Part shown: piece after piece, positions 1 to 64,000 of the stretch | How positions within the stretch are numbered: the stretch's first letter is position 1 | Layout of the letters: every line of letters starts with the position of its first letter | Virus record (IMG/VR): IMGVR_UViG_3300037606_000137 | Coordinates: 1 to 64,000 of that record | DNA: 64,000 bases | Direction: 5' to 3' (one strand) | DNA from: a virus | Program-made: the position numbers and the translations under genes | The notes under the pieces: generated by a model | Seen by the model: the letters and a program-made list of their open reading frames with translations, nothing else | Database searches by the model: none | What the model was told of the DNA's origin: nothing

Positions 1-790
1 TTATATTATAATTTAAATAACCTTGTTCTAATTGTTCGATATTTTTATAACGCCAAACATATCCACCACTATTACGAATATTGCCTTTACAACACGCAAC
101 AATATTATTTGCACCTGTTGTTTTGGTCGCTTCTGTAATAGTATTCCACTCTTTTATAAAATCACCATTTTTATTAAATTGTAAAATTGTTCTTTTATTT
201 AATTTTTTTTCTTCTGGTATAATAATTTTATCGCCTTGATTACACCAAATATATCCACCTGAAGATTTATATCTACCTGATATAACAGCACCAATATTTT
301 GTGCTTTTAAATTCAACTGGTTCGCTGCTTCTTTTATTGATCGATAATTTTTAATAAAATTACCATTTAAATCATATTGATCTACAGAATTACCAAATTC
401 TAAAAACCATGCATCTGTGTGTTTTGTTCCTAAAGCACCATCACCACCATCTGTATGATTTGTTAATGGTCCTAAATTTAAATCATATCTTCCAATATTT
501 TTAATCAATTTTATTTCTTTTAAACATGCATTTTTATTTGTCATATTCTCATATAATTTTAATATAATAACATTTAATGCTTCATTTTTTATAGCGTTAA
601 TTTTATTTATTTTGTATGATTTATGTTTATCATATAAACCATTTTTACATCGATCGTTTTTCCCTTTACCTATATAAAATGGTTCGTAACCAAATTTATA
701 ATTATTATATTTATAATTACCTGGTTTTCGTGGATCTAAATAAACATATACATAGTATTCTTCTTTTAAACTTATTTCTTTTTTTGTCAT
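1..790 (-). CDS. GIY-YIG homing endonuclease with NUMOD-type repeats (3' end outside window)
   Basis: Reads on the minus strand from an ATG at 790 without a stop to the left edge (at least 263 residues), so the C-terminus is missing. The N-terminal part carries a GIY-YIG-like core: a YVYVYLD strand, then FYIGKGKNDR near residue 40. Two consecutive modules of the form QYDLNGNFIKNYRSI...GGYIW and QFNKNGDFIKEW...GGYVW are NUMOD1-like DNA-binding repeats typical of phage homing endonucleases. It diverges from the exonuclease gene at 831. Expected to be a freestanding selfish nuclease that cuts a related phage allele; the target is not visible here. Confidence 0.8.
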   Translation of the reverse strand, partial: MTKKEISLKEEYYVYVYLDPRKPGNYKYNNYKFGYEPFYIGKGKNDRCKNGLYDKHKSYKINKINAIKNEALNVIILKLYENMTNKNACLKEIKLIKNIGRYDLNLGPLTNHTDGGDGALGTKHTDAWFLEFGNSVDQYDLNGNFIKNYRSIKEAANQLNLKAQNIGAVISGRYKSSGGYIWCNQGDKIIIPEEKKLNKRTILQFNKNGDFIKEWNTITEATKTTGANNIVACCKGNIRNSGGYVWRYKNIEQLEQGYLNYNI

Positions 791-830
791 ATACTATATA
801 GTAAAAACAATCTTACACACTAAATAATTT

Positions 831-1820
831 ATGAATAACTTAATCTGTGATGGCAATTATTTACTTTATAAAAACGTACACACTTTACATAAGTTAAATA
901 GATTATACGGTGATTTATGGAATGCATTGGATAATAATATTACTAAATATACATCAATGAATAAATGGGATAAAGTAATATTAGTATCGGATTCAAATAA
1001 AAAATCGTGGAGATCTAAATATTTAACACAGTATAAATCTCATCGAGTAAAAAATACTGATATTGATTGGGATTTTGTTTTTAAAACATATAATGATTGG
1101 AAAGAATCACATAAAGAAGATATGATTATTTTAGAAGAAGATCATATTGAAGGTGATGATTGGATTACATCTGTTATTTTAAAAATGAATAAAAAAGGTA
1201 AATCAAATGTTATTATAACATCAGATCAAGATTTTTTACAACTTATAAATTATAAATTAAATAAGTCGAAATCGTGGATAAATATACAAATTGTTGATAC
1301 GTTAGGTAAAGAAACAATTTATGTTCCTGAAGGATGGCAATTATTTCTTGAAGAATTTGAAAATAATAGAAATACTGATATTTTTAAATTAGATAATAGT
1401 TGTGAAAATGTTTCATTTTTTAATAGAATTTTAAACAATTGGCAATATACAGAAATAAATCCGTATGAACAATTATTTAGAAAAGTAATACAAGGTGACA
1501 AATCTGATAATATTGAATCAATATATCAAAAATTAACAACAACAGGAAAAATTCAAAATATTGGTAAAGGTGGTGCAATAAAAATGTGGAATTTTTATAA
1601 AGAAAATTATAATAATCATTTTAATACTGAAACAGATGAATTTTCTAATGATATTATAAATTGTTTGGAAAATGTTAATAAAATAGAACTGACAAAAGAA
1701 AAAGAAATTATAGTTAATAAAAATATAAAAAGAAATATAAAATTAATTGAATTACATTATAGACACTATCCTGAATGGGTTATGGAAGAAATAATAGAAA
1801 AATTAAAAATATTTATATAA
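831..1820 (+). CDS. rnh: T4 RNase H-like 5'-3' exonuclease (FEN family)
   Basis: 329 residues, close to T4 RNase H (305). Acidic metal-site motifs lie in family order: D7 in LICDGN, E107-G-D109-D110, T130-S-D132-Q-D134-F, then the helix-three-turn-helix signature G222-D-K-S-D-N. A basic helical-arch stretch (WRSKYLTQYKSHR) precedes them. Role by family: removes RNA primers and flaps during lagging-strand synthesis. It is followed 9 nt later by a nuclease-like gene in the same direction. Start is the first ATG, with an A-rich leader and no Shine-Dalgarno. Confidence 0.88.
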   Translation: MNNLICDGNYLLYKNVHTLHKLNRLYGDLWNALDNNITKYTSMNKWDKVILVSDSNKKSWRSKYLTQYKSHRVKNTDIDWDFVFKTYNDWKESHKEDMIILEEDHIEGDDWITSVILKMNKKGKSNVIITSDQDFLQLINYKLNKSKSWINIQIVDTLGKETIYVPEGWQLFLEEFENNRNTDIFKLDNSCENVSFFNRILNNWQYTEINPYEQLFRKVIQGDKSDNIESIYQKLTTTGKIQNIGKGGAIKMWNFYKENYNNHFNTETDEFSNDIINCLENVNKIELTKEKEIIVNKNIKRNIKLIELHYRHYPEWVMEEIIEKLKIFI

Positions 1821-1829
1821 TAAAAAAAT

Positions 1830-2498
1830 ATGAGCGAATCTGATTTAATGGAATATGTTCGTGCTGATTTTGAGGCTTTAGGTTATACAACATATGCTGA
1901 GGTATGTTCTAGTACTGGTAAAAGTAAAAGATGTGACATGTATGCACGTATTGAGAATCCTGAACATGAAAATTATGGACATAGTATTGTATTTGAAGCT
2001 AAATTAACATTTAATTTTAAAGTGATGGAACAAGCTAATTTTTGGAAGAATAGAGCACATGATACATATATTATTGTACCATCAACATACAAAAATATTA
2101 GCAGTAGAAGATTTGCTAGACATTTATGTAGTATTTTAGGTATAGGTGTTTTAGAAGTCAATATTAATAAAGATAAATATTATATGACAGTCAAACCAAA
2201 TAGATGTGTTAAACCAAAATACCCAAAATTATATGACGAACAAAAATTAACTAAAGCGTCAAATTCAGAAAATTCATATGTTACACCATTTAAAATAACA
2301 GTAACAAGAATTAATGATTATATGTTAGATAAAGATAAAGAATTTTTAACACAATTAGTAAAAGATGTTAATCATCATTATAAAACAAATATTAGTGCAA
2401 CAAGATCCATTAAATTTTTAATTGAAAAAAATATAATTAATGGATTTTATATAACAAAAGAAAACAATAAACTTGTAATTAAAAAACATGGATTTTAA
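1830..2498 (+). CDS. PD-(D/E)XK-like nuclease domain protein
   Basis: 222 residues. The N-terminal half looks like a restriction-endonuclease fold: a conserved RCDMYARI strand (candidate D), then SIVFEAKL, giving D-x(n)-E-A-K, followed by NFWKNRAHDTYIIVP, a helix-strand arrangement seen in this superfamily. The C-terminal half is basic and could bind DNA. It overlaps the next gene by 11 nt, so the two are probably translationally coupled. Enzyme activity is inferred from the motif only; specificity is unknown. Confidence 0.5.
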   Translation: MSESDLMEYVRADFEALGYTTYAEVCSSTGKSKRCDMYARIENPEHENYGHSIVFEAKLTFNFKVMEQANFWKNRAHDTYIIVPSTYKNISSRRFARHLCSILGIGVLEVNINKDKYYMTVKPNRCVKPKYPKLYDEQKLTKASNSENSYVTPFKITVTRINDYMLDKDKEFLTQLVKDVNHHYKTNISATRSIKFLIEKNIINGFYITKENNKLVIKKHGF

Positions 2499-2883
2499 AA
2501 CAATTGTAGATATAACATATAGTAAAAAAAAAGATTGGGATAAATTAACAATTACAGATAAAGAAACATTTTTTTTTATTTTTAATCGTTATATGTCAAA
2601 AAAATATCCAAAGCAAGCACAATTTTTTAATGACAAAGCAATAGACAAAGCAACAGCTATGGATGTTTGGTTTTCATTTTTAAGTAAAGAAATACGTACA
2701 CCTGTTTGGTTTTGGCGTGGTCCAACAAAAAAGAAAGATCCTGAAATAAAAGGATGGAAAGTAATTCAAGAATTTTGGGAATGTCCAAAAGATGATATAT
2801 ATTTATTATGTGAATTATATTCAAAAGAATTAAAAGAAGAAATTAAAAGAATAGAACAAATAAATTTAGAACAAAATAAATAA
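2488..2883 (+). CDS. Hypothetical protein; possibly clamp-loader small subunit-like
   Basis: 131 residues, helical, charged, Trp-rich in the middle (WFSFLSKEIRTPVWFWRG). Overlaps the upstream nuclease-like gene by 11 nt and is 2 nt from the next gene, so it belongs to the exonuclease operon. Size and replication context would suit a T4 gp62-type clamp-loader subunit, but I see no diagnostic motif and do not assign it. Confidence 0.55.
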   Translation: MDFKTIVDITYSKKKDWDKLTITDKETFFFIFNRYMSKKYPKQAQFFNDKAIDKATAMDVWFSFLSKEIRTPVWFWRGPTKKKDPEIKGWKVIQEFWECPKDDIYLLCELYSKELKEEIKRIEQINLEQNK

Positions 2884-2885
2884 TT

Positions 2886-3302
2886 ATGGATAAAATAGTA
2901 GATTTTTGGGAATATAAAAATAATAATAATTTATCCATTGATGAATTAATTAGTATAGCTAAAGAATATTTTATTGAAGATTTTATTGAAAATCCTAAAA
3001 AATGGAAAATTAATTTAAATGATATTAATGATATGATGAAAAGTTCAATTAATAAGCATGTTACAAATATTAATGATTGGGTAGATATGAATTTTGATTA
3101 TTTTTGTTCAAATATTATAAAAATTATAGAAGATTGGATTAAAATCAATTCTGATATAGAACCAATTGATATAAAAAACATAACACAAAAATTAATTAAT
3201 GATTATATTAATTTACAATTAAATTTAATGAATAATAAAAAAAATACAATTGTTAATTTAATGGAATCAATAAAAAAAACATATATTGATTTTAGATATT
3301 AA
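2886..3302 (+). CDS. Hypothetical helical protein
   Basis: 138 residues, acidic and Ile/Asn-rich, predicted mostly helical, no recognisable motif. Last gene of the plus-strand run 831-3302; its stop overlaps the stop of the convergent lysozyme gene by 4 nt. Product unknown. Confidence 0.55.
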   Translation: MDKIVDFWEYKNNNNLSIDELISIAKEYFIEDFIENPKKWKINLNDINDMMKSSINKHVTNINDWVDMNFDYFCSNIIKIIEDWIKINSDIEPIDIKNITQKLINDYINLQLNLMNNKKNTIVNLMESIKKTYIDFRY

Positions 3303-4204
3303 GTATTAAAAAAATCTGCTTCTTTTTTTCTTCTCGGTATATGTCCTGGATATGATATTGCTGTAGATTTTATTTTATGTTTAGCTTCACTATAATTACC
3401 ACTTTTAACTAATTGTATAAAATCAGTTTTTCTAAAATTACCAATACCCATATTAAAAATCATAGAAATCATAGAATCATACATACCTTGTGTTATATTA
3501 TAATTTATTTTTTTATCTTTCCAATTATCTAATATTTTATCTAAACCCATTTTAGCATCTAAAATATCATACTTTAATAAATTTAATGCCTCTTTATGTG
3601 TTATCGTTGTATGTCCCACTTTCATTTTGGTTTTAGATACTCTTTCAGCATGTCCAAATCCAATTGTTAACATACCGTCACCAATATCATATGCTGTTAA
3701 TACAGGTTCCCCTTTATGTTTTATAGAACCTTCTTCATGTTTTAAAAAATCTATTAAATTATTTGAAAATGTTATTGGTTTTTTAAAAACATCACGTGAA
3801 TTTACAATTTCTGTTCTATTATATGCCAAATTAACAATTTTTACTAATTCTGTTTTATTTAATTCATTCAATGTATTAAATTCATCAATAATAGTAATCA
3901 TTTCATTAAATGATAAAATACTAACAAAACCTAAAACAAAATTTTTAAATAATTTTAATCTGAATTTATATGGTAACGCTTTTATTTTAGATATAATTTT
4001 ATTAATGTATTTAAATATTACATCTTTTCCTAATTTTAATTTTTTAATTAATTCTGAATCTTTTTTAATAACATCTGTTAAATCCCATTCAAATTCATTA
4101 GATATATCAGATTCTAATAATAAATATAATTTATCTATTGCTAACAATGCCTTAAATTTATTTTCATATAAATGATATTCATAATCAACTATCGTTAAAA
4201 TCAT
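3299..4204 (-). CDS. T4-type lysozyme (GH24 muramidase) with an N-terminal extension
   Basis: 301 residues. The C-terminal ~155 residues are a GH24 lysozyme: FLKHEEG (catalytic E158 followed by G), AYDIGDGMLTIGFGH (D173 and T180; equivalents of T4 lysozyme E11, D20, T26), then NMGIGNFRKTDF and the late RRKKEADFF element. The first ~140 residues are an uncharacterised helical region absent from T4 gene e. No signal peptide. It could be the endolysin or a virion-associated lysozyme; the extension leaves that open. Convergent with the 2886 gene. Confidence 0.85.
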   Translation of the reverse strand: MILTIVDYEYHLYENKFKALLAIDKLYLLLESDISNEFEWDLTDVIKKDSELIKKLKLGKDVIFKYINKIISKIKALPYKFRLKLFKNFVLGFVSILSFNEMITIIDEFNTLNELNKTELVKIVNLAYNRTEIVNSRDVFKKPITFSNNLIDFLKHEEGSIKHKGEPVLTAYDIGDGMLTIGFGHAERVSKTKMKVGHTTITHKEALNLLKYDILDAKMGLDKILDNWKDKKINYNITQGMYDSMISMIFNMGIGNFRKTDFIQLVKSGNYSEAKHKIKSTAISYPGHIPRRKKEADFFNT

Positions 4205-4252
4205 TAAAAATATTTATTTTTATTTTATATATTCAATTATTAATTATTAAAT

Positions 4253-5212
4253 TTAATAATTATTTTTTTTATTATGCGAATAAATTTTATTAATAATATT
4301 AATAAAATTTTCTATTGATAATACGTTTTTCATACTATTAATTATAGCAGTACAAAATACAACATTATCAATAGTATATCCCTTTTCTGAATTTATACGA
4401 TCAATAGATAAAACATTATTATTATTTGATGAAAACGATAAAATATCACCACTATAATAGCATTTTCCTTTTTGTTTATTATATAAATCAATTAAATTTT
4501 CTACAGTTAAATCAAAAGTCATATTATATTTTTTAGCTCGTGTTTTACTAGTACTATATCTATATTTTAATATTGTGTTTAAATCTGTATTTTCAGAAAA
4601 ATTAATTCTATTTTTTGTTGTTTCTGTTTTAGTGCATTTTTTACATTTTGATCTATTATTTTTATAAAACTCAATTAAATTTAAAACATTATTACATTTT
4701 ATACATTTTCCAAGACCTTTTGAATATAATTTATTATTATATTCAATTTTTGCAGCATTTTCTGATGATAAATTAAATTCTTTTGCTTTAGATTTAATTG
4801 TTGTCCATCCTCGTTTCATAATTTTAGAAATGTCCCTATATGGAATACCATCTTCAATATGTTTTTGCAATAATAAATTTTCATCATTTGTCCAAGGTCT
4901 ACTTTTACCATTACTGAATTTCATAATAATATTATGTCGTTCACACACATTTTTAATAGTTGCTATACTTCTTTTTAATTTAGTTGCTAATGCTGTTATT
5001 GTTTGTTTTTCTTTTATAAATTGTTTAATTATTAATATTTCATCTTCTGTTACAGATTTATTTATTTTTTTTAATTTAATTTTATATTTAGTTGTGAAAT
5101 TGCGTATTATATATTTTGGTATTTTTGTATCAGAAAATACATCATTAATTGAAATGTTCTCTGTTATTTTATTTTCAAAATATATTTCTAATTTTTTTTC
5201 TTGTGCTTGCAT
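4253..5212 (-). CDS. HNH-type homing endonuclease with Myb/HTH-like DNA-binding modules
   Basis: 319 residues. Order: N-terminal HTH-like repeats (TITALATKLKRSIATIK), a Myb/SANT-like segment (PWTNDENLLLQKHIEDG...YRDISKIM), a Cys4 zinc-binding element (KCIKCNNV...SKCKKC), and a C-terminal HNH-like core with a CYYSGD strand followed by SIDRINSEKGYTIDNVV. The D-R-I-x-x-x-x-G-Y-x-x-x-N-V pattern is typical of phage HNH homing nucleases. Freestanding, oriented with the lysozyme gene. Confidence 0.8.
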   Translation of the reverse strand: MQAQEKKLEIYFENKITENISINDVFSDTKIPKYIIRNFTTKYKIKLKKINKSVTEDEILIIKQFIKEKQTITALATKLKRSIATIKNVCERHNIIMKFSNGKSRPWTNDENLLLQKHIEDGIPYRDISKIMKRGWTTIKSKAKEFNLSSENAAKIEYNNKLYSKGLGKCIKCNNVLNLIEFYKNNRSKCKKCTKTETTKNRINFSENTDLNTILKYRYSTSKTRAKKYNMTFDLTVENLIDLYNKQKGKCYYSGDILSFSSNNNNVLSIDRINSEKGYTIDNVVFCTAIINSMKNVLSIENFINIINKIYSHNKKNNY

Positions 5213-5280
5213 ATAATTTTTTTATTATTATATATTAAAAATTATTTTATTTTATATACAGCGATTTGCAAAATTATTTA

Positions 5281-5288
5281 TATATTTG
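5281..5288 (+). promoter_or_regulatory. Bacteroidota-type -7 box (TATATTTG)
   Basis: TATATTTG fits the TAnnTTTG consensus, 28 nt before the nucleotidyltransferase start. No convincing TTG at the usual upstream spacing. Confidence 0.45.
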
Positions 5289-5291
5289 TTA

Positions 5292-5318
5292 AATAATAAT
5301 AATAATAATAATAATAAT
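5292..5318 (+). repeat. (AAT)9 microsatellite abutting a start codon
   Basis: Nine perfect AAT units; the last A-A-T runs into the ATG at 5317. It occupies the whole leader between the -7-like box at 5281 and the start, so slippage would change leader length without touching the protein. Confidence 0.9.
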
Positions 5319-6312
5319 GGGAGGGCAAGCGTTAAAAAATACATTCACCAGAAGATATAATAAAGATGAATTTGATTTATTAACACCAATAGTAAAAGAA
5401 AAATTAGAAAAGTATTTTAAAAAAGTATATTTAATACAAGGTCATAGAAATAAAGAAACATATGGTGATGCTGATTTTTTAGTTTTAATTGATGATAATG
5501 AATTAAATATTAATACTATATTAAATGATGAATTTTTTACTAAGGAAATTTTTAAAAATGGTAATATATATTCATTTGAATATAAAGAATTTCAAATTGA
5601 TTTAATTCTAACAACACAATCTAAATGGGAAACATCAATCAATTATTTTAATTGGTCAGATCTTGGAAATTTAATTGGCAAAGTTGCACATAAATTTGGA
5701 TTGAAATGGGGATTTGAAGGTTTGGTTTATGTATATCGTACAGATGGTAAAGTATTAGGTAATATCAATGTTAGTAAAGATTATCGTGAAGTATTAACGT
5801 TTTTAGGATTTGATTCAGATCGTTATGATTTAGGTTTTAAAAACCTTGATGAAATTTTTGATTATGTTACATCTTCAAAATATTTTAATCCATGGATGTT
5901 TGATTTTGAAACATTAAATCGTATCAATAGAGAACGTGATCAAAAAAGAACAACATATGCAAACTTTGTAAAACATGTTACACCAATGAAAGAAATTGGT
6001 CAAGATGCATATTTTTATTTTTATCCAAATAAATCTGTATACTTAGGTCATATTGATTTTAACTTTCCAGGATTCTTAAAAGAATATAACGAATTAGAAA
6101 TTATTGAAAACCGTAGATTAAAAGTAAAATCTATATTCAATGGTAAACTTGTTATGGAAGCATATCCAAATTTGAAAGGTCAAGCTTTAGGTAATGCTTT
6201 ACATAAATTTGAAAATGCGTTTGCGTCTAAATATGAATTTGAAGAATCTATTCTTACTATTAATAATACTAAAAGTGTTATTTTACAATTTAAATTAATA
6301 AATGGTTTATAA
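5317..6312 (+). CDS. Nucleotidyltransferase-fold protein
   Basis: 331 residues. N-terminal pol-beta-type nucleotidyltransferase signature: LIQGHRNKETYGDADFLVLID with catalytic D-x-D, then a third acidic strand FQIDLIL. The remainder (YVYRTDGKVLGNINV, NRINRERDQKRTTY) is not a domain I can name. Substrate could be RNA or tRNA ends, a protein or a small molecule. None of the tRNA genes here encodes CCA, so a tRNA role is conceivable but unproven. The start codon overlaps the last unit of an (AAT)9 tract. Confidence 0.7.
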   Translation: MGGQALKNTFTRRYNKDEFDLLTPIVKEKLEKYFKKVYLIQGHRNKETYGDADFLVLIDDNELNINTILNDEFFTKEIFKNGNIYSFEYKEFQIDLILTTQSKWETSINYFNWSDLGNLIGKVAHKFGLKWGFEGLVYVYRTDGKVLGNINVSKDYREVLTFLGFDSDRYDLGFKNLDEIFDYVTSSKYFNPWMFDFETLNRINRERDQKRTTYANFVKHVTPMKEIGQDAYFYFYPNKSVYLGHIDFNFPGFLKEYNELEIIENRRLKVKSIFNGKLVMEAYPNLKGQALGNALHKFENAFASKYEFEESILTINNTKSVILQFKLINGL

Positions 6313-6361
6313 TTCAAATATTATTTGTATATTCGTTTTATGAATAAATATAATGTAAAAC

Positions 6362-6808
6362 ATGAAAACATCTATAATAAAAGATATAAACGGATCACCA
6401 TATATTGGAATTGATATTTTAAAAACACATTATAATATGTTCGGATTATTAATGACTTGGGCATTTAATAATATTGATAATTTTATTTTTTGTAATGATA
6501 ATTTATTACTTAGAAATAATAACAAATATCATTTGACATTATTTAATGTTATGGAATGTAATAAATCAACAAATTTGTTATTTTATAATGATATAAACAT
6601 TAATGATATTAAATTAACAGGGATTGGTTCAATTAGTATAAATGATATGACAACATATTTTATTGTTTGTAAATCTAAAAAATTAAATACTATACGAAAA
6701 AATGTCAATTTTGAAATAAAAGATTTGCATATAACCATAGGATTTACTAAAAAAGATTTATTTCATGATAGAAAAAATAATACCAATATATTTGATATTT
6801 ATTTATAA
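6362..6808 (+). CDS. 2H phosphoesterase-like protein, candidate anti-CBASS (Acb1-like)
   Basis: 148 residues. Two H-x-T motifs, H57-L-T59 and H123-I-T125, each inside a beta strand, are the hallmark of the 2H phosphoesterase superfamily. Length and the 66-residue motif spacing resemble T4 Acb1 (gp57B, about 150 residues), which degrades cyclic oligonucleotide signals of CBASS immunity. Other 2H enzymes (RNA ligase/cyclic phosphodiesterases) have the same motifs, so the anti-CBASS role is an inference. Monocistronic, followed by an AT-only palindrome. Confidence 0.6.
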   Translation: MKTSIIKDINGSPYIGIDILKTHYNMFGLLMTWAFNNIDNFIFCNDNLLLRNNNKYHLTLFNVMECNKSTNLLFYNDININDIKLTGIGSISINDMTTYFIVCKSKKLNTIRKNVNFEIKDLHITIGFTKKDLFHDRKNNTNIFDIYL

Positions 6809-6915
6809 GTTTCAAATGTATTATTTATATCTTAAAATCATTTGTAATGAACTTTAAACAATTAAATAATCAAACCATTATATAAATAATTAAAGTGTCT
6901 TATATTACGTCTTTT

Positions 6916-6949
6916 AAAATAAATTAAAACATATGTTTTAATTTATTTT
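6916..6949. terminator. 34-bp AT-only perfect palindrome
   Basis: Perfect 17-bp arms around a central CATATG, followed by a T-rich run on the plus strand. Probably a terminator for the 2H gene, though an operator is possible. The rest of the 6809-7024 gap shows only AT-rich sequence and a second short A/T hairpin near 6961-6978. Confidence 0.5.
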
Positions 6950-7024
6950 ATATTTTTTTAATAAAAAAGTTTTTTATTGAAATAAAATTGCTATATTCGT
7001 ATTGTTCAAATAACAAATAACAAT

Positions 7025-7456
7025 ATGCAAGTAACTTATATTAAAATAAAAAACATTTCAGACGAAAATACAATTATTAATTTTGTTCATAATTGTTTAA
7101 AATTTATGACTGATGATGAATTTGATAAAATTGCTTTTCATGAAATTAATGAGACTGAAGAAATAGCGTTTGCATTTTTAACGGAACAACAAACTGAAAA
7201 TTTTGTTAAAGAATTAAAAAGTGTAGAAATGTATATTTCACATCAAAATATTACAGATGCTGTTCTTGTTGGTAATGCAAATAAGAACACAACATTTGAA
7301 AAAGTATTTTCAAGTCTTAATATTGATACATTTGTTATTGATTTATTAAATGATTTTTTGAAAAATTATTTAACTAAAGATATTGTTCTCGATAAAATAT
7401 TAGAAAACGGTATTGATAGTTTGACAAAACTAGATAAAGATATTTTAGATGCATAA
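7025..7456 (+). CDS. Hypothetical protein
   Basis: 143 residues, acidic, mixed alpha/beta pattern, no membrane segment and no recognised motif. Stands alone between an AT palindrome and a strong terminator hairpin directly after its stop. Function unknown. Confidence 0.6.
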   Translation: MQVTYIKIKNISDENTIINFVHNCLKFMTDDEFDKIAFHEINETEEIAFAFLTEQQTENFVKELKSVEMYISHQNITDAVLVGNANKNTTFEKVFSSLNIDTFVIDLLNDFLKNYLTKDIVLDKILENGIDSLTKLDKDILDA

Positions 7457-7489
7457 AAAAAGAGGTTCAAATATTTGAACCTCTTTTTA
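7455..7489. terminator. Bidirectional terminator
   Basis: GC-containing stem GAGGTTCAAA / TTTGAACCTC with A-run before and T-run after, between convergent genes 7025-7456 and 7508-8230. Confidence 0.9.
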
Positions 7490-7507
7490 TTATTAAATTA
7501 TTTTAAA

Positions 7508-8230
7508 TTATGCACCAACTGTTTGTGCTGTTGTACCTGTTGCTAATTTATTCATTCCTTTTTTACCTTCTTTATATAATAAAATTATTTTATCACCTTT
7601 ATCAAATGTTTCAATAGTACCTAAATAATTATTTTTTGCAATTGTTTTTAAAGCATTTTCCATAGTATAAGGTATTGTTTTATTATCTCCATATTCTTGA
7701 AATACTAAATTTTTACCTTTAAATTTTGCTTCTATTTCTTTTAATCTTGAAATAGAATTTTTTTTTTTCTCTTCTATTTCTTCTTTAGATCCACCTCTAA
7801 AAAAATCACCTAAACCTTCTTCTAAAGGTTCCATATCATCATCCATTTCAGTTTCATCACTCATATCATCATCCATTTCAGTTTCATAACTCATATCATC
7901 GTCTATTTCAACATTATCTATTGTGTGTGAAACATTTTGAAATACATCAAATGCTATTTGTAATTGTTCATCTGTAGGCATTTCTAAAACATCTAACTCT
8001 TCATCATTTTCAGATTCTTCGTTTAATTCATTTAATTTTAATGTATATGCATCTTTAAATACATCAAATGTGAATTCTTCATTTTTATCATTATCATCAT
8101 CATCATTATCATCATCTTCATTATCAACAACTGCAGGCATGTCGTCGTCTTCAAAATTTTCTGTAATGTATTTAAATGCTCCCGGATTTTTTGCTTTTTC
8201 AGCTATAAACGTTTTTATATTAGTAATCAT
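7508..8230 (-). CDS. Acidic protein with N-terminal capsid-targeting-like tag
   Basis: 240 residues. Begins MITNIKTFIAEK, one of at least eight proteins in the window with this N-terminal pattern; T4 capsid-targeting sequences (MKTYQEFIAE) look alike and are cut after I/L-x-E by the prohead protease. Residues ~35-135 are extremely acidic (D/E runs, a repeated SDETEMDDDM-type unit); the C-terminal ~100 residues are basic and folded-looking. Prohead-core or internal-protein function is plausible but inferred. Likely co-transcribed with the next three minus-strand genes. Confidence 0.6.
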   Translation of the reverse strand: MITNIKTFIAEKAKNPGAFKYITENFEDDDMPAVVDNEDDDNDDDDNDKNEEFTFDVFKDAYTLKLNELNEESENDEELDVLEMPTDEQLQIAFDVFQNVSHTIDNVEIDDDMSYETEMDDDMSDETEMDDDMEPLEEGLGDFFRGGSKEEIEEKKKNSISRLKEIEAKFKGKNLVFQEYGDNKTIPYTMENALKTIAKNNYLGTIETFDKGDKIILLYKEGKKGMNKLATGTTAQTVGA

Positions 8231-8269
8231 AATTTTTTATTTTTTTTTTTTATATATTGTTTTTACATA

Positions 8270-8698
8270 TTACATTTCTATTTCACCTTGTGGCATATCA
8301 TCAGATGGTGTTAATGGTGTTTCTGTTGAAATTATTGGTTCATCAAAATTTTGATCGTTTTCAACATCATCAACTTCATCAGATGTAATTTCTGTAGATG
8401 CTTCACCTGGCGCCTTTGTTGGTTCACCTAATATAGTATTAACTGGTAAAGATTCAATATTAATAAAATTTGTTGTTACATATGAAACAAGCATTTCTGC
8501 TAATTCTATATCTGACCAATTTTCTCTTGGATCTGTACCTTGTTCTTTTTTAGCTTTACTTACAAAAGCATTAATTAATGATTTTGGAATATCTATACTT
8601 GTTCTTACTTTATATAAATCACCCATTTTGAAAACTGATTCGTGAATAGAATTTAATCTTTCACTTATTACTTGTTCTTTTGTTTTTAAAAATGCCAT
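8270..8698 (-). CDS. Hypothetical protein with acidic C-terminal tail
   Basis: 142 residues. N-terminal ~90 residues helical and charged (ERLNSIHESVF...), C-terminal ~50 residues Pro/Asp/Glu/Thr-rich and probably disordered. Part of the minus-strand group 7508-9734. No recognised motif. Confidence 0.6.
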   Translation of the reverse strand: MAFLKTKEQVISERLNSIHESVFKMGDLYKVRTSIDIPKSLINAFVSKAKKEQGTDPRENWSDIELAEMLVSYVTTNFINIESLPVNTILGEPTKAPGEASTEITSDEVDDVENDQNFDEPIISTETPLTPSDDMPQGEIEM

Positions 8699-8722
8699 TT
8701 TTAATAATATTTTTTATTTTTA

Positions 8723-8968
8723 TTATATATTGTTTTTATATAGTTGTTTTATTTTATCTTTTAACTCATCTGTAAAATTTTCATTATCTGTTTTAAATGT
8801 TTTTATTTTAGAATTAGTCATAGATTTTGCCATAAATTCACCTTGATGAATTTGTTTAATTAATTCATCGTCATAAAATAATTTAACTGTATCAAAATAT
8901 TCATTATCATTTGAAATAAGTTGTTCATTAATTAAATATGATTTAAATTTCTTTATAGTTGTTATCAT
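8723..8968 (-). CDS. Small protein with capsid-targeting-like N-terminus
   Basis: 81 residues starting MITTIKKFKSYLINEQ, with a predicted prohead-protease-like site after I-N-E near residue 15. The rest is a short helical charged domain ending FTDELKDKIKQLYKNN, similar in style to the ends of the repeat proteins at 26030 and 29200. Possibly an internal head protein; inferred only from the tag. Confidence 0.55.
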   Translation of the reverse strand: MITTIKKFKSYLINEQLISNDNEYFDTVKLFYDDELIKQIHQGEFMAKSMTNSKIKTFKTDNENFTDELKDKIKQLYKNNI

Positions 8969-8990
8969 AAATTATATATTTGTTTTTTTT

Positions 8991-9734
8991 TTATTTTGCA
9001 ACAGTATAACCTAAAACACCACCACCAATAAATAAAACACTACCACCAACAATTGTAAATAATCTTTTATTTTTATCATACCATCTACCAAACTTACTAG
9101 CACGTTGTTCTGGTGGTATAATAAAATTTTGCATATTATTTACAACTAAATCAGGATCATTTATTTTATAATTAACCATAATAGATTTATCTTTTTGTCT
9201 TTCAAACGTTGTTAAAATATTAAAATTATATTTATATGTAAAATTAAATTTAATATTTGTATCTAAAGTAATATTAGATTTCCATTGCAAATGTTTTGTT
9301 GTATCTTTTTCACTAAAAGTTAAAACTGATCCTAATTTAAAAGAAATTGTATCTGATTTAATAAATCCGGGATTATCGTCTTTATTTATTTCAGCTAGTA
9401 ATTCACCGTGTTTTTCTAATTCAGCTTTTGATGCAGCAATTAAACCTTTAATTTTTTTTAATTCATTATAGTATTCTTGTTGATCTTTAGATAATGTTTT
9501 AAAATATTCAGAATTTAATAAATCATCTAAATATATTTCTGGTGTTTTCTTTGAATATGTTGTAAAACCATTTTTTATAGAAACACTAATTGTGTCATTT
9601 AATGCATTAATAGTATTCTCATAATTGTCGAATTTTTTAGTCATATTATTAAGTTTATTATACCCAAAATAACCAATAAATATTAATAGAATTATTAACA
9701 ATAAATAAACTATATCTTTTTTCTCAAATTTCAT
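8991..9734 (-). CDS. Membrane protein with N- and C-terminal transmembrane helices
   Basis: 247 residues. Residues ~8-26 (YLLLIILLIFIGYFGY) and ~228-245 (FTIVGGSVLFIGGGVLGYTV) are hydrophobic helices; between them lies a coiled-coil-like region (~70-115) and a beta-rich stretch (~125-185). First gene of the minus-strand group ending at 7508. Spanin-like or envelope role is possible; not recognised. Confidence 0.6.
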   Translation of the reverse strand: MKFEKKDIVYLLLIILLIFIGYFGYNKLNNMTKKFDNYENTINALNDTISVSIKNGFTTYSKKTPEIYLDDLLNSEYFKTLSKDQQEYYNELKKIKGLIAASKAELEKHGELLAEINKDDNPGFIKSDTISFKLGSVLTFSEKDTTKHLQWKSNITLDTNIKFNFTYKYNFNILTTFERQKDKSIMVNYKINDPDLVVNNMQNFIIPPEQRASKFGRWYDKNKRLFTIVGGSVLFIGGGVLGYTVAK

Positions 9735-9841
9735 AAATATTTCGTATTTTTTTTTTATAAATTATATATTAAATAATTAAATATTTATAAAAAAAAAGTT
9801 ATATATTTTTTTAATATTTTTTTATATATCATATGTGGTCC

Positions 9842-9872
9842 AAAAAATACTATTCAGTGAATAGTATTTTTT
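9842..9872. terminator. Hairpin terminator between divergent genes
   Basis: AATACTATTC / GAATAGTATT stem with flanking A and T runs in the 9735-9995 gap. The remaining gap is AT-rich and must hold the promoters of both divergent transcripts; I see no clear box. Confidence 0.6.
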
Positions 9873-9995
9873 ATATTTTTCGTGTATTTAAATTTTGATA
9901 TTTTGTGCATGTTTTTTGTTAAAAAATATATATACCATAAGTATTAAAAAAAATACTATATAAAGGTATAATATATTAAAAAATCATATAAAAAT

Positions 9996-11843
9996 ATGTC
10001 AGAAAATACACGATTTATACAAGTACACCCGGATGCAATTATTGAATGGATTTGGGATGATACTTTTTTTTATGCTGATGAATATAGTGTAATAAAAGAT
10101 ATTCAAAATGGTGAAACATCTTTTTCATTTAGTGCTAATGCAATTGACACAGAAAATTACAATAAGTTACCACAACAATTATATACTGTTGATACTATTA
10201 TAAATAGATTTGGTGTTATGAATCCTGATACTAAACCATTTTTACAGGAAACTAAATATACAAATAATCAGCCGAGTAAATTTAATAAAGTTAAAATATG
10301 GTTTCCTATACATTATGTTTTTCCTAATTCAACTGGTATTTATTTAAAAACATATGTATTAAATTATGAAAATGCAGTTCAATATAATTTATCTAATTAT
10401 TTTTTAGATGTAACTATACCAGGTGAAATGAATAAAATTGTAAATGAAAATAAACCATTTAGATTAAACGAAAAGTTATGGGGTAAGTCAATTACTATTT
10501 ATGTACCTTCGGTTTACGACGAGGCTTTAAATCGTATAAATGGTGCGCCACAATTAGGAACTATTAATTATAATTTAACTGATGGTGTATTAGGGCTTTC
10601 ACAAACATCATCAATTTATATTGATTTTAGATTTTTAACTAAAAAAACAACAATATTAGGTGAGACAACATATTTAACAACAACAAAATTAATAACAACA
10701 ATACCGCAAGCACCAGAATATAATAATTTAGGTGTTACTATTAATGTTGCAGATGATGGTGATTATTTTATTGTTAATGGTATATTTAATAGTAGTATTG
10801 GTGAATTCGAAACTTTTATGTTAGCATTAGAACAATCAGGTAAACGTAGTTATATTTTATATGCTATAACTGTATATGAAGAAAACATACCACAAGAAAC
10901 AAGAGAAATTTATGTTTATAAAGATTTTTACAAGGGTGTTGATGATTACCGACCTGTTTTAAAATTTTCAAATACAACAGCAAGTATACGAGTTGATATG
11001 AAATTAATTAATTCAGTAGATTCATCAGTTATTACAAAATCTGCTGAATATACGTTAATTGGTAATGAAGTATCTAAATATGGAAAATATATAACACCTA
11101 TTAATATTTCTGGGGCAATAAAACCAAAATTATACAATTCGTTACCTGATTTAATTGCATTACCATCAAAAGAATTATTAAATTCTCATTTAAAACGTAA
11201 AGTACAAAAAACAGAAATAAGATTTATACCATATCCGGTATTAACAAATGTATACGATATTGTTGCGCAAGACGCAACAGTAATAAATAACAGTAAAACA
11301 TATTATGGATTTGGTGATTTAAAATTAACATTAACACCATTTGATAATATGATAAAATTAAGTATTTATGATAGAAAAGATACAAATACAATTTTACCAT
11401 ATGTTATACCAAGTTCAAATTCTGTTGTACAATTAGTATTTAAATCAGTAACAACAGAATTAAGATTACCTTTATATTTAGAATCGAATGAAAATAATTT
11501 ATCACAAGGTGTTGTAATTTTTAAAATACCATCAACAGAATTAGAAAAAATAAATAAAATATATTTAAAAAATAAAATATTTTATGTTACAATAACAACA
11601 AATGGAATTGAAACTGTTATATATGATGGTGTATTTGATTTATTATCAGATACAAATAGAAACCCAACTAAAGATCGTGTTAATAAAAATCCATTAATAC
11701 CATCATTTTTAACAAAATTTAATAAAACACAAACAAAATTTAATAATTCACAAACAACATTTGTTAAAACTAATACAAATAGTATTGTAAAACAATTACA
11801 ATTAAATAATTTAACATTAACACAATTAAAAAAATTATTATAA
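9996..11843 (+). CDS. Probable virion structural protein
   Basis: 615 residues, beta-rich, Thr/Asn-rich, no catalytic motif or membrane segment; C-terminal ~60 residues are a repetitive TKFNKTQTKFNNSQTTF tail. It opens the structural block: 4 nt before the tube-like gene and upstream of terminase and sheath, so a tail or neck component is likely. Exact role unknown. Confidence 0.65.
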   Translation: MSENTRFIQVHPDAIIEWIWDDTFFYADEYSVIKDIQNGETSFSFSANAIDTENYNKLPQQLYTVDTIINRFGVMNPDTKPFLQETKYTNNQPSKFNKVKIWFPIHYVFPNSTGIYLKTYVLNYENAVQYNLSNYFLDVTIPGEMNKIVNENKPFRLNEKLWGKSITIYVPSVYDEALNRINGAPQLGTINYNLTDGVLGLSQTSSIYIDFRFLTKKTTILGETTYLTTTKLITTIPQAPEYNNLGVTINVADDGDYFIVNGIFNSSIGEFETFMLALEQSGKRSYILYAITVYEENIPQETREIYVYKDFYKGVDDYRPVLKFSNTTASIRVDMKLINSVDSSVITKSAEYTLIGNEVSKYGKYITPINISGAIKPKLYNSLPDLIALPSKELLNSHLKRKVQKTEIRFIPYPVLTNVYDIVAQDATVINNSKTYYGFGDLKLTLTPFDNMIKLSIYDRKDTNTILPYVIPSSNSVVQLVFKSVTTELRLPLYLESNENNLSQGVVIFKIPSTELEKINKIYLKNKIFYVTITTNGIETVIYDGVFDLLSDTNRNPTKDRVNKNPLIPSFLTKFNKTQTKFNNSQTTFVKTNTNSIVKQLQLNNLTLTQLKKLL

Positions 11844-11847
11844 TAAA

Positions 11848-12447
11848 ATGAATTTAACTACACTCAATAATCAATTTTATTTTAATCTACCTTTAGATTT
11901 TATACCAGAAAATACAGAAGATAGGTATTTAAAACTATTAGGAGCAAAAAGAAAATTACATAGATCTGTATTGGATTATTTAAATTCAACAATACAAAGT
12001 GTAAGTTTTCCTAGTATAAATTTTCCAATTGTAACTAATCCACAAATTACAAAAAGAAAAATAATTAATTGGAAAACTGTTGGAAACATTTATGATTTGT
12101 TTGATGATACAATAACAGTAACATTTTTAAACGTTGATTCGAATATTAATTATATTATTATGTTGGATATATTAATGAATCATTATTTAAATACTGATAA
12201 ACCATATGATGATTCATTAATAATAACTATATTAGATCAAAATAGAAATGCTTTATATCACATACAATTTAGAGATGTTATATGGACCGGATTGAGTGAT
12301 AATACATTTGCGTTTAATGATCAAACAATTCAAACAAAAAATTTTTCGGCAACATTCATATACAATTTTATTGATTTTGAGTATGTTGCAGATAAAGTTG
12401 ATATAATTACAAATAATACTTACGGAAATAATTTATCAAACACTTAA
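11848..12447 (+). CDS. Tail tube-like structural protein
   Basis: 199 residues. Middle and C-terminal strands (ITVTFLNVDSNINYII...LIITILDQN...IQFRDVIWTGLSD...FSATFIYNF) follow the pattern of gp19-type tail tube/initiator folds, and the gene lies 4 nt after a structural gene and close to terminase and sheath. A gp54/gp3-like completion protein sharing the fold is an alternative. Confidence 0.5.
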   Translation: MNLTTLNNQFYFNLPLDFIPENTEDRYLKLLGAKRKLHRSVLDYLNSTIQSVSFPSINFPIVTNPQITKRKIINWKTVGNIYDLFDDTITVTFLNVDSNINYIIMLDILMNHYLNTDKPYDDSLIITILDQNRNALYHIQFRDVIWTGLSDNTFAFNDQTIQTKNFSATFIYNFIDFEYVADKVDIITNNTYGNNLSNT

Positions 12448-12492
12448 ACTTTATCGTTTATAATTTATATAACTTGTATAAATTATAAAAAT

Positions 12493-13590
12493 ATGTCAAA
12501 AATAACAGGAAAAATTGTAACAGGAACTGGAAACAATTTAGGATTTGAAATCGATGCAAAAAATGAATTTGCATTAGTGTTGGAAGCTTTTGAAAAAGTA
12601 AACCCAATGTGTGAAATAAAAGCAGGTAAACAAATGTCTGGTATATTAACACAAAAAAACAATAAATATTCATTAATAAATATTAATGGAAAATCAGATG
12701 TATTTATTGATAACAATATTTATGAAAAAAATTATTTAGACAATATTAGTATTGGTGAAAAAGTTGATTTTATTATTTTAGATGTTATTGATGGAAAACA
12801 ATATGAAGTTACAGGATCTATTCATCAAGCAAAAATGATTGAAGCACAAGATTTTTTAACAAATGCTGTTACCGATAAAATCATTTTAACCGGTACACCA
12901 AAAGAATTAAATCATGCTGGATATACTGTAGAAGTAAATATTAATGAGTTAACAATATCATTATTTATGCCACATTTATTAACTGATGTTAATAAATTAC
13001 CAAATCCAGAATCAATTATAGATACAGAAATTAATTTCTTAGTTGAATCAAATTATAAAGATGGTAAAAATTCATTTATTGCATCGAGAAAAGCATATTT
13101 ATTATCAAGAGCAAAAACAGAAATAAAAAACATTGTTAAAGATGAAGTTTATTGTGGTTATGTTACAGGTGTAACTGATTTTGCAGTATTTGTTCAATTT
13201 AATGAATGTTTAACAGGAATGATTCACAAAACAAATTTATCAGAACAAGCAATTTCGATGCTTGAAAATAATGAAATTCGAGATGGAATGAATATTGAAT
13301 TTTATGTTAAAGATGTTATTATAGTAAGAAACGAAGTTAAATTATTTTTAACACAAGTATTAAGAGAATCATTATGGGATAGTATTGAAGTTAATCAAGA
13401 ATTAACAGGTGTCGTATCAAGTATTAAAGATTTTGGAGTGTTTGTTTCTTTAGATTATGAAACAAAAGGATTATTACACAAATCTGTTTTAAATGATAAT
13501 TTTAATAAATACAAAAAAGGAGACAATGTAATTGTTATTGTAACAGCATTGAATAAAAATAATCGTCAAATTACATTGGCATTGAAATAA
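12493..13590 (+). CDS. Multi-S1-domain RNA-binding protein (ribosomal protein S1-like)
   Basis: 365 residues. Two clear C-terminal S1/OB domains: about residues 215-295 (VYCGYVTGVTDFAVFVQF...GMIHKTNLS) and 297-365 (QELTGVVSSIKDFGVFVSL...GLLHKSVL...ITLALK). The N-terminal 200 residues look like further degenerate OB repeats. S1 domains bind single-stranded RNA; Bacteroidota mRNAs lack Shine-Dalgarno sequences, so an S1-like factor could steer ribosomes to phage mRNA (inference). Sits inside the structural block. Confidence 0.82.
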   Translation: MSKITGKIVTGTGNNLGFEIDAKNEFALVLEAFEKVNPMCEIKAGKQMSGILTQKNNKYSLININGKSDVFIDNNIYEKNYLDNISIGEKVDFIILDVIDGKQYEVTGSIHQAKMIEAQDFLTNAVTDKIILTGTPKELNHAGYTVEVNINELTISLFMPHLLTDVNKLPNPESIIDTEINFLVESNYKDGKNSFIASRKAYLLSRAKTEIKNIVKDEVYCGYVTGVTDFAVFVQFNECLTGMIHKTNLSEQAISMLENNEIRDGMNIEFYVKDVIIVRNEVKLFLTQVLRESLWDSIEVNQELTGVVSSIKDFGVFVSLDYETKGLLHKSVLNDNFNKYKKGDNVIVIVTALNKNNRQITLALK

Positions 13591-13591
13591 T

Positions 13592-13987
13592 ATGAAAAAT
13601 GAAATCATTGCATTAATGCATGATATTTCAACTAACGAGTCCGGATTTTATTCCGGACTTTTTGGTTTTGATGGGTTTAAAATTAAAAAAACTATCAATA
13701 TATTTTGGGCATTTAAAAACACTGAAACATTATATAGTGATATAAAATTATTTATGGACTATTTAATATTTATGATTTTATCTGAATATAGTACAACAAC
13801 TAATATACCAAATACAATTAAATTAAATAATATTATAATTAATAATTGTTTTGCTAAAACAGGTTTATTAATTAATGATATTGAAAATTCTATATTTTGT
13901 GACTTTGAAAATGTTGAACTTGAAGTTACTGCTGTTGGTGATCTAAATATGATTGATATTAAATTACCAATTTATGATTTAAATTAA
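13592..13987 (+). CDS. Hypothetical protein
   Basis: 131 residues, starts 1 nt after the S1 gene stop. No motif recognised. Codons 16-24 form a strong GC hairpin followed by five T (13638-13663), so the upstream transcript may partly terminate or pause inside this gene; a downstream in-frame ATG does not look better. Followed by a strong terminator. Confidence 0.55.
   Translation: MKNEIIALMHDISTNESGFYSGLFGFDGFKIKKTINIFWAFKNTETLYSDIKLFMDYLIFMILSEYSTTTNIPNTIKLNNIIINNCFAKTGLLINDIENSIFCDFENVELEVTAVGDLNMIDIKLPIYDLN
13638..13663 (+). terminator. Terminator-like hairpin inside the start of a coding region
   Basis: AGTCCGGA / TCCGGACT 8-bp stem, 6-nt loop and TTTTT tail, unusually GC-rich for this genome, lying within codons of the 13592 gene just after the S1 gene. 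Confidence 0.5.
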
Positions 13988-14005
13988 TATTAAATCACTA
14001 TTATT

Positions 14006-14040
14006 AAAACCTCTCTATTTTAGAATAGAGAGGTTTTTTT
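14006..14040 (+). terminator. Rho-independent terminator
   Basis: AAAACCTCTCTATT stem with its complement and a T7 tail, between gene 13592-13987 and the terminase. Confidence 0.9.
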
Positions 14041-14053
14041 AATATATAAGAAC

Positions 14054-14569
14054 ATGGGTAAAAAAGCAGCAACAATAACTGTAGATAAACAATTTGTATT
14101 TAACAGTGATAACGTAGAAGAAATTATAGATAAACAATCGCAAGGATATGCATTACCACGATATATGAATCCATGGTTTAAAAATCAAATTGGCGTAAGA
14201 AAACCAGCATGTGTTTATGGTTGGTCTAAATTTGAATTAGATGAATTTATGAAATGTGCTGTAGATATTCATTATTTTGCAAATAACTATTGCCACATTA
14301 AAACAGAAGACGGACAAATTCGTCAAATGAAATTAAGAGATTATCAATATGATGTATTAAACTCATATACAAAAAACAGATTCACAATCAATATGTCGTC
14401 AAGACAAACAGGTAAATGTTTACACATGATAACCAAAGTATTATGTAAGATAAATGACAAAATAATTGAAATACCTATGTTTAAATTGTTATTTAAATAT
14501 AAGAAAAATAAAACTTTTTATGATTATATTAAATATCCAATTTATTGGATATTATGGAAATTAAATTAA
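14054..14569 (+). CDS. terL: Terminase large subunit, N-terminal extein plus split-intein N half
   Basis: 171 residues. Residues 1-121 are the terminase N-terminus and end in the Walker A element SSRQTGK. At C122 (codon 14417) an intein begins: CLHMITKVLCKINDKII is intein block A, followed by an aromatic/basic helix (TFYDYIKYPIYWILW) and a stop at residue 171. The rest of the ATPase resumes in the next gene after an asparagine-ending intein block. Protein trans-splicing would join G-K to T-I-T-A-A and rebuild the P-loop GKT. DNA packaging motor of the virion. Confidence 0.9.
   Translation: MGKKAATITVDKQFVFNSDNVEEIIDKQSQGYALPRYMNPWFKNQIGVRKPACVYGWSKFELDEFMKCAVDIHYFANNYCHIKTEDGQIRQMKLRDYQYDVLNSYTKNRFTINMSSRQTGKCLHMITKVLCKINDKIIEIPMFKLLFKYKKNKTFYDYIKYPIYWILWKLN
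14417..14569 (+). mobile_element. Split intein N fragment (50 residues) in terminase
   Basis: Starts with the nucleophilic Cys directly after the Walker A lysine. Contains block A only; block B is on the partner fragment, so the break lies between A and B, the atypical architecture known from the AceL-TerL/VidaL type rather than the usual split near the endonuclease site. Confidence 0.85.
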
Positions 14570-14613
14570 ATTAAATAATAAAAAGATGTATAGATTTTAT
14601 ACGATCATAAAGT

Positions 14614-15057
14614 ATGAAAAAATTAATTAATAAAATTTTATTTAAATTAATAGAAAAAATAGAAAATCGACAATATAGAAATATTAATTTAGATCAAACA
14701 GATATATTAAAAAAGATAAATAATATATCATTTGTAGAAAATAAGAATATTTATGTTGATTCACCGGAAGGTTGGGTACAAGTTACAGAAATAAATGAAA
14801 CACAACCATTCAAAATACATTATATAAAAACTGAATCAAGTAAAGAATTATTTTGTGCGGATAATCATATATTATATGACAGTTTAGGACAAGAAATATT
14901 AGTTAAAGAATTAAATATAGGGCAAGATATAATCACATGTAATGGTACCGAAAAAATTATTGATATGTATGTATATAATAGTTCTAATGGTATGATAGAT
15001 TTATCTGTTGATAGTCCAGAAATGAATTATTATACAAATGGTATTTTATCACATAAT
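14614..15057 (+). mobile_element. Split intein C fragment (148 residues) in terminase
   Basis: Carries block B (FCADNH, the A-x-x-H position), block F (MIDLSVDSPEMNYY) and block G (GILSHN), with Thr as the +1 extein residue. It is longer than the N fragment. No endonuclease domain and no nuclease gene between the halves. Confidence 0.85.
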
Positions 15058-16863
15058 ACAATAACAGCAGCAATATCATTATTACATTATTGTATTTTTA
15101 ATACAAATAAGGGTGTAATGATAGTTGCGAATAAAGGTGAAACAGTAATTGAAATTTTAGATAAAATTAAGAACATTTATAAATTATTACCATTTTTTAT
15201 GAAACCAGGTATTATTAACTGGAATAGTAAATCGATAGTATTTGATAATGGTTGTAGAATTAAATCACAAGCACGTTCAAAAGAACCGGCAATTGGATTT
15301 ACTATTGATTATTTATATTTAGATGAATTTGCACATATACCAAGAAACATAATCAATCATTACTACAAAGCAGCAATTCCGACAGTTTCATCTATTAAGG
15401 GGTCTAAAATTGTAATAACATCAACACCAAACGGGGCTAATTTATTTAAAGAATTAGTTATGGGTGCAATGCTTCCAGAAGGACATCCTGATAAAAACAT
15501 GTATAAACTTATTAAAATATTTTGGCATCAAGTACCGGATGGTAAATTTGAAGATGGTGCGGTTGGAACACGATTAGATGCAAAAATTTATCCAAGTGAT
15601 ACAGAAATGCGTCAGTATGATTTAAATGTTAATGATTTATTTGAAAATTTAGTTAAATTAAAATTTAAAGTTGTAAAAGAAATTGAATCTAGTGATACGG
15701 GAGATCGTACAATTATTAGAGTGTTACATAAAGATGGTGTTTCAGATATAGAAACAATTAGAAATTTAAAAATAAATAAAATTGCTATATCAAAAATAAG
15801 TAATATTTCTAATTGGAAAGAGCAAGAAACAAAATTAATTGGTGGAGAAGAAGCATTTAATCAGGAATATAATATACAATTCATTGCAGGATCAAAAAGA
15901 GTATTAAGTGCAAGTAAAGCTAAAATATTAGAAGATAGAGCTGTAAATTATTTATTTAAAGATATAGAAATTTTAGAAAAACGTTTACCTTTTGAATATG
16001 GTGAATTACGTTGGTCACCGGATTATATTGAACATGAAAGAAATAAATATTATTGGGTTCCAGCTTTAGATATATCAGAAGGGTTGGGTCAAGATGATAC
16101 TGTAATCAACATATTTAGGCTTATGGTGCGTTCTAATGAATGGTTACAAGAAAATAAGGTACGTAATATATACGACGCTTTTTATTTAAAACAAACAGGT
16201 ATTTATAATTATAATAGAATAGAGCCTGATAGAGAATTAGCTGAATTATTTTATTTATTATTTTTTGAATATTTTAATCCTGAAAGAGTTAAAGCTGTTG
16301 TTGAATATAATGGACCAGGTTCAACATTTTTAGCTTCTATGCCAAGTGTATTTGGTGGTAATAATAAATATGGTAATTATATATTTACACGATACAAACA
16401 TAACATAGAAGATAAAAAGAAAAAAGTTGGTTTAAAAATAACACGTAATAAAAAATTATTAGTAAAAAAATATATTGATAATGTTGAAAGTGATGCAATA
16501 TATGTTGATGAAACAATAACATTAGATCAAATGGATAATTTTATTAAAGTACCTACACGTTCTGGTGATTTTACATATAAAGCAGATTCAGGTCATGATG
16601 ATATTGTTATGACAGAAGTGGGACTTGCTACATTTTTTGATACACAAGATTACAAAAATATGTGTTTATCATATTATAATGAATTACCAACAGATATACA
16701 AAAATTAATTGATGGTGCTTTAAACATTGATTATAATCCTGATGTTATAAGTTATAAAGGAGCAAGCAGAGCTTTAGCTAATTCTAAAAGAAGAAGTAAT
16801 GAAAGAAAAAATATAAATATTTTAAGAAATAATAATATTTTTAATAATTCTTTTAATAAATAA
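14614..16863 (+). CDS. terL: Split-intein C half plus terminase large subunit ATPase/nuclease
   Basis: 749 residues. Residues 1-148 are the intein C fragment: a basic N-terminal helix (KKLINKILFKLIEKIENR), block B-like FCADNHILYDS, and blocks F/G ending TNGILSHN (N148). The extein starts with T149 (codon 15058) and carries Walker B YLYLDEFAHI (D237, E238), the STPNG coupling motif, and a RNase H-fold nuclease with ALDISEG and GHDDIVM acidic residues. Needs trans-splicing with the 14054 product to be a functional motor. Own start 44 nt after the first gene. Confidence 0.92.
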   Translation: MKKLINKILFKLIEKIENRQYRNINLDQTDILKKINNISFVENKNIYVDSPEGWVQVTEINETQPFKIHYIKTESSKELFCADNHILYDSLGQEILVKELNIGQDIITCNGTEKIIDMYVYNSSNGMIDLSVDSPEMNYYTNGILSHNTITAAISLLHYCIFNTNKGVMIVANKGETVIEILDKIKNIYKLLPFFMKPGIINWNSKSIVFDNGCRIKSQARSKEPAIGFTIDYLYLDEFAHIPRNIINHYYKAAIPTVSSIKGSKIVITSTPNGANLFKELVMGAMLPEGHPDKNMYKLIKIFWHQVPDGKFEDGAVGTRLDAKIYPSDTEMRQYDLNVNDLFENLVKLKFKVVKEIESSDTGDRTIIRVLHKDGVSDIETIRNLKINKIAISKISNISNWKEQETKLIGGEEAFNQEYNIQFIAGSKRVLSASKAKILEDRAVNYLFKDIEILEKRLPFEYGELRWSPDYIEHERNKYYWVPALDISEGLGQDDTVINIFRLMVRSNEWLQENKVRNIYDAFYLKQTGIYNYNRIEPDRELAELFYLLFFEYFNPERVKAVVEYNGPGSTFLASMPSVFGGNNKYGNYIFTRYKHNIEDKKKKVGLKITRNKKLLVKKYIDNVESDAIYVDETITLDQMDNFIKVPTRSGDFTYKADSGHDDIVMTEVGLATFFDTQDYKNMCLSYYNELPTDIQKLIDGALNIDYNPDVISYKGASRALANSKRRSNERKNINILRNNNIFNNSFNK

Positions 16864-16898
16864 TGATAAATAATGATAAATAATAATTTTATATATAT

Positions 16899-16906
16899 TA
16901 TAAATA
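16899..16906 (+). promoter_or_regulatory. T4-late-like box TATAAATA
   Basis: Exact TATAAATA, 19 nt before the sheath start. Same octamer precedes the 20843 gene. In T4 this is the late promoter; here it is only a candidate because the genome is AT-rich. Confidence 0.35.
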
Positions 16907-16924
16907 AAAAGTATTAAATACAAA

Positions 16925-19900
16925 ATGAGTATTAACTTAACAGATTATAACCGTAGTGGGGTTTTTATAGAAGAAAGAAATTCTTCAACTATTGATCGTG
17001 CTGCACCACAAGAAATCGTAATTAATTTTGTTCCAGGTTTTTCAAGAAAAGGAACAGTATTTAATCGACCAGTTTTAATAAAATCAAAAAATGATAGATT
17101 AGCATATTTTGGTGATATTGATAGATTTTTAGAAAATAAAGGATCTTTTTTTCATAGAACTATTGATGTTGCATTACAAACAGCTCCGGTATTTGCAATG
17201 AATTTATTAAAAACAAATTCATTAGATACTTTAAATTATGCAACTGTTTCAGTTGCTGCGCAATATGATAATGATCCTATTGCTTCACGTTTATATGACG
17301 ATTTTTTTAATAAAGCTGGATTTTGGCAAAGAGACACTGAATCTTTTTTAAATTTTGCACAAGATTCAGATAAAATGATACACTTTACAAATGTTAGTGA
17401 TAAAAAAATATCACTATTTATGTTTAAATCTAGTAAAACTGGATTTGATATAACAGCAGAAACATGGTATGGTGGTAAAGATAAAGTTCCTACATGGATG
17501 AATTATAATGATTATATTTCTGACTATATGGTTAGAGTTGTTGTCGTTAATGGTGATTGGTCAAATTACACAACATTAGCAGCAGATACAAACTGGTCAA
17601 AATATTTTAATGCATCAGGTTTAAGAAAAGGAAAAATATCTAATTTTATTTCAGATAGAGCCGTAACACTATTAGGTGATTACAACGGTTCTTTAATTCC
17701 TTATTTTAGAGATAATCAAAATAATAATATTTTTATAGAAACATTAATAAATTTAGATACAGATATAACAGGTTTATTTTGTGCTTTTGATATTAATAAA
17801 GTTGAAACTGATTTTCATAACGGAAATGTTGATATTATTGGTGAAACATTAACAGGTTTAGATAAATCTAAAATTAATTTTATGTCATACCAAGATACAA
17901 TCGAAGAAACTGATGTATATGATAATATGCCATTAGATAAATTAGGTAATGTTATAGGTATTAATACAATAGTTGGAAGAACTAGTTTATTTGGAAATGG
18001 ACATATTAATGGTTTATCATTTACACCATTAAGTGGAAATATTGATCCAGCTTTAGCACCACATACAATAACTGCAACTGGTGGTACAGCAATTATTAAT
18101 AATACCGTATTAAATTTAACTAATACAAATTTAGTTTATACTGCAATACCAGCACCTGTTACAAATACTATGTATCGTATTGATACAATGTATATAGATG
18201 TTGATGGTAGTATTAAAACAATTATGGGAACTCCTATAGAATTAGCAAACAGTATAACTGAAATTACTGCTGTTGCAACTGGTTTAACATATCCAGCAGC
18301 ATATCCAAATAATGCTATAATTTTAGGTTATCATTTTAGATCATATGATGGTACGTTATATGATAATAATTATATAACTATTGCACACGACGGTTCTTCT
18401 TTTATTAACGTAACAGTTTCTGCTGTTTCTGGTGATATATTAGTAAATAATACATTAAGTACTAATATTTTAGAATTAAATTTTGCAGATACTGCATCAG
18501 CAACAAAAGCAAATTATAGAGGTTGGAGAAATTTACAATTTTTTAATGAATTAGTAACTAAAAAGGTTTTAAGTAACTCTGTTATAATTGATGCAGTAGG
18601 TGTTAAAGTTGATTTAACTAATGTATTATGGATTGATAATTATTCTTCTGTTGGTACAGATAAACAAATAACTATTACTGTAGATCCTATATTTGATATA
18701 CAGAATCCTGCAGCTTCGGGTAATTTTATATTTTATTATAATGATAATGAATTTAAAATGGGTACAGCTGGTTTAGAAACAAGAAATGAAATTACAGGTA
18801 CTGCAAATTACGGTGTAGCTGCAAAAAATTCTGAATTTTATTTAGATTACTATAATGGTATGATTAACACTGGAGATTATTTCTTTGTTAAAATTGGTTT
18901 AACAACATCATTTAAATTTATACATTATACAGATTTATTTAATCCAGCATCAATTGGTGATTATATTATTATGACAATAGCTGATGCAACAACATTAGGT
19001 TTATCACCAGGTGCAAATAATTTAAATATTTTAATTGATAATCACCCTGTAAATAAAGGGAAATTTTCTATAAGTGCAGGTGAATCATTTGGAACATTAG
19101 CAGGATTTGCAGAAGGTTTAGAAACTGATGGTTATTTATTAGCTGGTGAAATTGCTTTTAGTGTTGCTGAATTAGTAGCAACATATACAACGGTACAAAC
19201 TATTGATATATTTAATTATGATTTAAAAGTATATTTAAAAATGTATACATTAGGACAAGTATTAAAAGTTGAATTTATGGCAGATAATACTTTAATAACA
19301 CCATACATAATACCAGGTGGATTATTAAGTATTAATACTACAATTATCGCATATTCAGGTGAAGCTAGTTATGAGCAAACATTAGAAATTGAAACACATC
19401 CAACATATACAATTACAGATAATAAGGTATTAATTGATTTAGTACGTTATCCTGAAGTTAAAATTGGTGATTATGTAAAAGCATACATTGATAATAGTTT
19501 ATTACAACCAGGTGAATATCCTAAAAAATTCGCAAGAATTTTAAAGAAAACACCATGGATTGGAAATGCTATTAATAATGTACAATATGCGGAAATTACT
19601 ACAGATACGAAAATTGATATATCTATTTACGGTGTTTCTGATTTACAGACTACAAGATATACAAAGATTGAAGATTATATTGATACATATAAAGCAATAA
19701 CTTTAAATGGTTTTATTGTACAAGCTGCATCAATACCAAATAATACAGAAGCTAGACAAACACAAATTTTAGATGTTATTGGTAATACAACTGCATTATA
19801 TAATGCAATAGTTAATAAAAATAAATTCAATTTTAGATATTTAATAGATAGTTTTGGTTTAGGTTTAACTGAATTTTCAAAACAACAATTAGCTGATATT

Positions 19901-20746
19901 ACAGGAAAACGTAAAAATGCAATAGCATTTTTAAATATGCCATCAGTAAAATCTTTTAAAAGTTCATCTAATCCATCATTTATTAATACTGATGGTACAT
20001 TAAATTTAGAACATGTTAAAAATGGTGGAAATTTAGAACAAAATCCAGCGTTTTTATATTCATTAGCACAGGGATCTGGTACTGATGATGGTAGAGATAC
20101 TGTAGGATATTTTTTCCCTTATGTATCAGTAAATGATAATGGTAGACCATTGTTATTTCCACCAGCAGCATATGTTGCTAACACATATATGAGAAAAATT
20201 AATTCAGCTGTGTCTGGTATTTATAATTGGACAGTTGCAGCAGGAACAGAAGATGGAATAATTTTAGGTATTGCAAATACAGAAATGGACTTTACAGAAT
20301 TTGATTTAGAGCAAATGTATGCAATGGGTATAAATCCAATATCATATGCTAAAAATGTTGGATTTTATATTGAAACAGAATTTACAGCATCAACTGAAAC
20401 ATTATCAGCATTGTCTTTCTTACATGTAAGAGAAATATTGATTGATTTAGAAAATGAATTATTTGCTATGTTATTAAAATACCAATGGAAATTTAATACA
20501 CCAGCAGTAAGAGCTAAAATTAAACGTGAAGCTGATGCAATTTGTCAAAAATATGTTGATCGTTCTGCATTATTTGCATTCGAAAATATAATAGATGATT
20601 CAAATAATACACCAAATATAATAGATAATCAATTTGGTTTATTAGAAACATACATTGAACCAGTAAAATCAATGGGTACAATTGTTAATGTCATTAACAT
20701 TATGGCAACAGGTGCCATCGGTAATTCATCAGGATTTACAGCATAA
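16925..20746 (+). CDS. Tail sheath protein (gp18-like)
   Basis: 1273 residues, about twice T4 gp18 (659). N-terminus (LTDYNRSGVFIEERNSS, VPGFSRKGTVFNRPVLI) and the C-terminal ~250 residues (IYNWTVAAGTEDG, MYAMGINPISYAK, FLHVREILIDLENELFAMLLKYQWKFN) fit the conserved sheath ends; the long Thr/Asn-rich middle is probably surface insertion domains. Forms the contractile tube around the tail. Followed by a strong terminator; the last nine codons are duplicated 1.8 kb downstream. Confidence 0.85.
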   Translation: MSINLTDYNRSGVFIEERNSSTIDRAAPQEIVINFVPGFSRKGTVFNRPVLIKSKNDRLAYFGDIDRFLENKGSFFHRTIDVALQTAPVFAMNLLKTNSLDTLNYATVSVAAQYDNDPIASRLYDDFFNKAGFWQRDTESFLNFAQDSDKMIHFTNVSDKKISLFMFKSSKTGFDITAETWYGGKDKVPTWMNYNDYISDYMVRVVVVNGDWSNYTTLAADTNWSKYFNASGLRKGKISNFISDRAVTLLGDYNGSLIPYFRDNQNNNIFIETLINLDTDITGLFCAFDINKVETDFHNGNVDIIGETLTGLDKSKINFMSYQDTIEETDVYDNMPLDKLGNVIGINTIVGRTSLFGNGHINGLSFTPLSGNIDPALAPHTITATGGTAIINNTVLNLTNTNLVYTAIPAPVTNTMYRIDTMYIDVDGSIKTIMGTPIELANSITEITAVATGLTYPAAYPNNAIILGYHFRSYDGTLYDNNYITIAHDGSSFINVTVSAVSGDILVNNTLSTNILELNFADTASATKANYRGWRNLQFFNELVTKKVLSNSVIIDAVGVKVDLTNVLWIDNYSSVGTDKQITITVDPIFDIQNPAASGNFIFYYNDNEFKMGTAGLETRNEITGTANYGVAAKNSEFYLDYYNGMINTGDYFFVKIGLTTSFKFIHYTDLFNPASIGDYIIMTIADATTLGLSPGANNLNILIDNHPVNKGKFSISAGESFGTLAGFAEGLETDGYLLAGEIAFSVAELVATYTTVQTIDIFNYDLKVYLKMYTLGQVLKVEFMADNTLITPYIIPGGLLSINTTIIAYSGEASYEQTLEIETHPTYTITDNKVLIDLVRYPEVKIGDYVKAYIDNSLLQPGEYPKKFARILKKTPWIGNAINNVQYAEITTDTKIDISIYGVSDLQTTRYTKIEDYIDTYKAITLNGFIVQAASIPNNTEARQTQILDVIGNTTALYNAIVNKNKFNFRYLIDSFGLGLTEFSKQQLADITGKRKNAIAFLNMPSVKSFKSSSNPSFINTDGTLNLEHVKNGGNLEQNPAFLYSLAQGSGTDDGRDTVGYFFPYVSVNDNGRPLLFPPAAYVANTYMRKINSAVSGIYNWTVAAGTEDGIILGIANTEMDFTEFDLEQMYAMGINPISYAKNVGFYIETEFTASTETLSALSFLHVREILIDLENELFAMLLKYQWKFNTPAVRAKIKREADAICQKYVDRSALFAFENIIDDSNNTPNIIDNQFGLLETYIEPVKSMGTIVNVINIMATGAIGNSSGFTA
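20717..20742 (+). repeat. Sheath 3'-end copy 1 (encodes IGNSSGFTA)
   Basis: 26-nt segment at the very end of the sheath gene; near-identical copy at 22560-22585 differs at two third-codon positions only. Confidence 0.9.
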
Positions 20747-20760
20747 GATTAAATATATCA

Positions 20761-20796
20761 AAAAAAGACAATCATAACGATTGTCTTTTTTTTTAT
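20761..20796 (+). terminator. Sheath gene terminator
   Basis: AAAAGACAATC / GATTGTCTTTT stem, 5-nt loop, T-run; follows the sheath stop by 14 nt. Confidence 0.92.
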
Positions 20797-20820
20797 AAAC
20801 ATATTTAGGTTTATTTCATA

Positions 20821-20828
20821 TATAAATA
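20821..20828 (+). promoter_or_regulatory. T4-late-like box TATAAATA
   Basis: Exact TATAAATA 15 nt before the homing-endonuclease start, right after the sheath terminator. Confidence 0.35.
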
Positions 20829-20842
20829 AAACGCGATATACG

Positions 20843-22558
20843 ATGAATTTAGATATATTTAGAGAAAAAGATTTAAGTGGTGCATTACGAAAAGAAGCAC
20901 ATGTTTCAAATAAATATCCAGAACAATACACATACATACTTGATTGGTGTTTGTTAAATAATTTATCAGATTTATCTTTTAAATTAAAGGTTTATCATGT
21001 GATAAATGATTTAAAATTTATACCTAAATGTACATGTACAAAAGAAGTAAATTTTAAAAATAGTGATTATGGTTATAATGAATATTGTAGTAAAAATTGT
21101 GTAAATGAATCTAATAGTGTTGTATTAAAAAGAAAAGAAACAAATTTAAAATTATATGGTACTGAAATACCACAAAATTTAGAACTGTTTAAAAAAAAAT
21201 CTAAACAAACAAATCAATTAAAATATGGTGTGGATTATCCATGGCAGAATCAAGAAATTAAAAAAAAATATATTAATACTATGATTGAAAGATATGGTGT
21301 TGATAATCCTAACAAAAGTAAAGAAATATTAATTAGAAGAATTGAATCATTTAAAAATAATATAGATAAATATAAAGAAACATATAAGAAAACAAATCAA
21401 TTAAAATATGGCGTAGATCATCCATGGCAAAATAAAGACATTCATAAAAAATGTATAAATAAAATATTAAACACAAAGTATGTAAACATAACGAACAAAA
21501 TCGGGACTGAATGTATTAAACAAGGTCATTTATTATTGAATATAGACTGGAATATAAAAGAAATTAGTTGTTTATGTAATAAACAACATACATATGAAAT
21601 AACTAATTATTTATTTCATAAACGCATCCTAGATAATATAAATACATGTACAATATGTAATAAAATTAATACATATTCTGGAGAAGAATTAAATTTAAGA
21701 AATTTTATTATAGACAATTATAATGGTACAATTATTTATAATAATAGAAAAATATTGAATGGAAAAGAATTAGATATTTATTTACCAGATTTGAATTTGG
21801 CTTTTGAATTCAATGGTTTATATTGGCACAGTGAAGCTAATAAATATAAAAACTATCATTTAGAAAAAACAAATAATTGTGCAGATAAAAATATAAAATT
21901 AATTCATATATGGGAAGATGATTGGTTATTAAAACAAGATATAGTTAAATCGATTATAAAAAATGCATTGAATAAAACAGATAATATAATATTTGGTAGA
22001 AAATGTGAAATACGTATAGTAGATAATAAAATAGCAAAACTATTTTTAATAAAAAATCATTTACAAGGTAATATTAACGCTAAATATAATATTGGATTAT
22101 ATTATTTAGATGAATTAGTATCATTAATGACATTTGGTAATTTACGTAAAAATTTAGGACAAAATACTATTAATATTAATGATTATGAAATGTATAGATT
22201 TTGTAATAAGTTAAATACAACAGTAATCGGTGGAGCAAGTAAATTATTTAAATATTTTAATAATAATTATACAATTAATACTATAATATCATATGCTGAT
22301 TATAGTAGATACACTGGAAATATTTATAAACAATTAGGTTTTGTATATGATAAATTAACCATACCTAATTATTATTGGATTATTGATAATAAACGATCTA
22401 ATCGATATAATTGGAGAAAAGACAAATTAGTTAAATTAGGATATGATAAAAATTTAACAGAAGTACAAATTATGCACAATTTAAAAAGTTTAAGAATATA
22501 TGATTGTGGTAATTTGAAATATATATTTAAAAATTCAAACGTTATGGGTAACAAGTAG
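20843..22558 (+). CDS. Freestanding homing endonuclease, Vsr-like (EDxHD) nuclease domain
   Basis: 571 residues. N-terminal Cys-rich element (CTCTKEV...EYCSKNC), then three LKYGVDxPWQNxEI-type repeats (~115-205) likely to bind DNA, a second Cys pair (CTICNK), and from ~280 a Vsr-fold nuclease: GKELDIYLPDLNLAFEFNGLYWHSE (split here by D and E near residue 320) and KLIHIWEDDW. C-terminal ~180 residues are a further conserved region. Inserted just after the sheath gene, flanked by copies of the sheath 3' end, so the sheath gene is its probable target. Confidence 0.8.
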   Translation: MNLDIFREKDLSGALRKEAHVSNKYPEQYTYILDWCLLNNLSDLSFKLKVYHVINDLKFIPKCTCTKEVNFKNSDYGYNEYCSKNCVNESNSVVLKRKETNLKLYGTEIPQNLELFKKKSKQTNQLKYGVDYPWQNQEIKKKYINTMIERYGVDNPNKSKEILIRRIESFKNNIDKYKETYKKTNQLKYGVDHPWQNKDIHKKCINKILNTKYVNITNKIGTECIKQGHLLLNIDWNIKEISCLCNKQHTYEITNYLFHKRILDNINTCTICNKINTYSGEELNLRNFIIDNYNGTIIYNNRKILNGKELDIYLPDLNLAFEFNGLYWHSEANKYKNYHLEKTNNCADKNIKLIHIWEDDWLLKQDIVKSIIKNALNKTDNIIFGRKCEIRIVDNKIAKLFLIKNHLQGNINAKYNIGLYYLDELVSLMTFGNLRKNLGQNTININDYEMYRFCNKLNTTVIGGASKLFKYFNNNYTINTIISYADYSRYTGNIYKQLGFVYDKLTIPNYYWIIDNKRSNRYNWRKDKLVKLGYDKNLTEVQIMHNLKSLRIYDCGNLKYIFKNSNVMGNK

Positions 22559-22559
22559 A

Positions 22560-22585
22560 ATTGGTAACTCATCAGGATTTACAGC
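22560..22585 (+). repeat. Sheath 3'-end copy 2 (encodes IGNSSGFTA)
   Basis: Second copy of the sheath terminus, 1 nt after the endonuclease stop; reads IGNSSGFTA then runs into an unrelated FLFLLFF tail and stop. Differences from copy 1 are ATC/ATT and AAT/AAC, both silent. Confidence 0.9.
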
Positions 22586-22598
22586 CTTTTTATTTCTT

Positions 22599-22784
22599 TT
22601 ATTTTTCTAATAAAAAAATATTTTCAAAATTATCTTTTATATTTGTTTTAAACATTTCTTCATATTTACTTAAAACAAACTTAATACGATTAAAATCTTT
22701 ATTTACGTCTTGTCTAAATACAGTACCATCTAAATATTTAAATAATTTAGAATAATTTTCTTTTGATATTAAATATGTTTTCAT
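22599..22784 (-). CDS. Small hypothetical protein
   Basis: 61 residues (starts MKTYLISKENYSKLF), charged and helical. Starts 1 nt after the stop of the next minus-strand gene and so appears to be the last member of the operon led by the deacetylase. Unrecognised. Confidence 0.5.
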   Translation of the reverse strand: MKTYLISKENYSKLFKYLDGTVFRQDVNKDFNRIKFVLSKYEEMFKTNIKDNFENIFLLEK

Positions 22785-22785
22785 A

Positions 22786-23010
22786 TTATATTATATTATA
22801 TTTATCTAATTGTCTATAAATTTTACGTGTAGAAAAATTTAAAATATTACCCATTTCTTCTCTATTTTTACAAAATTCATTAACAAATAAAACTTTAGTA
22901 TGTTCATTTCTAATTAAATTAACTATTAAATTAGTCATTTCAGTTTTAGATAATTTTTCTATATGTTTTTTTATTTGTATTTCTAAATATTTTTGTTTTA
23001 TTTCACTCAT
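22786..23010 (-). CDS. Small hypothetical protein, possible DNA-binding helix-turn-helix
   Basis: 74 residues, basic and helical; the end (GNILNFSTRKIYRQLDKYNII) has the shape of a helix-turn-helix recognition helix. 3 nt downstream of the deacetylase gene, same operon. Function unknown. Confidence 0.5.
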   Translation of the reverse strand: MSEIKQKYLEIQIKKHIEKLSKTEMTNLIVNLIRNEHTKVLFVNEFCKNREEMGNILNFSTRKIYRQLDKYNII

Positions 23011-23013
23011 ATT

Positions 23014-23979
23014 TTAAAATCTTTTAGGTTTATTTGGGATTTTATATTTTGTTTCATATTTGATATTACTATCAGTTAATGCGTTTAAACCAATTACAAT
23101 ATCAGAAACGTGTAGATTAATTACACTATGATAATCATCAGCACGGTAACCACCAAACAAAGTAAAACTTACTGGTAATGATTTACCCATAATTAAATCC
23201 ATATGTTTTACCCAAGACCAAAAGATTTTAGAACACATTAACCAATATTTAGTATTAACTTGTCCCCCCAAATCATCATTAATATGACTATCAGCACCGT
23301 GACACCATACGACATAATCAATTTTACCCTTAAGAATTGAATTTTTTAATGTTGTATATAAATAATGTGTTAATTGTGATGTGTATTCTTTATTTACATC
23401 AGTTGGATTAAAATTAAAGCCGTTTGGTACAGCTTTATTTAAATCTGGAACAAAACCTCTACAATCTTCAATAGAGTTCCCGTAATGACCATCTAAATCC
23501 AAATAACAACCAACTTTACCAAGTTCTCTATATATTTTTACTGATGCTACAACTTGACCAGCAAACGTACAAAAACCAGAACCAGCATATGGGCGTGCAT
23601 GATGAAAGCCAGATACAGGTGCAAATACAATATCATCTGGTTTATTAATCGAATGTTTAATTGAGTGATATAATGAAGATGTTGTATATGTTAAAGATGT
23701 AACTAATTCTTCACTCCATGGAATAGATGATGCTAATTTATGTCCAGGTCTATTTAAATGAAATACTTCATTCACCCAACGTTTAGTATGTGCAATTTGA
23801 AAATCAGCCTTTGTAAAAGCTTTAAATTTAGGTTGTATACGTACATAAGCATTTGCTGCTTTCATGAGCTCAGATACGACCAATTTAGGTTTAAGTGGCG
23901 ATTTAGAATATGACAATGCTATGTTTTCTTGAAGAACTTGTTTTGTCGTATAATAAGTTATAATTTTTTTATTTCTCAT
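23014..23979 (-). CDS. Histone-deacetylase-fold (HDAC/AcuC/APAH family) deacetylase
   Basis: 321 residues. Full HDAC catalytic set is visible: H126-H127 in SGFHHARPYAG, the zinc motif D161-L-D163-G-H165 in YLDLDGHYGNS, third ligand D230 in WCHGADSH, and Y278 in LFGGYRADD. Family members are zinc-dependent hydrolases of acetyl-lysine, acetylpolyamines or acetoin-pathway substrates. No signal peptide, so cytoplasmic. First gene of a three-gene minus-strand operon. Phage substrate unknown; reversal of host acetyl-lysine marks or polyamine deacetylation are both possible. Confidence 0.88.
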   Translation of the reverse strand: MRNKKIITYYTTKQVLQENIALSYSKSPLKPKLVVSELMKAANAYVRIQPKFKAFTKADFQIAHTKRWVNEVFHLNRPGHKLASSIPWSEELVTSLTYTTSSLYHSIKHSINKPDDIVFAPVSGFHHARPYAGSGFCTFAGQVVASVKIYRELGKVGCYLDLDGHYGNSIEDCRGFVPDLNKAVPNGFNFNPTDVNKEYTSQLTHYLYTTLKNSILKGKIDYVVWCHGADSHINDDLGGQVNTKYWLMCSKIFWSWVKHMDLIMGKSLPVSFTLFGGYRADDYHSVINLHVSDIVIGLNALTDSNIKYETKYKIPNKPKRF

Positions 23980-24035
23980 GATGTATTAATTTTGTTCAAC
24001 AAAGATAACATTATTATTGATATAAAAAAAATTAT

Positions 24036-24350
24036 TTATAATAAAGTTTCATAAAAAATATTACTTCTTTCTGAAACAACAGTTTTAGTGTGCTTTATAA
24101 AATGAATATTTGTGTATTCTGAATACCTAGGTGGAAAAACTGTTTTCTTTAAAGCTGCAATAATTGCTTTAGGTGATTTTAATTCTTTTCCTAATTGAAA
24201 AGAATGATTATATTGTGTTGTTACATGTAATGTATATGTTATTTCACAATCTTCACATATATATAATTCATCATTATATGGTTGTATATATTCATCATCA
24301 GCATCACAATTTGGACTATCCAATTTTGTTTCTATTCCATTTATTTTCAT
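24036..24350 (-). CDS. Hypothetical protein with CxxC motif
   Basis: 104 residues. One CEDC pair near residue 33 and another lone Cys could bind metal. Otherwise unrecognised; solitary minus-strand gene between the 24398 gene and the deacetylase operon. Confidence 0.5.
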   Translation of the reverse strand: MKINGIETKLDSPNCDADDEYIQPYNDELYICEDCEITYTLHVTTQYNHSFQLGKELKSPKAIIAALKKTVFPPRYSEYTNIHFIKHTKTVVSERSNIFYETLL

Positions 24351-24361
24351 ATGTATTTAAT

Positions 24362-24425
24362 ATTATTAAAATAAATTTAAATCTAATGATTTATTTTTTA
24401 AAATTTTTTCATATTTTTCGATACT
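24362..24425. repeat. 64-bp direct repeat, copy 1
   Basis: Differs from 24952-25015 at one base. In copy 2 it encodes the C-terminal EKYEKILKNKSLDLSLF of the 24956 gene; here the same reading frame survives as a fragment overlapping the end of the 24398 gene. Confidence 0.95.
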
Positions 24426-24934
24426 ATTTTGATATTATCAATATATATATTTAATTTTGTTACTATTGATAGTGTGCTCATAAAAAAATCAAAATCGACA
24501 TCTTTTAATTTAACATAATCATTATTTCTACTTGTTAATGAATTATCTGCTAACCAATAAAATGTAATATAATCTGTTGAATATGTTGGTTTTTCAAATA
24601 ATAATCCAGTAATATTTATTGTTTGATTATTTAAAATTGTTTGATTTATTGTTTTAATAAATCTGAGAATTTTTGGTATTGATTTTTTTGTTTTTTGATA
24701 TTCAATTATATCGTTATTTGATAATAATTGATTATTAATTAATAATGTTTCTAAACAATCAAAACCAACATAAAATGTATCATTATTGCTATTTTTAACT
24801 GTTGCTATATTTGCAATCAATTTACCACAATTACTACAACAAGTTCCAATTCCATCAATCAATGGAATATATTGTTTATCTATAATATTATATTGAATAT
24901 CTAATGGTAAATTTCTTTTAATTATATTTTTCAT
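24398..24934 (-). CDS. Hypothetical protein with zinc-finger-like N-terminus
   Basis: 178 residues. CCSNCGKLI...FDCLE (residues ~32-60) is a C-x2-C...C pattern that could bind zinc; the remainder is beta-rich. Its C-terminal codons run into copy 1 of a 64-bp direct repeat, so the gene lies between two repeat copies and its present C-terminus may be a recombination product. Confidence 0.55.
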   Translation of the reverse strand: MKNIIKRNLPLDIQYNIIDKQYIPLIDGIGTCCSNCGKLIANIATVKNSNNDTFYVGFDCLETLLINNQLLSNNDIIEYQKTKKSIPKILRFIKTINQTILNNQTINITGLLFEKPTYSTDYITFYWLADNSLTSRNNDYVKLKDVDFDFFMSTLSIVTKLNIYIDNIKIVSKNMKKF

Positions 24935-24951
24935 AAAACAAAGATAACAAA

Positions 24952-25015
24952 ATTATTAAAATAAACTTAAATCTAATGATTTATTTTTTAAAATTTTTTC
25001 ATATTTTTCGATACT
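24952..25015. repeat. 64-bp direct repeat, copy 2
   Basis: See copy 1 at 24362; covers the 3' end of the 24956 gene. Confidence 0.95.
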
Positions 25016-25144
25016 CTCATTATAATATACATGATCCCAACCATTCATTCTTTTTAATTGTCGTTTATCCATATATTCTTCTTTTATAGAATATAATTTC
25101 ATTTGAATATCATCTAATTGTTCAGTTGTTAATATTAATATCAT
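24956..25144 (-). CDS. Small hypothetical protein
   Basis: 62 residues, helical, charged (QMKLYSIKEEYMDKRQLKRM). The duplicated C-terminus at 24362-24425 supports this frame being the original coding frame. Function unknown. Confidence 0.5.
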   Translation of the reverse strand: MILILTTEQLDDIQMKLYSIKEEYMDKRQLKRMNGWDHVYYNESIEKYEKILKNKSLDLSLF

Positions 25145-25160
25145 ATTTTATTTGTTATCA

Positions 25161-25352
25161 TCATATCATAAAAAATATTACTATTATTATCATACATATC
25201 AAAAACACTATCATACCACCAATAGATAAAAACAATAAAATATTTTCTACTATTTTATTATTTTTTGCTTCTATTGAATTAGCAAAACATAAACCACTAA
25301 CAATAAATGTAAATCCACTTATTAATAATATTGCAGATATTATTTCTATCAT
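25161..25352 (-). CDS. Small two-helix membrane protein
   Basis: 63 residues, two hydrophobic helices (IISAILLISGFTFIVSGL and IGGMIVFLICMIIIVIFF) joined by a short charged loop. Overlaps the next gene upstream by 4 nt, so translationally coupled. The opposite strand also has a long open frame, but strand continuity and the stop/start overlaps favour this one. Confidence 0.5.
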   Translation of the reverse strand: MIEIISAILLISGFTFIVSGLCFANSIEAKNNKIVENILLFLSIGGMIVFLICMIIIVIFFMI

Positions 25353-25702
25353 TTTTTTATATATTTATTTTCTTTTAAATATGTATACAATGATTTAAAA
25401 TCATAACAGATATAAATTTTTTCTCCTGATGAATCATCAAATGCATTATATCCCTCTGGTAAATTAACATCTGATGATTTTTTATTACCATAATCATTTT
25501 CAAACATAAACCACCAAATCCAATCACTACCTAATTCATTAAAATATAGTTTAAATGATTTATTAACAAAATCTTCAAACATTTCAATTAATGGATATGT
25601 TTTATTTTCATAAAAATCAAATCCAACATCACTTAGTTTTGAAAATGTATCATTCATTTTCTTATATGATAAAATTAATTCTTCAAATTCTTTAAATTTC
25701 AT
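25349..25702 (-). CDS. Hypothetical protein
   Basis: 117 residues, acidic and aromatic-rich (DWIWWFMFENDYG). Stop/start overlaps of 4 nt on both sides tie it to the 25161 and 25699 genes. Unrecognised. Confidence 0.55.
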   Translation of the reverse strand: MKFKEFEELILSYKKMNDTFSKLSDVGFDFYENKTYPLIEMFEDFVNKSFKLYFNELGSDWIWWFMFENDYGNKKSSDVNLPEGYNAFDDSSGEKIYICYDFKSLYTYLKENKYIKK

Positions 25703-25992
25703 AATTTTGTTTTTAAATAATTTTGTATGTATGTTTCTTGATAATCAATTAAACCATGATAATCTTTAACTGTTGTATTTATTTCTTTAGTAACTAATAA
25801 TAATTCATATTTATCATAAATAAATTCAACAACAATAGAAATTTGTAACGATAAAGGTAAATTGTGAAATACATCATTTATATTAGCAGTATAATGTAAT
25901 TTATTATAAATGATATGTTTACCAATATCAGATTTAATTAACCAATTATAAAATTTTAATTCATTTAATATATTTTGTAAATCTAAATTCAT
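25699..25992 (-). CDS. Hypothetical protein
   Basis: 97 residues, helical, no motif recognised. First gene of the minus-strand operon 25992 to 25161; divergent from the repeat protein at 26030 with only 37 nt between starts. Confidence 0.5.
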   Translation of the reverse strand: MNLDLQNILNELKFYNWLIKSDIGKHIIYNKLHYTANINDVFHNLPLSLQISIVVEFIYDKYELLLVTKEINTTVKDYHGLIDYQETYIQNYLKTKL

Positions 25993-26029
25993 ATAACAAT
26001 TATATTAGTAATATTTAATATATAGAAAT

Positions 26030-27298
26030 ATGATAACAACTATTAATGAATTTAAAGTTTATTTTATAAATGAAGCAAGTTTTGACCAACTTCAAAATCA
26101 ATTCGTTAATACAAACAAAATCACTGATAAAATTTTTGATGAAATTAAATTAAATATAAATAAATCAGCATATGCTACATGGTTAATAACTAAAATATTA
26201 AATAAAATTATTTTATCAGAAGATATTTATAAATATAAAGATTATTTTTTATTATTTGATAGATATAAAAGAGAATATAAGTACCAAGACATTAATAAGT
26301 ATAAAACGAAACAAGATTTAAAAGAATTTATAGAAAAATCTGTTGAAATAAAAAACAGAGAATCTGAAGATGTATCTAGTATTAAAGGTATTTCAAAGAA
26401 TGAAAAATACAAACAATTTGAAATAGGTGTTGTTGATGGTTTTACTGTTTATGAATTACCAAAAGATAATTTAAATAATTATAATGTGAGTTGCGAATTA
26501 GGTTCAGGTACTGAATGGTGTACATCAACAGGTAATACAAATACATATTATGATAATTATATTAAGAAAGATTCACTTTTTATTTTTATTAAAGGTAATG
26601 AAAAATATCAATTTCATTACGAATCTGAATCATTCATGGATAAAAATGATAATAGTATGATTAAAAATGATAAATTAAATGTCAATTTATTATTTAATTT
26701 ATTTGAATTTATAAACAATAAATATCCAAAATATATAATACCATTCAAAATTAAAGCTAAAGCTAATAAATTAATCAATGATGATTATATAAATGCAACA
26801 GAAAAAGAATGGGATGAAATTTCACGGTACCAAAAAATATCTGAAGAATTTATTAAAAAACATAAAGATAAATTGAATTGGTATAATATATCAATGTATC
26901 AAAAATTATCTGAATCTTTTATAACAGAATTTAAAGATTTAGTTCATTGGACTAATATATCGATCTATCAAAATTTATCAGAATCGTTTATTAGAAAATA
27001 TAAAGATTTAGTTTCTTGGACTCATATATCACAATATCAAAAATTATCAGAAGAATTCATTAGTGAACATAAAAAAATAATTAATTGGTATAATATATTA
27101 GAGTATCAAAATTTATCTGAATCATTTATTATTAAACATAAAGATAAAGCTGTTTGGTATCTTATTTCAGCATATCAAAATATATCTTATGAATTCATTA
27201 ATAAATTTAAAAATAAATTAACTGTTAAGTATTTATTAGATAATAAACATTTATCAGATGAATTAAAAGAAAAAATTAAAAAAATATATAATTTATGA
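26030..27298 (+). CDS. Capsid-tagged protein with WCT domain and 23-residue repeats
   Basis: 422 residues. Starts MITTINEFKVYFINEAS (capsid-targeting-like tag, predicted cut after INE). Residues ~115-235 form a conserved domain with SGTEWCTSTG and YQFHYESESFMDK, a block I associate with phage proteins of unknown function. Residues ~255-400 are six tandem 23-residue units of the form W-x-x-I-S-x-Y-Q-K-L-S-E-x-F-I-x-x-x-K-D-x-V. Paralogue of the 29200 gene; overlaps the next gene by 4 nt. Confidence 0.7.
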   Translation: MITTINEFKVYFINEASFDQLQNQFVNTNKITDKIFDEIKLNINKSAYATWLITKILNKIILSEDIYKYKDYFLLFDRYKREYKYQDINKYKTKQDLKEFIEKSVEIKNRESEDVSSIKGISKNEKYKQFEIGVVDGFTVYELPKDNLNNYNVSCELGSGTEWCTSTGNTNTYYDNYIKKDSLFIFIKGNEKYQFHYESESFMDKNDNSMIKNDKLNVNLLFNLFEFINNKYPKYIIPFKIKAKANKLINDDYINATEKEWDEISRYQKISEEFIKKHKDKLNWYNISMYQKLSESFITEFKDLVHWTNISIYQNLSESFIRKYKDLVSWTHISQYQKLSEEFISEHKKIINWYNILEYQNLSESFIIKHKDKAVWYLISAYQNISYEFINKFKNKLTVKYLLDNKHLSDELKEKIKKIYNL

Positions 27299-27744
27299 TA
27301 ACAACTATAAATGAATTTAAAAATTCAATAAATGAAGATTATAAAAATTTTGATATAGAAATTAAATTTCTAGATGAAATTGATGATAATATTATTGAAA
27401 CATTATTATCTAGTTTTGGAGATTATAATCAAACAGAAAAAACATTATATATTTGGGAAACAACAGATCCTGACATGGATAATGTTTATATTATTTTAGA
27501 TGATAATTTTACAGAAGACCAATATATATTAACTACTAATGAAGAATCTGATATAACTAATGAAGGAAGAGGTTTTACATTAAAAGAAATTAAGTTTAAA
27601 GCAATTGATACACTTAAAAACTTTGGTATAAAAGTACCAACAGTAGAAGAAGTAGATGGTATGGTTACAATATTTAAAACCTATATTAATAAACATAATT
27701 TAGGTGTTATTATGGAATCCACAAAAAATGATGAATTGGTTTAA
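27295..27744 (+). CDS. Small acidic protein with capsid-targeting-like N-terminus
   Basis: 149 residues, begins MITTINEFKNSINEDY. Acidic alpha/beta body without known motif. Start overlaps the upstream stop (ATGA). Its last codons (KNDELV) form half of an inverted repeat whose other half encodes the same peptide on the opposite strand at the end of the 27741 gene. Confidence 0.6.
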   Translation: MITTINEFKNSINEDYKNFDIEIKFLDEIDDNIIETLLSSFGDYNQTEKTLYIWETTDPDMDNVYIILDDNFTEDQYILTTNEESDITNEGRGFTLKEIKFKAIDTLKNFGIKVPTVEEVDGMVTIFKTYINKHNLGVIMESTKNDELV

Positions 27745-27768
27745 TAAATAACCAACTCATCATTTTTT
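27723..27768. terminator. Bidirectional terminator built from the 3' ends of two convergent genes
   Basis: A ~19-bp imperfect stem (AAAAAATGATGA...TTGGTT with its complement, one mismatch) around an 8-nt AT loop; T-run on either strand. Both arms are coding and both encode KNDELV. Confidence 0.85.
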
Positions 27769-27983
27769 ATAGCTTTACGAATGTATCTCATAAGCGTTAT
27801 TGCTTTAATACAAGCAGGAAATGTAGTTGTACCAACATCTTCTTTATCATTCATATTCACAGGAAATGAATACTTTGCTGTTTCTGTTTTTACTTCATAA
27901 TAAATTACTCCAGCAATTACATGACTAATAGTAGCAAAATTGTTATTCATAACAATATGCTTGATTGTGTTTGTGTTTTCCAT
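27741..27983 (-). CDS. Small hypothetical protein
   Basis: 80 residues, beta-then-helix pattern, ends with YIRKAIKNDELVIY. Convergent with the 27295 gene (4-nt overlap). Lies just upstream of the tRNA region. Unrecognised. Confidence 0.5.
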   Translation of the reverse strand: MENTNTIKHIVMNNNFATISHVIAGVIYYEVKTETAKYSFPVNMNDKEDVGTTTFPACIKAITLMRYIRKAIKNDELVIY

Positions 27984-28024
27984 AACTAATTAAATTGTAT
28001 TTTTTTTTTTATATAATTAGTTGT

Positions 28025-28068
28025 TAATGTACAGTACTCGAACCTGTTGTGCTACCGATTAGCCATTA
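28025..28068 (-). tRNA. tRNA-like remnant lacking an anticodon arm
   Basis: On the minus strand: 5-bp acceptor TAATG/CATTA, a D-arm with GGCTAATCGGTAGC, then directly a T-arm-like ACAGGTTCGAGTACTGT. No anticodon stem-loop. Either a deleted tRNA or a small tRNA-like RNA; a similar form occurs at 34757-34817. Confidence 0.35.
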
Positions 28069-28090
28069 CATATAAATACAATATTGTTTG

Positions 28091-28164
28091 TGATCCCGGT
28101 GTGGCTCGAACACACGACTCTTCCGTTAAAAGCGGAATACTCTACCAACTGAGTTACGAAATCA
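28091..28164 (-). tRNA. tRNA-Lys(UUU)
   Basis: Full cloverleaf on the minus strand: 7-bp acceptor (TGATTTC/GGGATCA with G-U pairs), D-arm with AGTTGGTA, anticodon loop CTTTTAA, T-loop TTCGAGC. No encoded CCA. Confidence 0.92.
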
Positions 28165-28176
28165 TTTAAAATTTTG

Positions 28177-28248
28177 TCACCCCGGTTGGTACTAATCCAA
28201 CGTCCTACTGATTAAAAGTCAGTGACTCCATCATTGAGCTACAAGGTG
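28177..28248 (-). tRNA. tRNA-Lys(UUU), second copy with non-canonical T-loop
   Basis: Acceptor CACCTTG/CGGGGTG, anticodon arm ACTGA-CTTTTAA-TCAGT, T-stem GTTGG/CCAAC all pair, but the T-loop is ATTAGTA instead of TTCRANN and the D-loop lacks the usual GG pair position. Distinct in sequence from the first Lys tRNA. Confidence 0.8.
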
Positions 28249-28344
28249 TTATTATTTTATTCAACACCTTGAAAATTCATCAATGATGTTGTTATTACTG
28301 TTTATATTGTTTTATTGTTTTCATTTTATATTGTTTTATTTTTT

Positions 28345-28430
28345 ACCCTCACAGTTGGATTCGAACCATTTTTTTCTATCTAACCAATTAGAAAGTATAC
28401 ACTAATTGGTTTGCCGCTCGGATATTCATT
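28345..28430 (-). tRNA. Degenerate tRNA-like sequence (type II-like)
   Basis: Minus strand shows a CCGAGCGGC D-arm and GGTTCGAATCC T-arm around a 9-bp stem ACCAATTAG/CTAATTGGT, but the 3' acceptor strand (TGAGGGT) has no 5' partner. Probably a pseudo-tRNA, perhaps of Tyr/Leu/Ser type. Confidence 0.35.
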
Positions 28431-28508
28431 ACTTTTAACAAAATGTTAAAAGTGTCACTATTTTAATTTTCTTCCTTTCTTCCAACCTTGATCTAGAAAA
28501 TGTCTGCG

Positions 28509-28594
28509 GGTGTTAGACGGGAATTGAACCCGCATGTTCTTACGAACACCTATTTCACAGATAGGCTGGACAAACGAATATTCCACTCTAACAC
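28509..28594 (-). tRNA. tRNA with His(GUG) anticodon and a long variable arm
   Basis: Acceptor GTGTTAG/CTAACAC perfect; anticodon arm CCTAT-CTGTGAA-ATAGG (GUG); variable arm TGTTC-GTAA-GAACA is a 5-bp type II hairpin, abnormal for tRNA-His; T-arm GCGGG-TTCAATT-CCCGT. The discriminator is C73 as in tRNA-His, but the encoded -1 base is T rather than G. Confidence 0.75.
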
Positions 28595-28597
28595 AGC

Positions 28598-28669
28598 GGA
28601 CCCAGACAGATTCGAACTGTCGACACTCCGGTCTTCAACCGGATGCTCTACCAACTGAGCTATGGGTCC
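28598..28669 (-). tRNA. tRNA-Phe(GAA)
   Basis: Canonical: acceptor GGACCCA/TGGGTCC, D-arm AGCTCAGTTGGTAGAGC, anticodon loop TTGAAGA, T-loop TTCGAAT. Three nucleotides from the His-anticodon tRNA. Confidence 0.95.
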
Positions 28670-28732
28670 ATATGTTCGAAGTATACTTATTTATACTTTC
28701 GTGCTTTACGGCACATTTACGAACTAGTTTTG

Positions 28733-28817
28733 CTATTACGGTAGGATTCGAACCTACGATGTGATTTCTCAACCAGATTAACAGTCTGGAGCGTTCGGCC
28801 TCTACGCAAACGTAATA
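28733..28817 (-). tRNA. Serine-type tRNA body carrying an Asn(GUU) anticodon
   Basis: Acceptor TATTACG/CGTAATA, D-arm GCG-TAGAGGCCGAA-CGC (loop nearly identical to bacterial tRNA-Ser), anticodon arm CCAGA-CTGTTAA-TCTGG (GUU), 14-15-nt variable region able to form TGA-GAAA-TCA, G73. One base change from a GCU serine anticodon. Confidence 0.8.
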
Positions 28818-28848
28818 ATGTAAAGTTATTTTTAAATAACCTCTTTAG

Positions 28849-28921
28849 TACCCCCCATCAGATTCGAACTGACATCGTACGATTTTTGGAAATCGACATA
28901 ATACCTTTATACCAAAGGGGT
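28849..28921 (-). tRNA. tRNA-Trp(CCA), shortened anticodon loop
   Basis: Acceptor ACCCCTT/GGGGGGT (two G-U), T-arm GTCAG-TTCGAAT-CTGAT. The anticodon arm is CGATT-TCCAAA-AATCG: 5-bp stem but a 6-nt loop, or 4-bp stem with 8-nt loop. Confidence 0.8.
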
Positions 28922-28929
28922 GTGTATGT

Positions 28930-28967
28930 ATAAAAAAAAACCCTAAACTTTTCAGCTCAGGGTTTTT
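28930..28967 (-). terminator. Terminator-like hairpin upstream of the tRNA-Trp
   Basis: AAAAACCCT...AGGGTTTTT stem; on the minus strand it lies after the 29200 gene and a -7 box at 29167. It would separate that transcript from the tRNAs unless it acts as a leader attenuator. Confidence 0.7.
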
Positions 28968-29166
28968 ATAATATTTATATTAAATTTAAATCTTTAACAA
29001 AATTATATAATTTCTTCTGAGCCACTGGTGATATTCCAGAACTTAAAATTAAAATTATTATGTTTGTTAAAATTTTTCATTATTTCTTGTTGTATTAATT
29101 ATACACATAAAGTGTATTTTTGTTTAATTATATATTAAAGTTTTATTCTCTCTTTTTAATCTTTTA

Positions 29167-29174
29167 CAAATATA
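29167..29174 (-). promoter_or_regulatory. -7 box TATATTTG (minus strand)
   Basis: Minus-strand TATATTTG upstream of the 28.0-28.9 kb tRNA group, in the 29081-29199 spacer, which otherwise holds only AT-rich sequence and a possible broken mini-frame (about 28975-29080). Confidence 0.4.
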
Positions 29175-29199
29175 TATATAATAATTTAAATATAGAAAT

Positions 29200-30327
29200 T
29201 TATTTATATATATATTTAATTTTTTCTTTTAATTCATCTGATAAATTTTTATTAACTAATAATTCGGTTAGAATTAATTTATCTTTATTTTCAATTATAA
29301 AAGATTCTGATAATTTTTGATATTTTGATATATAAGTCCAATAAACTAAATCTTTAAATTCTCTCATAAAATCTTCCGATAACTTTTGATATACTGATAT
29401 ACTATACCAATTAAATAAATCTTTAAATTCTCTCATAAACGATTCTGATAAATTTTGATATACTGATATACTATACCAATTAATTAAATCTTTATATTCT
29501 CTCATAAATTCTTCTGATAATTTTTGAAACTGTGATATATCATTCCAATTATTTTGTGATGTATTTTTATAATCTTTATCAGTTAATTTATTTGCTTTAG
29601 CTTTAATTATAAATGGTATTTTATATTTTTTATATTTATTTTCTATAAATTCAAATAAATTAAATATTAAATTTACGTCTAATTTATTATCTTCAAAAAT
29701 ATCATTATCGTTTTTATCCATAAATGAGTCAGATTCGTAATGAAATTGATATTTTTCATTACCTTTAATAAAAATGAATAAATTATCATCTTGAATATAA
29801 TCATTAAAATAATTGGTTGTTTTACCTGTTGCTGTACACCATTCTGTTCCAGAACCTAATTCACAACTAACATTATAATTATTTAAATTATCTTTTGGTA
29901 ATTCATAAACAGTAAAACCATCAACTATACCTATTTCAAATTGTTTATATTTTTCATTTTTTGAAATACCTTTAATACTAGATACATCTTCAGATTCTCT
30001 GTTTTTTATTTCAACAGATTTTTCTATAAATTCTTTTAAATCTTGTTTCGTTTTATATTGATTTATATCTTGAAATTTATATTCTTTTTTATATCTATCA
30101 AACAATAAAAAATAATTATTGTATTTATAAATATCTTCACTTAATATTAAATTATTTAAAAGTTTAGTTATCAGCCATGTAGCATAAGCAGATTTATTTA
30201 TATTTAATTTAATTTCATCAAAAATTTCATCAGTAATTTTGTTTGTATCAACGAATTGTGTTTTAAGTTGATCAAAACTTGCTTCATTTATACTATAAAC
30301 TTTAAATTCATTAATACTCGTTATCAT
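29200..30327 (-). CDS. Capsid-tagged WCT-domain protein with 23-residue repeats (paralogue)
   Basis: 375 residues, closely similar to the 26030 product over the first ~235 residues (MITSINEFKVYSINEAS tag; SGTEWCTATG; YQFHYESDSFMDK). It has four 23-residue units instead of six before the ILTELLVNKNLSDELKEKI end. Repeat-number difference points to unequal recombination. Inserted in the tRNA region, last of three minus-strand genes. Confidence 0.7.
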   Translation of the reverse strand: MITSINEFKVYSINEASFDQLKTQFVDTNKITDEIFDEIKLNINKSAYATWLITKLLNNLILSEDIYKYNNYFLLFDRYKKEYKFQDINQYKTKQDLKEFIEKSVEIKNRESEDVSSIKGISKNEKYKQFEIGIVDGFTVYELPKDNLNNYNVSCELGSGTEWCTATGKTTNYFNDYIQDDNLFIFIKGNEKYQFHYESDSFMDKNDNDIFEDNKLDVNLIFNLFEFIENKYKKYKIPFIIKAKANKLTDKDYKNTSQNNWNDISQFQKLSEEFMREYKDLINWYSISVYQNLSESFMREFKDLFNWYSISVYQKLSEDFMREFKDLVYWTYISKYQKLSESFIIENKDKLILTELLVNKNLSDELKEKIKYIYK

Positions 30328-30337
30328 AAATTATATA

Positions 30338-31189
30338 TTATTTCTTTTTATATGCTCTAACATAATCAACAATATGTTTAGTTGGATATATTGCATTTTC
30401 TGGACCTTGTTCAGTATGAATTGCATTATTAATTATAATATGCATTGGATATTTAAATGCTTTTAAAGCTATTGGGTTTGAAAATATTCTAACTAATATA
30501 TTATCATAATAAATTTTAAAATATTTATCTGTCCATTCACAAGCATATGTATGAAAATCTTCTGATACTGAATGAACAAAATGATTTCCAACTTTAAATT
30601 TATGTTTATTTTTTTTATTTTTCCAATGGAAATTACTATCAAATCTTCTTAATCCATGTTTAGATCCAGTATAAATTTCATAAACATCTATTTCTGGTGG
30701 CCAATCAAATGTTGAAGCTAACCAAAATGCTGGCCAACCGCCTGGTTGATCTGAAATTTTACTTCTAATTTCAAAATAACCATATTGTTGTTTAAATATA
30801 TTTGAATTGTCTATTTGTCCTACTTGATATGGTATTGTCCATTCACCATGATTAACACCATTCCAATCAACATGTTCAATAGTTTTAGGAACATTTATAG
30901 CTAATTGAACTAATTTATTATCTTCAATTAGATTAAGATCATCAGCATAATATGAAACAGGTGCATTTCCGTTAGTAATAGAACCGTAATGATAACGATA
31001 ACCATAATATGCATCTGTTCTCCATTTACTTCTATCTAATTCAACACCATTAAATTCATCATTAAAAGTTAAATCCCAATTTTCTTTATCAATACAATTA
31101 ATAACATTGTAATTCTTTTTTAATTTAATTTTAAAATATAAATTAATTCTTAAATATAAATTAATTATAAAATCTTTAATTCTCCACAT
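30338..31189 (-). CDS. Glycoside hydrolase family 16 (beta-glucanase/laminarinase-like)
   Basis: 283 residues. GH16 catalytic motif E166-I-D168-V-Y-E171 (nucleophile E166, acid/base E171), preceded by FNDEFNGVELDRSKW and GWPAFWLAS, followed by HTYACEWTDKYFKIYYD, all in family order. Members hydrolyse beta-glucans, agar or carrageenan. The first ~25 residues are hydrophobic/basic but not a clear signal peptide. May degrade host surface or marine polysaccharide, or act at lysis. 10 nt before the repeat protein. Confidence 0.85.
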   Translation of the reverse strand: MWRIKDFIINLYLRINLYFKIKLKKNYNVINCIDKENWDLTFNDEFNGVELDRSKWRTDAYYGYRYHYGSITNGNAPVSYYADDLNLIEDNKLVQLAINVPKTIEHVDWNGVNHGEWTIPYQVGQIDNSNIFKQQYGYFEIRSKISDQPGGWPAFWLASTFDWPPEIDVYEIYTGSKHGLRRFDSNFHWKNKKNKHKFKVGNHFVHSVSEDFHTYACEWTDKYFKIYYDNILVRIFSNPIALKAFKYPMHIIINNAIHTEQGPENAIYPTKHIVDYVRAYKKK

Positions 31190-31207
31190 ATAAATATATA
31201 TATATAT

Positions 31208-31708
31208 TTATTTTAAATCAAATGTATAATTTTGTTTAATAGTATTAGATGGAACATAAAATTTATACGTATAACTATGCGGTCTAATTACCCAATTAGC
31301 GTATTTTTCAGGTATCATATTGCTATATTTAATTAAATATGCTTTAGTTAAAAGACTATCTTCAACAATTTCAACATTTGTTGCATCTAATTTATTTTGT
31401 TTATATGTATTTGTTCCAGTTTTAATATAGTAATAATAATAACTTTCACTTTCAACTGTTCCAGTACCTAAAAAAAAACTACCGCTATTAGAAAAATTAT
31501 CATTAATAGATTTTAATTCAATTGTTTTAACTTTTTTTGTAATTAAACTATTTGTATCTTTATAATAGCATACTATTGCCATATTTAATAATATACAAAC
31601 AAATATAAATAAACTAATAATAGTTAAATAATGTATTTCTTTTTTTAATAATTTATAAAAAAATAACCAAATTATAGAAGGAATTAAAACACTTATTAAA
31701 TATAACAT
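31208..31708 (-). CDS. Membrane protein of unknown function
   Basis: 166 residues from the ATG at 31708. An upstream ATG at 31783 is in frame but would read through a terminator hairpin, so I prefer 31708. Two hydrophobic helices (MLYLISVLIPSIIWLFFY and IISLFIFVCILLNMAIV), then a beta-rich exterior domain with an SESYYYYYIKTG strand. Layout resembles small phage superinfection or envelope proteins, but no family is recognised. Confidence 0.55.
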   Translation of the reverse strand: MLYLISVLIPSIIWLFFYKLLKKEIHYLTIISLFIFVCILLNMAIVCYYKDTNSLITKKVKTIELKSINDNFSNSGSFFLGTGTVESESYYYYYIKTGTNTYKQNKLDATNVEIVEDSLLTKAYLIKYSNMIPEKYANWVIRPHSYTYKFYVPSNTIKQNYTFDLK

Positions 31709-31733
31709 ACTTTTACTTTTATTTTTTATTAAT

Positions 31734-31775
31734 AAAAAAAAAAACTGATAATTAATTATCAGTTTTTTTTTTTTT
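31734..31775. terminator. Terminator between tRNA-fMet and the membrane gene
   Basis: Palindromic AAAACTGATAATT / AATTATCAGTTTT with long T-runs on both strands; ends the tRNA/ncRNA transcript on the minus strand. Confidence 0.85.
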
Positions 31776-31816
31776 AAGTGCACCTATATATCAAGTACAT
31801 AAAGGCACTATTTTTG

Positions 31817-31889
31817 TAGCGGATGTTTGACTCGAACAAACGATCTTTGGATTATGAGCCCAACGAGATACCAACTTCTCCAACCCACA
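31817..31889 (-). tRNA. Initiator tRNA-fMet(CAU)
   Basis: Minus strand GGAGAAGTTGGTATCTCGTTGGG and CTCATAA anticodon loop follow bacterial initiator tRNA closely. Position 1-72 is an unpaired T-T, the initiator hallmark, and the anticodon stem has the G29-G30-G31 run (one G-U instead of three G-C). T-loop TTCGAGT. Confidence 0.85.
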
Positions 31890-32021
31890 GAATAAAATTT
31901 AGCAATTCCTCACTATACTTTATTAAATTTCCTACACTATAGGATTATTTTATAATTTTAATTATATATTAAAATTTATTTACTCTGTTTTAATATAATT
32001 ACTAATATTTTTATTCTTCTT

Positions 32022-32765
32022 AGTTTAAAGCCCTTGCACCACTTCACGGTGAGAATAAATCACAAGGGTACATCGTTTTAGCACTGTTATCCGATTAAAT
32101 ACATGATCGTTTTCACGTCAGTTACACGATTACCGTTCAGCAATCTTCATGTATTTTGCCTGTAATTCATTGTCTGGAATCACACAGTAGTTATGTACAA
32201 TATTCTAATCTTTCACACAACAAGTTTGCAGCTCTTGTATTACTCAACTGTAAAACATTTACATCTTGGGATATAAACACTTTACCATTTTTGATGTCAA
32301 TTCAAAGTTTTAATTTGAATGATAGGCACTTCTATTGCACATAGTCAATTTTTAATTCAAACCGAAGTTCAAATTTTTCCAAGCCAAAAGAAGACATAAT
32401 ATCTTTTTTTTTCTGTAGATCTAAGGATTTTTGCTTCCCTAGGATAAAATTACAAATCCCTAAATTATTAAAATAACTACAACAAAATTAGCGATTTTGT
32501 CTCTACATTTTAATCACTGGATATATTTAATGGTCGCTAAACCCCTTTGTCTATCCACACTTTTCTGTATAACTCCTCACCCGAAAAAAGGTTACTGTTT
32601 CATCTCACGACGATCCGCATTATAACGTGTTTTTGTATATCAACTATTTAAAAATAATTGTTGTAATTTAGCCTTCTAACTACAATTTTAATTCCGTACG
32701 ACATCGGAAATATTTTAAAAAATCAAAGAACGTTTTCTTTATGTTTTCACATTTATAATAGTTAT
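32022..32765 (-). ncRNA. Candidate giant structured ncRNA (ROOL/GOLLD-like class by size and context)
   Basis: About 740 nt with no coding frame and many local helices on the minus strand: TTCCG/CGGAA (near 32706), TTGTA-TTAG/CTAA-TACAA (near 32680), CAAC/GTTG (near 32650), ACAAAA/TTTTGT whose loop TCGCTAA also pairs with an upstream TTAGCGA (pseudoknot, 32479-32545), ATTCAAA/TTTGAAT, TGTAAA/TTTACA, CAAG/CTTG, a three-way junction closed by AAATACATGA/TCATGTATTT (32098-32157), and a 3' CCCTTG/CAAGGG plus CACC/GGTG hairpin (32031-32068). Lies inside a phage tRNA array, as giant ROOL and GOLLD RNAs do. Class assignment and exact ends are inferred. Confidence 0.6.
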
Positions 32766-32798
32766 ATATTATTAATGTAAAAAAGTTTAATTTAATTT

Positions 32799-32910
32799 AA
32801 AAATAATTTTCAATTCTAAAATAATATAAGAGTTAAACTTATATTCCACAGTACGCAGCCTGTGTTCCTAACCAATTAGAAGAATTATCTTAGAATTGAA
32901 AATTATTTTT
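32799..32910 (-). repeat. 21-bp inverted repeat flanking a tRNA
   Basis: Perfect arms 32799-32819 and 32890-32910 (AAAAATAATTTTCAATTCTAA and complement). They extend the acceptor stem of the enclosed tRNA into a helix of about 27-28 bp. Confidence 0.95.
32818..32890 (-). tRNA. tRNA with 8-nt anticodon loop (GCG, Arg?)
   Basis: Acceptor AGATAAT/ATTATTT, D-arm TTCT-AATTGGTT-AGGA, T-arm ATAAG-TTTAACT-CTTAT. The anticodon arm is CACAG-GCTGCGTA-CTGTG, an 8-nt loop; with U33 placed normally the anticodon is GCG (Arg), position 37 being T. It is enclosed in a long inverted repeat. Confidence 0.7.
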
Positions 32911-32913
32911 TAG

Positions 32914-32997
32914 TAGAAAAGAATGGAATCGAACCATTGTCTTGTCCAAGGATTCTCGAGATCGGATGGACTGCTCTAACCACTGAGCTACATTTCT
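32914..32997 (-). tRNA. tRNA with enlarged anticodon arm
   Basis: Acceptor AGAAATG/CTTTTCT (one T-T mismatch), canonical D-arm GCTCAGTGGTTAGAGC and T-arm AATGG-TTCGATT-CCATT. Between them the anticodon stem GTCCA/TGGAC closes 18 nt instead of 7; inside, GAT/ATC closes a CTCGAGA loop that would present CGA. Anticodon assignment uncertain. Confidence 0.7.
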
Positions 32998-33004
32998 ATA
33001 ATAT

Positions 33005-33090
33005 TTTTCCTTGTATTTGTGCACAAACACAAGGCGAAAGTGTTTCGTAATAGACATAAACATCGATCAAATGTTTATTACTTAATTACT
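33005..33090 (-). other. Hairpin-rich spacer in the tRNA array
   Basis: Contains CCTTGTxTTTGTGCACAAAxACAAGG and ATAAACAT/ATGTTTAT hairpins. Similar structured spacers lie at 28430-28455 and 28676-28715. They look like processing hairpins or small RNAs. Confidence 0.4.
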
Positions 33091-33106
33091 TCATATTATC
33101 ATTATA

Positions 33107-33172
33107 CTAATACATATTGAACTTTGTCCTTTGGGTATTCCCAAGTGCTCCACCAATTGAGCTTATGTAATC
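33107..33172 (-). tRNA. Degenerate tRNA-like sequence
   Basis: Minus strand shows acceptor ATTACAT with ATGTATT (one mismatch) and a canonical D-arm GCTCAATTGGTGGAGC, but the anticodon region folds as TTGGG-AATA-CCCAA and the T-arm has lost its 3' stem strand. Confidence 0.4.
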
Positions 33173-33206
33173 AAACATATAATAAAATTGTTTGTTCTTT
33201 CCTTTT

Positions 33207-34076
33207 TTATTCTTTCTTATTCATTTTTCTACCCTTAATCCACCCAACATTTATAAATGATTGTAATTCTTTTATTGTAATTTTTTTATTTATATCGTCT
33301 TTAGTAATCCAACAAGTTCCAAATGATGCATTCTTAATACCTGCATTTTTACTTTTTTTCATTTTTTGTTTAGTTTCTTCTGAATGTTTTTTACCTGTCC
33401 AATTATGAACCAATTCACCTGATAAATATCTAGGATCATTAATAGAAACATTAAATGTATTACCATCTTTATCTTTAACTGTTATTGTATTTTTTAATAC
33501 GTGTATTAATACACCTGATAAATATCTAGGATCATTAATAGAAACACTAAATGTATTTCCTTTAGAATCTTTAACTGGTATGAAATTTTTTGCAATTCCA
33601 TTTAATTCACCTGATAAATATTTAGGATCATCACAGAATACACTAAATGTTTTACCATCTTTATCTTTAACTGTTGTCATTCCTTTTGTGTTATGAACTA
33701 ATTCACCTGATAAATATCTTGGATCGTCACAAAAAACACTAAATGTTTTACCATATTTATTTTTAACTGTAACCATTCCTAGTTTACCAGCATAACCACC
33801 AAAATTAATATTCATACAATATTTATCTTCGAGTATTTCTCTCGTTAATAAATCAATTTCAGCTTGAATTAAATCTTCTCTATTGTCAAATTGTTCTATA
33901 ATTTCTCGTTTGAAATTATCTTTACCATATCTATGTATGGAATTTCGTAAATATTTTCCTGATCCTAAATATGAATCATTTAAATTATTAGTTGAATGTA
34001 TACCATAATAATACTTTCCATTTATCAAATTTGTAGTTTTATACAAATAATGATATTTTTTATCTATGTTTCTCAT
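33207..34076 (-). CDS. GIY-YIG homing endonuclease (Seg-like) with four internal repeats
   Basis: 289 residues. N-terminal GIY-YIG nuclease: HYLYKTTNLINGKYYYGIHS, then SYLGSGKYL and R-H-Y-G. Four tandem ~29-residue units of the type VKDKDGxTFSVxxDDPRYLSGEL (~100-220), then a NUMOD3-like GKKHSEETKQKMKKSK and a basic C-terminus. Freestanding, inserted within the tRNA array between tRNA-like genes. Confidence 0.85.
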   Translation of the reverse strand: MRNIDKKYHYLYKTTNLINGKYYYGIHSTNNLNDSYLGSGKYLRNSIHRYGKDNFKREIIEQFDNREDLIQAEIDLLTREILEDKYCMNINFGGYAGKLGMVTVKNKYGKTFSVFCDDPRYLSGELVHNTKGMTTVKDKDGKTFSVFCDDPKYLSGELNGIAKNFIPVKDSKGNTFSVSINDPRYLSGVLIHVLKNTITVKDKDGNTFNVSINDPRYLSGELVHNWTGKKHSEETKQKMKKSKNAGIKNASFGTCWITKDDINKKITIKELQSFINVGWIKGRKMNKKE

Positions 34077-34115
34077 AACTTATATATTAAAATATAAATC
34101 ACTAAAACACATCAG

Positions 34116-34186
34116 TAGTGTATACTGGATTTGAACCAATGGCCTCCGGACTTAACCGACGCTCTCCCAGACTGAGCTAATACACA
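34116..34186 (-). tRNA. tRNA with 6-nt anticodon loop, probably UAA (Leu)
   Basis: Acceptor pairs at six positions (TGTGTAT/ATACACT, first pair T-T), D-arm GCTCAGTCTGGGAGAGC, T-arm ATTGG-TTCAAAT-CCAGT. Anticodon arm TCGG-TTAAGT-CCGG gives 4 bp and a 6-nt loop; U33 followed by TAA would read UUA, but the variable region is short, unlike normal tRNA-Leu. Confidence 0.65.
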
Positions 34187-34372
34187 TACAGATCAGATAT
34201 TAGGACCTGCAACTATTATCCAGTTTGTTTTTGGTCTGGTATAACCAACTCTAACAGTCTATTTTTACATAGACAACTTTTGCAAAAGTTCACTAACATG
34301 TTGCAACATGTTAATTAACACTCGAAGTTTCTTTTAGATAGACTTATGGTCTATGAAACCAGTAATGTTTGT
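34187..34372 (-). other. Hairpin-rich, gene-free spacer
   Basis: Perfect palindromes AACTTTTGCAAAAGTT and AACATGTTGCAACATGTT, plus ATAGAC/GTCTAT hairpins. No coding frame. May belong to a second small structured RNA or be processing signals. Confidence 0.35.
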
Positions 34373-34440
34373 AAAACCTAGAGATTCGAACTCTTAACTT
34401 AGTTTCAAGTTTCATTCCTGTAAGGAAACTACTAATATCA
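34373..34440 (-). tRNA. Degenerate tRNA-like sequence (UAC-like loop)
   Basis: Minus strand has a good T-arm (AAGAG-TTCGAAT-CTCT) and a hairpin GTTTCC-TTACA-GGAA resembling a Val(UAC) anticodon arm, but the 3' acceptor GGTTTTAC has no 5' partner. Pseudogene likely. Confidence 0.35.
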
Positions 34441-34517
34441 TCTTGTGCCCAATACACTATATTTTATCTCTGTCTTCGAAAACAGAATACGTTAAGATTA
34501 ATTAATTCTTAACTTTG

Positions 34518-34650
34518 TGGTTTTAATTGGAATCGAACCAATATAATAAACTACATATTAAATCACTTTAGTTTATAACTAGTATTATTCACTTAGTAAT
34601 ATTTAATCTTCGTTTAGCCAATATCGTTATTATAAAATAACTATAAAACC
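34518..34650 (-). tRNA. 133-nt tRNA-like gene with a large internal insertion
   Basis: Acceptor GGTTTTA/TAAAACC is perfect and the T-arm ATTGG-TTCGATT-CCAAT canonical; a D-arm-like GTTA/TAAC follows the acceptor. The middle is about 55 nt longer than normal and folds into further hairpins (ATATT/AATAT, TATTA/TAATA, TAAACTA/TAGTTTA). Could be an insertion, an intron or a tRNA-derived RNA. Anticodon not assignable. Confidence 0.5.
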
Positions 34651-34673
34651 GTAACTTTTAATTTTTAAACAAC

Positions 34674-34733
34674 CTCTTTTGATTGTTAAACAAATATAAG
34701 AATAATATTTTAATAATAAAAATAAATCTTAAT
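34674..34733. repeat. 60-bp direct repeat, copy 1 (carries a minus-strand promoter)
   Basis: Identical to 34832-34891. Contains CAAATATA, i.e. TATATTTG on the minus strand, upstream of the 34518-34650 tRNA-like gene. Confidence 0.95.
34691..34698 (-). promoter_or_regulatory. -7 box TATATTTG (minus strand)
   Basis: 41 nt upstream of the 5' end of the 133-nt tRNA-like gene. Confidence 0.5.
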
Positions 34734-34756
34734 TTTTTTTGTACTATTTTATTTGT

Positions 34757-34817
34757 TGCGAGGAAAGGAATCGAACCTCCAAAAATCGCTACTCTAACCC
34801 AATTGAGCTACCTCGCT
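34757..34817 (-). tRNA. tRNA-like gene without an anticodon arm
   Basis: Acceptor GCGAGG/CCTCGC, D-arm GCTCAATTGGGTTAGAGT and T-arm GGAGG-TTCGATT-CCTTT are intact, but only about 10 nt (GCGATTTTT region) separate D- and T-arms, so no anticodon stem-loop can form. It has its own promoter copy. Roughly 61 nt. Confidence 0.55.
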
Positions 34818-34831
34818 ATAATATTTTCAAT

Positions 34832-34891
34832 CTCTTTTGATTGTTAAACAAATATAAGAATAATATTTTAATAATAAAAATAAATCTTAAT
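34832..34891. repeat. 60-bp direct repeat, copy 2 (carries a minus-strand promoter)
   Basis: Identical to 34674-34733, 158 bp apart; together they bracket the anticodon-less tRNA-like gene. Confidence 0.95.
34849..34856 (-). promoter_or_regulatory. -7 box TATATTTG (minus strand)
   Basis: 32 nt upstream of the anticodon-less tRNA-like gene. Confidence 0.5.
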
Positions 34892-34898
34892 ATTTTTT

Positions 34899-35113
34899 TT
34901 AACAATCACCATTACAATAACCTCTTGATTCACAATCAGGACAATAAATTTCACAAATAAAAAGTACACCTGATTGTATTTTACGACCAGCAGACATACT
35001 AGATCTATCATTCATAAATGCAGTTCTTAAATATGTTGCATCTTTTGCAATTCGTTTCATTTTACGTTTTAAAGAACGTTGTTGTTTTTAATAATTTTAT
35101 TTTCTCTAGTCAT
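34899..35113 (-). pseudogene. Frameshifted small basic/Cys-rich protein
   Basis: From the ATG at 35113 the frame reads MTRENKIIKNNNVL and stops; one base extra in the A5 run would continue as QQRSLKRKMKRIAKDATYLR...CEIYCPDCESRGYCNGDC to the stop at 34899 (about 71 residues). As it stands only the 53-residue frame from the ATG at 35060 is open. The C-terminal CEIYCPDCES...CNGDC is zinc-finger-like. A real single-base loss or a homopolymer sequencing error. Confidence 0.5.
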
Positions 35114-35153
35114 GTATTATAAATATAAAATTTGTTTACTAAAAATGCCGCGG

Positions 35154-35225
35154 TGGTCCTGGTTGGACTCAAACCAACACTCTTTGCATTATGAGTGCAC
35201 TGCTTCATCTTTAAGCTACAGGACC
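35154..35225 (-). tRNA. tRNA with CAU anticodon (elongator Met or Ile2)
   Basis: Acceptor GGTCCTG/CAGGACC, T-arm GTTGG-TTTGAGT-CCAAC, anticodon loop CTCATAA. D-loop AAAGATG lacks GG and one anticodon stem pair is mismatched. Unlike the 31817 tRNA, position 1-72 is paired, so it is not an initiator; Met versus lysidine-modified Ile cannot be decided. Confidence 0.85.
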
Positions 35226-35284
35226 GATTATATTTTGTTTTCTTGAATACAAGTATAGGTATAATATTTGAATAAAAAAAATAA

Positions 35285-35647
35285 TTACATATTTTTTATT
35301 TTTATTTTTAATTCATCATTAATATCATTATTAATATATGAATGAATCGGTATATCATATATATGAATTGTTTCATTAGGTGGAATTAAAATGCCTGTTG
35401 TACTTGCCCACCATATTTTTGTAGGTGATAATATTTCTAATGCCGGTTGTTGATGTTCTTTATTTTGATTTAATTTATTTTTTATTATAGATAATGCTTC
35501 ATCTGATATTTTTAAATCATTTTTATTAAAATCTGTTAACATTGATCCAATGCCTATTGATTTTAATTTTGGTGTATTAATTAATTTAATAATTAACCAA
35601 TTATTATATTCTTTAATCTCTACTGTATGTGTATCTGCTGTTTTCAT
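35285..35647 (-). CDS. Hypothetical protein
   Basis: 120 residues, alpha/beta pattern, no motif. Starts 7 nt after the terminator of the upstream gene, so it probably has its own promoter within or next to that hairpin. Borders the tRNA region. Confidence 0.5.
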   Translation of the reverse strand: MKTADTHTVEIKEYNNWLIIKLINTPKLKSIGIGSMLTDFNKNDLKISDEALSIIKNKLNQNKEHQQPALEILSPTKIWWASTTGILIPPNETIHIYDIPIHSYINNDINDELKIKIKNM

Positions 35648-35653
35648 ATAAAA

Positions 35654-35684
35654 AAATTCCTACCAATTATATTGGTAGGAATTT
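35654..35684 (-). terminator. Terminator of the 35707-36258 gene
   Basis: AAATTCCTACCAAT / ATTGGTAGGAATTT 14-bp stem, followed on the minus strand by T7. Confidence 0.9.
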
Positions 35685-35706
35685 AATAAGTTTAGTATAG
35701 TATAAA

Positions 35707-36258
35707 TTATTTTTTATAATTTGTCAATCGTTTTGATCGAACATCTTGAATTTTACAATGATTTAATTTTGCATATTGTGAACGTACATTATCACGAGTT
35801 AATATCTCATTATAAATATGTACCTCATTATTTCCATCTTTATGAAAAACAACCCAATCTCCATCTAAACTAAAATGATTTTTAGCATGTGTATCAGTAT
35901 AATAAATATTTGTTGGTTCTTTAGAATCAACAACTGAAACCGGAACCAAAACCGGAACAATTACAGTATCATCATCATCATCATCAGAACTATCGTCTAA
36001 TTTTGATGCATAACCACCAACATTTAATTCGTGACTTACTGTCCAAGAATATACAAAATGATTTGTTTTTGAATTATCTCTAACATAATTAGTCGTTTCA
36101 GTAAATAATATTTCCATTATTTCACTTACTTTACTTTGTTCAGCAAAGTACCCTAAATTACGTAATTCGTTTTTCACTTCTAATGTCGTTGTTGTACCAT
36201 TAGTGTGAATTAATAAATCAAGCATCGTACAAACTGATGTATCAGTTAATTTTATCAT
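35707..36258 (-). CDS. Two-domain protein: winged-helix-like N-terminus and a shared C-terminal domain
   Basis: 183 residues. Residues 1-65 look like a winged helix (MLDLLIHTNGTTTTLEVKNELRNLGY). An Asp-rich linker with seven D follows near residue 90. The C-terminal ~60 residues (DWVVFHKDG...LTRDNVRSQYAKL...IQDVRSKRLTNYKK) are clearly related to the whole small protein at 42911-43186. Function unknown; own terminator. Confidence 0.55.
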   Translation of the reverse strand: MIKLTDTSVCTMLDLLIHTNGTTTTLEVKNELRNLGYFAEQSKVSEIMEILFTETTNYVRDNSKTNHFVYSWTVSHELNVGGYASKLDDSSDDDDDDTVIVPVLVPVSVVDSKEPTNIYYTDTHAKNHFSLDGDWVVFHKDGNNEVHIYNEILTRDNVRSQYAKLNHCKIQDVRSKRLTNYKK

Positions 36259-36366
36259 AATATTTTTTTATATTTAATTATAACAAGTATATAAATAATA
36301 TTTGATTTAAAAAAATCTATATACTTTTTTTTAATATATAATAAAGAATAAAAAAATTATTATATT

Positions 36367-38499
36367 ATGTATAATTTAGAAAAAAAAATTAAATCAATTT
36401 TTGAAGCACCAATAGCATTTGATGAATTACCACAAAACCATTATTTAGCAGGTAAAGATCTAACAATAGTGATTAAAAGATTAATAGATAAAGATGTTAA
36501 TAGTATTAAAGATATGTTATCTAAAATGTCATGGAAAAATATATCATTTGAGTACAGTGGAGAAGTATATATTATTATATTACCTACTGCTATTACTACA
36601 GCAATAAAAAAATTATATAATGGAAAATCTCCTGGTAGTACTGATCCAATTGCTATTAAAAATGATTATAAATTTAAAGAAACAGCTAAAAATATAACAA
36701 TTGATACTTTTACTATTCAAAATTATTGGTTTAAAAATAGTGGTTTAACTTCAGCGAATACATATATGAAAATTGATAATCAACAAAGAACACATTTTCC
36801 AAATGGTGGTATTAGTGAAAAATTAAGAAATACAGGTTTAGGTAAAAAATTATACCGTGCATTAATTGAAATGAAAAATTGGGTGCATACAAATGATGGT
36901 GGATCAACATCAAAAGATTGGATGTGGGCAGCTTTAACAATGCAACAGTTTAAACCTAATGGACAAAGAGATAAAGATGCTGAAATATATTCTTTCAGAT
37001 TTTACAATAAATTATATGCAGTATCTACAACTAGAACTGATAATATTGAAAGTGGTCATTTTATAATAAATAAAATAGAAGATAAAAGTTTATTAGCAAC
37101 TAAAGAATTACGTCTTGCAAATAATATAGGTATTGATGAAGATTTTATTAAATTATGTAAAGCAAATAAAGCAACAAATACTAAAGCTGCTGAGGTTTTT
37201 GGATGGTTAAATCCATCACCAGCATCTATAAAATTAAGAAAAAAACTAGAAGCTGAAAGATTAAAAGCTGAAGAATTACGTAAAAAAGAAGAAGAAAAAC
37301 AATTAAATATTCAATTAAAAAATAGATTGAAAACGTATTGTGGTGTTACAAAAATATCAGATTTATCATCTGATTGGAATGTTGGTGATTGGATTGTTGT
37401 TAAACAATATTTATTACAACCAACTTTTTCTGATTTACCTGTACGTAAAGTTATTAGAAAAAACGGTGATACTTTTAATGCAATATTACCTGACTATCCT
37501 GATGATACAACTAATTTTAGAAGTACAATTATTAAAGATGAATGGGTTAAAGCATTACCACCAGCTATTGGATCATTTTATCCACCAGGAATTATGAACA
37601 CTGCTGTATCTGCAATACGTAGACCTGTTGTATTTGCTTTTACTGGATCTGAACCAACAACTACAACACAAGAACCAACTACAACACAAGAACCAACTAC
37701 AAATCAGATACAAGCGGAATTTAATATTGATGCTAGTAAAACAAACATTTTAGAATTTACACCAAGAGAAAAAAAACGTTTTTTAAATTCTAAATTATCA
37801 AATGATTTAATATTTATACCAAAATTTAACTCAATATCAAATATATATAAAATTGATAGTGCTCCTATATTTGGATATGCGTTTGGTGGTAGTTTATATT
37901 ATAATACCAAAACAATGGAAGGTATTTTGAATAGTAGTAATGTTACTAATTATATTAATAACCAATGTAATAAATATAGAAGAGTTGAATTAGATGATAA
38001 GCGTGATTTGAATGTTGATGATTTAGTATTTATTAAAATGCACTCAAAATTCTTTGGATATGTTGCTAGAGTATTAGGTACATCATTAACATCGAGAGGT
38101 GATAAATATATTTATTTACGTGTTCCAGGTGCTGGAAGAAATGATAGATTGACATTAACACCAAGAGGTTTAGATAGGTTGGTTGCAGTTACAAATGAAT
38201 CAAACAAAACGCCTAATTTTGATAAATATTTACAAATGATTAAAGAATCTAAGATTGTTACTGAAAGTAATTTAAATGCAAAACAACTTATTATTGATTA
38301 TTGTGAAGAATTAATTAGTGTTGATTTAGTTCCTATTGATATAGCTGAAACAATATCAAATGAATTAGAAAACTTTAAAAATGATAAAGATAATAATTTA
38401 AAAAATATATTACAAGAATTACATGGTGCAGATTTATTACCAACCGATACAAATGGTGGTATTAGTGAACCAGATGATATAATAAATTTATTTCTATAA
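36367..38499 (+). CDS. Large structural/internal protein with GNAT-like segment
   Basis: 710 residues. N-terminus MYNLEKKIKSIFEAP is weakly tag-like (I-F-E). Residues ~150-170 (LRNTGLGKKLYRALIEM) fit the acetyl-CoA loop R-x-x-G-x-G of GNAT folds, but no full GNAT domain is convincing. A Lys/Glu coiled coil (~305-325) and an EPTTTTQEPTTTQEPTT linker (~435-450) separate N- and C-terminal parts. Probably a virion component; divergent from 35707, ends at a strong terminator. Confidence 0.55.
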   Translation: MYNLEKKIKSIFEAPIAFDELPQNHYLAGKDLTIVIKRLIDKDVNSIKDMLSKMSWKNISFEYSGEVYIIILPTAITTAIKKLYNGKSPGSTDPIAIKNDYKFKETAKNITIDTFTIQNYWFKNSGLTSANTYMKIDNQQRTHFPNGGISEKLRNTGLGKKLYRALIEMKNWVHTNDGGSTSKDWMWAALTMQQFKPNGQRDKDAEIYSFRFYNKLYAVSTTRTDNIESGHFIINKIEDKSLLATKELRLANNIGIDEDFIKLCKANKATNTKAAEVFGWLNPSPASIKLRKKLEAERLKAEELRKKEEEKQLNIQLKNRLKTYCGVTKISDLSSDWNVGDWIVVKQYLLQPTFSDLPVRKVIRKNGDTFNAILPDYPDDTTNFRSTIIKDEWVKALPPAIGSFYPPGIMNTAVSAIRRPVVFAFTGSEPTTTTQEPTTTQEPTTNQIQAEFNIDASKTNILEFTPREKKRFLNSKLSNDLIFIPKFNSISNIYKIDSAPIFGYAFGGSLYYNTKTMEGILNSSNVTNYINNQCNKYRRVELDDKRDLNVDDLVFIKMHSKFFGYVARVLGTSLTSRGDKYIYLRVPGAGRNDRLTLTPRGLDRLVAVTNESNKTPNFDKYLQMIKESKIVTESNLNAKQLIIDYCEELISVDLVPIDIAETISNELENFKNDKDNNLKNILQELHGADLLPTDTNGGISEPDDIINLFL

Positions 38500-38503
38500 A
38501 TAT

Positions 38504-38537
38504 AAAAAAAGACTCAAATTAATTTGAGTCTTTTTTT
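38504..38537 (+). terminator. Rho-independent terminator
   Basis: AAAAAGACTCAAATT / AATTTGAGTCTTTTT stem with T-run, 5 nt after the 36367 gene. Confidence 0.92.
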
Positions 38538-38698
38538 TATTATTAAACAGTGTGGTTATATGTTTGGAGACTGTTAATTTTAATATATAACAACAAAATA
38601 TTAATAATAATATGGTTTGTGTATGTGGTAAAGAAATAGAAAATATTGGTCATTATGGGAATCTGATATAATTAATATTGATAATATTATCAATAACC

Positions 38699-39964
38699 TT
38701 AATCTTTAATAATAACTAAATATTTAATTGTACATTGTTTTGCTTGATATACCATAAATTCATCATTTCTTAAATCTGCACCACCATGAGCATAAACTGA
38801 ATCAAAACCGTCTTTATTAATAATATCATGTGACAATTTATAACATGATGAATCATGTTTATAAATATGTTTTTGTTCACCAACATGTACATCGTATAAC
38901 GCCAATATAGCTTCATCTGAATTTCCTTTTGCCCAGTATGAACCTCTACGTGATGTGTAACCTATTGATTTTTGACATTTTGATGCAAAATATATGGAAT
39001 TTCCAAACATTGACCCTGTATGAACAGCATTTGATGGTCGAATAATAAGACCAGATGTCATAATAGACCACCAATTTTCATTACGAGAACCATGCCAGAA
39101 CAATTCAGTGATTTTATTTTTAACGTTTGTTAAATGATTACCAAACAAAGATTGTGTTTTAATATTAATAACTTCATAGGCTTCTTTAAATTGATTTGAA
39201 TTAGAACCCATAAGTTTTTTAATTTGATCAATAATTGTTTTATCAGTAACTTCAACAATTTCTAAACCTGATGCTTTAATCATATCTGTTTGAACATCTT
39301 CGACACCATCATTATTTATATCTAAATTTGGTGTATTTAATTTAACCTGTCCGACCATTACATCTAATGTTGCTTGTTCGTCGATAATTATTTTATTTTT
39401 TGTATCGGTTAAATTATCATCTTCATTTATTAAATGTAATTTAACGTTTTTCATTTTTCTAGGAACAATCCCATAAAATTCTAATAATAAACTATTAAAT
39501 GTTTTAATATTTGTTTTACTTAAATCAAAATTAACAATACTATCTAATACTTCTTGTGCACGAACAACTTGTTTTTCAGTTACATTTTCAGCTGATACTG
39601 TATAGTTTTTTTCAACTGATCCTGTTGCCCATGCTTGTAATTTTTTTACTAAAGATACAACAGAACTAGAACGTGTAGAAATAAAATCTTTTATTTTTGT
39701 TCCTGTATCTTTTGTATCTACATTTTCAACAATAAATAAATCAGTATTATCTTTATAACCTTTTTTAGTTTTACTTTTATATGTTGCATCCCATTTACTC
39801 ATAGGATATGTTTGTGTCTGTGGATTTGCTCCCACTCTACCAAATTCCACTTTAAATGTATTATCTGTATTTTCAGTCATGTGATAAAACTTATTTGAAT
39901 TAACAAGACCAGATATTAATATTAATTTAACTATTTTACCCATTATTTTACTTTTTATTTTCAA
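38699..39964 (-). CDS. PARP-type ADP-ribosyltransferase with WGR-like domain
   Basis: 421 residues (or 414 from the in-frame ATG at 39943). Residues ~20-80 are WGR-like (FKVEFGRVGANPQT...KSKTKKGYKD; F replaces W of WGR). Residues ~115-210 fit a PARP regulatory helical domain. The catalytic domain has the complete H-Y-E triad: H291 in FWHGSRN, Y325 in SIYFAS (34 residues later, as in PARP1) and E402 in NDEFMV. Transfers ADP-ribose from NAD+, probably to host proteins or DNA ends. Minus-strand -7 box just upstream. Confidence 0.9.
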   Translation of the reverse strand: MKIKSKIMGKIVKLILISGLVNSNKFYHMTENTDNTFKVEFGRVGANPQTQTYPMSKWDATYKSKTKKGYKDNTDLFIVENVDTKDTGTKIKDFISTRSSSVVSLVKKLQAWATGSVEKNYTVSAENVTEKQVVRAQEVLDSIVNFDLSKTNIKTFNSLLLEFYGIVPRKMKNVKLHLINEDDNLTDTKNKIIIDEQATLDVMVGQVKLNTPNLDINNDGVEDVQTDMIKASGLEIVEVTDKTIIDQIKKLMGSNSNQFKEAYEVINIKTQSLFGNHLTNVKNKITELFWHGSRNENWWSIMTSGLIIRPSNAVHTGSMFGNSIYFASKCQKSIGYTSRRGSYWAKGNSDEAILALYDVHVGEQKHIYKHDSSCYKLSHDIINKDGFDSVYAHGGADLRNDEFMVYQAKQCTIKYLVIIKD

Positions 39965-39967
39965 TTA

Positions 39968-39975
39968 CAAATATA
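39968..39975 (-). promoter_or_regulatory. -7 box TATATTTG (PARP gene)
   Basis: Minus-strand TATATTTG only a few bases before the ATG at 39964. If functional, it favours the downstream ATG at 39943 as start. Confidence 0.4.
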
Positions 39976-40102
39976 AATATTTTTATTTACAAATAAAAAT
40001 ATTTTTTATATATTTTAAATATTTTTATTTATATATCACATGTGTACAAAAAAGATACTAACAATTTTAAACTAAAATTACAACAACACATATAAGGAAA
40101 TT

Positions 40103-40585
40103 TTAAAATAAACTATCAAAAGATTTTAAACTTCCGTTTAAATATTTATCAATATATGTAATATCTAAGTTCCATTTAAATTTTGATCTTTCTTCAAATT
40201 TTTTAAATGCTTCATTTAAGACATTATTAGCTTCAGTCCTTGATATACTATTGACTTTCATTAATTGATTCATTACGATATGTGATTTACCGTTTAAACC
40301 GGCTAAACCTGGATGTTTAACTATATGACAATTTGGACAAAGACTTATTAAATTTATTAATGTTTGATTTTTATTAATATCATCATATTCCCAGATTTCA
40401 TGGCATTCTACATTATGTCTATATCCTTGATTTTTTCCTGTATCATTACAAATTTCACATTTATTATTTGCATGTGAATAAGATTTTAATCTGATTTTAT
40501 CCCAAATAGATCTTGAAACATTAGAACGAACATTACTATACCAACATGTTTCTGGTACTAATTCTATTGTAAGTTTTAAATTCAT
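40103..40585 (-). CDS. HNH endonuclease
   Basis: 160 residues. CEICNDTG...VECHEIWEYDD...LISLCPNCHIVKH gives two CxxC zinc knuckles and the H-N-H catalytic core (His in VECHE, Asn in NLISL, His at NCHIVKH). Length and lack of a large DNA-binding region suggest a small phage HNH nuclease, homing or packaging-associated. Promoter box at 40604. Confidence 0.82.
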   Translation of the reverse strand: MNLKLTIELVPETCWYSNVRSNVSRSIWDKIRLKSYSHANNKCEICNDTGKNQGYRHNVECHEIWEYDDINKNQTLINLISLCPNCHIVKHPGLAGLNGKSHIVMNQLMKVNSISRTEANNVLNEAFKKFEERSKFKWNLDITYIDKYLNGSLKSFDSLF

Positions 40586-40603
40586 TTTTTATATTATATT
40601 AAA

Positions 40604-40611
40604 CAAATATA
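40604..40611 (-). promoter_or_regulatory. -7 box TATATTTG (HNH gene)
   Basis: 19 nt before the start of the HNH gene on the minus strand. Confidence 0.5.
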
Positions 40612-40645
40612 AAAATTAATAATAAAATATAAAAATTCATTAATT

Positions 40646-40894
40646 ATGACAAAAATAAAATTAACACAAGAAGAATTTAATATACTAGATCAAATTACAA
40701 TTTTTGATTTAGGTGTTATTACGAATAACAATATAAATAAAAATATATTACTATTAAATGATATACAATTTGAACATATATACGATATATTATTACCAAT
40801 GTGTGAAAATATTGATATATGGAATATTGTAAATAAAATATTAAAATGTGATACACGAGGTATTATTAAACCATTTACATTAAATGCAATATAA
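40646..40894 (+). CDS. Small hypothetical protein
   Basis: 82 residues, no motif. It is 5 nt upstream of the sliding-clamp gene, so it is probably co-translated with it. The strand opposite has an open frame of similar size, judged a shadow because of this spacing. Confidence 0.5.
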   Translation: MTKIKLTQEEFNILDQITIFDLGVITNNNINKNILLLNDIQFEHIYDILLPMCENIDIWNIVNKILKCDTRGIIKPFTLNAI

Positions 40895-40899
40895 TTAAT

Positions 40900-41664
40900 A
40901 TGAGTGATATTCAAAAATATAAATTTACATTAAATAAAGATTATTTAAAAGAAATTATAGATGCATTAAAAGATTTAAATAAAATTGATGCAATGATTAA
41001 AATAAAAATTGATACTGATGATGTTTTATTTTATTCAAAGGCCGGATTACATAATAATATCCATGCGTTAAAATCTTTTATATTTCCAATTGAAAATTTT
41101 ATAATTAATAAAGATAAAGAATATTTAACAAAAGATTTTATAATTTTAAATGCAAAAGTCTTTTTAGAAAATTTAACGATTATGTTGAATAGAGATCAAG
41201 CTATTACTGGTTTATTTCAATATAAAGATAAAGATAAAATTATATCAACTTTAAATTTATCTGATGGTGCATTAAAATTTAATTTTATTACTGGTGATTA
41301 TAAGCAAATTAAAGATATATCTAAATTAGATATAGAACAAAAAATGAATCCTTCATTAGCTAATTTTACTTTTAATTTAACTAAAGACCAATTTAATGAA
41401 ATAAAAAAATTAACAACTTTAAATAAATCAGAAGTTGCATCAATTAGGGTTAAATCTGGAAAATTAGAGTTTTTTGATAAACGTTGGTCATATCATGTGG
41501 CTGATTTACCTAATGTTGATGATGAAGAATGGGGATTCAATAATAAATATTTAAAATCAATTAACGTAGTTGATAATATTGATATACATATGTTTGATCA
41601 ATTTTTATTAGTTAAAGAAGATAACATTGCATTAATGATTGGTTTAGAACTTAGCGCATTATAA
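40900..41664 (+). CDS. Sliding clamp (T4 gp45-like)
   Basis: 254 residues (gp45 is 228). Two-domain beta/alpha pattern: FTLNKDYLKEIIDALKDL opens domain 1 and FTFNLTKDQFNEIKKLTTLNK opens domain 2, each followed by I-x-V-K-S-G-K-type strands; the end IDIHMFDQFLLVKEDNIALMIGLELS matches the last clamp strands. Tethers DNA polymerase to DNA and, in T4, activates late transcription with a sigma factor. Assignment is from fold pattern, not strict identity. Confidence 0.65.
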   Translation: MSDIQKYKFTLNKDYLKEIIDALKDLNKIDAMIKIKIDTDDVLFYSKAGLHNNIHALKSFIFPIENFIINKDKEYLTKDFIILNAKVFLENLTIMLNRDQAITGLFQYKDKDKIISTLNLSDGALKFNFITGDYKQIKDISKLDIEQKMNPSLANFTFNLTKDQFNEIKKLTTLNKSEVASIRVKSGKLEFFDKRWSYHVADLPNVDDEEWGFNNKYLKSINVVDNIDIHMFDQFLLVKEDNIALMIGLELSAL

Positions 41665-42285
41665 AAATTCATTACCACCGATAGAATTAAAATTGTTAAT
41701 ATTTTCAGCAATTTTAATTCTATCATCAACAATAGGTTTAATAAAATTATCAACAACTGTACTATTAATTCTATGTCCAAAATTTGCTGTAATTACATTA
41801 TCTGATGTATAAATTCTTTTACATAGAGTTGTAATATTAGTAACAACTGTATCATTACTACCAATTATTACATAAGTTGATTTTTTATCTTCCCATGATA
41901 ATTTATCAAATTGATTTAATTGTAATTGTTTTAAATCTGTATAATTTTTTTCAGTAAATGTGAATGATTGAATGTTATCTATTCTTTTATTAAAAAAACT
42001 ATACTCACCTGTACTAACAATATCTATAATATTAAATGCTGGATTAATTAATATTTTTAATGGACCTCTTAATAAATTGGCATAAAACGCACCCATAGAC
42101 GAAGCAATAATAATTTCAGGTAATTCTTTATTAATAATATTTTGTAAGTATTTTAATGCAACTAATGGATCAACCGGTACATCAGGACATAGTATTTTAT
42201 AGTCTTTAAATGTATTCTTTAACATTTTTGATGTATTAGAATCACCAGAAGATAACCATCCATGTATGTATAATATTTTATTCAT
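41659..42285 (-). CDS. Alpha/beta hydrolase, YqiA/UPF0227-like esterase
   Basis: 208 residues. KILYIHGW oxyanion region, nucleophile S63 in ASSMGAFY, acid D145 in GSNDTVV and H171 in NFGHR form a complete catalytic triad. Small single-domain esterases of this type act on acyl-CoA-like or surface esters. Cytosolic; substrate unknown. Convergent with the clamp gene, overlapping its end by 6 nt. Confidence 0.8.
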   Translation of the reverse strand: MNKILYIHGWLSSGDSNTSKMLKNTFKDYKILCPDVPVDPLVALKYLQNIINKELPEIIIASSMGAFYANLLRGPLKILINPAFNIIDIVSTGEYSFFNKRIDNIQSFTFTEKNYTDLKQLQLNQFDKLSWEDKKSTYVIIGSNDTVVTNITTLCKRIYTSDNVITANFGHRINSTVVDNFIKPIVDDRIKIAENINNFNSIGGNEFL

Positions 42286-42289
42286 AGTA

Positions 42290-42297
42290 CAAATATA
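42290..42297 (-). promoter_or_regulatory. -7 box TATATTTG (hydrolase gene)
   Basis: Minus-strand box adjacent to the hydrolase start at 42285. Confidence 0.4.
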
Positions 42298-42308
42298 TGA
42301 TTTATTTT

Positions 42309-42830
42309 TTAAATATTACCTATAATCATTTTTTCTTTTAAAACACCAGCAATTAATCTTGTATAATGATAACCATCATCATTTAAAGAAATAATTTCTT
42401 TATTTAATAATTCTTTAGCTTTTATATTCGGTATAGGAATTCCACCAAATTTTAACATTTTATTTTCTAACGCACCACTAACTTCAGTCCACATTTTTCT
42501 GTCTACTAATTTAATATCATCTTGTAAAACTTTAAATAACATTTGTTTTCCAATATCAGAACCATCACTACCTCCACCAATTAATTTTCTACCTTTATCG
42601 TTTTTATAAATAATTGCAGTAACTATTCTATTCTCTTTTCTAACTAATTTCCATAACCATGATTTATTAATCAAATCTTCAACAGAATCAGCAGATAAAA
42701 AACCACCAATTGATTTATAACTTGTTTGTAATATATCCCAAACTTCATCTTTATATTTATACATATCATCATTAAATAAATTAATAAAACTTTCATTCAT
42801 TAATCTGTATTTATCAATTACTGTTATCAT
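42309..42830 (-). CDS. GNAT-like phage protein with capsid-targeting-like tag
   Basis: 173 residues. N-terminus MITVIDKYRLMNES fits the tag (cut after M-N-E). The body (AYKSIGG-like opening, WLWKLVRKENRIVTAIIYKNDKGRKLIGGGSDGS, RKMWTEVSGALENKMLKFGG) has the order of strands of GNAT-related head proteins seen in large phages. Acetyltransferase activity is not certain. Upstream of the hydrolase gene on the same strand. Confidence 0.6.
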   Translation of the reverse strand: MITVIDKYRLMNESFINLFNDDMYKYKDEVWDILQTSYKSIGGFLSADSVEDLINKSWLWKLVRKENRIVTAIIYKNDKGRKLIGGGSDGSDIGKQMLFKVLQDDIKLVDRKMWTEVSGALENKMLKFGGIPIPNIKAKELLNKEIISLNDDGYHYTRLIAGVLKEKMIIGNI

Positions 42831-42910
42831 ATAGTATATATATAATTATTTTAAACTATATGATAAATAATCTGTATAATACATAAATAAACAAATAAAT
42901 AAATAACAAT

Positions 42911-43186
42911 ATGAGAAAGTCAATATCACCATCAACAGCAACAATGCCTGTATCTGTAAAAGTTAAAGGTAAAACAATCAAACCAATGTATGTAACATCT
43001 GAAATTACAAATCGTACAAACAAAAATTTGTGGGTAACATTTGTAGCAGGATCTCCATCAAACGGATTAGTGTACTCAATGTCATTAACACGAGATGAAG
43101 CAAAATCAGCAGCATATAAAATGTTTGGAACATCTATTTCAAATATTCGTTCTCAACGAGTAGGAACATATAGAAAAAGTGTATAA
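42911..43186 (+). CDS. Small basic single-domain protein
   Basis: 91 residues, strongly basic. NLWVTFVAGSP...SMSLTRDEAKSAAYKMFG...SNIRSQRVGTYRK is homologous to the C-terminal domain of the 35707-36258 protein. Possibly nucleic-acid binding. Own transcription unit ending in a strong terminator. Confidence 0.6.
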   Translation: MRKSISPSTATMPVSVKVKGKTIKPMYVTSEITNRTNKNLWVTFVAGSPSNGLVYSMSLTRDEAKSAAYKMFGTSISNIRSQRVGTYRKSV

Positions 43187-43201
43187 AATTATCAACATAA
43201 T

Positions 43202-43236
43202 AAAAAAACCTTCAAATTAATTTGAAGGTTTTTTTT
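43202..43236. terminator. Bidirectional terminator
   Basis: AAAAACCTTCAAATT / AATTTGAAGGTTTTT stem between convergent genes. Confidence 0.92.
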
Positions 43237-43238
43237 AT

Positions 43239-43646
43239 TTAAAATAATTCATTTTTAATAAAATTAAATGTTTGTCTCATTGATGGATATTGTTCTTTGG
43301 GATATGTACTAGAGAATTCCATGAATTTTTTTTCTAATTCAATCCAATTTTCAGTATTATTATCTTGTATATCATCAGATTGAACATAATCATAATCATA
43401 ATCTTCATTTTGAATAGTAGTATAATCACCCTTTTCATTAAAGTTATCCATCCATAATACTATAATTCTTGATGCTTCATCTTTTTTTAAATCTGGAAAA
43501 TGTTTTAATACATATGGTAACGATTGATACATATTTGTTCGGCCATAATTTCTCAAACTATTTAAATATGACATAACCTCTTGTTCATCATCAGTTGCTT
43601 GTCTTGATTCATTTATTTTCTTAAATTCATTTATATTTGTTATCAT
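43239..43646 (-). CDS. Capsid-tagged hypothetical protein
   Basis: 135 residues, begins MITNINEFKKINESRQ (predicted cut after INE). Helical body with an acidic Tyr/Asp stretch (EDYDYDYVQSDD). 3 nt downstream of another tagged gene, same operon. Confidence 0.6.
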   Translation of the reverse strand: MITNINEFKKINESRQATDDEQEVMSYLNSLRNYGRTNMYQSLPYVLKHFPDLKKDEASRIIVLWMDNFNEKGDYTTIQNEDYDYDYVQSDDIQDNNTENWIELEKKFMEFSSTYPKEQYPSMRQTFNFIKNELF

Positions 43647-43649
43647 AAT

Positions 43650-44654
43650 TTAATTAGTCATTTTATATTTTATTATTTCTTCTTTCATTTTATCGAATGT
43701 ATTTTGATAAATTTCATATTCTGAATTACCTTCACACATAGCAACAATATATGGTTTAACTACCTTTTCTAATTCAACCCAATCTATATCATGATATAAA
43801 TCTTCACCTACATCATTCATAGATTCGTTAGATCTTGATAATTCTTGTGCTCGTCTAAAAAATATTTCTACATTATTTAAATAATATATTTCCATATTAT
43901 TATCTATAATATAATTCAATAAAGCAACACCTCTTTTAACAGCTTTATTTTTATCTTTAATACTATTAGCCATATTTCTAGACATTGTTGCAACATCCTT
44001 TTTAACTAATGAAATAATGCGTTCAACATCTTTAGCATCTGGTTTTACGTTATCTAAATCTAAATCTTTATATTTAAATTTTAAATCTGTTACTCTATCA
44101 TCAAATTGTTTTTTTATAGCTGCATTTTTTGTATCTTTTTCTATTTGTATTCTATTATTTTCAGCGTCAATTTTTACTTGTTTTTTAGCTTGTAATTCTT
44201 CTGGTGTATCTACTTTATAAGGAACTCCAATTTTATTCATCCATGCTTTCCATAATGAATAATAAGATATATCAAAATAATTTCTACCAATTCCACTACC
44301 TATAATATCAAGTAAGTATTCTTTTTCTTTCATTACTTCATTTGCCATTGCAAACATTGCACCACCTCTAGCACCTTCACCAATTGATGATTGCCATAAT
44401 CTAGTACCGCGTTGACCACCATATTTGTCTTGCATGACACTTTCAGCTTCATCTTGAATATAAACCAAACCTTCAACTCCACCACGACCAGCAAAACTAC
44501 TAGTTCCTGGGTCTGTTGGTGGTTTTTTCATTCTATTTGGTCTAGTTTCATCTATATCATCTAATGCTACAACCATACCATCAGGTAAAGTATTAGATTC
44601 ATTAATTTTTGATTCATTTATAGATTTTTTAAATATGTTAATATTAGTTATCAT
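43650..44654 (-). CDS. Capsid-tagged hypothetical protein, possibly internal head protein
   Basis: 334 residues, begins MITNINIFKKSINESKINES, with two consecutive I-N-E sites. Middle has a Gly-rich segment (SSFAGRGGVEG, GEGARGG), then a coiled-coil-like basic region (~160-215) and helical C-terminus. No enzyme motif recognised. Operon with the 43239 gene; -7 box at 44707. Confidence 0.6.
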   Translation of the reverse strand: MITNINIFKKSINESKINESNTLPDGMVVALDDIDETRPNRMKKPPTDPGTSSFAGRGGVEGLVYIQDEAESVMQDKYGGQRGTRLWQSSIGEGARGGAMFAMANEVMKEKEYLLDIIGSGIGRNYFDISYYSLWKAWMNKIGVPYKVDTPEELQAKKQVKIDAENNRIQIEKDTKNAAIKKQFDDRVTDLKFKYKDLDLDNVKPDAKDVERIISLVKKDVATMSRNMANSIKDKNKAVKRGVALLNYIIDNNMEIYYLNNVEIFFRRAQELSRSNESMNDVGEDLYHDIDWVELEKVVKPYIVAMCEGNSEYEIYQNTFDKMKEEIIKYKMTN

Positions 44655-44706
44655 TAATTATCATAATTATTTTTATTTAATTTATTATCTATTTTATGTA
44701 AAATAA

Positions 44707-44714
44707 CAAATATA
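44707..44714 (-). promoter_or_regulatory. -7 box TATATTTG (tagged-protein operon)
   Basis: Minus-strand box 52 nt upstream of the 44654 start. Confidence 0.45.
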
Positions 44715-44763
44715 ACGAGTATTACAATTATTATAAACATAAAATAGATTTTATTATTATATA

Positions 44764-44797
44764 TAAAAAAAGCCGAATTAATATCCAGCTTTTTTTA
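44764..44797 (-). terminator. Topoisomerase operon terminator
   Basis: AAAAAAAGC...GCTTTTTTT stem overlapping the last codons and stop of the topoisomerase C-terminal gene. Confidence 0.65.
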
Positions 44798-46685
44798 ATG
44801 ATAAATTTAATTCATCAAGTTCAGTATTCCAAATTTCTTCGGGTGTTTTTAATTTATATAATTTTATTTCTAATTTCATATCTTTTGCTTGTTTTCTATA
44901 TTCATCATATTTTTCTTTTGATAAATGATATACTGGAATATTTAATAAATAATCATAATTATCATTATATTTATCAAATTCCATATCTTCTAAATTTTTA
45001 ATAATATCAGATTTAGATTTATTATTTATTAAAACAGCTCCATCAATTACGGCTTTAATAAAACATACAAGATTAAAATATCTAATGTATTGTTTTTCTA
45101 AAATTTTAATATATGATTCTTTACGTTTTATATAATATTGCAATCTTAAATCAAACCAAGTATTTAATAATTCTTCAGCAGTATTCCATTTAACAATTTT
45201 ATTATCTAAAAATGTATTCATATTATTAATAGATATATTTGCAGTTAATTTTAATAATGATTCTAAGTTATTAATTTTTGTTCCAGCATTTAATGTAATT
45301 GTTATATGTACTAATTCATCTGTAGAATTATCTAAATATGTTTTAATAATTTTATCATCACATAATTTATCTAAAATTGAAATATATTTATCTGTTGATA
45401 CATCTACCGGTAATTCTGTTATTAAAACTTGTAATTTATTTTTAGATAAAGTAAAAATACCTTTTGAAATATATGTATTTCTTTCTGCGTCCCAATCTAA
45501 ATCACCATTCCATTTATTATATGATGGATTAATTGCATATTTAATATCAGGTCGTGTTAATTTTTTTTGTATAACTTGAATCAATGCCATTGGATCATAT
45601 TTAGGTACGTCTGTAGACCAACCTGTACCAATTCCAGATGTACCATTTACTAAAAGTGTAGGTATAATAGGTAAAAAATATTCAGGTTCTATACGATCAA
45701 CATCTTCATATAAATAATTTAAAATTTGTTCATCTTCTTTTCTAAAAATTAAACTGGTAATTGGATTTAAATATGTGTAAATATATCTAGGACTTGCTGC
45801 AGATTTTGGATCACGTCTTGATCCAAAATTACCTTTTGGTATAAACATCGAAATATTGTTACTGAATACAAAATCCTGTGCCATATTAATAATAGTTCCA
45901 TACATGTTAGATTCGCCATGAGCATAATGTGTTTGTTCTGCAACATAAGCACCAAATTGTGCAACTTTAGTTTCTGCTTTTAAATTACGTTTAAAAGCAC
46001 CAAACATGATTTTTCTTTGAGACGGTTTGAACCCGTCAATTAAATGTGGTATAGATATAATATTATCATAATTACTAAATTGAATAAATTCAGTATCAAT
46101 AAAATCATTTATATTGTTTGGTTTTCCAAATTTATCTGGTAAAATTTCACCTTTATAATTTGTCATCCATTCTTTACGTTCATTAGCTCTTGTTTTATTA
46201 AAAACCAAATCAATTTTATCACTATCACGTTTATCGATAAATTTAAATTTAATTAAATGTTTATCAATATTTTTAAACATTTCTTTAATTTCAGGTGCTG
46301 TAATTGTACCTAAACCTTTATAATATTTTATAGTAAACCCATTTAATTTATCATTAACTTTATCTCTTTTATATTTATCAATATCGTAATACTCTTTAAT
46401 AACTTTACCTTTTGTAGCTTTTACAATAGGTGTTATAAATTCATAACAAAAACCTAATTCTAACAATTCAGGCCACATTTTATGTATAAAATTAATTAAT
46501 AAACCTTTAATTGAAATACCAAAACAATTATGTGTTAACATATATCCAAGTTCATGTTTAATATGAAATGTGTGATCATTTTCAATAGTTAAATCTATGC
46601 ATTTTGTTTCTTTGTTTATGTGTGAAATACTGTCTATTTTATGTATTTCATATTGACTCAAATCTATATTTATTTTTTCTATCAT
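44778..46685 (-). CDS. Split-intein C half plus topoisomerase II TOPRIM end/breakage-reunion domain
   Basis: 635 residues. Residues 1-53 are the intein C fragment (KCIDLTIENDHTFHI, ending MLTHN); the extein starts with C54. It then continues TOPRIM (ISIKGLLINF), YYKGLGTITAPEIKEMF, the winged-helix region IPHLIDGFKPSQRKIMFGAF, AYVAEQTHYAHGES and the catalytic tyrosine in SAASPRYIYTYL. This corresponds to T4 gp60 end plus gp52 in one chain, as in eukaryotic/giant-virus topoisomerase II. Starts with a 4-nt overlap to the endonuclease gene. Confidence 0.93.
   Translation of the reverse strand: MIEKINIDLSQYEIHKIDSISHINKETKCIDLTIENDHTFHIKHELGYMLTHNCFGISIKGLLINFIHKMWPELLELGFCYEFITPIVKATKGKVIKEYYDIDKYKRDKVNDKLNGFTIKYYKGLGTITAPEIKEMFKNIDKHLIKFKFIDKRDSDKIDLVFNKTRANERKEWMTNYKGEILPDKFGKPNNINDFIDTEFIQFSNYDNIISIPHLIDGFKPSQRKIMFGAFKRNLKAETKVAQFGAYVAEQTHYAHGESNMYGTIINMAQDFVFSNNISMFIPKGNFGSRRDPKSAASPRYIYTYLNPITSLIFRKEDEQILNYLYEDVDRIEPEYFLPIIPTLLVNGTSGIGTGWSTDVPKYDPMALIQVIQKKLTRPDIKYAINPSYNKWNGDLDWDAERNTYISKGIFTLSKNKLQVLITELPVDVSTDKYISILDKLCDDKIIKTYLDNSTDELVHITITLNAGTKINNLESLLKLTANISINNMNTFLDNKIVKWNTAEELLNTWFDLRLQYYIKRKESYIKILEKQYIRYFNLVCFIKAVIDGAVLINNKSKSDIIKNLEDMEFDKYNDNYDYLLNIPVYHLSKEKYDEYRKQAKDMKLEIKLYKLKTPEEIWNTELDELNLSLKKAGY
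46527..46685 (-). mobile_element. Split intein C fragment (53 residues) in topoisomerase II
   Basis: Blocks F and G only, ending LTHN with Cys as +1 residue; the usual C-half size for a split at the endonuclease site. Confidence 0.85.
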
Positions 46686-47719
46686 AAGTATATTATGTTT
46701 TTAATTATTTTTAATTGTTTTATTATGTCTATTAATATTTTTTCTTCTGGTACATTGTTTTCCCATAAAATAATAAGTGGTCCATTTGTTGATTCTATAA
46801 TTTGTTTATTTCTAATTTCATCATCTTTCCAAATTTCGTATGCATATTTCTTTTTTAATTTATGATAATAGTCTTTTTTGTAATTTCTTGGGTCACAGTG
46901 CCAAAATTGCCCAAAAAATTCTAAACATATATTATAATCTACTAAATAAAAATCTACAATTTTTGGTCTTATTTTGTTTAAAATATGAATTGGATATTCT
47001 TCGATATATTTAATATTGTATAATTCTAATGTTTGTTTAATTTTTTGTGATACTTTACTTATTTTTGTTCCAGTTGTAACTTTTATTAATTTTGCTAAAT
47101 ATGATTCATATTTAGTTTTACCTATATCATATCCAAATTTATTTATATACCAATCTAAAGTATTAGATTTTCCTATTTTATCACATCTCTCTTTATATTT
47201 TATTGGTCCGTCAATTTCACCATATCTTATAATATAACCAGCTAAATTTGTACGCTGTGATATTGGTACATTATCACCAGATTTATTTCTGTTTGGTAAT
47301 ACTATATATTGTGCATCTTCTAATGTTATTTTTTTTATTATTGATAAATATTTTGGATTAGAACCAATGTGTTCATATGTTTTTTTATCATATGATGTAC
47401 CCAATATTTTTAAACTTAAATCATTTTTACATTCAATACTATTACAAAAAAAACCACATTTATAGTATCTAGTAAATGTATAATTTTCATTATCTAATCT
47501 ATAAATAAAAAAAGAGTTTTTATTACAATTTCCACATTTTTCTATAGGTTTATCCTCAACATAATATCTTTTAATGTAATCATCAAATATTATATTATGT
47601 TTTCTTTTAACATGACTAATTAAACCACTATTATTATTTACTATTTTATTACATATTTTACAAGTCATACACATACCAAATTGTTTATATTTATATATTA
47701 ATTTTGGTATGTGTATCAA
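46682..47719 (-). CDS. Vsr-like (EDxHD) homing endonuclease between topoisomerase halves
   Basis: 345 residues. N-terminal C2H2-like element (CKICNKIVNNNSGLISHVKRKH), a second Cys cluster (CGNCNK), middle basic modules, and a C-terminal Vsr/EDxHD-type nuclease: KIVDFYLVDYNICLEFFGQFWHCD and YEIWKDDEIRNKQI, then LIILWENNV. Overlaps both topoisomerase genes by 4 nt, so it is the nuclease of the split intein and the three are translated as one operon. This matches the fractured-gene arrangement reported from metagenomes. Confidence 0.87.
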   Translation of the reverse strand: MIHIPKLIYKYKQFGMCMTCKICNKIVNNNSGLISHVKRKHNIIFDDYIKRYYVEDKPIEKCGNCNKNSFFIYRLDNENYTFTRYYKCGFFCNSIECKNDLSLKILGTSYDKKTYEHIGSNPKYLSIIKKITLEDAQYIVLPNRNKSGDNVPISQRTNLAGYIIRYGEIDGPIKYKERCDKIGKSNTLDWYINKFGYDIGKTKYESYLAKLIKVTTGTKISKVSQKIKQTLELYNIKYIEEYPIHILNKIRPKIVDFYLVDYNICLEFFGQFWHCDPRNYKKDYYHKLKKKYAYEIWKDDEIRNKQIIESTNGPLIILWENNVPEEKILIDIIKQLKIIKNIIYL

Positions 47720-47994
47720 TTTCTTTTTATTAATACTAAATCTGTGTATAGCAATGATTCTGCATAAATTACTATAGTTTCACCATTGCGTAATACAATT
47801 AATTTGTGTTGTTTACTACATAAATATTCAGTGCCTGAAACCATAAATGACACCATATCATTTTTTATAGATGCAATTATATTTATAACTTTTTTATATT
47901 CTCCGGTGTGTGTTAATACATAATCATCATATGTAATATTTTTTATTTTCTTTTCGCCATCTTTTGTTAAAACTATAGTATTTTCTTCTAAACA
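47716..47994 (-). mobile_element. Split intein N fragment (92 residues) in topoisomerase II
   Basis: Contains blocks A and B, inserted directly after the TOPRIM D-A-D; canonical split position, unlike the terminase intein. Confidence 0.87.
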
Positions 47995-49497
47995 GTCAGC
48001 ATCAGTAAAAAATACAATTTTACCATATCTTAATTCGTTTATATCTGTATATTTTTTACCCGGTACTAATCCAATAATTTTAATAATATTTGCTATTTCA
48101 TCATTATTAATTATTTTAGATACCGGTACATCTCTTACATTTAATGGTCTTCCTTTTATTGGAAAAACACCCCAATAATCTCTACCAACAACACTCAACC
48201 CTGTTATAACTGTTCCTTTTGCACTATCACCTTCTGTAATACAAAGTGTTGATTTATAACCACTTGTAGTTCCAGCTTTATGTGCATCAACTAATTTTTC
48301 TACACGAATTGTTTTACCAGCAGATTTTTTATTCATTTTATTCAATGCTGCTTGTTCTTTCATTAAAACCCATTCTAAAATAGATTCTATGATTTCAGAT
48401 TTCATTAATAATTTATATAATTTATCAGATAAATCAACATCATCTATAATTTTAGATATTAAATTTTCTTTTGTTTGTGCATCAAATTTAGGATTAGCTA
48501 TTTTACATATTAAAAACATGTGAAATTTATTTTTAATATCGTTTGGTTTAATATTAATACCTTTTCTACCTTTAGTTAAATCTGTTATTAATCTTTTAAT
48601 AACTTTACTCATTATAAAATCAACATGTGTTCCACCTTGCCATGTAGTATTACCGTTTATAATAGAACAGTGTTCAAATGTGTCTGTACTTGATTGTGTT
48701 AAACCAATATTCCATTTATCATTAATTTCTTCTTTAAATAATTCTGCATTTGGTTCTATATGTAATGACATCCAATCTGAAATATTATTAATTTTAATTA
48801 ATTCATCATTAAAATAAACTTTAATATTTGGATTGTATGCAGCAATATCATATGCTCTTTTAATACATAATTTCATTGTATCATTACTATAATCAGCTAT
48901 TGGTAGTCTTGTAATATCTGTATTATATGTTACACATGTATATGATTTTTTACATGGTTTTATAACGGGTTTTGTTTTATTTCTTGCATTATTTGATAAT
49001 TCTTGATAATAAGATTTAGATCCATCACCACAATCAATAATAAATTTTGATGAAAATAATGCAACACAACCAGAACCAACACCATTTCTACCAGCACCAT
49101 AACGTTCTTCGGTATCATTGTAATTCGACCCAGAATTTAAACGCCCTAAAACCATTTCAGGAACATACATATTATGTTCTTTATGAATTGTAACTGGAAT
49201 ACCTTCACCATCATTCCATACTTTAATAGTCCAATCGCTTTCTATATTAATTTTAATGGTTGTAACTTTTTTCCCCCTTTGTGCATGATCTGACGCATTT
49301 GTTATAATTTCATCATATAATTTCAAAAATCCGGGTATATATGTTAATGATTGTTTTCGAATATGATTATCTTCAAAACACCACATATCTTTAGTTTGTT
49401 CTTCAATAGAACCAATCATTGTATCAGGTCTAAGTAAAATTTGTTCTTCTTGACTTAATAATTTATATTCTTCTTCAACATTTATTTTTTTTACCAT
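47716..49497 (-). CDS. Topoisomerase II ATPase/TOPRIM start plus split-intein N half
   Basis: 593 residues. GHKL ATPase: EIITNASDHAQRG (N box), VWNDGEGIPV, GRNGVGSGCVALFS; transducer QGGTHVDF; TOPRIM EGDSAKGT...DYWGVFPIKGRPLNV and FFTDAD. At C502 (codon 47992-47994) the intein begins with CLEENTIVLTKDGEKKI (block A) and GTEYLCSKQHKLIVL (block B), ending at residue 593. Equivalent to T4 gp39 plus part of gp60. Must be trans-spliced to the 44778 product. Confidence 0.93.
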   Translation of the reverse strand: MVKKINVEEEYKLLSQEEQILLRPDTMIGSIEEQTKDMWCFEDNHIRKQSLTYIPGFLKLYDEIITNASDHAQRGKKVTTIKINIESDWTIKVWNDGEGIPVTIHKEHNMYVPEMVLGRLNSGSNYNDTEERYGAGRNGVGSGCVALFSSKFIIDCGDGSKSYYQELSNNARNKTKPVIKPCKKSYTCVTYNTDITRLPIADYSNDTMKLCIKRAYDIAAYNPNIKVYFNDELIKINNISDWMSLHIEPNAELFKEEINDKWNIGLTQSSTDTFEHCSIINGNTTWQGGTHVDFIMSKVIKRLITDLTKGRKGINIKPNDIKNKFHMFLICKIANPKFDAQTKENLISKIIDDVDLSDKLYKLLMKSEIIESILEWVLMKEQAALNKMNKKSAGKTIRVEKLVDAHKAGTTSGYKSTLCITEGDSAKGTVITGLSVVGRDYWGVFPIKGRPLNVRDVPVSKIINNDEIANIIKIIGLVPGKKYTDINELRYGKIVFFTDADCLEENTIVLTKDGEKKIKNITYDDYVLTHTGEYKKVINIIASIKNDMVSFMVSGTEYLCSKQHKLIVLRNGETIVIYAESLLYTDLVLIKRN

Positions 49498-49641
49498 AAT
49501 CTAATTAATCCTTTTATTCATTTAAATGTATTACTATACTTTTATTATACATTTAAACTTTTATTTGTTTATTAATTTATTCTTATATAGTATTTTTTAT
49601 TTTAATACATAAAAATATTTTTTTATTAAATAAAAAATTAA

Positions 49642-49649
49642 TATATTTG
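49642..49649 (+). promoter_or_regulatory. -7 box TATATTTG
   Basis: 19 nt upstream of the 49668 membrane gene, in the 49498-49667 divergent gap. Confidence 0.45.
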
Positions 49650-49667
49650 TAAAAAATAAAATTAATT

Positions 49668-49979
49668 ATGAAATATATTAAATTATCAATTACAACATTT
49701 TTCTTGTTTATATCATTTTGGTTAACAACATTAATATTCGGAAAACAATTTTCTGTGAATAACTTAGAATATGCTATTGACAATCATACAGAAAACACAT
49801 TAATGATTTTAATCATATCAACAGTGTTATCTGCAATCGGTATATTTTTGTTAGGTCTATTAGCTCTTTTTATACATTATGTTTTTGTAAAATTAACATT
49901 TCATAATGAAATTAGAAAAGATGCTTTTTTATTATTGAAATATAGACGTAATAAACAAAATAAATTAAAAACAAAATAA
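49668..49979 (+). CDS. Small membrane protein
   Basis: 103 residues with two hydrophobic helices (LSITTFFLFISFWLTTLIFG and LMILIISTVLSAIGIFLLGLLALF) and a basic cytoplasmic tail (KYRRNKQNKLKTK). 2 nt upstream of the repeat protein. Unrecognised. Confidence 0.6.
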   Translation: MKYIKLSITTFFLFISFWLTTLIFGKQFSVNNLEYAIDNHTENTLMILIISTVLSAIGIFLLGLLALFIHYVFVKLTFHNEIRKDAFLLLKYRRNKQNKLKTK

Positions 49980-50056
49980 ATATGAAAGAACAAATTAAAT
50001 CATTTTTATTAAAAATTAAAATACAACTAAAATTAGTTAATTGGAATTCTATATCA
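49963..50056 (+). repeat. 94-bp direct repeat, copy 1
   Basis: Identical to 50717-50810; covers the leader and first ~25 codons (MKEQIKSFLLKIKIQ...) of the two neighbouring repeat-protein genes. Confidence 0.95.
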
Positions 50057-50518
50057 GTGCGTTATAATTTATCAGAATCATTCATTAGAGAAAATAAAGA
50101 TAGAGTTGATTGGTTTCGTATATCACAATATCAAAAGTTATCAGAAGCTTTTATAACAGAATTTAAAGATAAAGTTGATTGGAATAATATATCAGGTTAT
50201 CAAAATTTATCTGAATCTTTTATCAGAGAATTTAAAGATTTAGTTGATTGGGGTTATATATCAATGTATCAAAATTTAACGGAAAATTTCATTAGAGAAT
50301 TTAAAAATGAAGTTGATTGGTATTATATATCATGTAGTCAAAAGTTATCAGAATCATTCATTAGAGAAAATAAAGATGATGTTAATTGGGATTATATATC
50401 ATGTTTTCAAAAATTATCAGAAGAATTTATAATAGAAAATAAAGATAGAGTTTATTGGGATTATATATCAAGTAATCAAAAGTTATCCGAATCATTCATA
50501 TCAAAACATAAAAGATGA
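49982..50518 (+). CDS. 23-residue-repeat protein, C-terminally truncated
   Basis: 178 residues: leader MKEQIKSFLLKIKIQ followed by seven tandem 23-residue units (W-x-x-I-S-x-x-Q-K-L-S-E-x-F-I-x-E-x-K-D-x-V). Stops at KHKR; beyond the stop lies the remnant of the C-terminal domain retained in the neighbouring 50634 gene. Sister copy shortened by recombination within the repeats. Confidence 0.65.
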   Translation: MKEQIKSFLLKIKIQLKLVNWNSISVRYNLSESFIRENKDRVDWFRISQYQKLSEAFITEFKDKVDWNNISGYQNLSESFIREFKDLVDWGYISMYQNLTENFIREFKNEVDWYYISCSQKLSESFIRENKDDVNWDYISCFQKLSEEFIIENKDRVYWDYISSNQKLSESFISKHKR

Positions 50519-50630
50519 TATTAATTGGACTAGTTGGTTGTTGAAGTTAGAATTCATAAAGATGATCTAACTGCATTGGTTCATGATGGTGGTAAAATTA
50601 GATGTCAAAAATTTACAATTTTAAATTAAA
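50519..50630 (+). pseudogene. Orphan C-terminal domain remnant
   Basis: Aligns with the last ~35 codons of the 50634 gene (LVVEVRIHKDDLTALVHDGGKIRCQKFTILN then stop, read here in pieces), but is out of frame with the 49982 gene and lacks a start. Confidence 0.75.
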
Positions 50631-50633
50631 AGT

Positions 50634-51974
50634 ATGAGAACATTAAAAGAAATTATAAAATTATTAGATATTAAAACTAAATCAAAAGATTTAAAAAAGG
50701 TTTTATATGATAAATTAATTAAAAACAAAATAAATATGAAAGAACAAATTAAATCATTTTTATTAAAAATTAAAATACAACTAAAATTAGTTAATTGGAA
50801 TTCTATATCACAATATCAAAAATTGTCTGAAGATTTTATGAGAGAACATAAAGATTATGTTAATTGGCATTCTATATCATATTATCAAAAGTTATCAGAA
50901 TCATTTATAACAGAACATAAAGATAAAGTTAATTGGGAACGTATATCAAGTAATCAAAAGTTATCTGAATCTTTTATTACAGAACATAAAGATAGTGTTG
51001 ATTGGAATGCTATATCACAATTTCAAAATTTATCTGAATCTTTCATATCAGAACATAAAGATTATGTTTATTGGTATAATATATCTTGTTATCAAATGTT
51101 ATCTGAATCTTTTATTACAGAACATAAAGATAAAGTTAATTGGGAACGTATATCTTGTTATCAAAACTTATCAGAAGAATTCATTACAGAACATAAAGAT
51201 AAAGTTTCTTGGTATGATATATCACAATATAAAAAATTAACTGAATCATTCATTACAGAATTTAAAGATTATGTTGATTGGGAATGTATTTCACATTATA
51301 AAAAATTAACTGAATCATTCATTGAAAAACATAAAGATGAAGTTTTTTGGCCTTTTATATGTGAATATCAAAAGTTATCAGATTCATTTATAACTAAATT
51401 TCAAGATTATGTTGATTGGTATCGTATATCAAAATATCAAAATTTATCTGAAGAATTCATTACAGAACATAAAGATAAAGTTTCTTGGACATGTATTTCA
51501 AAATTTCAAAAATTATCGGAAGAATTTATAATTGAATATAAAGATTTAATTGATTGGTCTATTATATCAAAATTTCAAAAATTATCTGAATCATTCATAT
51601 CAGAACATAAATTAGAATTGAATCCTAATAGTTGGTTATATAAGGATGGTGATTATAAATTGGAAGCTATTAGAAAGACTGGTTTATATACAACTGATGA
51701 TAATTATGTTTATGGATTTAAAGGTATTAGACGGGATCGTTATAGTAAATTTAACTTTCAATTTCAATACTTAAAAGGTCAAGAATATGAATGTCATGCT
51801 GATTTCAATAATGATAATGAAAATTCATTTGGTTTGTCTGTTTGGACAAAAAAAGAAGCAACTGATTATTGTAAACAATTGGTTGTTGAAGTTAAAATAC
51901 ACAAAGATGATTTATCAGCATTAGTGCATAATGGTGGTAAAATTCGATGCCAAAAGTTTACAATTTTAAATTAA
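50634..51974 (+). CDS. 23-residue-repeat protein with intact C-terminal domain
   Basis: 446 residues from ATG 50634, or 412 from ATG 50736 (MKEQIKSFLL), which matches the sister gene and is a strong alternative. Twelve tandem 23-residue helical units, then a C-terminal ~115-residue domain (YVYGFKGIRRDRYSKFNF...YECHADF...SFGLSVWTKKEA...GGKIRCQKFTIL) I recognise as recurrent in phage repeat proteins but cannot name. Likely a helical solenoid for protein binding. No capsid tag, unlike the 26030 and 29200 relatives. Confidence 0.7.
   Translation: MRTLKEIIKLLDIKTKSKDLKKVLYDKLIKNKINMKEQIKSFLLKIKIQLKLVNWNSISQYQKLSEDFMREHKDYVNWHSISYYQKLSESFITEHKDKVNWERISSNQKLSESFITEHKDSVDWNAISQFQNLSESFISEHKDYVYWYNISCYQMLSESFITEHKDKVNWERISCYQNLSEEFITEHKDKVSWYDISQYKKLTESFITEFKDYVDWECISHYKKLTESFIEKHKDEVFWPFICEYQKLSDSFITKFQDYVDWYRISKYQNLSEEFITEHKDKVSWTCISKFQKLSEEFIIEYKDLIDWSIISKFQKLSESFISEHKLELNPNSWLYKDGDYKLEAIRKTGLYTTDDNYVYGFKGIRRDRYSKFNFQFQYLKGQEYECHADFNNDNENSFGLSVWTKKEATDYCKQLVVEVKIHKDDLSALVHNGGKIRCQKFTILN
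50717..50810 (+). repeat. 94-bp direct repeat, copy 2
   Basis: See copy 1 at 49963; offset 754 bp. Confidence 0.95.
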
Positions 51975-51982
51975 TTATTAGT

Positions 51983-53236
51983 ATGAATTTTCAATTATTT
52001 ACAAAAACAAAAATAGAAAAAATTAAAAGTAATCATTCTTATGGTATACTTATTGAAGTTGGTGCTGGATGTCCGGTTTATAATGAATTATGTCAATATC
52101 AAAACACAGCTTCAAAAATTGTAATGTATGCAGAATCACCGAATTCTTGGATATATAATCAATTTAAATATAAAAATGAAAATGTAAGAGCAATATCAGC
52201 TGAAATTTGTCGTAATTTTATAGAACAAAAAAAGAATCATCATGGAATGTTAATTAATTTTGAATTAGTTAATACAATTCAAATTGCTAATGATGATAAA
52301 ACACAAACACATGGATGGTTTGGTTTAAAATATTTAGATGAAATTAAGTATTACCATTTTACTATTTCAAATAAAACAACAGACAGAAAATATTTATGTG
52401 AAATTATTTCAAAAATTGGTTTAGATATTTTAGCATCACAAAACAATGTAGAATTGTTAGATAATGGTTATATAGATCAAATTTTAGATAATAATTTAAA
52501 TCAATTAAAAGAAGAAACATTAACTGTTATTATTAATGGTAAATTAAATATTAATAATATCAATAATACAATAACTGTATTTACTCCAGATAATAATATA
52601 ATTAGATTTAATGATTATTTACGGTCTATTCAAAATAGTTCATTAACTGTATTTAAGGGTAGTTTTAATCCAATACATAAACAACATATCAATTTAATAG
52701 AAAGTGCACGAAAAGAGCTTAAATGTGATAATACAGTACTTTGTATTTCTGTTTACAATAGAGATATAACTAAAAAAATATGTGCAGAAAATTTATTAAA
52801 GCGTATACAAATATTAAATGATTTAGGATATACTGTTTTAATAGATTGTTTAGGACAATATCATTATTCATATACGTCAATGTTAAACAATGTCAATTTT
52901 AAAAATATAGAATTAAATTACATTATGGGTTCTGATATTATAAAAAGATTTTTACTTGATGAAGATGTTTATATAAAAGAGAAATCAAATAAAAACATTA
53001 CAGATTTTAATAATAAATGGGATAAATGTAATTTTCATTATGTATGTCGTGATGGTGTGTGTGATGTTAAAAAACATATTAATATAGATTTATTAAATGT
53101 TAAACATATGGATATTCATTATAACGAAATATCATCAACACAAATTAGACAATTACTATTGAATGAAGATTATGATACATTAAAAGAATTAGTTGGTGAT
53201 GAAATATTAACATTATATAAAAAACATAAAATATGA
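51983..53236 (+). CDS. Fusion: CinA/PncC-like domain plus NMN adenylyltransferase
   Basis: 417 residues from ATG 51983 (an in-frame ATG at 51947 lies inside the preceding gene). N-terminal ~150 residues (GILIEVGAGCPVYNEL...ASKIVMYAESPNS) resemble the CinA C-terminal nicotinamide-nucleotide amidase fold. The C-terminal half has the nucleotidyltransferase GSFNPIHKQHINLI (H-x-x-H) and ISSTQIRQLL motifs of NMNAT. Makes NAD+ from NMN and ATP. With NAMPT downstream it forms a two-step NAD+ salvage route. Overlaps the next gene by 4 nt. Confidence 0.82.
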   Translation: MNFQLFTKTKIEKIKSNHSYGILIEVGAGCPVYNELCQYQNTASKIVMYAESPNSWIYNQFKYKNENVRAISAEICRNFIEQKKNHHGMLINFELVNTIQIANDDKTQTHGWFGLKYLDEIKYYHFTISNKTTDRKYLCEIISKIGLDILASQNNVELLDNGYIDQILDNNLNQLKEETLTVIINGKLNINNINNTITVFTPDNNIIRFNDYLRSIQNSSLTVFKGSFNPIHKQHINLIESARKELKCDNTVLCISVYNRDITKKICAENLLKRIQILNDLGYTVLIDCLGQYHYSYTSMLNNVNFKNIELNYIMGSDIIKRFLLDEDVYIKEKSNKNITDFNNKWDKCNFHYVCRDGVCDVKKHINIDLLNVKHMDIHYNEISSTQIRQLLLNEDYDTLKELVGDEILTLYKKHKI

Positions 53237-53547
53237 AAGAACATATATTAAAACGATTTGGTACAAAAGAATTTGAATTTAAAAATGATGTTTTTTATAC
53301 AGATGAATATTGTATAACAACATACAATTATACTGAAGGATTTGGAATTATGTTTCATCCAACACGTGATAATGGTAAAACATATCAATTACATAAAGGC
53401 ACAAAAATTTATAAACGACCAAAAAAATCAGAAATTGTATTATGTGATACTATTTATAATACTATGATACAAAATGTATCACCATTTTTTAAATGTTTAG
53501 TAAGTGACGATTATACCAATTACGAAGAATATATACAAAAACCATAA
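53233..53547 (+). CDS. Hypothetical protein in the NAD operon
   Basis: 104 residues, mixed alpha/beta, no motif recognised. ATGA overlap with the NMNAT fusion gene. May be functionally linked to NAD salvage by position only. Confidence 0.55.
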   Translation: MKEHILKRFGTKEFEFKNDVFYTDEYCITTYNYTEGFGIMFHPTRDNGKTYQLHKGTKIYKRPKKSEIVLCDTIYNTMIQNVSPFFKCLVSDDYTNYEEYIQKP

Positions 53548-53591
53548 AATAATTATATTATAATTGTAGTTTAATAATTAAAAATATTTAT

Positions 53592-53599
53592 TATATTTG
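53592..53599 (+). promoter_or_regulatory. -7 box TATATTTG (NAMPT gene)
   Basis: 92 nt before the NAMPT start; a TTG lies 25 nt upstream of it. The 53548-53690 gap is otherwise AT-rich. Confidence 0.45.
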
Positions 53600-53690
53600 C
53601 AATAAAATGTATTACAATTAAAACAATTATATAAAATAACATATAAACTATAAGTAAAAATTAATTAATTAATAAATAAAAAATAAAATT

Positions 53691-55142
53691 ATGAAACATT
53701 TTCAAAGCATGTGGAATATCATGCTCGCAACAGATAGCTATAAAGCTACACATCACGGTATGTTACCAAAAGGATTAACATATATGGAATCTTATGGTGA
53801 ATCAAGAGGTGGAGACTATCCATTTACGTTATTTTTTGGTATGCAATATTATTTAAAATCGTATTTAGTTGGTCAACAAGTCACAGAACAAAAAATTCAA
53901 GATGCTGTTAAATTTTATAATGCACATTTTGGTGTAGATAATATGTTTAATGAAGATGGTTGGAGATATATTCTTGATAAATACGATGGAAATTTACCTT
54001 TAAAAATAGAATCAGTAAAAGAAGGATCTATTGTACCAACAAAAAATATGTTATATAAAATTTCATCTACAGATGAAAAATGTGCATGGTTAGTAAATTG
54101 GGTAGAAACATTATTAATGAAATTATGGTACCCAATTACAGTTGCTACAAATTCATTAGCTGGTATGGAAATTGTCAACATACATGCAGAAAAATCAGGA
54201 ACTAAGTCAGGTAATGAATTTAAGTTAGTTGATTTTGGTTATAGAGGTGTTGCAAGTGAAGAACAAGCATGGCTTGGTGGTGCAGCAAATTTATTATCAT
54301 TTAAAGCTACAGATACCGTTGCTGGTATTAGAATGTTGATGGAATATTATGATGCACCAATGTGCGGATATTCAATTCCTGCAACAGAACATATGGTTAT
54401 GACAATTAGAGGTCGTGATTTTGAAAGAGAAACATATAAACAAATTTTATCTGATCCTAAATACCGTAGTGGTAAATTAGCATTAGTTTCTGATACATAT
54501 GATATTTATGCAGTATGTCGAATGTTATCAGAAGATACTGAATTAAAAGAATTAATTTTAAGTAGAAATGGACAATTGATTATACGTCCTGATTCAGGTG
54601 ATCCACAAGATGTTTTACTTAAATGTTTAGAAATTTTAGGTGATGGTTTTGGTTATACCGTAAATGAAAAAGGATATAAAGTATTAAATCCAAAAATTGG
54701 TTTATTACAAGGTGATGGTATTACAATATATACTATGCATGAAATAATGGAATATTTAGAAAGTGCAACAAATATGTGGTCATTTGATAATATAGCATTT
54801 GGTTCAGGTGGTGGATTATTGCAACACTTTAATAGAGATTCATTAAAATTTGCAATTAAAGCATGTTATGCAGTAACTGATGGTGTTGCTATTGATGTAT
54901 ATAAGGATCCAATTACAGGATCAGGTAAAACATCTAAGAAAGGACAATTATATACTGTATGGAATGATAAAACCGGATATGAAACAATTACAAAAGCAGA
55001 ATTTGAAACTAATAATAGTACAAATATGTTACAAGCTGTATTTTTAAATGGTGTTTTATATAACGAACAAACATATCAAGATATTATTGATACAAAAAAC
55101 AATGAAATAAAAAAATTAGAGAATTTAGAAGATGACAAATAA
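53691..55142 (+). CDS. nadV: Nicotinamide phosphoribosyltransferase (NAMPT/NadV)
   Basis: 483 residues (human NAMPT 491). Conserved blocks in order: TDSYKATHHGMLP, FGYRGVASEEQA, FKATDTVAG, IPATEHMVM (catalytic H234), LIIRPDSGDPQDV, LQGDGITIYTMHE and IAFGSGGGLLQ. Converts nicotinamide and PRPP to NMN, which the adjacent NMNAT makes into NAD+. Overlaps the following gene by 11 nt. Confidence 0.96.
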   Translation: MKHFQSMWNIMLATDSYKATHHGMLPKGLTYMESYGESRGGDYPFTLFFGMQYYLKSYLVGQQVTEQKIQDAVKFYNAHFGVDNMFNEDGWRYILDKYDGNLPLKIESVKEGSIVPTKNMLYKISSTDEKCAWLVNWVETLLMKLWYPITVATNSLAGMEIVNIHAEKSGTKSGNEFKLVDFGYRGVASEEQAWLGGAANLLSFKATDTVAGIRMLMEYYDAPMCGYSIPATEHMVMTIRGRDFERETYKQILSDPKYRSGKLALVSDTYDIYAVCRMLSEDTELKELILSRNGQLIIRPDSGDPQDVLLKCLEILGDGFGYTVNEKGYKVLNPKIGLLQGDGITIYTMHEIMEYLESATNMWSFDNIAFGSGGGLLQHFNRDSLKFAIKACYAVTDGVAIDVYKDPITGSGKTSKKGQLYTVWNDKTGYETITKAEFETNNSTNMLQAVFLNGVLYNEQTYQDIIDTKNNEIKKLENLEDDK

Positions 55143-55428
55143 AACAAATTATGCAATTATATCAATAATTTATGAGGATAAAAAATATAAATCTATATTA
55201 TTAGACATTGATGACGATTTAGATAACAGAGAATTAGTTACATTATTATCTGAATCAGGAACAACAAAATTATCAATGTTTAAAATGCCTACAAGTAAAA
55301 CAAAATTTATAATATTTTCAAGAGAACAATTAGATAAAGCAGTATTTGAAATTGAGTTATTAACAAAAATAAATAAAACGATAACTACTTGGGATGAAAG
55401 TAATGAAAATGAAATGATAAAATCATAA
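55132..55428 (+). CDS. Hypothetical protein
   Basis: 98 residues, acidic, alpha/beta. Overlaps NAMPT by 11 nt and ends at a terminator, so it is the last gene of the NAMPT transcript. Unrecognised. Confidence 0.55.
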   Translation: MTNKTNYAIISIIYEDKKYKSILLDIDDDLDNRELVTLLSESGTTKLSMFKMPTSKTKFIIFSREQLDKAVFEIELLTKINKTITTWDESNENEMIKS

Positions 55429-55462
55429 AAAAAGAGACTTATTAATAAATAAGTCTTTTTTT
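55427..55462 (+). terminator. Terminator of the NAMPT operon
   Basis: AAAAAGAGACTTAT...ATAAGTCTTTTTTT hairpin directly after the stop. Confidence 0.88.
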
Positions 55463-55473
55463 ATATATATATT

Positions 55474-56283
55474 ATGAAAATCATACAACCTTTTGATTTA
55501 ACAAAAACATCAATTGAATCATTATTAAATGATAAAAAAATTTTATTAGCTAAAGATAATAAATCTTGGAGCGCATCAATATTTCCATTATCTAAAAAAT
55601 TAAATAATATTACAACATTTGATAAAGACCATATAATAACACAAATAGATGATAAATTATTTGATGATTTTTTAATAGCTGATAATGTTAATCAAACAAT
55701 TTATAATATTACTAATACCAAAAGAGATTATATAAAATGTATTGAAATTGGTGATATTAATGATAGTATAAAAAGATATACACAATTAAATGTGTCTGTT
55801 GATTATAATACCGATGCACAAAAATTTTTAAATATACCAAATCAAGATTATTCACAAAATACAAATTTAAATATTTCTAATAGAAATATATATCAATCTG
55901 AAATTGATATATTAATGAGTAAAAATAAAAAAAATAATATTTTTGATAACAATATTAATCATCCACATATTAATCAATATAATCAATCTAATAATCTAAC
56001 AAAAAATAATAATAAATCTATTATTATACAAATATTTAAGTGGGCAAAAGAAAAAGGTATTAAATATATTTATTGTATAAATGAAAATAGACCTAATGTA
56101 ATAAACAATCAATATGTTTTACCATTTGTATACTATACTATTAAAGGAACATATGATAAACAAAATACATTATTTAATGGTAATTTTGGAACAGGTAGTC
56201 AATCAATAGAAATATATACAAATATTATAGATGAATTTAATAATGATATAATAGATGAAAATAATATTGAATTAATTTATTAA
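55474..56283 (+). CDS. Hypothetical protein, Asn-rich
   Basis: 269 residues. Asn/Ile-rich with a low-complexity middle (~135-175) and a C-terminal alpha/beta region (IIIQIFKWAKEKGIKYIYCINENRP). 22 nt before the fibre-like gene, so possibly a virion protein. Unrecognised. Confidence 0.55.
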   Translation: MKIIQPFDLTKTSIESLLNDKKILLAKDNKSWSASIFPLSKKLNNITTFDKDHIITQIDDKLFDDFLIADNVNQTIYNITNTKRDYIKCIEIGDINDSIKRYTQLNVSVDYNTDAQKFLNIPNQDYSQNTNLNISNRNIYQSEIDILMSKNKKNNIFDNNINHPHINQYNQSNNLTKNNNKSIIIQIFKWAKEKGIKYIYCINENRPNVINNQYVLPFVYYTIKGTYDKQNTLFNGNFGTGSQSIEIYTNIIDEFNNDIIDENNIELIY

Positions 56284-56305
56284 AATAAAAAATAAGCATA
56301 CATAT

Positions 56306-57583
56306 ATGACACCACCAGCAAAAAAACAAATAAAAGATTTTGAAGAGACATTAACTATAAATAATTTATCGTTACATTTAATACAATTTTGGGATAGTTT
56401 AAATAATAAATATATTACCAAAACATTAAAACATTCAACATTAATAAATAGTATAAGTGGTGTAAATATACTGTTTAATGATTTTTTAGTGTTAATTACT
56501 AATGCACAATTAATACCACAAACAGTTTATAGAATAACAGATTATAAATCTTTTAATTATTTAAATGGATATAACAATTTCATTGATGGAATTCCATCAA
56601 CAACAAATTTTGATACTACTGCAATTTATGAAAGTTTAGAAGAAGTTATTTTAGTAACAGCAATAACTAATAATAAAATAGCACCGTTTACATATAGTGA
56701 AACATATCCTAATGATATTATATATTATGATCCAACAATTACTGGTATCAATACTAAAGGTAGAATTTTTAGACGAATAGATACAAAATTTAACATTGAT
56801 GTATGTTGTGATTGGAGAAATATAAAATATAGACGATTTAATGCATCAACTTTAAGTGGTATAACTGGATATATTACTATTGGTAATATGAATAGTGCAT
56901 ATATTGATACTATTAATTTAAACGATTTTAATGATTTTAATATATTTAACAATAGTCCAGCAGCAACAAATTGTTTTAATATAGTTATTAAAACAGTACA
57001 CGATAATAATTTTATATCATTTGATAATAATATTATTGTAAGTGGTAATAATGTTAATATATCATGTTCAACATTTTTTAATAATTATATAGAACAAGCA
57101 ACTAACTTAAAAATGATGGATGAAGATGTTAAGAATAATATATTTAATAATATATATTTATGTAATTTTGAGTCTAATTGTATATCAAATGATATTTTCT
57201 TTATAAGAGGATGTAATATTAAAAATATTTTTAGAGACAATATTATACGTGATAATTTTGCAAGTAATAATATTAATACACCTTTTACCAATAATATTAT
57301 TGGTAAAACCTTCACAAATAATCAAATTAATGGTGAATTTACATACAATAATATCCAAAATGATTTTAAATTGAATATTATTAATAACACATTTAATAAT
57401 AATATTGTGTTAACTAATTTTCAAGTTAATATATTTAACACTATTGTTGATCTAATTGATTTTTCAGCAGCAACACATGTTTATAATGATTATACCTGTA
57501 CAACATTGATCGGTAGTAATGGTACTAATTATTTACAATATTTTGATGGTACAACAACACAAACAACTGGTCTAAATTTATAA
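56306..57583 (+). CDS. Tail-fibre-like protein with beta-helix repeats
   Basis: 425 residues. The segment TVYRITDYKSFNYLNG...ILVTAITNNKIAPFTYSETYPNDIIYYDP is a module I recognise from Bacteroidota phage/prophage fibre proteins. Residues ~190-380 are a repetitive NNxIxNNxFxNNxI stretch predicted to form a parallel beta-helix. Probably a receptor-binding or fibre protein. Confidence 0.7.
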   Translation: MTPPAKKQIKDFEETLTINNLSLHLIQFWDSLNNKYITKTLKHSTLINSISGVNILFNDFLVLITNAQLIPQTVYRITDYKSFNYLNGYNNFIDGIPSTTNFDTTAIYESLEEVILVTAITNNKIAPFTYSETYPNDIIYYDPTITGINTKGRIFRRIDTKFNIDVCCDWRNIKYRRFNASTLSGITGYITIGNMNSAYIDTINLNDFNDFNIFNNSPAATNCFNIVIKTVHDNNFISFDNNIIVSGNNVNISCSTFFNNYIEQATNLKMMDEDVKNNIFNNIYLCNFESNCISNDIFFIRGCNIKNIFRDNIIRDNFASNNINTPFTNNIIGKTFTNNQINGEFTYNNIQNDFKLNIINNTFNNNIVLTNFQVNIFNTIVDLIDFSAATHVYNDYTCTTLIGSNGTNYLQYFDGTTTQTTGLNL

Positions 57584-57612
57584 ACATTTAAATAAAATTT
57601 CATATAAATTAT

Positions 57613-58146
57613 ATGAAATTAATAATAGTTGGTGCATCTGGGAGTGGAAAAGATTACGCATTAAATACATTACGTAAAAACGGATTAAATTGTGCTGTTA
57701 AATATACAACACGACCTAATAGAAATTTTGAAGAAAATGGTATTGATTATCATTTTATAAAAAATGATCAATTTGAAAAAATGATCATTAATAATACTAT
57801 GTGTGTATATCAATCATTTAATATAAATAATGATATATGGTATTATGGTTTTTCTTCAAATAGTTTTCAAGAAAATGATATTTTTATATTAACACCAAAA
57901 GAGTTATTACATTTAGCACTAGATATTAGACAAAATTGTATTGTTTTATATTTAAATATAGATAAAGAAACCAGATATAATAGATTAATTTCACGTAATG
58001 ATAATAATGATGATATAAATCGTAGAATTTTATCAGATGAAAAAGATTTTGAAAATTTTAAAGAGTACGATATTCAAATTAGTAATTCAAATTTCCATAT
58101 ACAACAGATCTACATGGCATTAAATTTAATATATAATTATAAATAA
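57613..58146 (+). CDS. gmk: Guanylate kinase-like nucleotide kinase
   Basis: 177 residues. P-loop GASGSGKD at residues 7-14 and the GMP-binding signature YTTRPNRNFEENGIDYHFI, then a basic lid (RYNRLISRND). Converts GMP to GDP for DNA precursor synthesis. Slightly shorter than bacterial Gmk (~205). Operon-like with the next gene. Confidence 0.85.
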   Translation: MKLIIVGASGSGKDYALNTLRKNGLNCAVKYTTRPNRNFEENGIDYHFIKNDQFEKMIINNTMCVYQSFNINNDIWYYGFSSNSFQENDIFILTPKELLHLALDIRQNCIVLYLNIDKETRYNRLISRNDNNDDINRRILSDEKDFENFKEYDIQISNSNFHIQQIYMALNLIYNYK

Positions 58147-58159
58147 TTACAATAATAAA

Positions 58160-58882
58160 ATGGAATTAGCATCATGGATAAAAAAAGATAATGATAAATT
58201 TCCAATATTAGGTTTAGAAAGTTTTAATACGTTTTTAAAAGTATGTGCAGAATTTTCTGAGTGGGCATTAGACGATATAGGACTATCAAATAGAAATAAT
58301 TCATATAAAATTTGGGTTTGTAAAATTAAACCAGAACAAATAAATAAAGTAAAAGAGATATTAGAACGTTATACATCAATGGCATTAATATTACAATATT
58401 ATAATATTAATATTGTTGAAAATAATGCCATTGCATTATATGTTAAATTAGATTGGGAAGAAAATAAATGGGTTATGAGTTATGGTATAACAAATAATAA
58501 AAAATTATTTAAAGGTGGTGAATTTGATTATACTTTTAATACTGAATTACCAGAAAATAAAATATTAAAATATATTATAGAAGATATAAATGATTTTAAT
58601 CCACGAGAACATTTATTATTATTCATCATTAAAAAAAATATATTTTTATTTGATCCTGGTTATTGTCAAATTTCAGATCCTTTAATAGTTGATAAAGAAA
58701 TTGTATTATCAACATATAATTTAGGTCAATGGATAGAACAAGATATAGCTTTAGGTGAAGCTGAAAAATATTTAAATGTATTTAAAAACTGGGTTAAAAC
58801 ACAAAAATGGTGGAACCAAGTTCATTTAATTGTTAGACCAAGAAAAAATAAATGGATGGATTTTGTAATTAAATTAAAATAA
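58160..58882 (+). CDS. Hypothetical protein
   Basis: 240 residues, alpha/beta, Trp-rich C-terminus (WVKTQKWWNQVHLIVRPRKNKWMDF). No motif. 13 nt after the guanylate kinase. Confidence 0.55.
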   Translation: MELASWIKKDNDKFPILGLESFNTFLKVCAEFSEWALDDIGLSNRNNSYKIWVCKIKPEQINKVKEILERYTSMALILQYYNINIVENNAIALYVKLDWEENKWVMSYGITNNKKLFKGGEFDYTFNTELPENKILKYIIEDINDFNPREHLLLFIIKKNIFLFDPGYCQISDPLIVDKEIVLSTYNLGQWIEQDIALGEAEKYLNVFKNWVKTQKWWNQVHLIVRPRKNKWMDFVIKLK

Positions 58883-58886
58883 TTTA

Positions 58887-58894
58887 TATATTTG
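58887..58894 (+). promoter_or_regulatory. Promoter: TTG-N21-TATATTTG
   Basis: Best match to the Bacteroidota consensus in the window: TTG at 58863-58865, 21 nt spacer, TATATTTG at 58887, start of the HAD gene 35 nt further. Confidence 0.6.
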
Positions 58895-58929
58895 TATTAA
58901 ACTTTTATTAATACACTAATATAATAAAT

Positions 58930-59448
58930 ATGAATAAAGAAATTAACATAGTTTATATGGATTTTGATGGTTGCATTGCAGATACCCCACATCATGATTT
59001 TGGTAAACAACAATGGTCTGATTATTACGGTATACCATATCCACATATTGGTTGGTGGGGCAGATTAGAATCAATGGATCCTGTTGCATTTAATATTAAA
59101 ACACATCCAGAACAACATGCAGAATGGATTAAATATAATGCTTTAGGGTATAAATCATATATTCATACATCACGTCAACCGAAATTTGAACCATTAATTG
59201 CTGGTATTTTAAAAAATAACAATATAAATGTTGATGGTATTTTAACAGTTAAAGGAAACATTACTAAAGGTGAAAGAATTTTACTAGAAGTTAAATCGTT
59301 TATTGAAAATGGTTATGTTGTAAAAAATGTTGTTTTTTTCGATGATAGACAAAAAGAAATTGTTACAGTAGAAGCAGTTAAAGAAGAATTAAATCAACTA
59401 GGTGTATTAATCGATATTATTAAAGTAGAATCTGATGCATTAGATTAA
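58930..59448 (+). CDS. HAD-superfamily protein, RNA-repair-like (SAK-type)
   Basis: 172 residues. HAD motif I D11-F-D13-G-C in YMDFDGCIADTP, a GWWGRLESM segment characteristic of Swiss-army-knife RNA-repair HADs, a Ser/Thr strand (YIHTSRQP) and motif IV FFDDRQKE. Expected phosphatase-type chemistry; a role in RNA end repair fits the tRNA and Thg1-like context but is inferred. Confidence 0.72.
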   Translation: MNKEINIVYMDFDGCIADTPHHDFGKQQWSDYYGIPYPHIGWWGRLESMDPVAFNIKTHPEQHAEWIKYNALGYKSYIHTSRQPKFEPLIAGILKNNNINVDGILTVKGNITKGERILLEVKSFIENGYVVKNVVFFDDRQKEIVTVEAVKEELNQLGVLIDIIKVESDALD

Positions 59449-59475
59449 TTCAAAATGAAATAAAATAAAATTTAT

Positions 59476-59505
59476 AACCTTGATAATATTATCAAGGTTT
59501 TTTTT
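59476..59505 (+). terminator. Terminator of the HAD gene
   Basis: AACCTTGATAAT / ATTATCAAGGTT perfect stem with T8. Confidence 0.93.
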
Positions 59506-59535
59506 AAACAAAAAATTAATAATTCATATAAATGT

Positions 59536-59769
59536 ATGTTAAATGAAACAGAAAATTTATTAGCGCTTGTAAACAATGATGCTAAAGTAAAACAAATTAA
59601 AAGAGCAATAAGATTAAATAAATTTTTAAAAATTAAAAAAATTTTAAAAATTATTGTATTAATATTTTTAGGTGTTGTATTATTATTTTTTCCTGTTCAA
59701 ACTGGTACAATTATTGGTACATGGATAAATGAATTTTTTGTAACAATTTATAAAAATATTATTAAATAA
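59536..59769 (+). CDS. Small single-helix membrane protein
   Basis: 77 residues. Basic amphipathic N-terminal half (KRAIRLNKFLKIKKILK), then a hydrophobic helix (IIVLIFLGVVLLFFPV). 4 nt before the next gene. Could be holin- or anchor-like; no family recognised. Confidence 0.55.
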   Translation: MLNETENLLALVNNDAKVKQIKRAIRLNKFLKIKKILKIIVLIFLGVVLLFFPVQTGTIIGTWINEFFVTIYKNIIK

Positions 59770-59773
59770 AAGA

Positions 59774-60448
59774 ATGGAAAACGCAAAAGACATAGCTGAA
59801 GAGTTATATAGAAGTTTTAAATCTCAAGTACTTTGGAAAGAAGTTGATTTTAAACGTATTGAAAAATTCAAAAAGATTATATCTCGTAGGTTTATATTAG
59901 AATTAAATACAGAAGTTCAAAAATTATCTATTAGTAGTGAAGAAATTATAGAAATAAAAAAAGTTGCTGATACATTAGTTTTACCAACAGATAATTTAGT
60001 TCAAGTAGATCATCAAACACTATTACAAAGAATTGTTGAAGCACAAGATGAACAATTTAATATAAATGAAAATAATATAATTGAAAACGATTTTCCTACT
60101 CAAGGTATAGATGCAGCTAAAGTACTTATGTCTGAATTAAATAAAGCTGTAAATTTGTTAAAAGATAAAAGATATTTTATTACAATTGAATGTGATGGAA
60201 TTATTAAAAAACCAAATTTTCAATTATTTAAAGATGCAGATATAATTGAAAAAAATTTTAGAACAGATCAAATAACACGACAAAGATCAATATTTAAAGG
60301 ATATGTTGATACACATGATAGAGTAAATATATATGAAACAATAAAAGAATATTTTATAAATGCTGGTATATCTGATATAATCGAAGTTTCTATTGATGAA
60401 ATACCTGTACGATATAAAGATATTTGGCAAAATAGAACAAAATTATAA
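59774..60448 (+). CDS. Hypothetical protein
   Basis: 224 residues, helical N-terminus and alpha/beta C-terminus, no motif recognised. Co-transcribed with the 59536 membrane gene; ends at a terminator. Confidence 0.6.
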   Translation: MENAKDIAEELYRSFKSQVLWKEVDFKRIEKFKKIISRRFILELNTEVQKLSISSEEIIEIKKVADTLVLPTDNLVQVDHQTLLQRIVEAQDEQFNINENNIIENDFPTQGIDAAKVLMSELNKAVNLLKDKRYFITIECDGIIKKPNFQLFKDADIIEKNFRTDQITRQRSIFKGYVDTHDRVNIYETIKEYFINAGISDIIEVSIDEIPVRYKDIWQNRTKL

Positions 60449-60455
60449 ATAATAT

Positions 60456-60487
60456 AAAAAAATTCAACACATGTTGGATTTTTTTGT
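60456..60487 (+). terminator. Terminator
   Basis: ATTCAACA / TGTTGGAT stem (one G-U) with A- and T-runs; overlaps the upstream side of the next promoter. Confidence 0.8.
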
Positions 60488-60488
60488 T

Positions 60489-60496
60489 TATATTTG
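60489..60496 (+). promoter_or_regulatory. -7 box TATATTTG (Nudix gene)
   Basis: Directly after a terminator and 22 nt before the ATG at 60518; it overlaps the in-frame TTG at 60494, arguing against that codon as start. Confidence 0.55.
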
Positions 60497-60517
60497 TTTA
60501 ATAAAAAAATAAAAAAT

Positions 60518-60901
60518 ATGCAAAAAAATGTTAGTGTTGTATTGATTAACGAGCACGGTAACGTGTTATGTGTTTCAAGAAAAGATAATCATTTAGATTT
60601 TGGAATGCCTGCTGGAAAAGTTGATGATACTGATTTAAATGAATTGGAAGCAGCTCATCGTGAAGTAAAAGAAGAAACCGGATTAGATATAAATAATTTA
60701 AGATTGATTTATGCTAATTGTGAAAATGAATCTATGGGATATACATATTTAGCAGATTATTCAGGTGTAATTGAGTTTAACGAACCACATGTTGTTAAAT
60801 GGGGTTCATTTAAAGATTTAATTGCTGGAACTTTCAGTAAATGGAATGAAAATGTATACAATTCATTAATTGAAATGAAAATTAATGTAAATATTAAATA
60901 A
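60518..60901 (+). CDS. Nudix hydrolase
   Basis: 127 residues from ATG 60518; a TTG at 60494 in frame is rejected because it sits in the promoter box. Nudix motif AGKVDDTDLNELEAAHREVKEETGL spans residues ~36-60 (split here), with REVKEETGL intact and one extra residue in the first half. Hydrolyses nucleoside diphosphate-X compounds (NADH, ADP-ribose, damaged NTPs, caps). Given PARP and NAD genes an ADP-ribose or NAD(H) substrate is a reasonable guess. Confidence 0.82.
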   Translation: MQKNVSVVLINEHGNVLCVSRKDNHLDFGMPAGKVDDTDLNELEAAHREVKEETGLDINNLRLIYANCENESMGYTYLADYSGVIEFNEPHVVKWGSFKDLIAGTFSKWNENVYNSLIEMKINVNIK

Positions 60902-60926
60902 AATATTTTTTATTCAAAAAGTTTAG

Positions 60927-60934
60927 TATATTTG
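60927..60934 (+). promoter_or_regulatory. -7 box TATATTTG (sigma gene)
   Basis: 33 nt before the sigma factor start. Confidence 0.5.
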
Positions 60935-60966
60935 TCGAGTATAAATTAAATAAATTAAAATATAAT

Positions 60967-61890
60967 ATGTCAAAATTTAACATTCATGCAAAATTAACAA
61001 TAATTGAACAGGATTCAATTGATAAATATTTACAAGAATTGCGTTTAGATAAAACAACTACGCCGTTATCTCGAGCTGAACAAAATAGTTTATTTAGTCA
61101 ATACAAAATGACAGGTGACAAACTAATTAAAGATCGTTTAATTAAATCAAATTTACGATGGGTTATATCTGTTGCAAAACAATATACTTATACAAAAGTT
61201 AAATTAGCAGATTTAATTAATGAAGGAAATATTGGTATGATTGAAGCAATAGATAAATTTGATGTTTCTCGAGAAACGTCATTTATTACATTTGCGACAA
61301 ATTACATTAGATTAGCTATAACATCATATATTAATGACGTTGCTGTAGATATTCCACAACCAGCTAATCGTTTTAGAATTAATCGTTTAATTAAAAAAGC
61401 ATTATTAGATTTAAAAATATGTGGAAACAATACACCATCAGATTATCAATTAGTTGAATATTATGCATCAATTAAAAAACAATGTGATCCAATTTTAAGT
61501 GTTTCATTATTGAATGAAGTAAGAAACAATTCTAAAGATTTTGTATCAATGCATACAAGTGTATCATCTAGTAGTGAAGATTATGAATTAATTGATACAT
61601 TTAAATCTTCAAAAGAATGGAATGCAGATTTTGAAATGGAAAAAACTGAAAAAACAAATATTTTAAATGAATATTTAAAAAAACATTTAAATGAGCGTGA
61701 ATTAGAAATTATAACAATGTCATTTGGTTTAATCACACAACTGTCAATGACAAATGAAGAAATTTCATTTCGAACAGGATATACTCGTGAAAGAGTTGGA
61801 CAAATCATAAAAGAAGGTGTTAAAAAATTAAGTAAAAATAAAAACATTTTAAATGGTTTAAGTGAAACAAACTATAGCATTGTTTCTTAA
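60967..61890 (+). CDS. Sigma-70 family RNA polymerase sigma factor
   Basis: 307 residues. Region 1.2 LSRAEQNSLFSQYKMTGD; region 2 NLRWVISVAKQYTY...LINEGNIGMIEAIDKFD...SFITFATNYIRLAI; region 4 LNERELEIITMSFGL...TNEEISFRTGYTRERVGQIIKEGVKKL. Region 3 is reduced. Closest in form to the primary (RpoD-like) sigma of Bacteroidota, so it probably redirects host RNA polymerase to phage promoters. Own promoter and terminator. Confidence 0.92.
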   Translation: MSKFNIHAKLTIIEQDSIDKYLQELRLDKTTTPLSRAEQNSLFSQYKMTGDKLIKDRLIKSNLRWVISVAKQYTYTKVKLADLINEGNIGMIEAIDKFDVSRETSFITFATNYIRLAITSYINDVAVDIPQPANRFRINRLIKKALLDLKICGNNTPSDYQLVEYYASIKKQCDPILSVSLLNEVRNNSKDFVSMHTSVSSSSEDYELIDTFKSSKEWNADFEMEKTEKTNILNEYLKKHLNERELEIITMSFGLITQLSMTNEEISFRTGYTRERVGQIIKEGVKKLSKNKNILNGLSETNYSIVS

Positions 61891-61904
61891 AAAAATAAAA
61901 TAAT

Positions 61905-61935
61905 AAACCCCACACTTTTATGTGTGGGGTTTAAT
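61905..61935 (+). terminator. Terminator of the sigma gene
   Basis: AAACCCCACAC / GTGTGGGGTTT stem with a short loop and T-rich tail; the most GC-rich hairpin in the window. Confidence 0.92.
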
Positions 61936-61966
61936 TTATATAATTGTTTAGATATTAAAAAAATAT

Positions 61967-62452
61967 ATGGAGAGTAATTATACTGATTGTTTACAATATA
62001 TACCAGATTTAAAAAAATATGTTAAAAAATGTGTAGGCGGAAGTGAATGGGAAGATGTTGTACAAGATACATTGTTATATTTATTTTTAAAGTATGATAA
62101 TATTAATGTTACAAATGTTAAAGGTTTATTAATAAATACATCACTATTTTTTATAAAAAAACATTTATCATATAATAGTAAAGTAAATACGTGTGAAATT
62201 AATGATACAAATATTATTATAGATTATAATAATGCAAATATTAAAATTGGAAAATATAATTCTATTTTAATAGATGATACATTATTTAATAATATTAATA
62301 GAGTATCAAAATCTTTATTTATACCATTCCAAATGCAATTAAATGGTAAATCTATAGAAAGTATAGCTAAAGTATTAAAAATAAATGAAAACACTATTAA
62401 AACACGAATAAGACGGTGTAAGTCTGTATTAAGAGAAAATATAATATTATGA
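61967..62452 (+). CDS. ECF-like (small) sigma factor
   Basis: 161 residues. Region 2-like SEWEDVVQDTLLYLFLKYDNI...KGLLINTSLFFIKKHL and region 4 SIESIAKVLKINENTIKTRIRRCKSVL. Lacks regions 1 and 3. Candidate late or class-specific factor (functional analogue of T4 gp55). Overlaps the Thg1-like gene by 4 nt. Confidence 0.8.
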   Translation: MESNYTDCLQYIPDLKKYVKKCVGGSEWEDVVQDTLLYLFLKYDNINVTNVKGLLINTSLFFIKKHLSYNSKVNTCEINDTNIIIDYNNANIKIGKYNSILIDDTLFNNINRVSKSLFIPFQMQLNGKSIESIAKVLKINENTIKTRIRRCKSVLRENIIL

Positions 62453-63342
62453 ATAATAAATTAAAATTAGATGATCGTATGAAACAATACGAACATATTA
62501 ATAGAAACTATTTAATTCCTAACATGTATAATGTTATTCGTTTAGATGGTAAAGCTTTTCATACATATACAAAGCAATTTATTAAACCATTTGATGATGT
62601 ATTTATTAATGCAATGAATGAAACTGCAAAATATATATGTGAAACAATGCAAGGTGCAAAATTTGCTTTTGTACAAAGTGATGAAATATCTATATATTTT
62701 ACAGATACTGATAACCATGAACAACAATTATGGTTTGGTGGTAATATACAAAAAATAGTATCAGTAGCAGCATCTAAAGCAGCAGCAAAATTTAACCAAA
62801 TTATATTTTTACATAATTCAAAATCTACAATAGAAGAATTACAACAACTACAATTAGCCGAATTTGATGCTCGCGTTTTTCAATTACCAAACAAACATGA
62901 ATTATTAAATTGTTTTATTTGGAGACAAGAAGATTGTATTAGAAATAGTGTATCTACTGTAGCACAATATTTTTATTCTACAAAAGAATTACATAAAAAA
63001 ACAGTAAAAGATATGAAAACTATGCTACTTGAAAGTGGTAGAGCATGGGAAAATTATAATTCAAAATATAAAAATGGTAGATTTATTTCTAAAGAAATTT
63101 ATATAAATGATATTTTAGTTGGTGATAATGAAACAGAAATTCGGTACCAACCAGATAATGAAGGTATTTTTAAATCTAAATATGGTAGAGCATTACAATT
63201 AAACACGTCTGAAAATGATGAAATTGATTGGTGTGATATTAAAATTAAAAAAATGAGATCTTTTTGGAATATTTCTAATGCTAATATATTTTTAAACGTT
63301 AGAGAAACATTAATAAAAAAATATTTTCATAATGATAAATAA
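62449..63342 (+). CDS. Thg1-like 3'-5' RNA polymerase (tRNA 5'-end repair)
   Basis: 297 residues. Thg1 active-site residues are present: D33 in VIRLDGKAFHTYTK and D78-E79 in VQSDEISIYF. The tRNA-His-specific HINN motif of eukaryotic Thg1 is replaced by IRNSV within IWRQEDCIRNSV, as in bacterial/archaeal Thg1-like proteins, which use Watson-Crick templated 3'-5' addition to repair truncated tRNA 5' ends. Fits the tRNA array here. Overlaps the sigma gene upstream and the next gene downstream. Confidence 0.92.
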   Translation: MNNKLKLDDRMKQYEHINRNYLIPNMYNVIRLDGKAFHTYTKQFIKPFDDVFINAMNETAKYICETMQGAKFAFVQSDEISIYFTDTDNHEQQLWFGGNIQKIVSVAASKAAAKFNQIIFLHNSKSTIEELQQLQLAEFDARVFQLPNKHELLNCFIWRQEDCIRNSVSTVAQYFYSTKELHKKTVKDMKTMLLESGRAWENYNSKYKNGRFISKEIYINDILVGDNETEIRYQPDNEGIFKSKYGRALQLNTSENDEIDWCDIKIKKMRSFWNISNANIFLNVRETLIKKYFHNDK

Positions 63343-63718
63343 TACAAATAAATTTATAATTATAAATGATAATCTAATTTCAATCAGTGATATTGTATTA
63401 ATTAAACCTGCATTATATCATAATGGATATTCTGCATCATTTTCAATTATATTTAATAATAATAATATTGAATTGAATCAATATTATTATTATAATGAGT
63501 TTAGTAATAATTATGATAATTCTCCAACAGTCACTAAAAACATTATTAAAAACTCTATATTAGATTTTTTAAATGATGAAATATTAAAATTTAAATTTTT
63601 ATTAATAAATAATGACATTAATAAAAATTTAAATTATTTACAAACAAGTGATTTAAAAGAAAAATATGAAAAATGTGAAATTTATGAAAATATGATAAAT
63701 GATGTTAATAATTTATAA
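63332..63718 (+). CDS. Hypothetical protein
   Basis: 128 residues, Asn/Ile-rich alpha/beta, overlaps the Thg1-like gene by 11 nt. Weak resemblance in layout to the next partial gene (N-terminal strand pair, then FxFEYSN/YYYNEFSNNYD-type segment). Function unknown. Confidence 0.55.
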   Translation: MINNTNKFIIINDNLISISDIVLIKPALYHNGYSASFSIIFNNNNIELNQYYYYNEFSNNYDNSPTVTKNIIKNSILDFLNDEILKFKFLLINNDINKNLNYLQTSDLKEKYEKCEIYENMINDVNNL

Positions 63719-63727
63719 AATAAATAT

Positions 63728-64000
63728 ATGAAAATAATAATAGATAATGATGGTGATGCAATTTTCTTACATAAAGAAAATATTAAGAGTATTTCAAAAA
63801 TAAAAAGTAATAGTTCTTATCTTTATTTTAATGTTAATTGGATAGATGGAGCAGAGAATTCATTTATTTTTGAATATTCAAATTATGATATGGATAAAGA
63901 TATTTTATTAAATAAAATATCAAAAATACGTTTAGATATACTTAGTGATTTAAATGGTGGAATTAATCCTGAAATAATGTTTCCGGAAATTAATTTAAAA
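63728..64000 (+). CDS. Hypothetical protein, truncated by the window end
   Basis: At least 91 residues, starts MKIIIDNDGDAIFLHKENI, open to the right edge. Follows the 63332 gene by 9 nt in the same operon. No motif recognised. Confidence 0.55.
   Translation, partial: MKIIIDNDGDAIFLHKENIKSISKIKSNSSYLYFNVNWIDGAENSFIFEYSNYDMDKDILLNKISKIRLDILSDLNGGINPEIMFPEINLK

Follow-up and report, generated by a model that had tools for sequence, protein, structure and literature searches.

What is encoded by the long ORF-poor interval that separates two tRNA genes in the tRNA array of a phage, and does it belong with the giant RNAs ROOL and GOLLD? We addressed this for the minus strand of the window, by which we mean the whole 64,000-nt stretch of DNA analysed, from the 110-kb virus record IMGVR_UViG_3300037606_000137 (G000).

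The interval encodes a non-coding structured RNA

The minus strand at 32775-32022 encodes a non-coding structured RNA, flanked by tRNA-Ser (32997-32913) and tRNA-Met, both also on the minus strand. The first-pass annotation had proposed ~740 nt of non-coding minus-strand sequence, and this was borne out. The ORF list contains no ORF of at least 60 aa on the minus strand of 32022-32765, and the sole ORF of that length is a 62-aa plus-strand frame with a TTG start. This frame has no Pfam match and no counterpart of at least 50 aa at the same position of the homologue described below. A coding explanation, which would have refuted the proposal, was looked for, and no conserved ORF was found on either strand.

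Folding of the minus strand gave -163.9 kcal/mol compared with -146.6 ± 3.9 for shuffled sequences (z -4.45), with 0 of 20 shuffles as low. The plus strand of the same stretch was unremarkable (z +0.13). The G+C content of the RNA region is ~30%, against 23% for the window. Were this AU-rich intergenic sequence that folds by chance, or a region with hidden coding content, the slightly raised G+C content alone would favour folding energy. The lack of a conserved ORF counts against hidden coding, and a chance fold is excluded by the column-shuffle, shared-MFE-pair and slid-structure tests reported in the following section. As the compensatory changes already refute this reading, we give it essentially no credence.

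The fold is conserved in a second phage

A homologue of the RNA was found in IMGVR_UViG_3300015360_000063 (G001), a 50-kb phage contig identified in IMG/VR through the terminase of the window record. The homologue (L017:4119-3485) shares 65% nucleotide identity over 660 nt, adjoins tRNAs, is without a conserved reading frame, and its minus strand folds with a z of -3.79. The base composition of the two loci is far apart, with 23% G+C for the window and 39% for L017. Similarity stops near 32101, and the last ~80 nt at the 3' end are unconserved.

Structure was tested on a sequence-only alignment (MAFFT); a hand-made structure-weighted realignment was worse and was left out. The RNAalifold consensus comprises 118-122 pairs, 38 of them changed on both sides (compensatory). 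Its energy of -82.9 compares with -33.1 ± 5.5 in column-shuffled alignments (z -9), and the number of compensatory pairs with 15.3 ± 4.2, the maximum in 100 shuffled alignments being 29. When each sequence was folded alone, 57 MFE pairs fell at common alignment columns (2.5 ± 3.4 in shuffles), of which 17 were compensatory (0.10 ± 0.37 in shuffles). Sliding the 3' partners by 1-3 columns reduced pairing from 100% to 35-43%. The fold is kept beyond sequence similarity in the two phages, as a covarying structure of ~675 nt. All covariation derives from one pairwise comparison (n = 2 sequences, window and G001). Absence of covariation in homologues, a further outcome that would have refuted the proposal, was not encountered, at least for this one homologue. 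The predicted many nested helices are likewise confirmed, both by the folding energy and by pairs and compensatory changes common to the homologue. Two of the properties that mark the giant tRNA-linked phage ncRNAs, a non-coding RNA of more than 500 nt with elaborate conserved structure and a site within a phage tRNA array, are present; abundant expression during infection is a further criterion for this functional kind.

Architecture of the RNA

The conserved body contains 21 helices (Table 1), and its loops are conserved to the same degree as its stems. The closing helix of the multi-branch domain is nested inside the 6-bp helix that closes the large domain. The first-pass annotation had singled out three elements, each of which held in part. 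The multi-branch domain is supported, but the closing helix with comparative support measures 9 bp rather than 10 bp. Both strands of the pseudoknot, TTAGCGA and the hairpin loop TCGCTAA, are present and identical in both phages, but they lie ~40 nt apart and not 50-60 nt. As the strands are invariant, the pseudoknot is conserved but not tested by covariation; in the hairpin that presents the loop, 4 of 8 pairs are changed between the phages with pairing kept. The terminal 3' hairpin exists in the window but is not conserved in the G001 homologue, and it is without support from conservation because similarity ends upstream of it.

Table 1 Features of the RNA gene and its transcription unit in the window.
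Feature	Position	Strand	Detail and basis
Conserved body of giant ncRNA	32101..32775	minus	5' end near 32775; nucleotide identity with L017:4119-3485, alignment, covariation
3' part of RNA	32022..32100	minus	Hairpin ~32068-32031; not conserved in homologue; sequence and fold, beyond alignment end
boxA-like element GTTCTTTGA near RNA 5' end	32723..32731	minus	AAAACGTTCTTTGA in window; AAAACGTTCTTTATA in homologue
Helix 1, invariant hairpin UCCG/CGGA	32693..32708	minus	Comparison with G001
Helix 2, 8-bp hairpin	32661..32685	minus	2 compensatory pairs; comparison with G001
GUC-GUGA-GAU hairpin, GNRA tetraloop	32602..32611	minus	Conserved; alignment
Large domain	32184..32598	minus	6-bp closing helix 32598-32593/32189-32184, 3 compensatory pairs; comparison
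Pseudoknot strand a, UUAGCGA	32534..32540	minus	Within 14-nt invariant block GGGUUUAGCGACCA; alignment
Pseudoknot strand b, UCGCUAA	32488..32494	minus	Loop of 8-bp hairpin 32501-32481 (4 compensatory pairs); comparison
Outer 8-bp stem below pseudoknot hairpin	32467..32514	minus	3 compensatory pairs; comparison
Hairpin GGGAU/AUCCU	32441..32460	minus	Stem invariant; alignment
Multi-branch domain	32192..32343	minus	9-bp closing helix 32343-32333/32202-32192, 6 compensatory pairs; comparison
Hairpins inside multi-branch domain	32320-32300; 32283-32252	minus	4 compensatory pairs; 13 bp, respectively; comparison
8-bp hairpin	32162..32183	minus	Comparison
tRNA-Met(CAT), initiator-like, downstream of RNA	31816..31889	minus	ARAGORN; Rfam 52.1 bits
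Intrinsic-terminator-like palindrome after tRNA	31734..31773	minus	20-bp perfect arms, T tract; sequence

The RNA does not match ROOL, GOLLD or intron models

ROOL and GOLLD are phage-encoded RNAs of 600-800 nt, located near tRNA islands and containing pseudoknots and kissing loops (PMC12286853). The likeness to them in size and habitat that had been pointed out stands, the window RNA being large, structured, non-coding and encoded among phage tRNA genes. The suggested scan with their models was carried out: cmscan against Rfam (E<=10, permissive filters) returned no ROOL, GOLLD, intron, tmRNA or other credible family for either copy. Whole-record searches of 21 related records with RF03087 (ROOL) and RF02032 (GOLLD) found neither in G000 or G001. 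The RF02032 search did identify GOLLD in LR745206 (287 bits) and LR756502 (275 bits), scores which demonstrate that this model works in the same phage group. The ROOL model matched in no positive control, and ROOL is therefore excluded less firmly. The GOLLD of LR745206 sits between tRNA-Met and a downstream tRNA. With true GOLLD in both genomes, one copy beside tRNA-Met, the phage group is known to carry RNAs of this kind in this habitat. The two GOLLD loci lie at L071:8340-9281 (LR745206) and L072:~8140-9092 (LR756502), and both records are unannotated.

These neighbours, together with the similar size and habitat, leave room for a GOLLD or ROOL that has diverged past model recognition, and divergence among the 5' domains of GOLLD RNAs is on record (PMC12286853). 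Against this stand the lack of any Rfam match for either copy and the high RF02032 scores within the group. In addition, the 5' domain of GOLLD, which lies outside the Rfam model, was modelled (R3) from LR745206 and LR756502. With filters off, R3 gave no more than 3.9 bits anywhere in the region and at best 2.5 bits on the RNA. No BLAST similarity was detected between the window RNA and GOLLD, and models of the window RNA (R1 and R2) had no match in the GOLLD-bearing genomes. A likeness of TTAGCGACC/ATCGCTAAT to ATTAGTGACC/ATCACTAAT in the LR745206 GOLLD was taken as coincidence, because the latter form a stem that covaries in LR756502, with the strand order reversed. We consider a diverged member improbable. 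Without a model match to ROOL or GOLLD, the window RNA is filed under neither, and the earlier hedge between a divergent member and a new class tips towards the latter.

We also considered a mobile ribozyme, intact or decayed (a group I or II intron), that had inserted among the tRNA genes. There are homing endonuclease genes close by (33207-34076, GIY-YIG/NUMOD3), and phages are reported to carry group II introns (PMC12350094). Nevertheless, neither copy matches a group I or II model at E<=10, both flanking tRNAs are intact, and in two phages the RNA keeps the same unit order and a conserved 5' end of its own. The intron reading is largely refuted, and we hold it to be very improbable.

A common unit order with a boxA-like element and tRNA-Met

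Both phages have the same order of elements: boxA-like element, giant RNA, tRNA-Met(CAT) with initiator features, and intrinsic terminator. The annotated position beside tRNA-fMet in a phage tRNA cluster is thereby corroborated, with tRNA-Met(CAT) downstream of the RNA in both. The counterpart in G001 (L017:3233-3159) is divergent and scores 25.5 bits, under the Rfam threshold of 29; the terminator counterpart (L017:3155-3134) has 9 bp and a T tract. Bacterial initiator tRNAs are marked by a 1:72 mismatch and by GGG/CCC. By eye and without statistics, a U-U mismatch at 1:72 was seen in three tRNAs, those of the window and G001 and the GOLLD-adjacent one of LR745206, and GGG on the 5' side of the anticodon stem in those of the window and G001. 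The GGG/CCC stem is fully paired in G001 and includes one G-U pair in the window.

Both RNAs carry AAAACGTTCTTT close to their 5' ends, followed by GA in the window and by ATA in G001. The element of the homologue reads GTTCTTTATA and deviates from GTTCTTTGA past the T run. GTTCTTTGA resembles bacterial boxA, the E. coli form of which is TGCTCTTTAACA; that Bacteroidota use a boxA of the GTTCTTTGA type is an assumption. All 17 copies of GTTCTTTGA in 167 kb of related huge-phage tRNA-array loci lie on the tRNA strand, against 0 on the other. In 1200 permutations of the same composition, 17 was never reached and 9 never exceeded. An extended form with ATTGAAA has 5 copies in more than 3 Mb of related huge-phage genomes, one of them 5' of the LR745206 GOLLD. 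In bacteria, boxA keeps Rho from terminating long untranslated transcripts, and a role in rRNA folding has been proposed for it (PMC4807359, PMC10250234). That the element acts in antitermination here is an inference.

In the tRNA arrays of huge phages (L071, L081-L085, L091-L093), GTTCTTTGA was also seen to be a marker of the tRNA strand, frequently with ATATTGAAA after it. The huge phage LR756500 has a tmRNA gene (L091:17010-17422, minus strand, 95.5 bits) with a boxA-like element 16 nt upstream.

The minus strand of the array in the window holds further features. Between tRNA-Ser and the giant RNA, 32795-32915 folds into a cloverleaf (-37.2 kcal/mol, z -7.5) that received no tRNA call; its D-, anticodon- and T-arm-like hairpins sit on an acceptor-like stem that is extended, with 27-nt arms of 96% complementarity. 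The gene at 33207-34076 contains 96-nt tandem repeats, and its product, with NUMOD3 and weak GIY-YIG matches, is likely a homing endonuclease encoded within the array. A further stretch between tRNAs that is poor in ORFs (34187-35151) contains a tRNA (34817-34756) with near-identical 74-nt direct repeats on both flanks, together with degenerate tRNA-like pieces, a short ORF and, at 35077, a boxA-like element.

The common order raises the question of whether the RNA is an independent RNA machine at all, or instead acts in cis, as leader or processing scaffold for the initiator tRNA transcript, or regulates how much tRNA-Met is made. Such a role would suit the tRNA-Met and terminator that come after the RNA in both phages, and the presence of a boxA-like element as in rRNA leaders. 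However, ~675 nt and 21 helices far exceed the needs of a tRNA leader, other tRNAs in the same arrays are without one, and the conservation of loops as much as stems also argues against it. A purely cis-acting role is in our view unlikely, but it cannot be dismissed.

The RNA is patchily distributed among related phages

The closest named terminases are those of the uncultured huge phages LR756501 (735 kb, 41%), LR745206 (635 kb, 46%), LR756502 (642 kb, 42%) and LR756504 (636 kb, 38%). Genomes above 634 kb have been described as Mahaphages, with predicted replication in Bacteroidetes (PMC7162821). Assignment to a Bacteroidota phage, as first annotated, is supported via this kinship only (terminase 41-46% identical to 634-735 kb phages). 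In the window the large terminase is itself split in two genes (14054-16863, plus strand) at the Walker A motif (…SRQTGK / SHN-TITAA…). As judged by eye, both halves carry a fused half-intein-like part, which suggests that the protein is made whole by a naturally split intein. A nicotinamide phosphoribosyltransferase gene (53691-55142, plus strand; phrog_448, E 4e-139) represents a phage-borne NAD-metabolism gene.

Among the relatives searched, the RNA is present in G000 and G001 only. Models R1 and R2 found no copy in the 169 and 314 kb examined of G002 and G004, whose terminases are 70% identical, nor did R1 (or R2) in five huge phages. Given its absence from the examined stretches of G002 and G004, phages of this group can do without the RNA. 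GTDB genomes gave 0 matches to the RNA pattern, and a terminase search there found no relative.

Several candidates were rejected. A pattern match in L023 lies inside a tape-measure-like gene and was attributed to chance; a 31-nt match in LR756500 (L043) is coding and AT-rich, with no further similarity. An R1 match of 18.5 bits in LR756501 (L082:7204-7338) falls within a radical-SAM-like coding gene, and the gap L085:5777-6490 (W01) contains tRNA-like genes and no giant RNA. Apart from G001, no other pattern match was backed by R1 or R2.

A probable new family and a possible mechanism

The window RNA is probably the product of a giant structured ncRNA gene of a huge phage and represents a new family, one that would work like ROOL and GOLLD without belonging to either. 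The best reading is of a family with two members so far, of tRNA-linked phage RNAs.

We infer, without transcript data, that the RNA and tRNA-Met would be transcribed together as a stable-RNA unit of ~1 kb. The boxA-like element may recruit antitermination of the NusB/S10 type, which would let the long untranslated transcript evade Rho and fold during synthesis, as in rRNA operons, with the tRNA presumably cut out of the transcript. By analogy only, the RNA might then fold, via its pseudoknot or a kissing loop, into a compact particle, which could serve the translation programme of the infected cell. That such a particle would be a homo-oligomer like ROOL and GOLLD, whose nanocages are a homo-octamer and a homo-14-mer, respectively, seems probable on the same analogy, but is the least supported part. 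An ornate RNA particle remains inferred, as no transcript or oligomer has been shown. Only ROOL and GOLLD are listed as phage giant RNAs with solved nanocage structures, and whether cage assembly is common among large RNAs has been left open (PMC12286853). It is possible, if tentative, that the window RNA represents a third class of phage RNA that self-assembles into a large hollow particle, shares a single boxA-driven transcript with an initiator tRNA, and in some huge phages fills the position that belongs to GOLLD in their relatives.

If one niche in this huge-phage group is filled by unrelated RNAs, the function would seem to be convergent or replaceable, and the window RNA offers a concrete third test case for large-RNA assembly. 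The boxA-like elements common to these loci hint at the way in which phages produce long untranslated RNAs. The recurrent association with initiator tRNA directs the search for a function to translation initiation.

Comparison with known systems

The boxA leaders of rRNA operons share with the window unit a boxA-like element close to the 5' end of a long transcript that is structured, not translated and tRNA-bearing; unlike them, the window unit is without rRNA and is phage-encoded, its dependence on NusB/S10 being inferred. ROOL (RF03087) is likewise a pseudoknotted RNA of ~660 nt, found in phages and prophages near tRNA islands. It differs in that neither copy has an Rfam match at E<=10, with no other comparison of folds made. 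Loop L8 of ROOL is paired to J6/8, a strand upstream of it (PMC12286853), and UUAGCGA/UCGCUAA in the window is an arrangement of the same type. GOLLD (RF02032) differs in its helices, in the absence of a sequence or model match, and in the position of tRNA-Met, which is downstream of the window RNA but upstream of GOLLD. Both RNAs are nonetheless phage-encoded, longer than 600 nt and placed in a tRNA array, and in both a hairpin loop pairs with an upstream joining strand. The GOLLD of LR745206 further shares the tRNA-Met neighbour and a boxA-like element at its 5' end.

What the first reader, a model, noticed from the sequence alone, without database searches (positions are those of the whole stretch)
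38699..39964. PARP1-style ADP-ribosyltransferase with WGR-like domain and intact H-Y-E triad
WGR-like, helical regulatory and catalytic domains occur in PARP order with H291, Y325 and E402. PARPs are rare in phages. It may modify host proteins or respond to DNA ends; WGR domains bind DNA breaks in eukaryotic PARPs.
Basis: partly seen in the sequence, partly recalled or inferred. Interest (0 to 1): 0.7.

Follow-up and report, generated by a model that had tools for sequence, protein, structure and literature searches.

The report
Phage PARP enzyme likely sensing DNA breaks
This large bacterial virus carries a compact relative of the human DNA-damage enzyme PARP, and in related viruses the same gene often sits beside genes for removing its chemical mark and for sealing broken DNA, which suggests that phages run a small version of our DNA-break signalling.

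Summary
The 38699-39964 (-) ORF, best started at the ATG at 39943, encodes 414 residues folding as WGR, helical regulatory domain and PARP catalytic domain in PARP1/2/3 order (model pLDDT 90.2; VIA Z 27.0 to human PARP1 on a DNA break, whole length). H291/Y325/E402 and the WGR glycine-arginine are invariant in 59 of 59 viral relatives. It is a new member of a known kind: phage PARPs are in print (Cellulophaga phi4:1, XacN1), function called unknown. "Rare" needs qualifying: 15 of 50,697 isolate records, but 115 IMG/VR stretches. The new result is context. In 23 of 66 relative groups a macrodomain gene, mostly a homologue of human TARG1, lies within 1 kb of PARP; 16 have a DNA ligase within 2.5 kb; 10 have ligase-macrodomain-PARP in that order; random placement does not give this. 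This window's PARP lacks that neighbour; its record instead has an ADP-ribosylglycohydrolase, an NAD-dependent ligase and NAD+ synthesis genes, unlinked. Best reading: a DNA-end-activated ADP-ribosyltransferase acting in phage replication or repair. Activity, DNA stimulation and chain length are untested.

The parts
38699..39943 (-).
39734..39934 (-). WGR domain (about residues 4-70; F34-G35-R36, N17-K18, K58, K61, Y63)
   Evidence: Pfam WGR 25.4 bits; strands within 4-47 and helix 48-60; invariant columns
39329..39667 (-). helical regulatory domain (about residues 93-205)
   Evidence: helices 93-113, 123-137, 143-159, 178-203; model residues 88-414 align with PARP1 662-1007
38702..39283 (-). 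ART/PARP catalytic domain (about residues 221-414)
   Evidence: Pfam PARP 76.1 bits, fold
   Evidence: invariant 59 of 59
38990..38992 (-). catalytic Tyr (Y318; Y325)
   Evidence: invariant 59 of 59
38759..38761 (-). catalytic Glu (E395; E402)
   Evidence: invariant 59 of 59
38504..38537 (.). hairpin terminator usable from both sides, between PARP and the converging 710-aa gene
   Evidence: 2 terminator-like sites found (one hairpin, both strands), 0.2 expected in shuffles
53691..55142 (+). NAMPT (nicotinamide phosphoribosyltransferase): would recycle the nicotinamide that a PARP releases; functional link inferred only
   Evidence: Pfam NAMPT_N and NAPRTase; NF006629 514.9 bits, cut-off 405
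51947..53236 (+). probable NMN/NaMN adenylyltransferase (C-terminal half)
   Evidence: Pfam CTP_transf_like 31 bits over cut-off 21; TIGR00482 40.1 bits, under its cut-off 112

Best explanation
The gene makes a DNA-end-activated ADP-ribosyltransferase that works like PARP1/2/3. The WGR domain would bind nicks or double-strand ends of replicating phage DNA, the helical domain would loosen, and the catalytic domain would then use NAD+ to put ADP-ribose on itself and on proteins (or DNA ends) at the break, to organise repair or ligation by phage enzymes. The mark would be removed again: in one clade of relatives by a TARG1-type macrodomain encoded next door, in this phage probably by the ADP-ribosylglycohydrolase elsewhere in the genome. 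Shown here: domains, fold, intact active site, invariant WGR residues, and in relatives significant linkage to eraser and DNA ligase genes. Inferred: activity, DNA dependence, substrates, role in repair, and the part played by the eraser and NAD+ genes of this genome.
For: Fold: pLDDT 90.2, pTM 0.85; Foldseek best hits are human PARP1 and PARP2/HPF1 on double-strand breaks; VIA Z 27.0, rmsd 3.9, 364 residues, model 1..414, to PARP1 on a break. Profile of 59 viral PARPs aligns to human PARP2 from WGR to catalytic domain, E 8.9e-45. Triad and WGR G-R, N17, K18, K58, K61, Y63 identical in 59 of 59; these fall in the three WGR stretches that PMC5966428 ties to DNA-dependent activity (passages read). 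Neighbours in relatives: macrodomain within 1 kb in 23 of 66 groups (21 upstream, all same strand), ligase within 2.5 kb in 16, both in 10, always ligase-macrodomain-PARP. Against 20,000 random placements: macrodomain within 2 kb 12 of 22 records (mean 0.76, none as high); any ligase within 10 kb 15 of 37 (mean 4.38, none as high), within 2 kb 6 of 37 (mean 1.19, 21 as high). The macrodomain matches human TARG1 (L067, E 6.4e-26). Own record: ARH 82408-83331, LigA 78690-80621, NadE-like 67763-68677, NAMPT, two NMNAT-like genes. Bacterial PARPs of this design are DNA-dependent in vitro (HaPARP, CdPARP: PMC5966428 passages).
Against: No macrodomain in this record, and its ligase and ARH lie 39 and 42 kb from PARP: the operon is seen in relatives only, in a separate clade. 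NAMPT is no commoner in PARP phages (12 of 41) than in control phages (10 of 29; p 0.79), so the 'NAD+ cycle' may be coincidence. ARH excess is only suggestive (8 of 42 vs 1 of 29, p 0.07). Replication genes cluster in phages, so some ligase linkage could be mere neighbourhood. Pfam's regulatory-domain model did not hit. An H-Y-E triad does not settle poly- versus mono-transfer.
Confidence: 0.5

Rival explanations
1. Host take-over: the enzyme ADP-ribosylates host proteins (RNA polymerase, translation or metabolic enzymes) as T4 Alt and Mod do, with WGR serving to bring it to DNA-bound targets.
For: ADP-ribosyltransferases are common in large phages and the published view is host modification (PMC9503650 section 3.7.1; PMC7824862 passage on XacN1 PARP).
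Against: H-Y-E triad and WGR-HD design, not the R-S-E design of Alt/Mod; of the ORFs between 33 and 50 kb that were scanned none matched a capsid, portal or terminase family, so no sign of head packaging, though most matched nothing; TARG1-type eraser and ligase neighbours in relatives.
Confidence: 0.22
2. Counter-defence at DNA ends: the enzyme senses ends made by host restriction, RecBCD or CRISPR nucleases and modifies the nuclease or the DNA terminus, shielding the phage genome.
For: Same sensor logic; RecB-like and ERCC4-like nuclease genes and ligases recur near PARP in relatives (nucleases named by eye from sequence); a phage ADP-ribosyltransferase that disarms a host system is known (AcrIF11, PMC12421852, search listing only).
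Against: Nothing ties it to a particular defence; the paired eraser would undo the shield.
Confidence: 0.17
3. Toxin-antitoxin or superinfection-exclusion module: PARP is a toxin kept in check by the macrodomain, as DarT by DarG.
For: Macrodomain directly upstream within 100 bases in 18 of 66 groups, also in Clostridia contigs, resembling a writer-eraser pair such as DarTG.
Against: This phage has no macrodomain and none of its clade of 14 was among the macrodomain-paired loci; a third gene, the ligase, joins the operon; DarT is a different ART family (recalled).
Confidence: 0.1

Closest known systems
Human PARP1/PARP2/PARP3 (WGR-HD-ART, DNA-dependent PARPs)
   Same: Domain order, fold over the whole length (Z 27.0 to PARP1 on DNA), H-Y-E triad, WGR G-R
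   Different: About 20% identity; no zinc fingers, BRCT or other N-terminal extension; no data on activity
Bacterial PARPs (Herpetosiphon HaPARP, C. difficile CdPARP, Saprospiraceae/Cytophagales homologues)
   Same: Same three domains; up to 47-48% identity to Bacteroidota homologues
   Different: Window protein lies in a virus-only clade of 14 (support 97)
Cellulophaga phage phi4:1 / phi17:2 PARP, Xanthomonas phage XacN1 PARP (phrog_23333)
   Same: Phage WGR-PARP of the same length; phi4:1 PARP is two genes from a DNA ligase
   Different: 23-30% identity
DarTG and TARG1
   Same: Writer and macrodomain eraser side by side in one clade of relatives; macrodomain homologous to TARG1
   Different: Writer is a WGR-PARP, not DarT; a DNA ligase is often the third gene; absent from this window
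Aeromonas phage Aeh1 pART
   Same: PARP-like catalytic domain in a phage
   Different: Reported to carry domains distantly like coat proteins, not those of vertebrate PARPs (PMC1266365 passages)

Membership tests
DNA-dependent PARP (PARP1/2/3 type) | ART catalytic domain with H-Y-E triad | tested here: met
   Pfam 76.1 bits; H284/Y318/E395 invariant; fold
DNA-dependent PARP (PARP1/2/3 type) | WGR domain | tested here: met
   Pfam WGR 25.4 bits over cut-off 22; fold match from residue 1; first letter F, not W
DNA-dependent PARP (PARP1/2/3 type) | helical regulatory domain between WGR and ART | tested here: met
   Model residues 88-414 align with PARP1 662-1007, profile alignment; Pfam model itself not hit
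DNA-dependent PARP (PARP1/2/3 type) | NAD+-dependent transfer, stimulated by DNA ends | not testable with these tools
   needs the protein
DNA-dependent PARP (PARP1/2/3 type) | poly(ADP-ribose) chains | not testable with these tools
   triad alone does not decide it
T4 Alt/Mod ADP-ribosyltransferases | R-S-E active site | tested here: not met
   H-Y-E
DarTG-like writer-eraser pair | macrodomain gene next to the transferase | tested here: not met
   no macrodomain match in the 110,380-base record; met in 23 of 66 groups of relatives
Phage NAD+ salvage (NAMPT plus NMN adenylyltransferase) | NAMPT and adenylyltransferase in one genome | tested here: inconclusive
   NAMPT over cut-off; the two adenylyltransferase-like genes are under their equivalog cut-offs

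The most novel reading that the evidence does not exclude
Large phages carry a self-contained DNA-break ADP-ribosylation circuit of the kind thought typical of eukaryotes: a WGR-PARP that marks breaks, a TARG1-type (or ARH-type) enzyme that wipes the mark, and a DNA ligase that closes the break, in one operon in some lineages and dispersed, with NAD+ regeneration genes, in others such as this one.
Probability: 0.38. Interest if true: 0.8.

Novelty: new member of a known kind. Interest (0 to 1): 0.55.

Why it matters
The function of phage PARPs is stated as unknown in a 2023 review (PMC10789625 passage). A conserved ligase-TARG1-PARP gene order gives a concrete, cheap hypothesis: phages use reversible ADP-ribosylation at DNA breaks. 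If true, a DNA-damage signalling logic studied mainly in animals works in a bacterial virus in three small genes, and it offers minimal enzymes for dissecting how PARP, eraser and ligase cooperate. It would also question the published suggestion that phage macrodomains mainly act on small signalling molecules (PMC9503650, section 3.7.2 and part 1 of 3.7.4 read).

Tried and rejected
NAD+ cycle as a linked trait: NAMPT is no commoner in PARP phages (12 of 41) than in 29 contigs of at least 100 kb picked through an unrelated gene, Thg1 (10 of 29); enrichment rejected. ARH: 10 of 50 records (8 of 42 after dropping near copies) against 1 of 29; p 0.07, kept as suggestive only. Microbial PARG: 1 of 50. 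Macrodomain presence: 20 of 50 over cut-off against 2 of 29 (p 0.0015), but published base rates are higher (40% of medium, 56% of jumbo phages, PMC9503650), so the claim rests on adjacency, not presence.

WGR on the ligases: five PARP-phage ligases have a conserved N-terminus that looked WGR-like by eye; Pfam gave no WGR hit at E up to 1 and hhalign gave probability 40: not claimed. Terminase- and gyrase-based searches for control phages gave too few long contigs. Records dropped by hand as near copies: G002, G012, G025, G031, W01, W06, W08, W09 (50 became 42); one search used an independent 90% identity grouping (80 loci, 66 groups). The tree used 59 sequences from the window and 58 of 80 viral loci, three isolate phages, and 54 of 59 bacterial loci (three partial, two with internal stops left out). 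The control set took 29 of 33 contigs of at least 100 kb: L265, L266, L270 (near copies of L263) and L303 (a PARP record) were dropped. The control contigs were not themselves screened for PARP apart from L303. The 115 viral relatives were capped at 80 loci; 40 of those lie in contigs of at least 100 kb. In the VIA listing only the two PARP1-on-DNA chains cover the WGR part.

Full report
What is there. The reported frame exists, on the minus strand, with 421 codons from a TTG and 414 from an ATG at 39943. The ATG start matches the N-termini of relatives and is preferred. The window is part of a 110,380-base viral record. Pfam finds WGR at residues 22-72 and PARP at 248-419 of the TTG-started frame, both over cut-off; phrog_23333 matches the whole length at 4.4e-53.

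Fold and active site. AlphaFold2 with an alignment of 59 viral sequences gives pLDDT 90.2 and pTM 0.85: a beta WGR module (residues 4-60), long helices 93-203, and the ART fold from 227. Foldseek's best solved matches are human PARP1 and PARP2/HPF1 bound to double-strand breaks. VIA-align gives Z 27.0, rmsd 3.9 over 364 residues spanning model 1-414 for PARP1 on a break, and aligns model 88-414 with PARP1 662-1007. A profile of the 59 sequences aligns with human PARP2 from WGR into the catalytic domain at E 8.9e-45. PMC5966428 (passages) places the residues most tied to DNA-dependent activity of bacterial PARPs in three WGR stretches that correspond to these (correspondence judged by motif, not by a joint alignment), and notes that the first letter of the motif is mostly Y, then W or F, as found here.

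Distribution and kinship. Isolate phages with a relative: 15 of 50,697 records (Cellulophaga, Klebsiella, Xanthomonas, Stenotrophomonas, two metagenomic). IMG/VR: 115 stretches encode a relative, 80 loci kept. One GTDB scan gave 59 loci, the nearest in Saprospiraceae and Cytophagales. In the tree the window protein sits with two viral relatives (59-62% identity) in a virus-only clade of 14 (support 97); Bacteroidota bacterial PARPs form another clade, and a third clade mixes phages and Clostridia.

The neighbours in relatives. Clustering of genes around PARP (65 viral and isolate-phage loci plus the window) showed a family of about 150 residues just upstream of PARP and DNA ligases close by. 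The small protein is a macrodomain: of five tested, Pfam Macro is over cut-off for two and a little under for three, and L067's copy matches human TARG1 (OARD1, C6orf130; 4j5q) at 6.4e-26, L075's at 2.5e-10. In 15 of 21 cluster members the lysine aligned with TARG1 Lys84 is kept, in 7 also the aspartate aligned with Asp125 (that these two are TARG1's catalytic residues is recalled, not from a call). After grouping 80 viral loci at 90% PARP identity into 66 groups, 23 have a macrodomain within 1 kb (21 upstream, 2 downstream, all same strand; 18 of the upstream ones within 100 bases), 16 have a ligase within 2.5 kb, and 10 have both, always in the order ligase, macrodomain, PARP; the ligase is ATP-dependent in 8 and NAD-dependent in 2 (flanks of many loci are cut short, so these are lower bounds). 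In L067 the macrodomain stop lies 10 bases before the PARP ATG with a GGAGG between. Over 42 records, PARP placed at random gives a macrodomain within 2 kb in 0.76 records on average against 12 of 22 seen (0 of 20,000 as high), and a ligase within 10 kb in 4.38 against 15 of 37 (0 of 20,000), within 2 kb 1.19 against 6 (21 of 20,000). Pairs also occur in 5 of 56 bacterial loci examined (four with gaps under 50 bases, one at 910; all Clostridia). In the 595-kb phage LR756511 PARP lies 384 bases from a ligase and 4.2 kb from an ARH gene. The linkage is not independent in every record: the macrodomain-paired PARPs fall mostly in one clade (23 of 27 rows there; 4 changes on the tree).

The window's own genome. 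No macrodomain and no PARG were found. An ADP-ribosylglycohydrolase (82408-83331, Pfam 95.2 bits, cut-off 26.2) lies 1.8 kb from an NAD-dependent DNA ligase (78690-80621; adenylation and OB domains over cut-off). NAD+ genes: NAMPT (53691-55142), an NAD synthetase-like gene (67763-68677, TIGR00552 98.5 bits, cut-off 63.65) and two adenylyltransferase-like genes under their equivalog cut-offs. These are presence facts; PARP itself stands alone between a convergent 710-residue gene and an HNH endonuclease gene.

Controls. Using 29 contigs of at least 100 kb chosen through Thg1: NAMPT 10 of 29 against 12 of 41 PARP records, ARH 1 of 29 against 8 of 42, Macro 2 of 29 over cut-off against 20 of 50. 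NAD+ salvage is therefore not a PARP-linked trait, ARH is suggestive only, and macrodomain linkage is real through adjacency.

Literature. Phage PARPs are not new: Aeh1 (2005, PMC1266365, passages; with coat-like domains), Cellulophaga phi4:1 (PMC4245714 section 3.7, passage), XacN1 (PMC7824862, passage), and PART named among the most frequent viral ART families (PMC9503650, sections 13, 27, 28, 38 and part 1 of 30 read). PMC10789625 (passage) calls their function unknown. In these passages, and in the listings of eight searches of the held library, I saw no description of a PARP-macrodomain-ligase gene order; supplements and most subscription papers were not available, so it may be in print.

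Mechanism and judgement. Most likely a PARP1/2/3-like enzyme switched on by DNA ends that acts at breaks or nicks of phage DNA, with reversible marking and ligation as partners. That it is a catalytically competent ADP-ribosyltransferase I hold at about 0.8, DNA-dependent at about 0.7, used in replication or repair at about 0.5. The protein is a new member of a known kind; the gene order in its relatives is what makes it worth an experiment.

Noticed in passing
window 35707-36258 (-): ORF with a winged-helix-like start; its family recurs around PARP in 11 of 66 loci and directly beside it in some (L034, L056, L062). No Pfam or PHROG hit. Possible clade-specific partner.
   Followed up: partly
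L012:11696-14061 (record 91696-94061, -): A GIY-YIG-like ORF and an NrdB-like ORF end in the same stretch of about 25 residues, as if a homing element sits in nrdB.
   Followed up: no
window 44778-49497 (-): Topoisomerase II/gyrase-like subunits with a homing-endonuclease-like ORF (46682-47719) between them.
   Followed up: no
window 23014-23979 (-): Histone-deacetylase-fold protein (Pfam 64.2 bits), possibly an acetylpolyamine or protein deacetylase.
   Followed up: no
window 49982-51974 and L013:12803-13891: Proteins made of many short repeats around 'LSESFI.EHKD.V.W..IS'.
   Followed up: no
L013:9950-10579 (record 105950-106579): Secreted protein that by eye ends like a Bacteroidota type IX secretion sorting domain; with the kinship of the PARP it points to a Bacteroidota host.
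   Followed up: no
L008, L034, L068, L087, L091 ligase genes: Conserved N-terminal stretch of about 90 residues on phage ATP-dependent ligases, weakly like WGR (hhalign probability 40; no Pfam hit).
   Followed up: partly
L348: PARP with an ATP-dependent ligase 588 bases away on a contig filed as a Nanoarchaeia MAG; the PARP groups with phage and Clostridia sequences, so it may be a misbinned phage.
   Followed up: no

What the first reader, a model, noticed from the sequence alone, without database searches (positions are those of the whole stretch)
44778..49497. Fractured topoisomerase II: split intein halves with a homing endonuclease between them
Three minus-strand genes overlap by 4 nt each: topo N + intein N, Vsr-like nuclease, intein C + topo C. 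This matches the fractured-gene arrangement with an EDxHD nuclease described from metagenomes, here in a probable Bacteroidota phage and in the TOPRIM active site.
Basis: partly seen in the sequence, partly recalled or inferred. Interest (0 to 1): 0.75.

Follow-up and report, generated by a model that had tools for sequence, protein, structure and literature searches.

The report
Mobile split intein in phage topoisomerase
A phage topoisomerase gene is cut in two inside its active site by a split intein that should rejoin the protein halves, with a selfish DNA-cutting gene in between; the same element recurs in other phages, so it looks like a mobile parasite of this gene.

Summary
A fused phage topoisomerase II is broken at TDAD|C in the TOPRIM motif: topo N + intein N (47716-49497), a nuclease, intein C + topo C (44778-46685). 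The nuclease/intein C overlap (ATGA) is real. The first 4-nt overlap is doubtful: it needs a TTG start, whereas homology and a 14-bp hairpin (47667-47716) point to an ATG start at 47674 or 47668.

The nuclease is Vsr/EDxHD-like (model Z 11.8 to Vsr, 9.1 to I-Bth0305I). The insert recurs at exactly the same site in at least five other phage topo genes; uninterrupted alleles exist at 70% (L001) and 80% (L250, sister of L011) identity. On the topoisomerase tree the six occupied genes need six changes, while the four nucleases tested form one clade (100/100). Inserts can be far more alike than their hosts (60% vs 31%): the signature of repeated horizontal gain at one site. In L170/L171 the same split intein holds a GIY-YIG-type nuclease instead.

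Kind: a "fractured gene" as described in 2009 (original paper not readable here), in what may be a new host gene. Splicing and cleavage are inferred. The phage's terminase is also split by an intein.

The parts
47995..49497 (-). N-extein: ATPase/transducer and first half of TOPRIM of a fused phage topoisomerase II (501 aa, ends FFTDAD)
   Evidence: Pfam DNA_gyraseB 5e-16, HATPase_c 4e-6; phrog_543 topo II large subunit 1e-118; co-linear with uninterrupted L001
47719..47994 (-). Intein N half (92 aa, Cys1, block-B His63), followed by TGA 47716-47718
   Evidence: gp41-1 intein hits; alignment of six homologues: C1 and H63 invariant
47667..47716 (-). Hairpin: perfect 14-bp inverted repeat, 22-nt loop, covering the probable nuclease start codon
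   Evidence: RNA fold z -3.97, 1 of 200 shuffles; hairpins at nuclease starts enriched 11/52 vs 9/344
47688..47695 (-). TATAAATA in the hairpin loop, identical to the T4 late-promoter box; function unproven
   Evidence: sequence; motif not enriched in the window, 58 vs 51 expected
46682..47674 (-). Homing-endonuclease-like gene, 330 aa from ATG 47674 (ATG 47668 also possible; 345 aa if TTG 47719 is used)
47597..47665 (-). C2H2-like zinc-finger region at the nuclease N-terminus (residues 19-41)
   Evidence: Pfam zf-met E 0.0024, below the curated cut-off; C20 and C23 invariant in the topo clade
46685..47071 (-). Vsr/EDxHD-like catalytic domain (residues 217-345) with D256, E267, H274, D300
46682..46685 (-). 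ATGA: nuclease stop overlapping the start of the intein C/topo C gene
   Evidence: same overlap in L011, L014 and L169
46527..46685 (-). Intein C half (53 aa, ends LTHN, Cys+1 next)
   Evidence: own intein-C HMM E 2e-10 (HMM partly trained on this family); alignment; profile hits inteins 2jmz, 6qaz weakly
44778..46526 (-). C-extein: rest of TOPRIM plus topo A-like cleavage domain (582 aa, starts CFGISIKGLL), stop included
   Evidence: Pfam TOPRIM_C 2e-32, DNA_topoisoIV 2e-95

Best explanation
This is a mobile fractured-gene element. The two topoisomerase precursors are translated separately; their intein halves associate and trans-splice (class 1, Cys1 / C-terminal Asn / Cys+1) so that TDAD is joined to CFG and an active one-chain topoisomerase II forms. 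The nuclease, a zinc-finger-like plus modular DNA-binding protein with a Vsr/EDxHD catalytic domain, cuts uninterrupted TOPRIM codons in co-infecting phages, and repair copies the 1.47-kb insert together with the Cys+1 codon. A hairpin over the nuclease start probably delays or limits nuclease translation. Shown by sequence: arrangement, exact site, uninterrupted alleles, insert phylogeny unlike host phylogeny, preserved catalytic residues. Inferred: splicing, cleavage, homing, hairpin control.
For: Exact insertion against uninterrupted L001: 50/60 and 55/60 nt identical on either side of the joint. Second pair L011/L250, 80% identical, uninterrupted SDED-GDG. Same codon occupied in six topo lineages. 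Topo tree: six changes for six occupied genes, all forced by strongly supported branches; the four topo nucleases included form one clade 100/100. Insert more alike than host: L011-L170 intein N 60% vs extein 31%; L013-L169 nuclease 50% vs 29%; window-L011 intein N 42% and nuclease 39% vs 27%. Nuclease lineages follow host gene (11 changes vs 27.6 shuffled, 0 of 200 as low). Catalytic residues: D256, E267, H274 in 56/56 and D300 in 55/56. Fold. Intein residues.
Against: No splicing or cleavage data. The hairpin is clear in the window, L013 and L169 only; L014 lacks it, L011 and L170 have none convincing. The first E of 'EDxHD' (E241) cannot be placed reliably across the family. The nuclease model is of moderate confidence (pLDDT 67.6, 4 sequences). 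Six changes could include losses as well as gains. L014's intein is no closer to the others than its host is.
Confidence: 0.85

Rival explanations
1. Genes in pieces without splicing: the two polypeptides assemble non-covalently into an active enzyme, as for T4 gp39/gp60 (split by mobA) and Aeh1 NrdA (split by mobE), and the intein ends are remnants.
For: Precedent in phage T4 topoisomerase and Aeh1 NrdA (PMC2988022).
Against: Both intein halves keep all splice-site residues and end exactly at the joint in six lineages; T4-type splits carry no intein; the cut lies between metal-binding Asp residues and the rest of TOPRIM.
Confidence: 0.06
2. The element is no longer mobile: splicing still needed, but the nuclease is a decayed or repurposed passenger inherited vertically in this phage.
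For: Homing cycles predict decay once a site is fixed; one topo insert (L170) has a different nuclease where the EDxHD gene would be.
Against: Open frame with catalytic residues kept at 37-42% identity; uninterrupted kin at 70% show the site is not fixed.
Confidence: 0.12
3. A normal intein with an internal endonuclease domain, broken by sequencing or assembly frameshifts.
For: Order N-nuclease-C equals that of a contiguous large intein.
Against: Independent contigs, two of them seen in two samples each (L011/L012, L170/L171), have separate ORFs with their own starts, spacers and ATGA overlaps; one spacer region holds a different nuclease family.
Confidence: 0.02
4. The split serves the phage: late or limited joining regulates topoisomerase activity, and the nuclease is incidental.
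For: Terminase of the same phage is also split by an intein, so more than one enzyme depends on trans-splicing.
Against: Uninterrupted alleles in close relatives show that the split is dispensable.
Confidence: 0.05

Closest known systems
Fractured genes with split inteins and a free-standing (EDxHD/Vsr-like) endonuclease (Dassa et al. 2009, Nucleic Acids Res 37:2560; full text not held, described from memory)
   Same: Enzyme gene broken by split intein halves with a nuclease ORF between; phage DNA-metabolism enzyme; Vsr-like nuclease; control elements at the nuclease
   Different: Host gene here is topo II at the TOPRIM DxD motif (whether that was among their eight gene types could not be checked); two uninterrupted sister alleles; GIY-YIG-type nuclease found at the same site
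I-Bth0305I, EDxHD homing endonuclease (PDB 3r3p)
   Same: Vsr-like catalytic fold (Z 9.1), long modular DNA-binding part
   Different: I-Bth0305I is classed among group I intron endonucleases in the review read (PMC3943268); this one lies between split intein halves and has a zinc-finger-like N-terminus
gp41-1 split intein (PDB 6qaz, 6riz)
   Same: Closest solved relative of intein N; similar split point
   Different: Low identity; Cys+1 (gp41-1 has Ser+1, PMC11766414); different host gene
T4 topoisomerase genes 39/60 with mobA
   Same: Phage topo large subunit broken by an endonuclease gene (PMC2988022)
   Different: HNH-family nuclease, no intein, subunits stay separate
Hairpin-regulated T4 endonucleases (I-TevI, SegB, Aeh1 MobE)
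   Same: Stem over the endonuclease start, TATAAATA in the loop (describes the mechanism)
   Different: Late promoter use by this phage not established

Membership tests
Fractured gene (split intein + nuclease) | Host gene in two ORFs carrying intein N and intein C halves | tested here: met
Fractured gene (split intein + nuclease) | Separate nuclease ORF between the halves | tested here: met
   46682-47674, own start codon
Fractured gene (split intein + nuclease) | Uninterrupted relatives exist at the same site | tested here: met
   L001 and L250
Fractured gene (split intein + nuclease) | Halves trans-splice | not testable with these tools
   needs an assay
EDxHD/Vsr-like homing endonuclease | Vsr-like catalytic fold | tested here: met
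   1cw0 Z 11.8, 1vsr 11.3, 3r3p 9.1; sequence profile hits only Vsr, E 1.4-2, not significant alone
EDxHD/Vsr-like homing endonuclease | Conserved D, H and D of the motif | tested here: met
   D256, H274 in 56/56, D300 in 55/56; also E267 56/56
EDxHD/Vsr-like homing endonuclease | First E of the motif | tested here: inconclusive
   E241 conserved in the topo clade, unalignable in the wider set
EDxHD/Vsr-like homing endonuclease | Site-specific cleavage of the uninterrupted allele | not testable with these tools
   needs an assay
Class 1 split intein | Cys1, block-B His, C-terminal Asn, nucleophile at +1 | tested here: met
   C1, H63, N53 invariant in six; Cys+1 in all six
T4-like hairpin/late-promoter control of endonucleases | Stem that covers the start region | tested here: met
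T4-like hairpin/late-promoter control of endonucleases | Late promoter inside the stem | tested here: inconclusive
   TATAAATA present but not enriched in the AT-rich window
T4 genes-in-pieces topoisomerase (mobA type) | Break without an intein | tested here: not met
   intein halves at both ends

The most novel reading that the evidence does not exclude
The split intein at the topo II DxD motif is a long-lived site-specific platform that moves between distant phage lineages while its nuclease is exchanged (Vsr/EDxHD in five lineages, GIY-YIG-type in one). It enters at the one variable residue of the motif (D-x-D-[x]-D-G) and leaves its obligatory Cys there, and nuclease output is timed by a start-covering hairpin.
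Probability: 0.4. Interest if true: 0.62.

Novelty: new member of a known kind. Interest (0 to 1): 0.5.

Why it matters
It adds what may be a new host gene and site to a rarely studied kind of mobile element and supplies natural occupied/uninterrupted allele pairs at 70-80% identity, so homing by a fractured gene can be tested directly. It also gives a set of six divergent natural split inteins with Cys+1 for trans-splicing work, and shows that nuclease lineages in such elements follow the host gene they interrupt. Fractured genes are easily misread as broken genes in phage annotation.

Tried and rejected
Programmed frameshifting across the junctions: considered by reading the sequence; no convincing slippery site and separate starts in relatives. 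T4-type late promoters in this phage: TATAAATA not enriched overall or before genes. Operator resembling the homing site (I-TevI style): 14/17 matches exactly at the insertion point of L001, but 201 of 500 shuffles do as well; rejected as evidence. Single-sequence search of the nuclease against solved structures: nothing. Single-sequence search of viral contigs with the nuclease: nothing; the family appears only with an alignment. Genome-contig scan: one weak archaeal-MAG hit, not followed. Intein C alone against solved structures: no intein hit. GIY-YIG assignment of the L170 nuclease: no Pfam hit; rests on annotated Rhizobium phage homologues at 30% and the sequence. Dassa 2009 and Taylor 2011 are not held. 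A tally of 38 of 62 nuclease loci with an intein-C-like ORF downstream uses an HMM partly trained on the same loci.

Full report
OBSERVATION. The window belongs to a 110,380-base virus record. Three minus-strand ORFs lie in a row: 47716-49497, 46682-47719 and 44778-46685. ORF 1 holds the ATPase/transducer and first half of TOPRIM of a type II topoisomerase, ORF 3 the rest of TOPRIM and the topo A-like domain. ORF 1 runs past TDAD into a 92-residue intein N half starting with Cys; ORF 3 begins with a 53-residue intein C half ending LTHN before CFGISIKGLL. Intein N is closest to gp41-1 among solved structures (E 1.2e-5; 7e-10 as a profile).

UNINTERRUPTED ALLELES. Contig L001 encodes a relative of the same topoisomerase (70% over 627 columns) as one 1,080-residue chain reading ...FFTDADHFGISIKGLL.... 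At the DNA level 50 of 60 bases before and 55 of 60 after the joint agree, with nothing missing. The insert is therefore 46527-47994. A second pair, L011 (occupied) and L250 (uninterrupted, 80% identical), shows the same thing in a distant topo lineage. In uninterrupted genes the residue after D-x-D varies (H, G, L, V, M, T, P and others); in occupied genes it is always Cys. I read this as the intein bringing its own Cys+1 into the one tolerant position of the motif.

CORRECTION. The overlap of 4 nt between ORF 2 and ORF 3 (ATGA) is real and also present in L011, L014 and L169. The overlap between ORF 1 and ORF 2 depends on a TTG start. The interval 47667-47716 is a perfect 14-bp inverted repeat with a 22-nt loop (fold z -3.97, 1 of 200 shuffles). 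Its 3' arm covers ATG 47674 and most of ATG 47668, and a start there gives a protein beginning like its relatives (MTCKIC.. against MKCKCLIC.. in L169). Comparable hairpins ending at the nuclease start occur in L013 and L169 with unrelated stem sequences, and across 52 nuclease starts strong inverted repeats are commoner than at 344 other ORF starts of the same loci (11/52 vs 9/344, Fisher p 5e-6). In T4, stems that hide the start of endonuclease genes, with a late promoter inside, are established for I-TevI and others (PMC2988022). The loop here holds TATAAATA, but that word is not enriched in this 23% GC phage, so promoter function is not shown.

NUCLEASE. Single-sequence searches gave little. 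Homologues opened from named phages each lie between split intein halves of another gene: PolB in Lak phages and in Klebsiella phage KP13-7, and ribonucleotide reductase in a 462-kb phage. A profile from these retrieves many loci. The best, L011, L013 and L014 (33-38% identity, full length), sit in topo II large-subunit genes between intein halves at the very same codon; L169 adds a fourth and L170/L171 a fifth lineage. D256, E267 and H274 are invariant in 56 sequences and D300 in 55. A structure model of moderate quality (pLDDT 67.6) matches Vsr (Z 11.8, 121 residues, 3.6 A) and the EDxHD enzyme I-Bth0305I (Z 9.1, 93 residues) over residues 217-345.

MOBILITY. In a tree of 56 nucleases the four topo sequences form one clade (100/100), and host-gene labels change 11 times against 27.6 when shuffled (0 of 200 as low; L169 was not yet known). 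On a tree of 32 topoisomerases the six occupied genes need six changes, all forced by well supported branches; four of them have an uninterrupted nearest neighbour or sister (L001, L250, L190, L176). The sample of uninterrupted genes was chosen by me, and some changes could be losses. Segment identities favour horizontal movement: L011 and L170 share 60% of intein N but 31% of the host protein; L013 and L169 50% of the nuclease against 29%; the window and L011 42% (intein N) and 39% (nuclease) against 27%. L014 does not show this excess.

NUCLEASE SWAP. In L170/L171 the ORF between the same intein halves is unrelated to the others (25-27%). Its relatives in Rhizobium phages are annotated as GIY-YIG nucleases, and its sequence has motifs of that kind by eye, although Pfam does not call it. 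So the intein pair appears to be a site that different nucleases can occupy.

MECHANISM AND RIVALS. The best reading is a fractured gene: trans-splicing restores the topoisomerase, and the nuclease spreads the insert. Non-covalent assembly as in T4 (mobA in the topo gene) is less likely because both intein halves are kept intact in six lineages. A broken contiguous intein is unlikely because independent contigs have separate ORFs with their own starts. Loss of mobility in this particular phage cannot be excluded.

KNOWN OR NEW. The kind is known (Dassa et al. 2009, cited in PMC3229294, PMC10448857 and PMC12350094; the paper itself is not held, and what I say of it is from memory). A topoisomerase member was not found in the papers that can be searched, but the 2009 list of eight gene types could not be read. 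I therefore file it as a new member of a known kind.

SECOND SPLIT GENE. The terminase large subunit of the same phage is also in two pieces: 14054-14569 ends ..SSRQTGK|CLHMITK.. and 14614-16863 begins with an intein part ending ..GILSHN|TITAAIS. The N fragment is short (about 49 residues) and no nuclease lies in the 44-base gap, resembling the atypically split AceL-TerL and GOS-TerL inteins (PMC11766414). A search of the whole record with an intein-C profile found just these two.

Noticed in passing
window 14054-14569 and 14614-16863 (+): Terminase large subunit is also fractured by a split intein at Walker A (RQTGK|C ... SHN|T), with a short N fragment and no nuclease between: AceL-TerL-like.
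   Followed up: partly
window 20843-22558 (+): Free-standing homing endonuclease (phrog_3339, DUF7487, Vsr-like ..EFNGLYWHSE..IWEDDW) directly after the 1,273-aa tail sheath gene; several viral contigs (L030, L034, L045, L062) also carry a Vsr-like nuclease gene just after a tail sheath-like gene.
   Followed up: partly
window 46512-46526 and L001 5986-6010: Third acidic residue of the TOPRIM DxDxD motif is Phe in the window and in L001 (TDAD-C/H-FG); the other topo genes inspected keep Asp.
   Followed up: no
L170 5836-7005 (= L171): Same split intein and site in topo II, but the ORF between the halves is a GIY-YIG-type nuclease.
   Followed up: partly
L006, L009, L010 (Lak phages, code 15), L008 (Klebsiella phage KP13-7), L007 (462-kb phage): Fractured PolB and ribonucleotide reductase genes with nucleases of the same family; not annotated as such in the records.
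   Followed up: partly
L053, L056, L064, L068, L079, L088, L250 7605-8441: Vsr-like or other nuclease-like ORFs next to what look like atypically (early) split inteins in ATPase/helicase-like genes.
   Followed up: no
L018 2794-3903: Nuclease of the recA-insert clade standing alone beside an uninterrupted recA-like gene.
   Followed up: no
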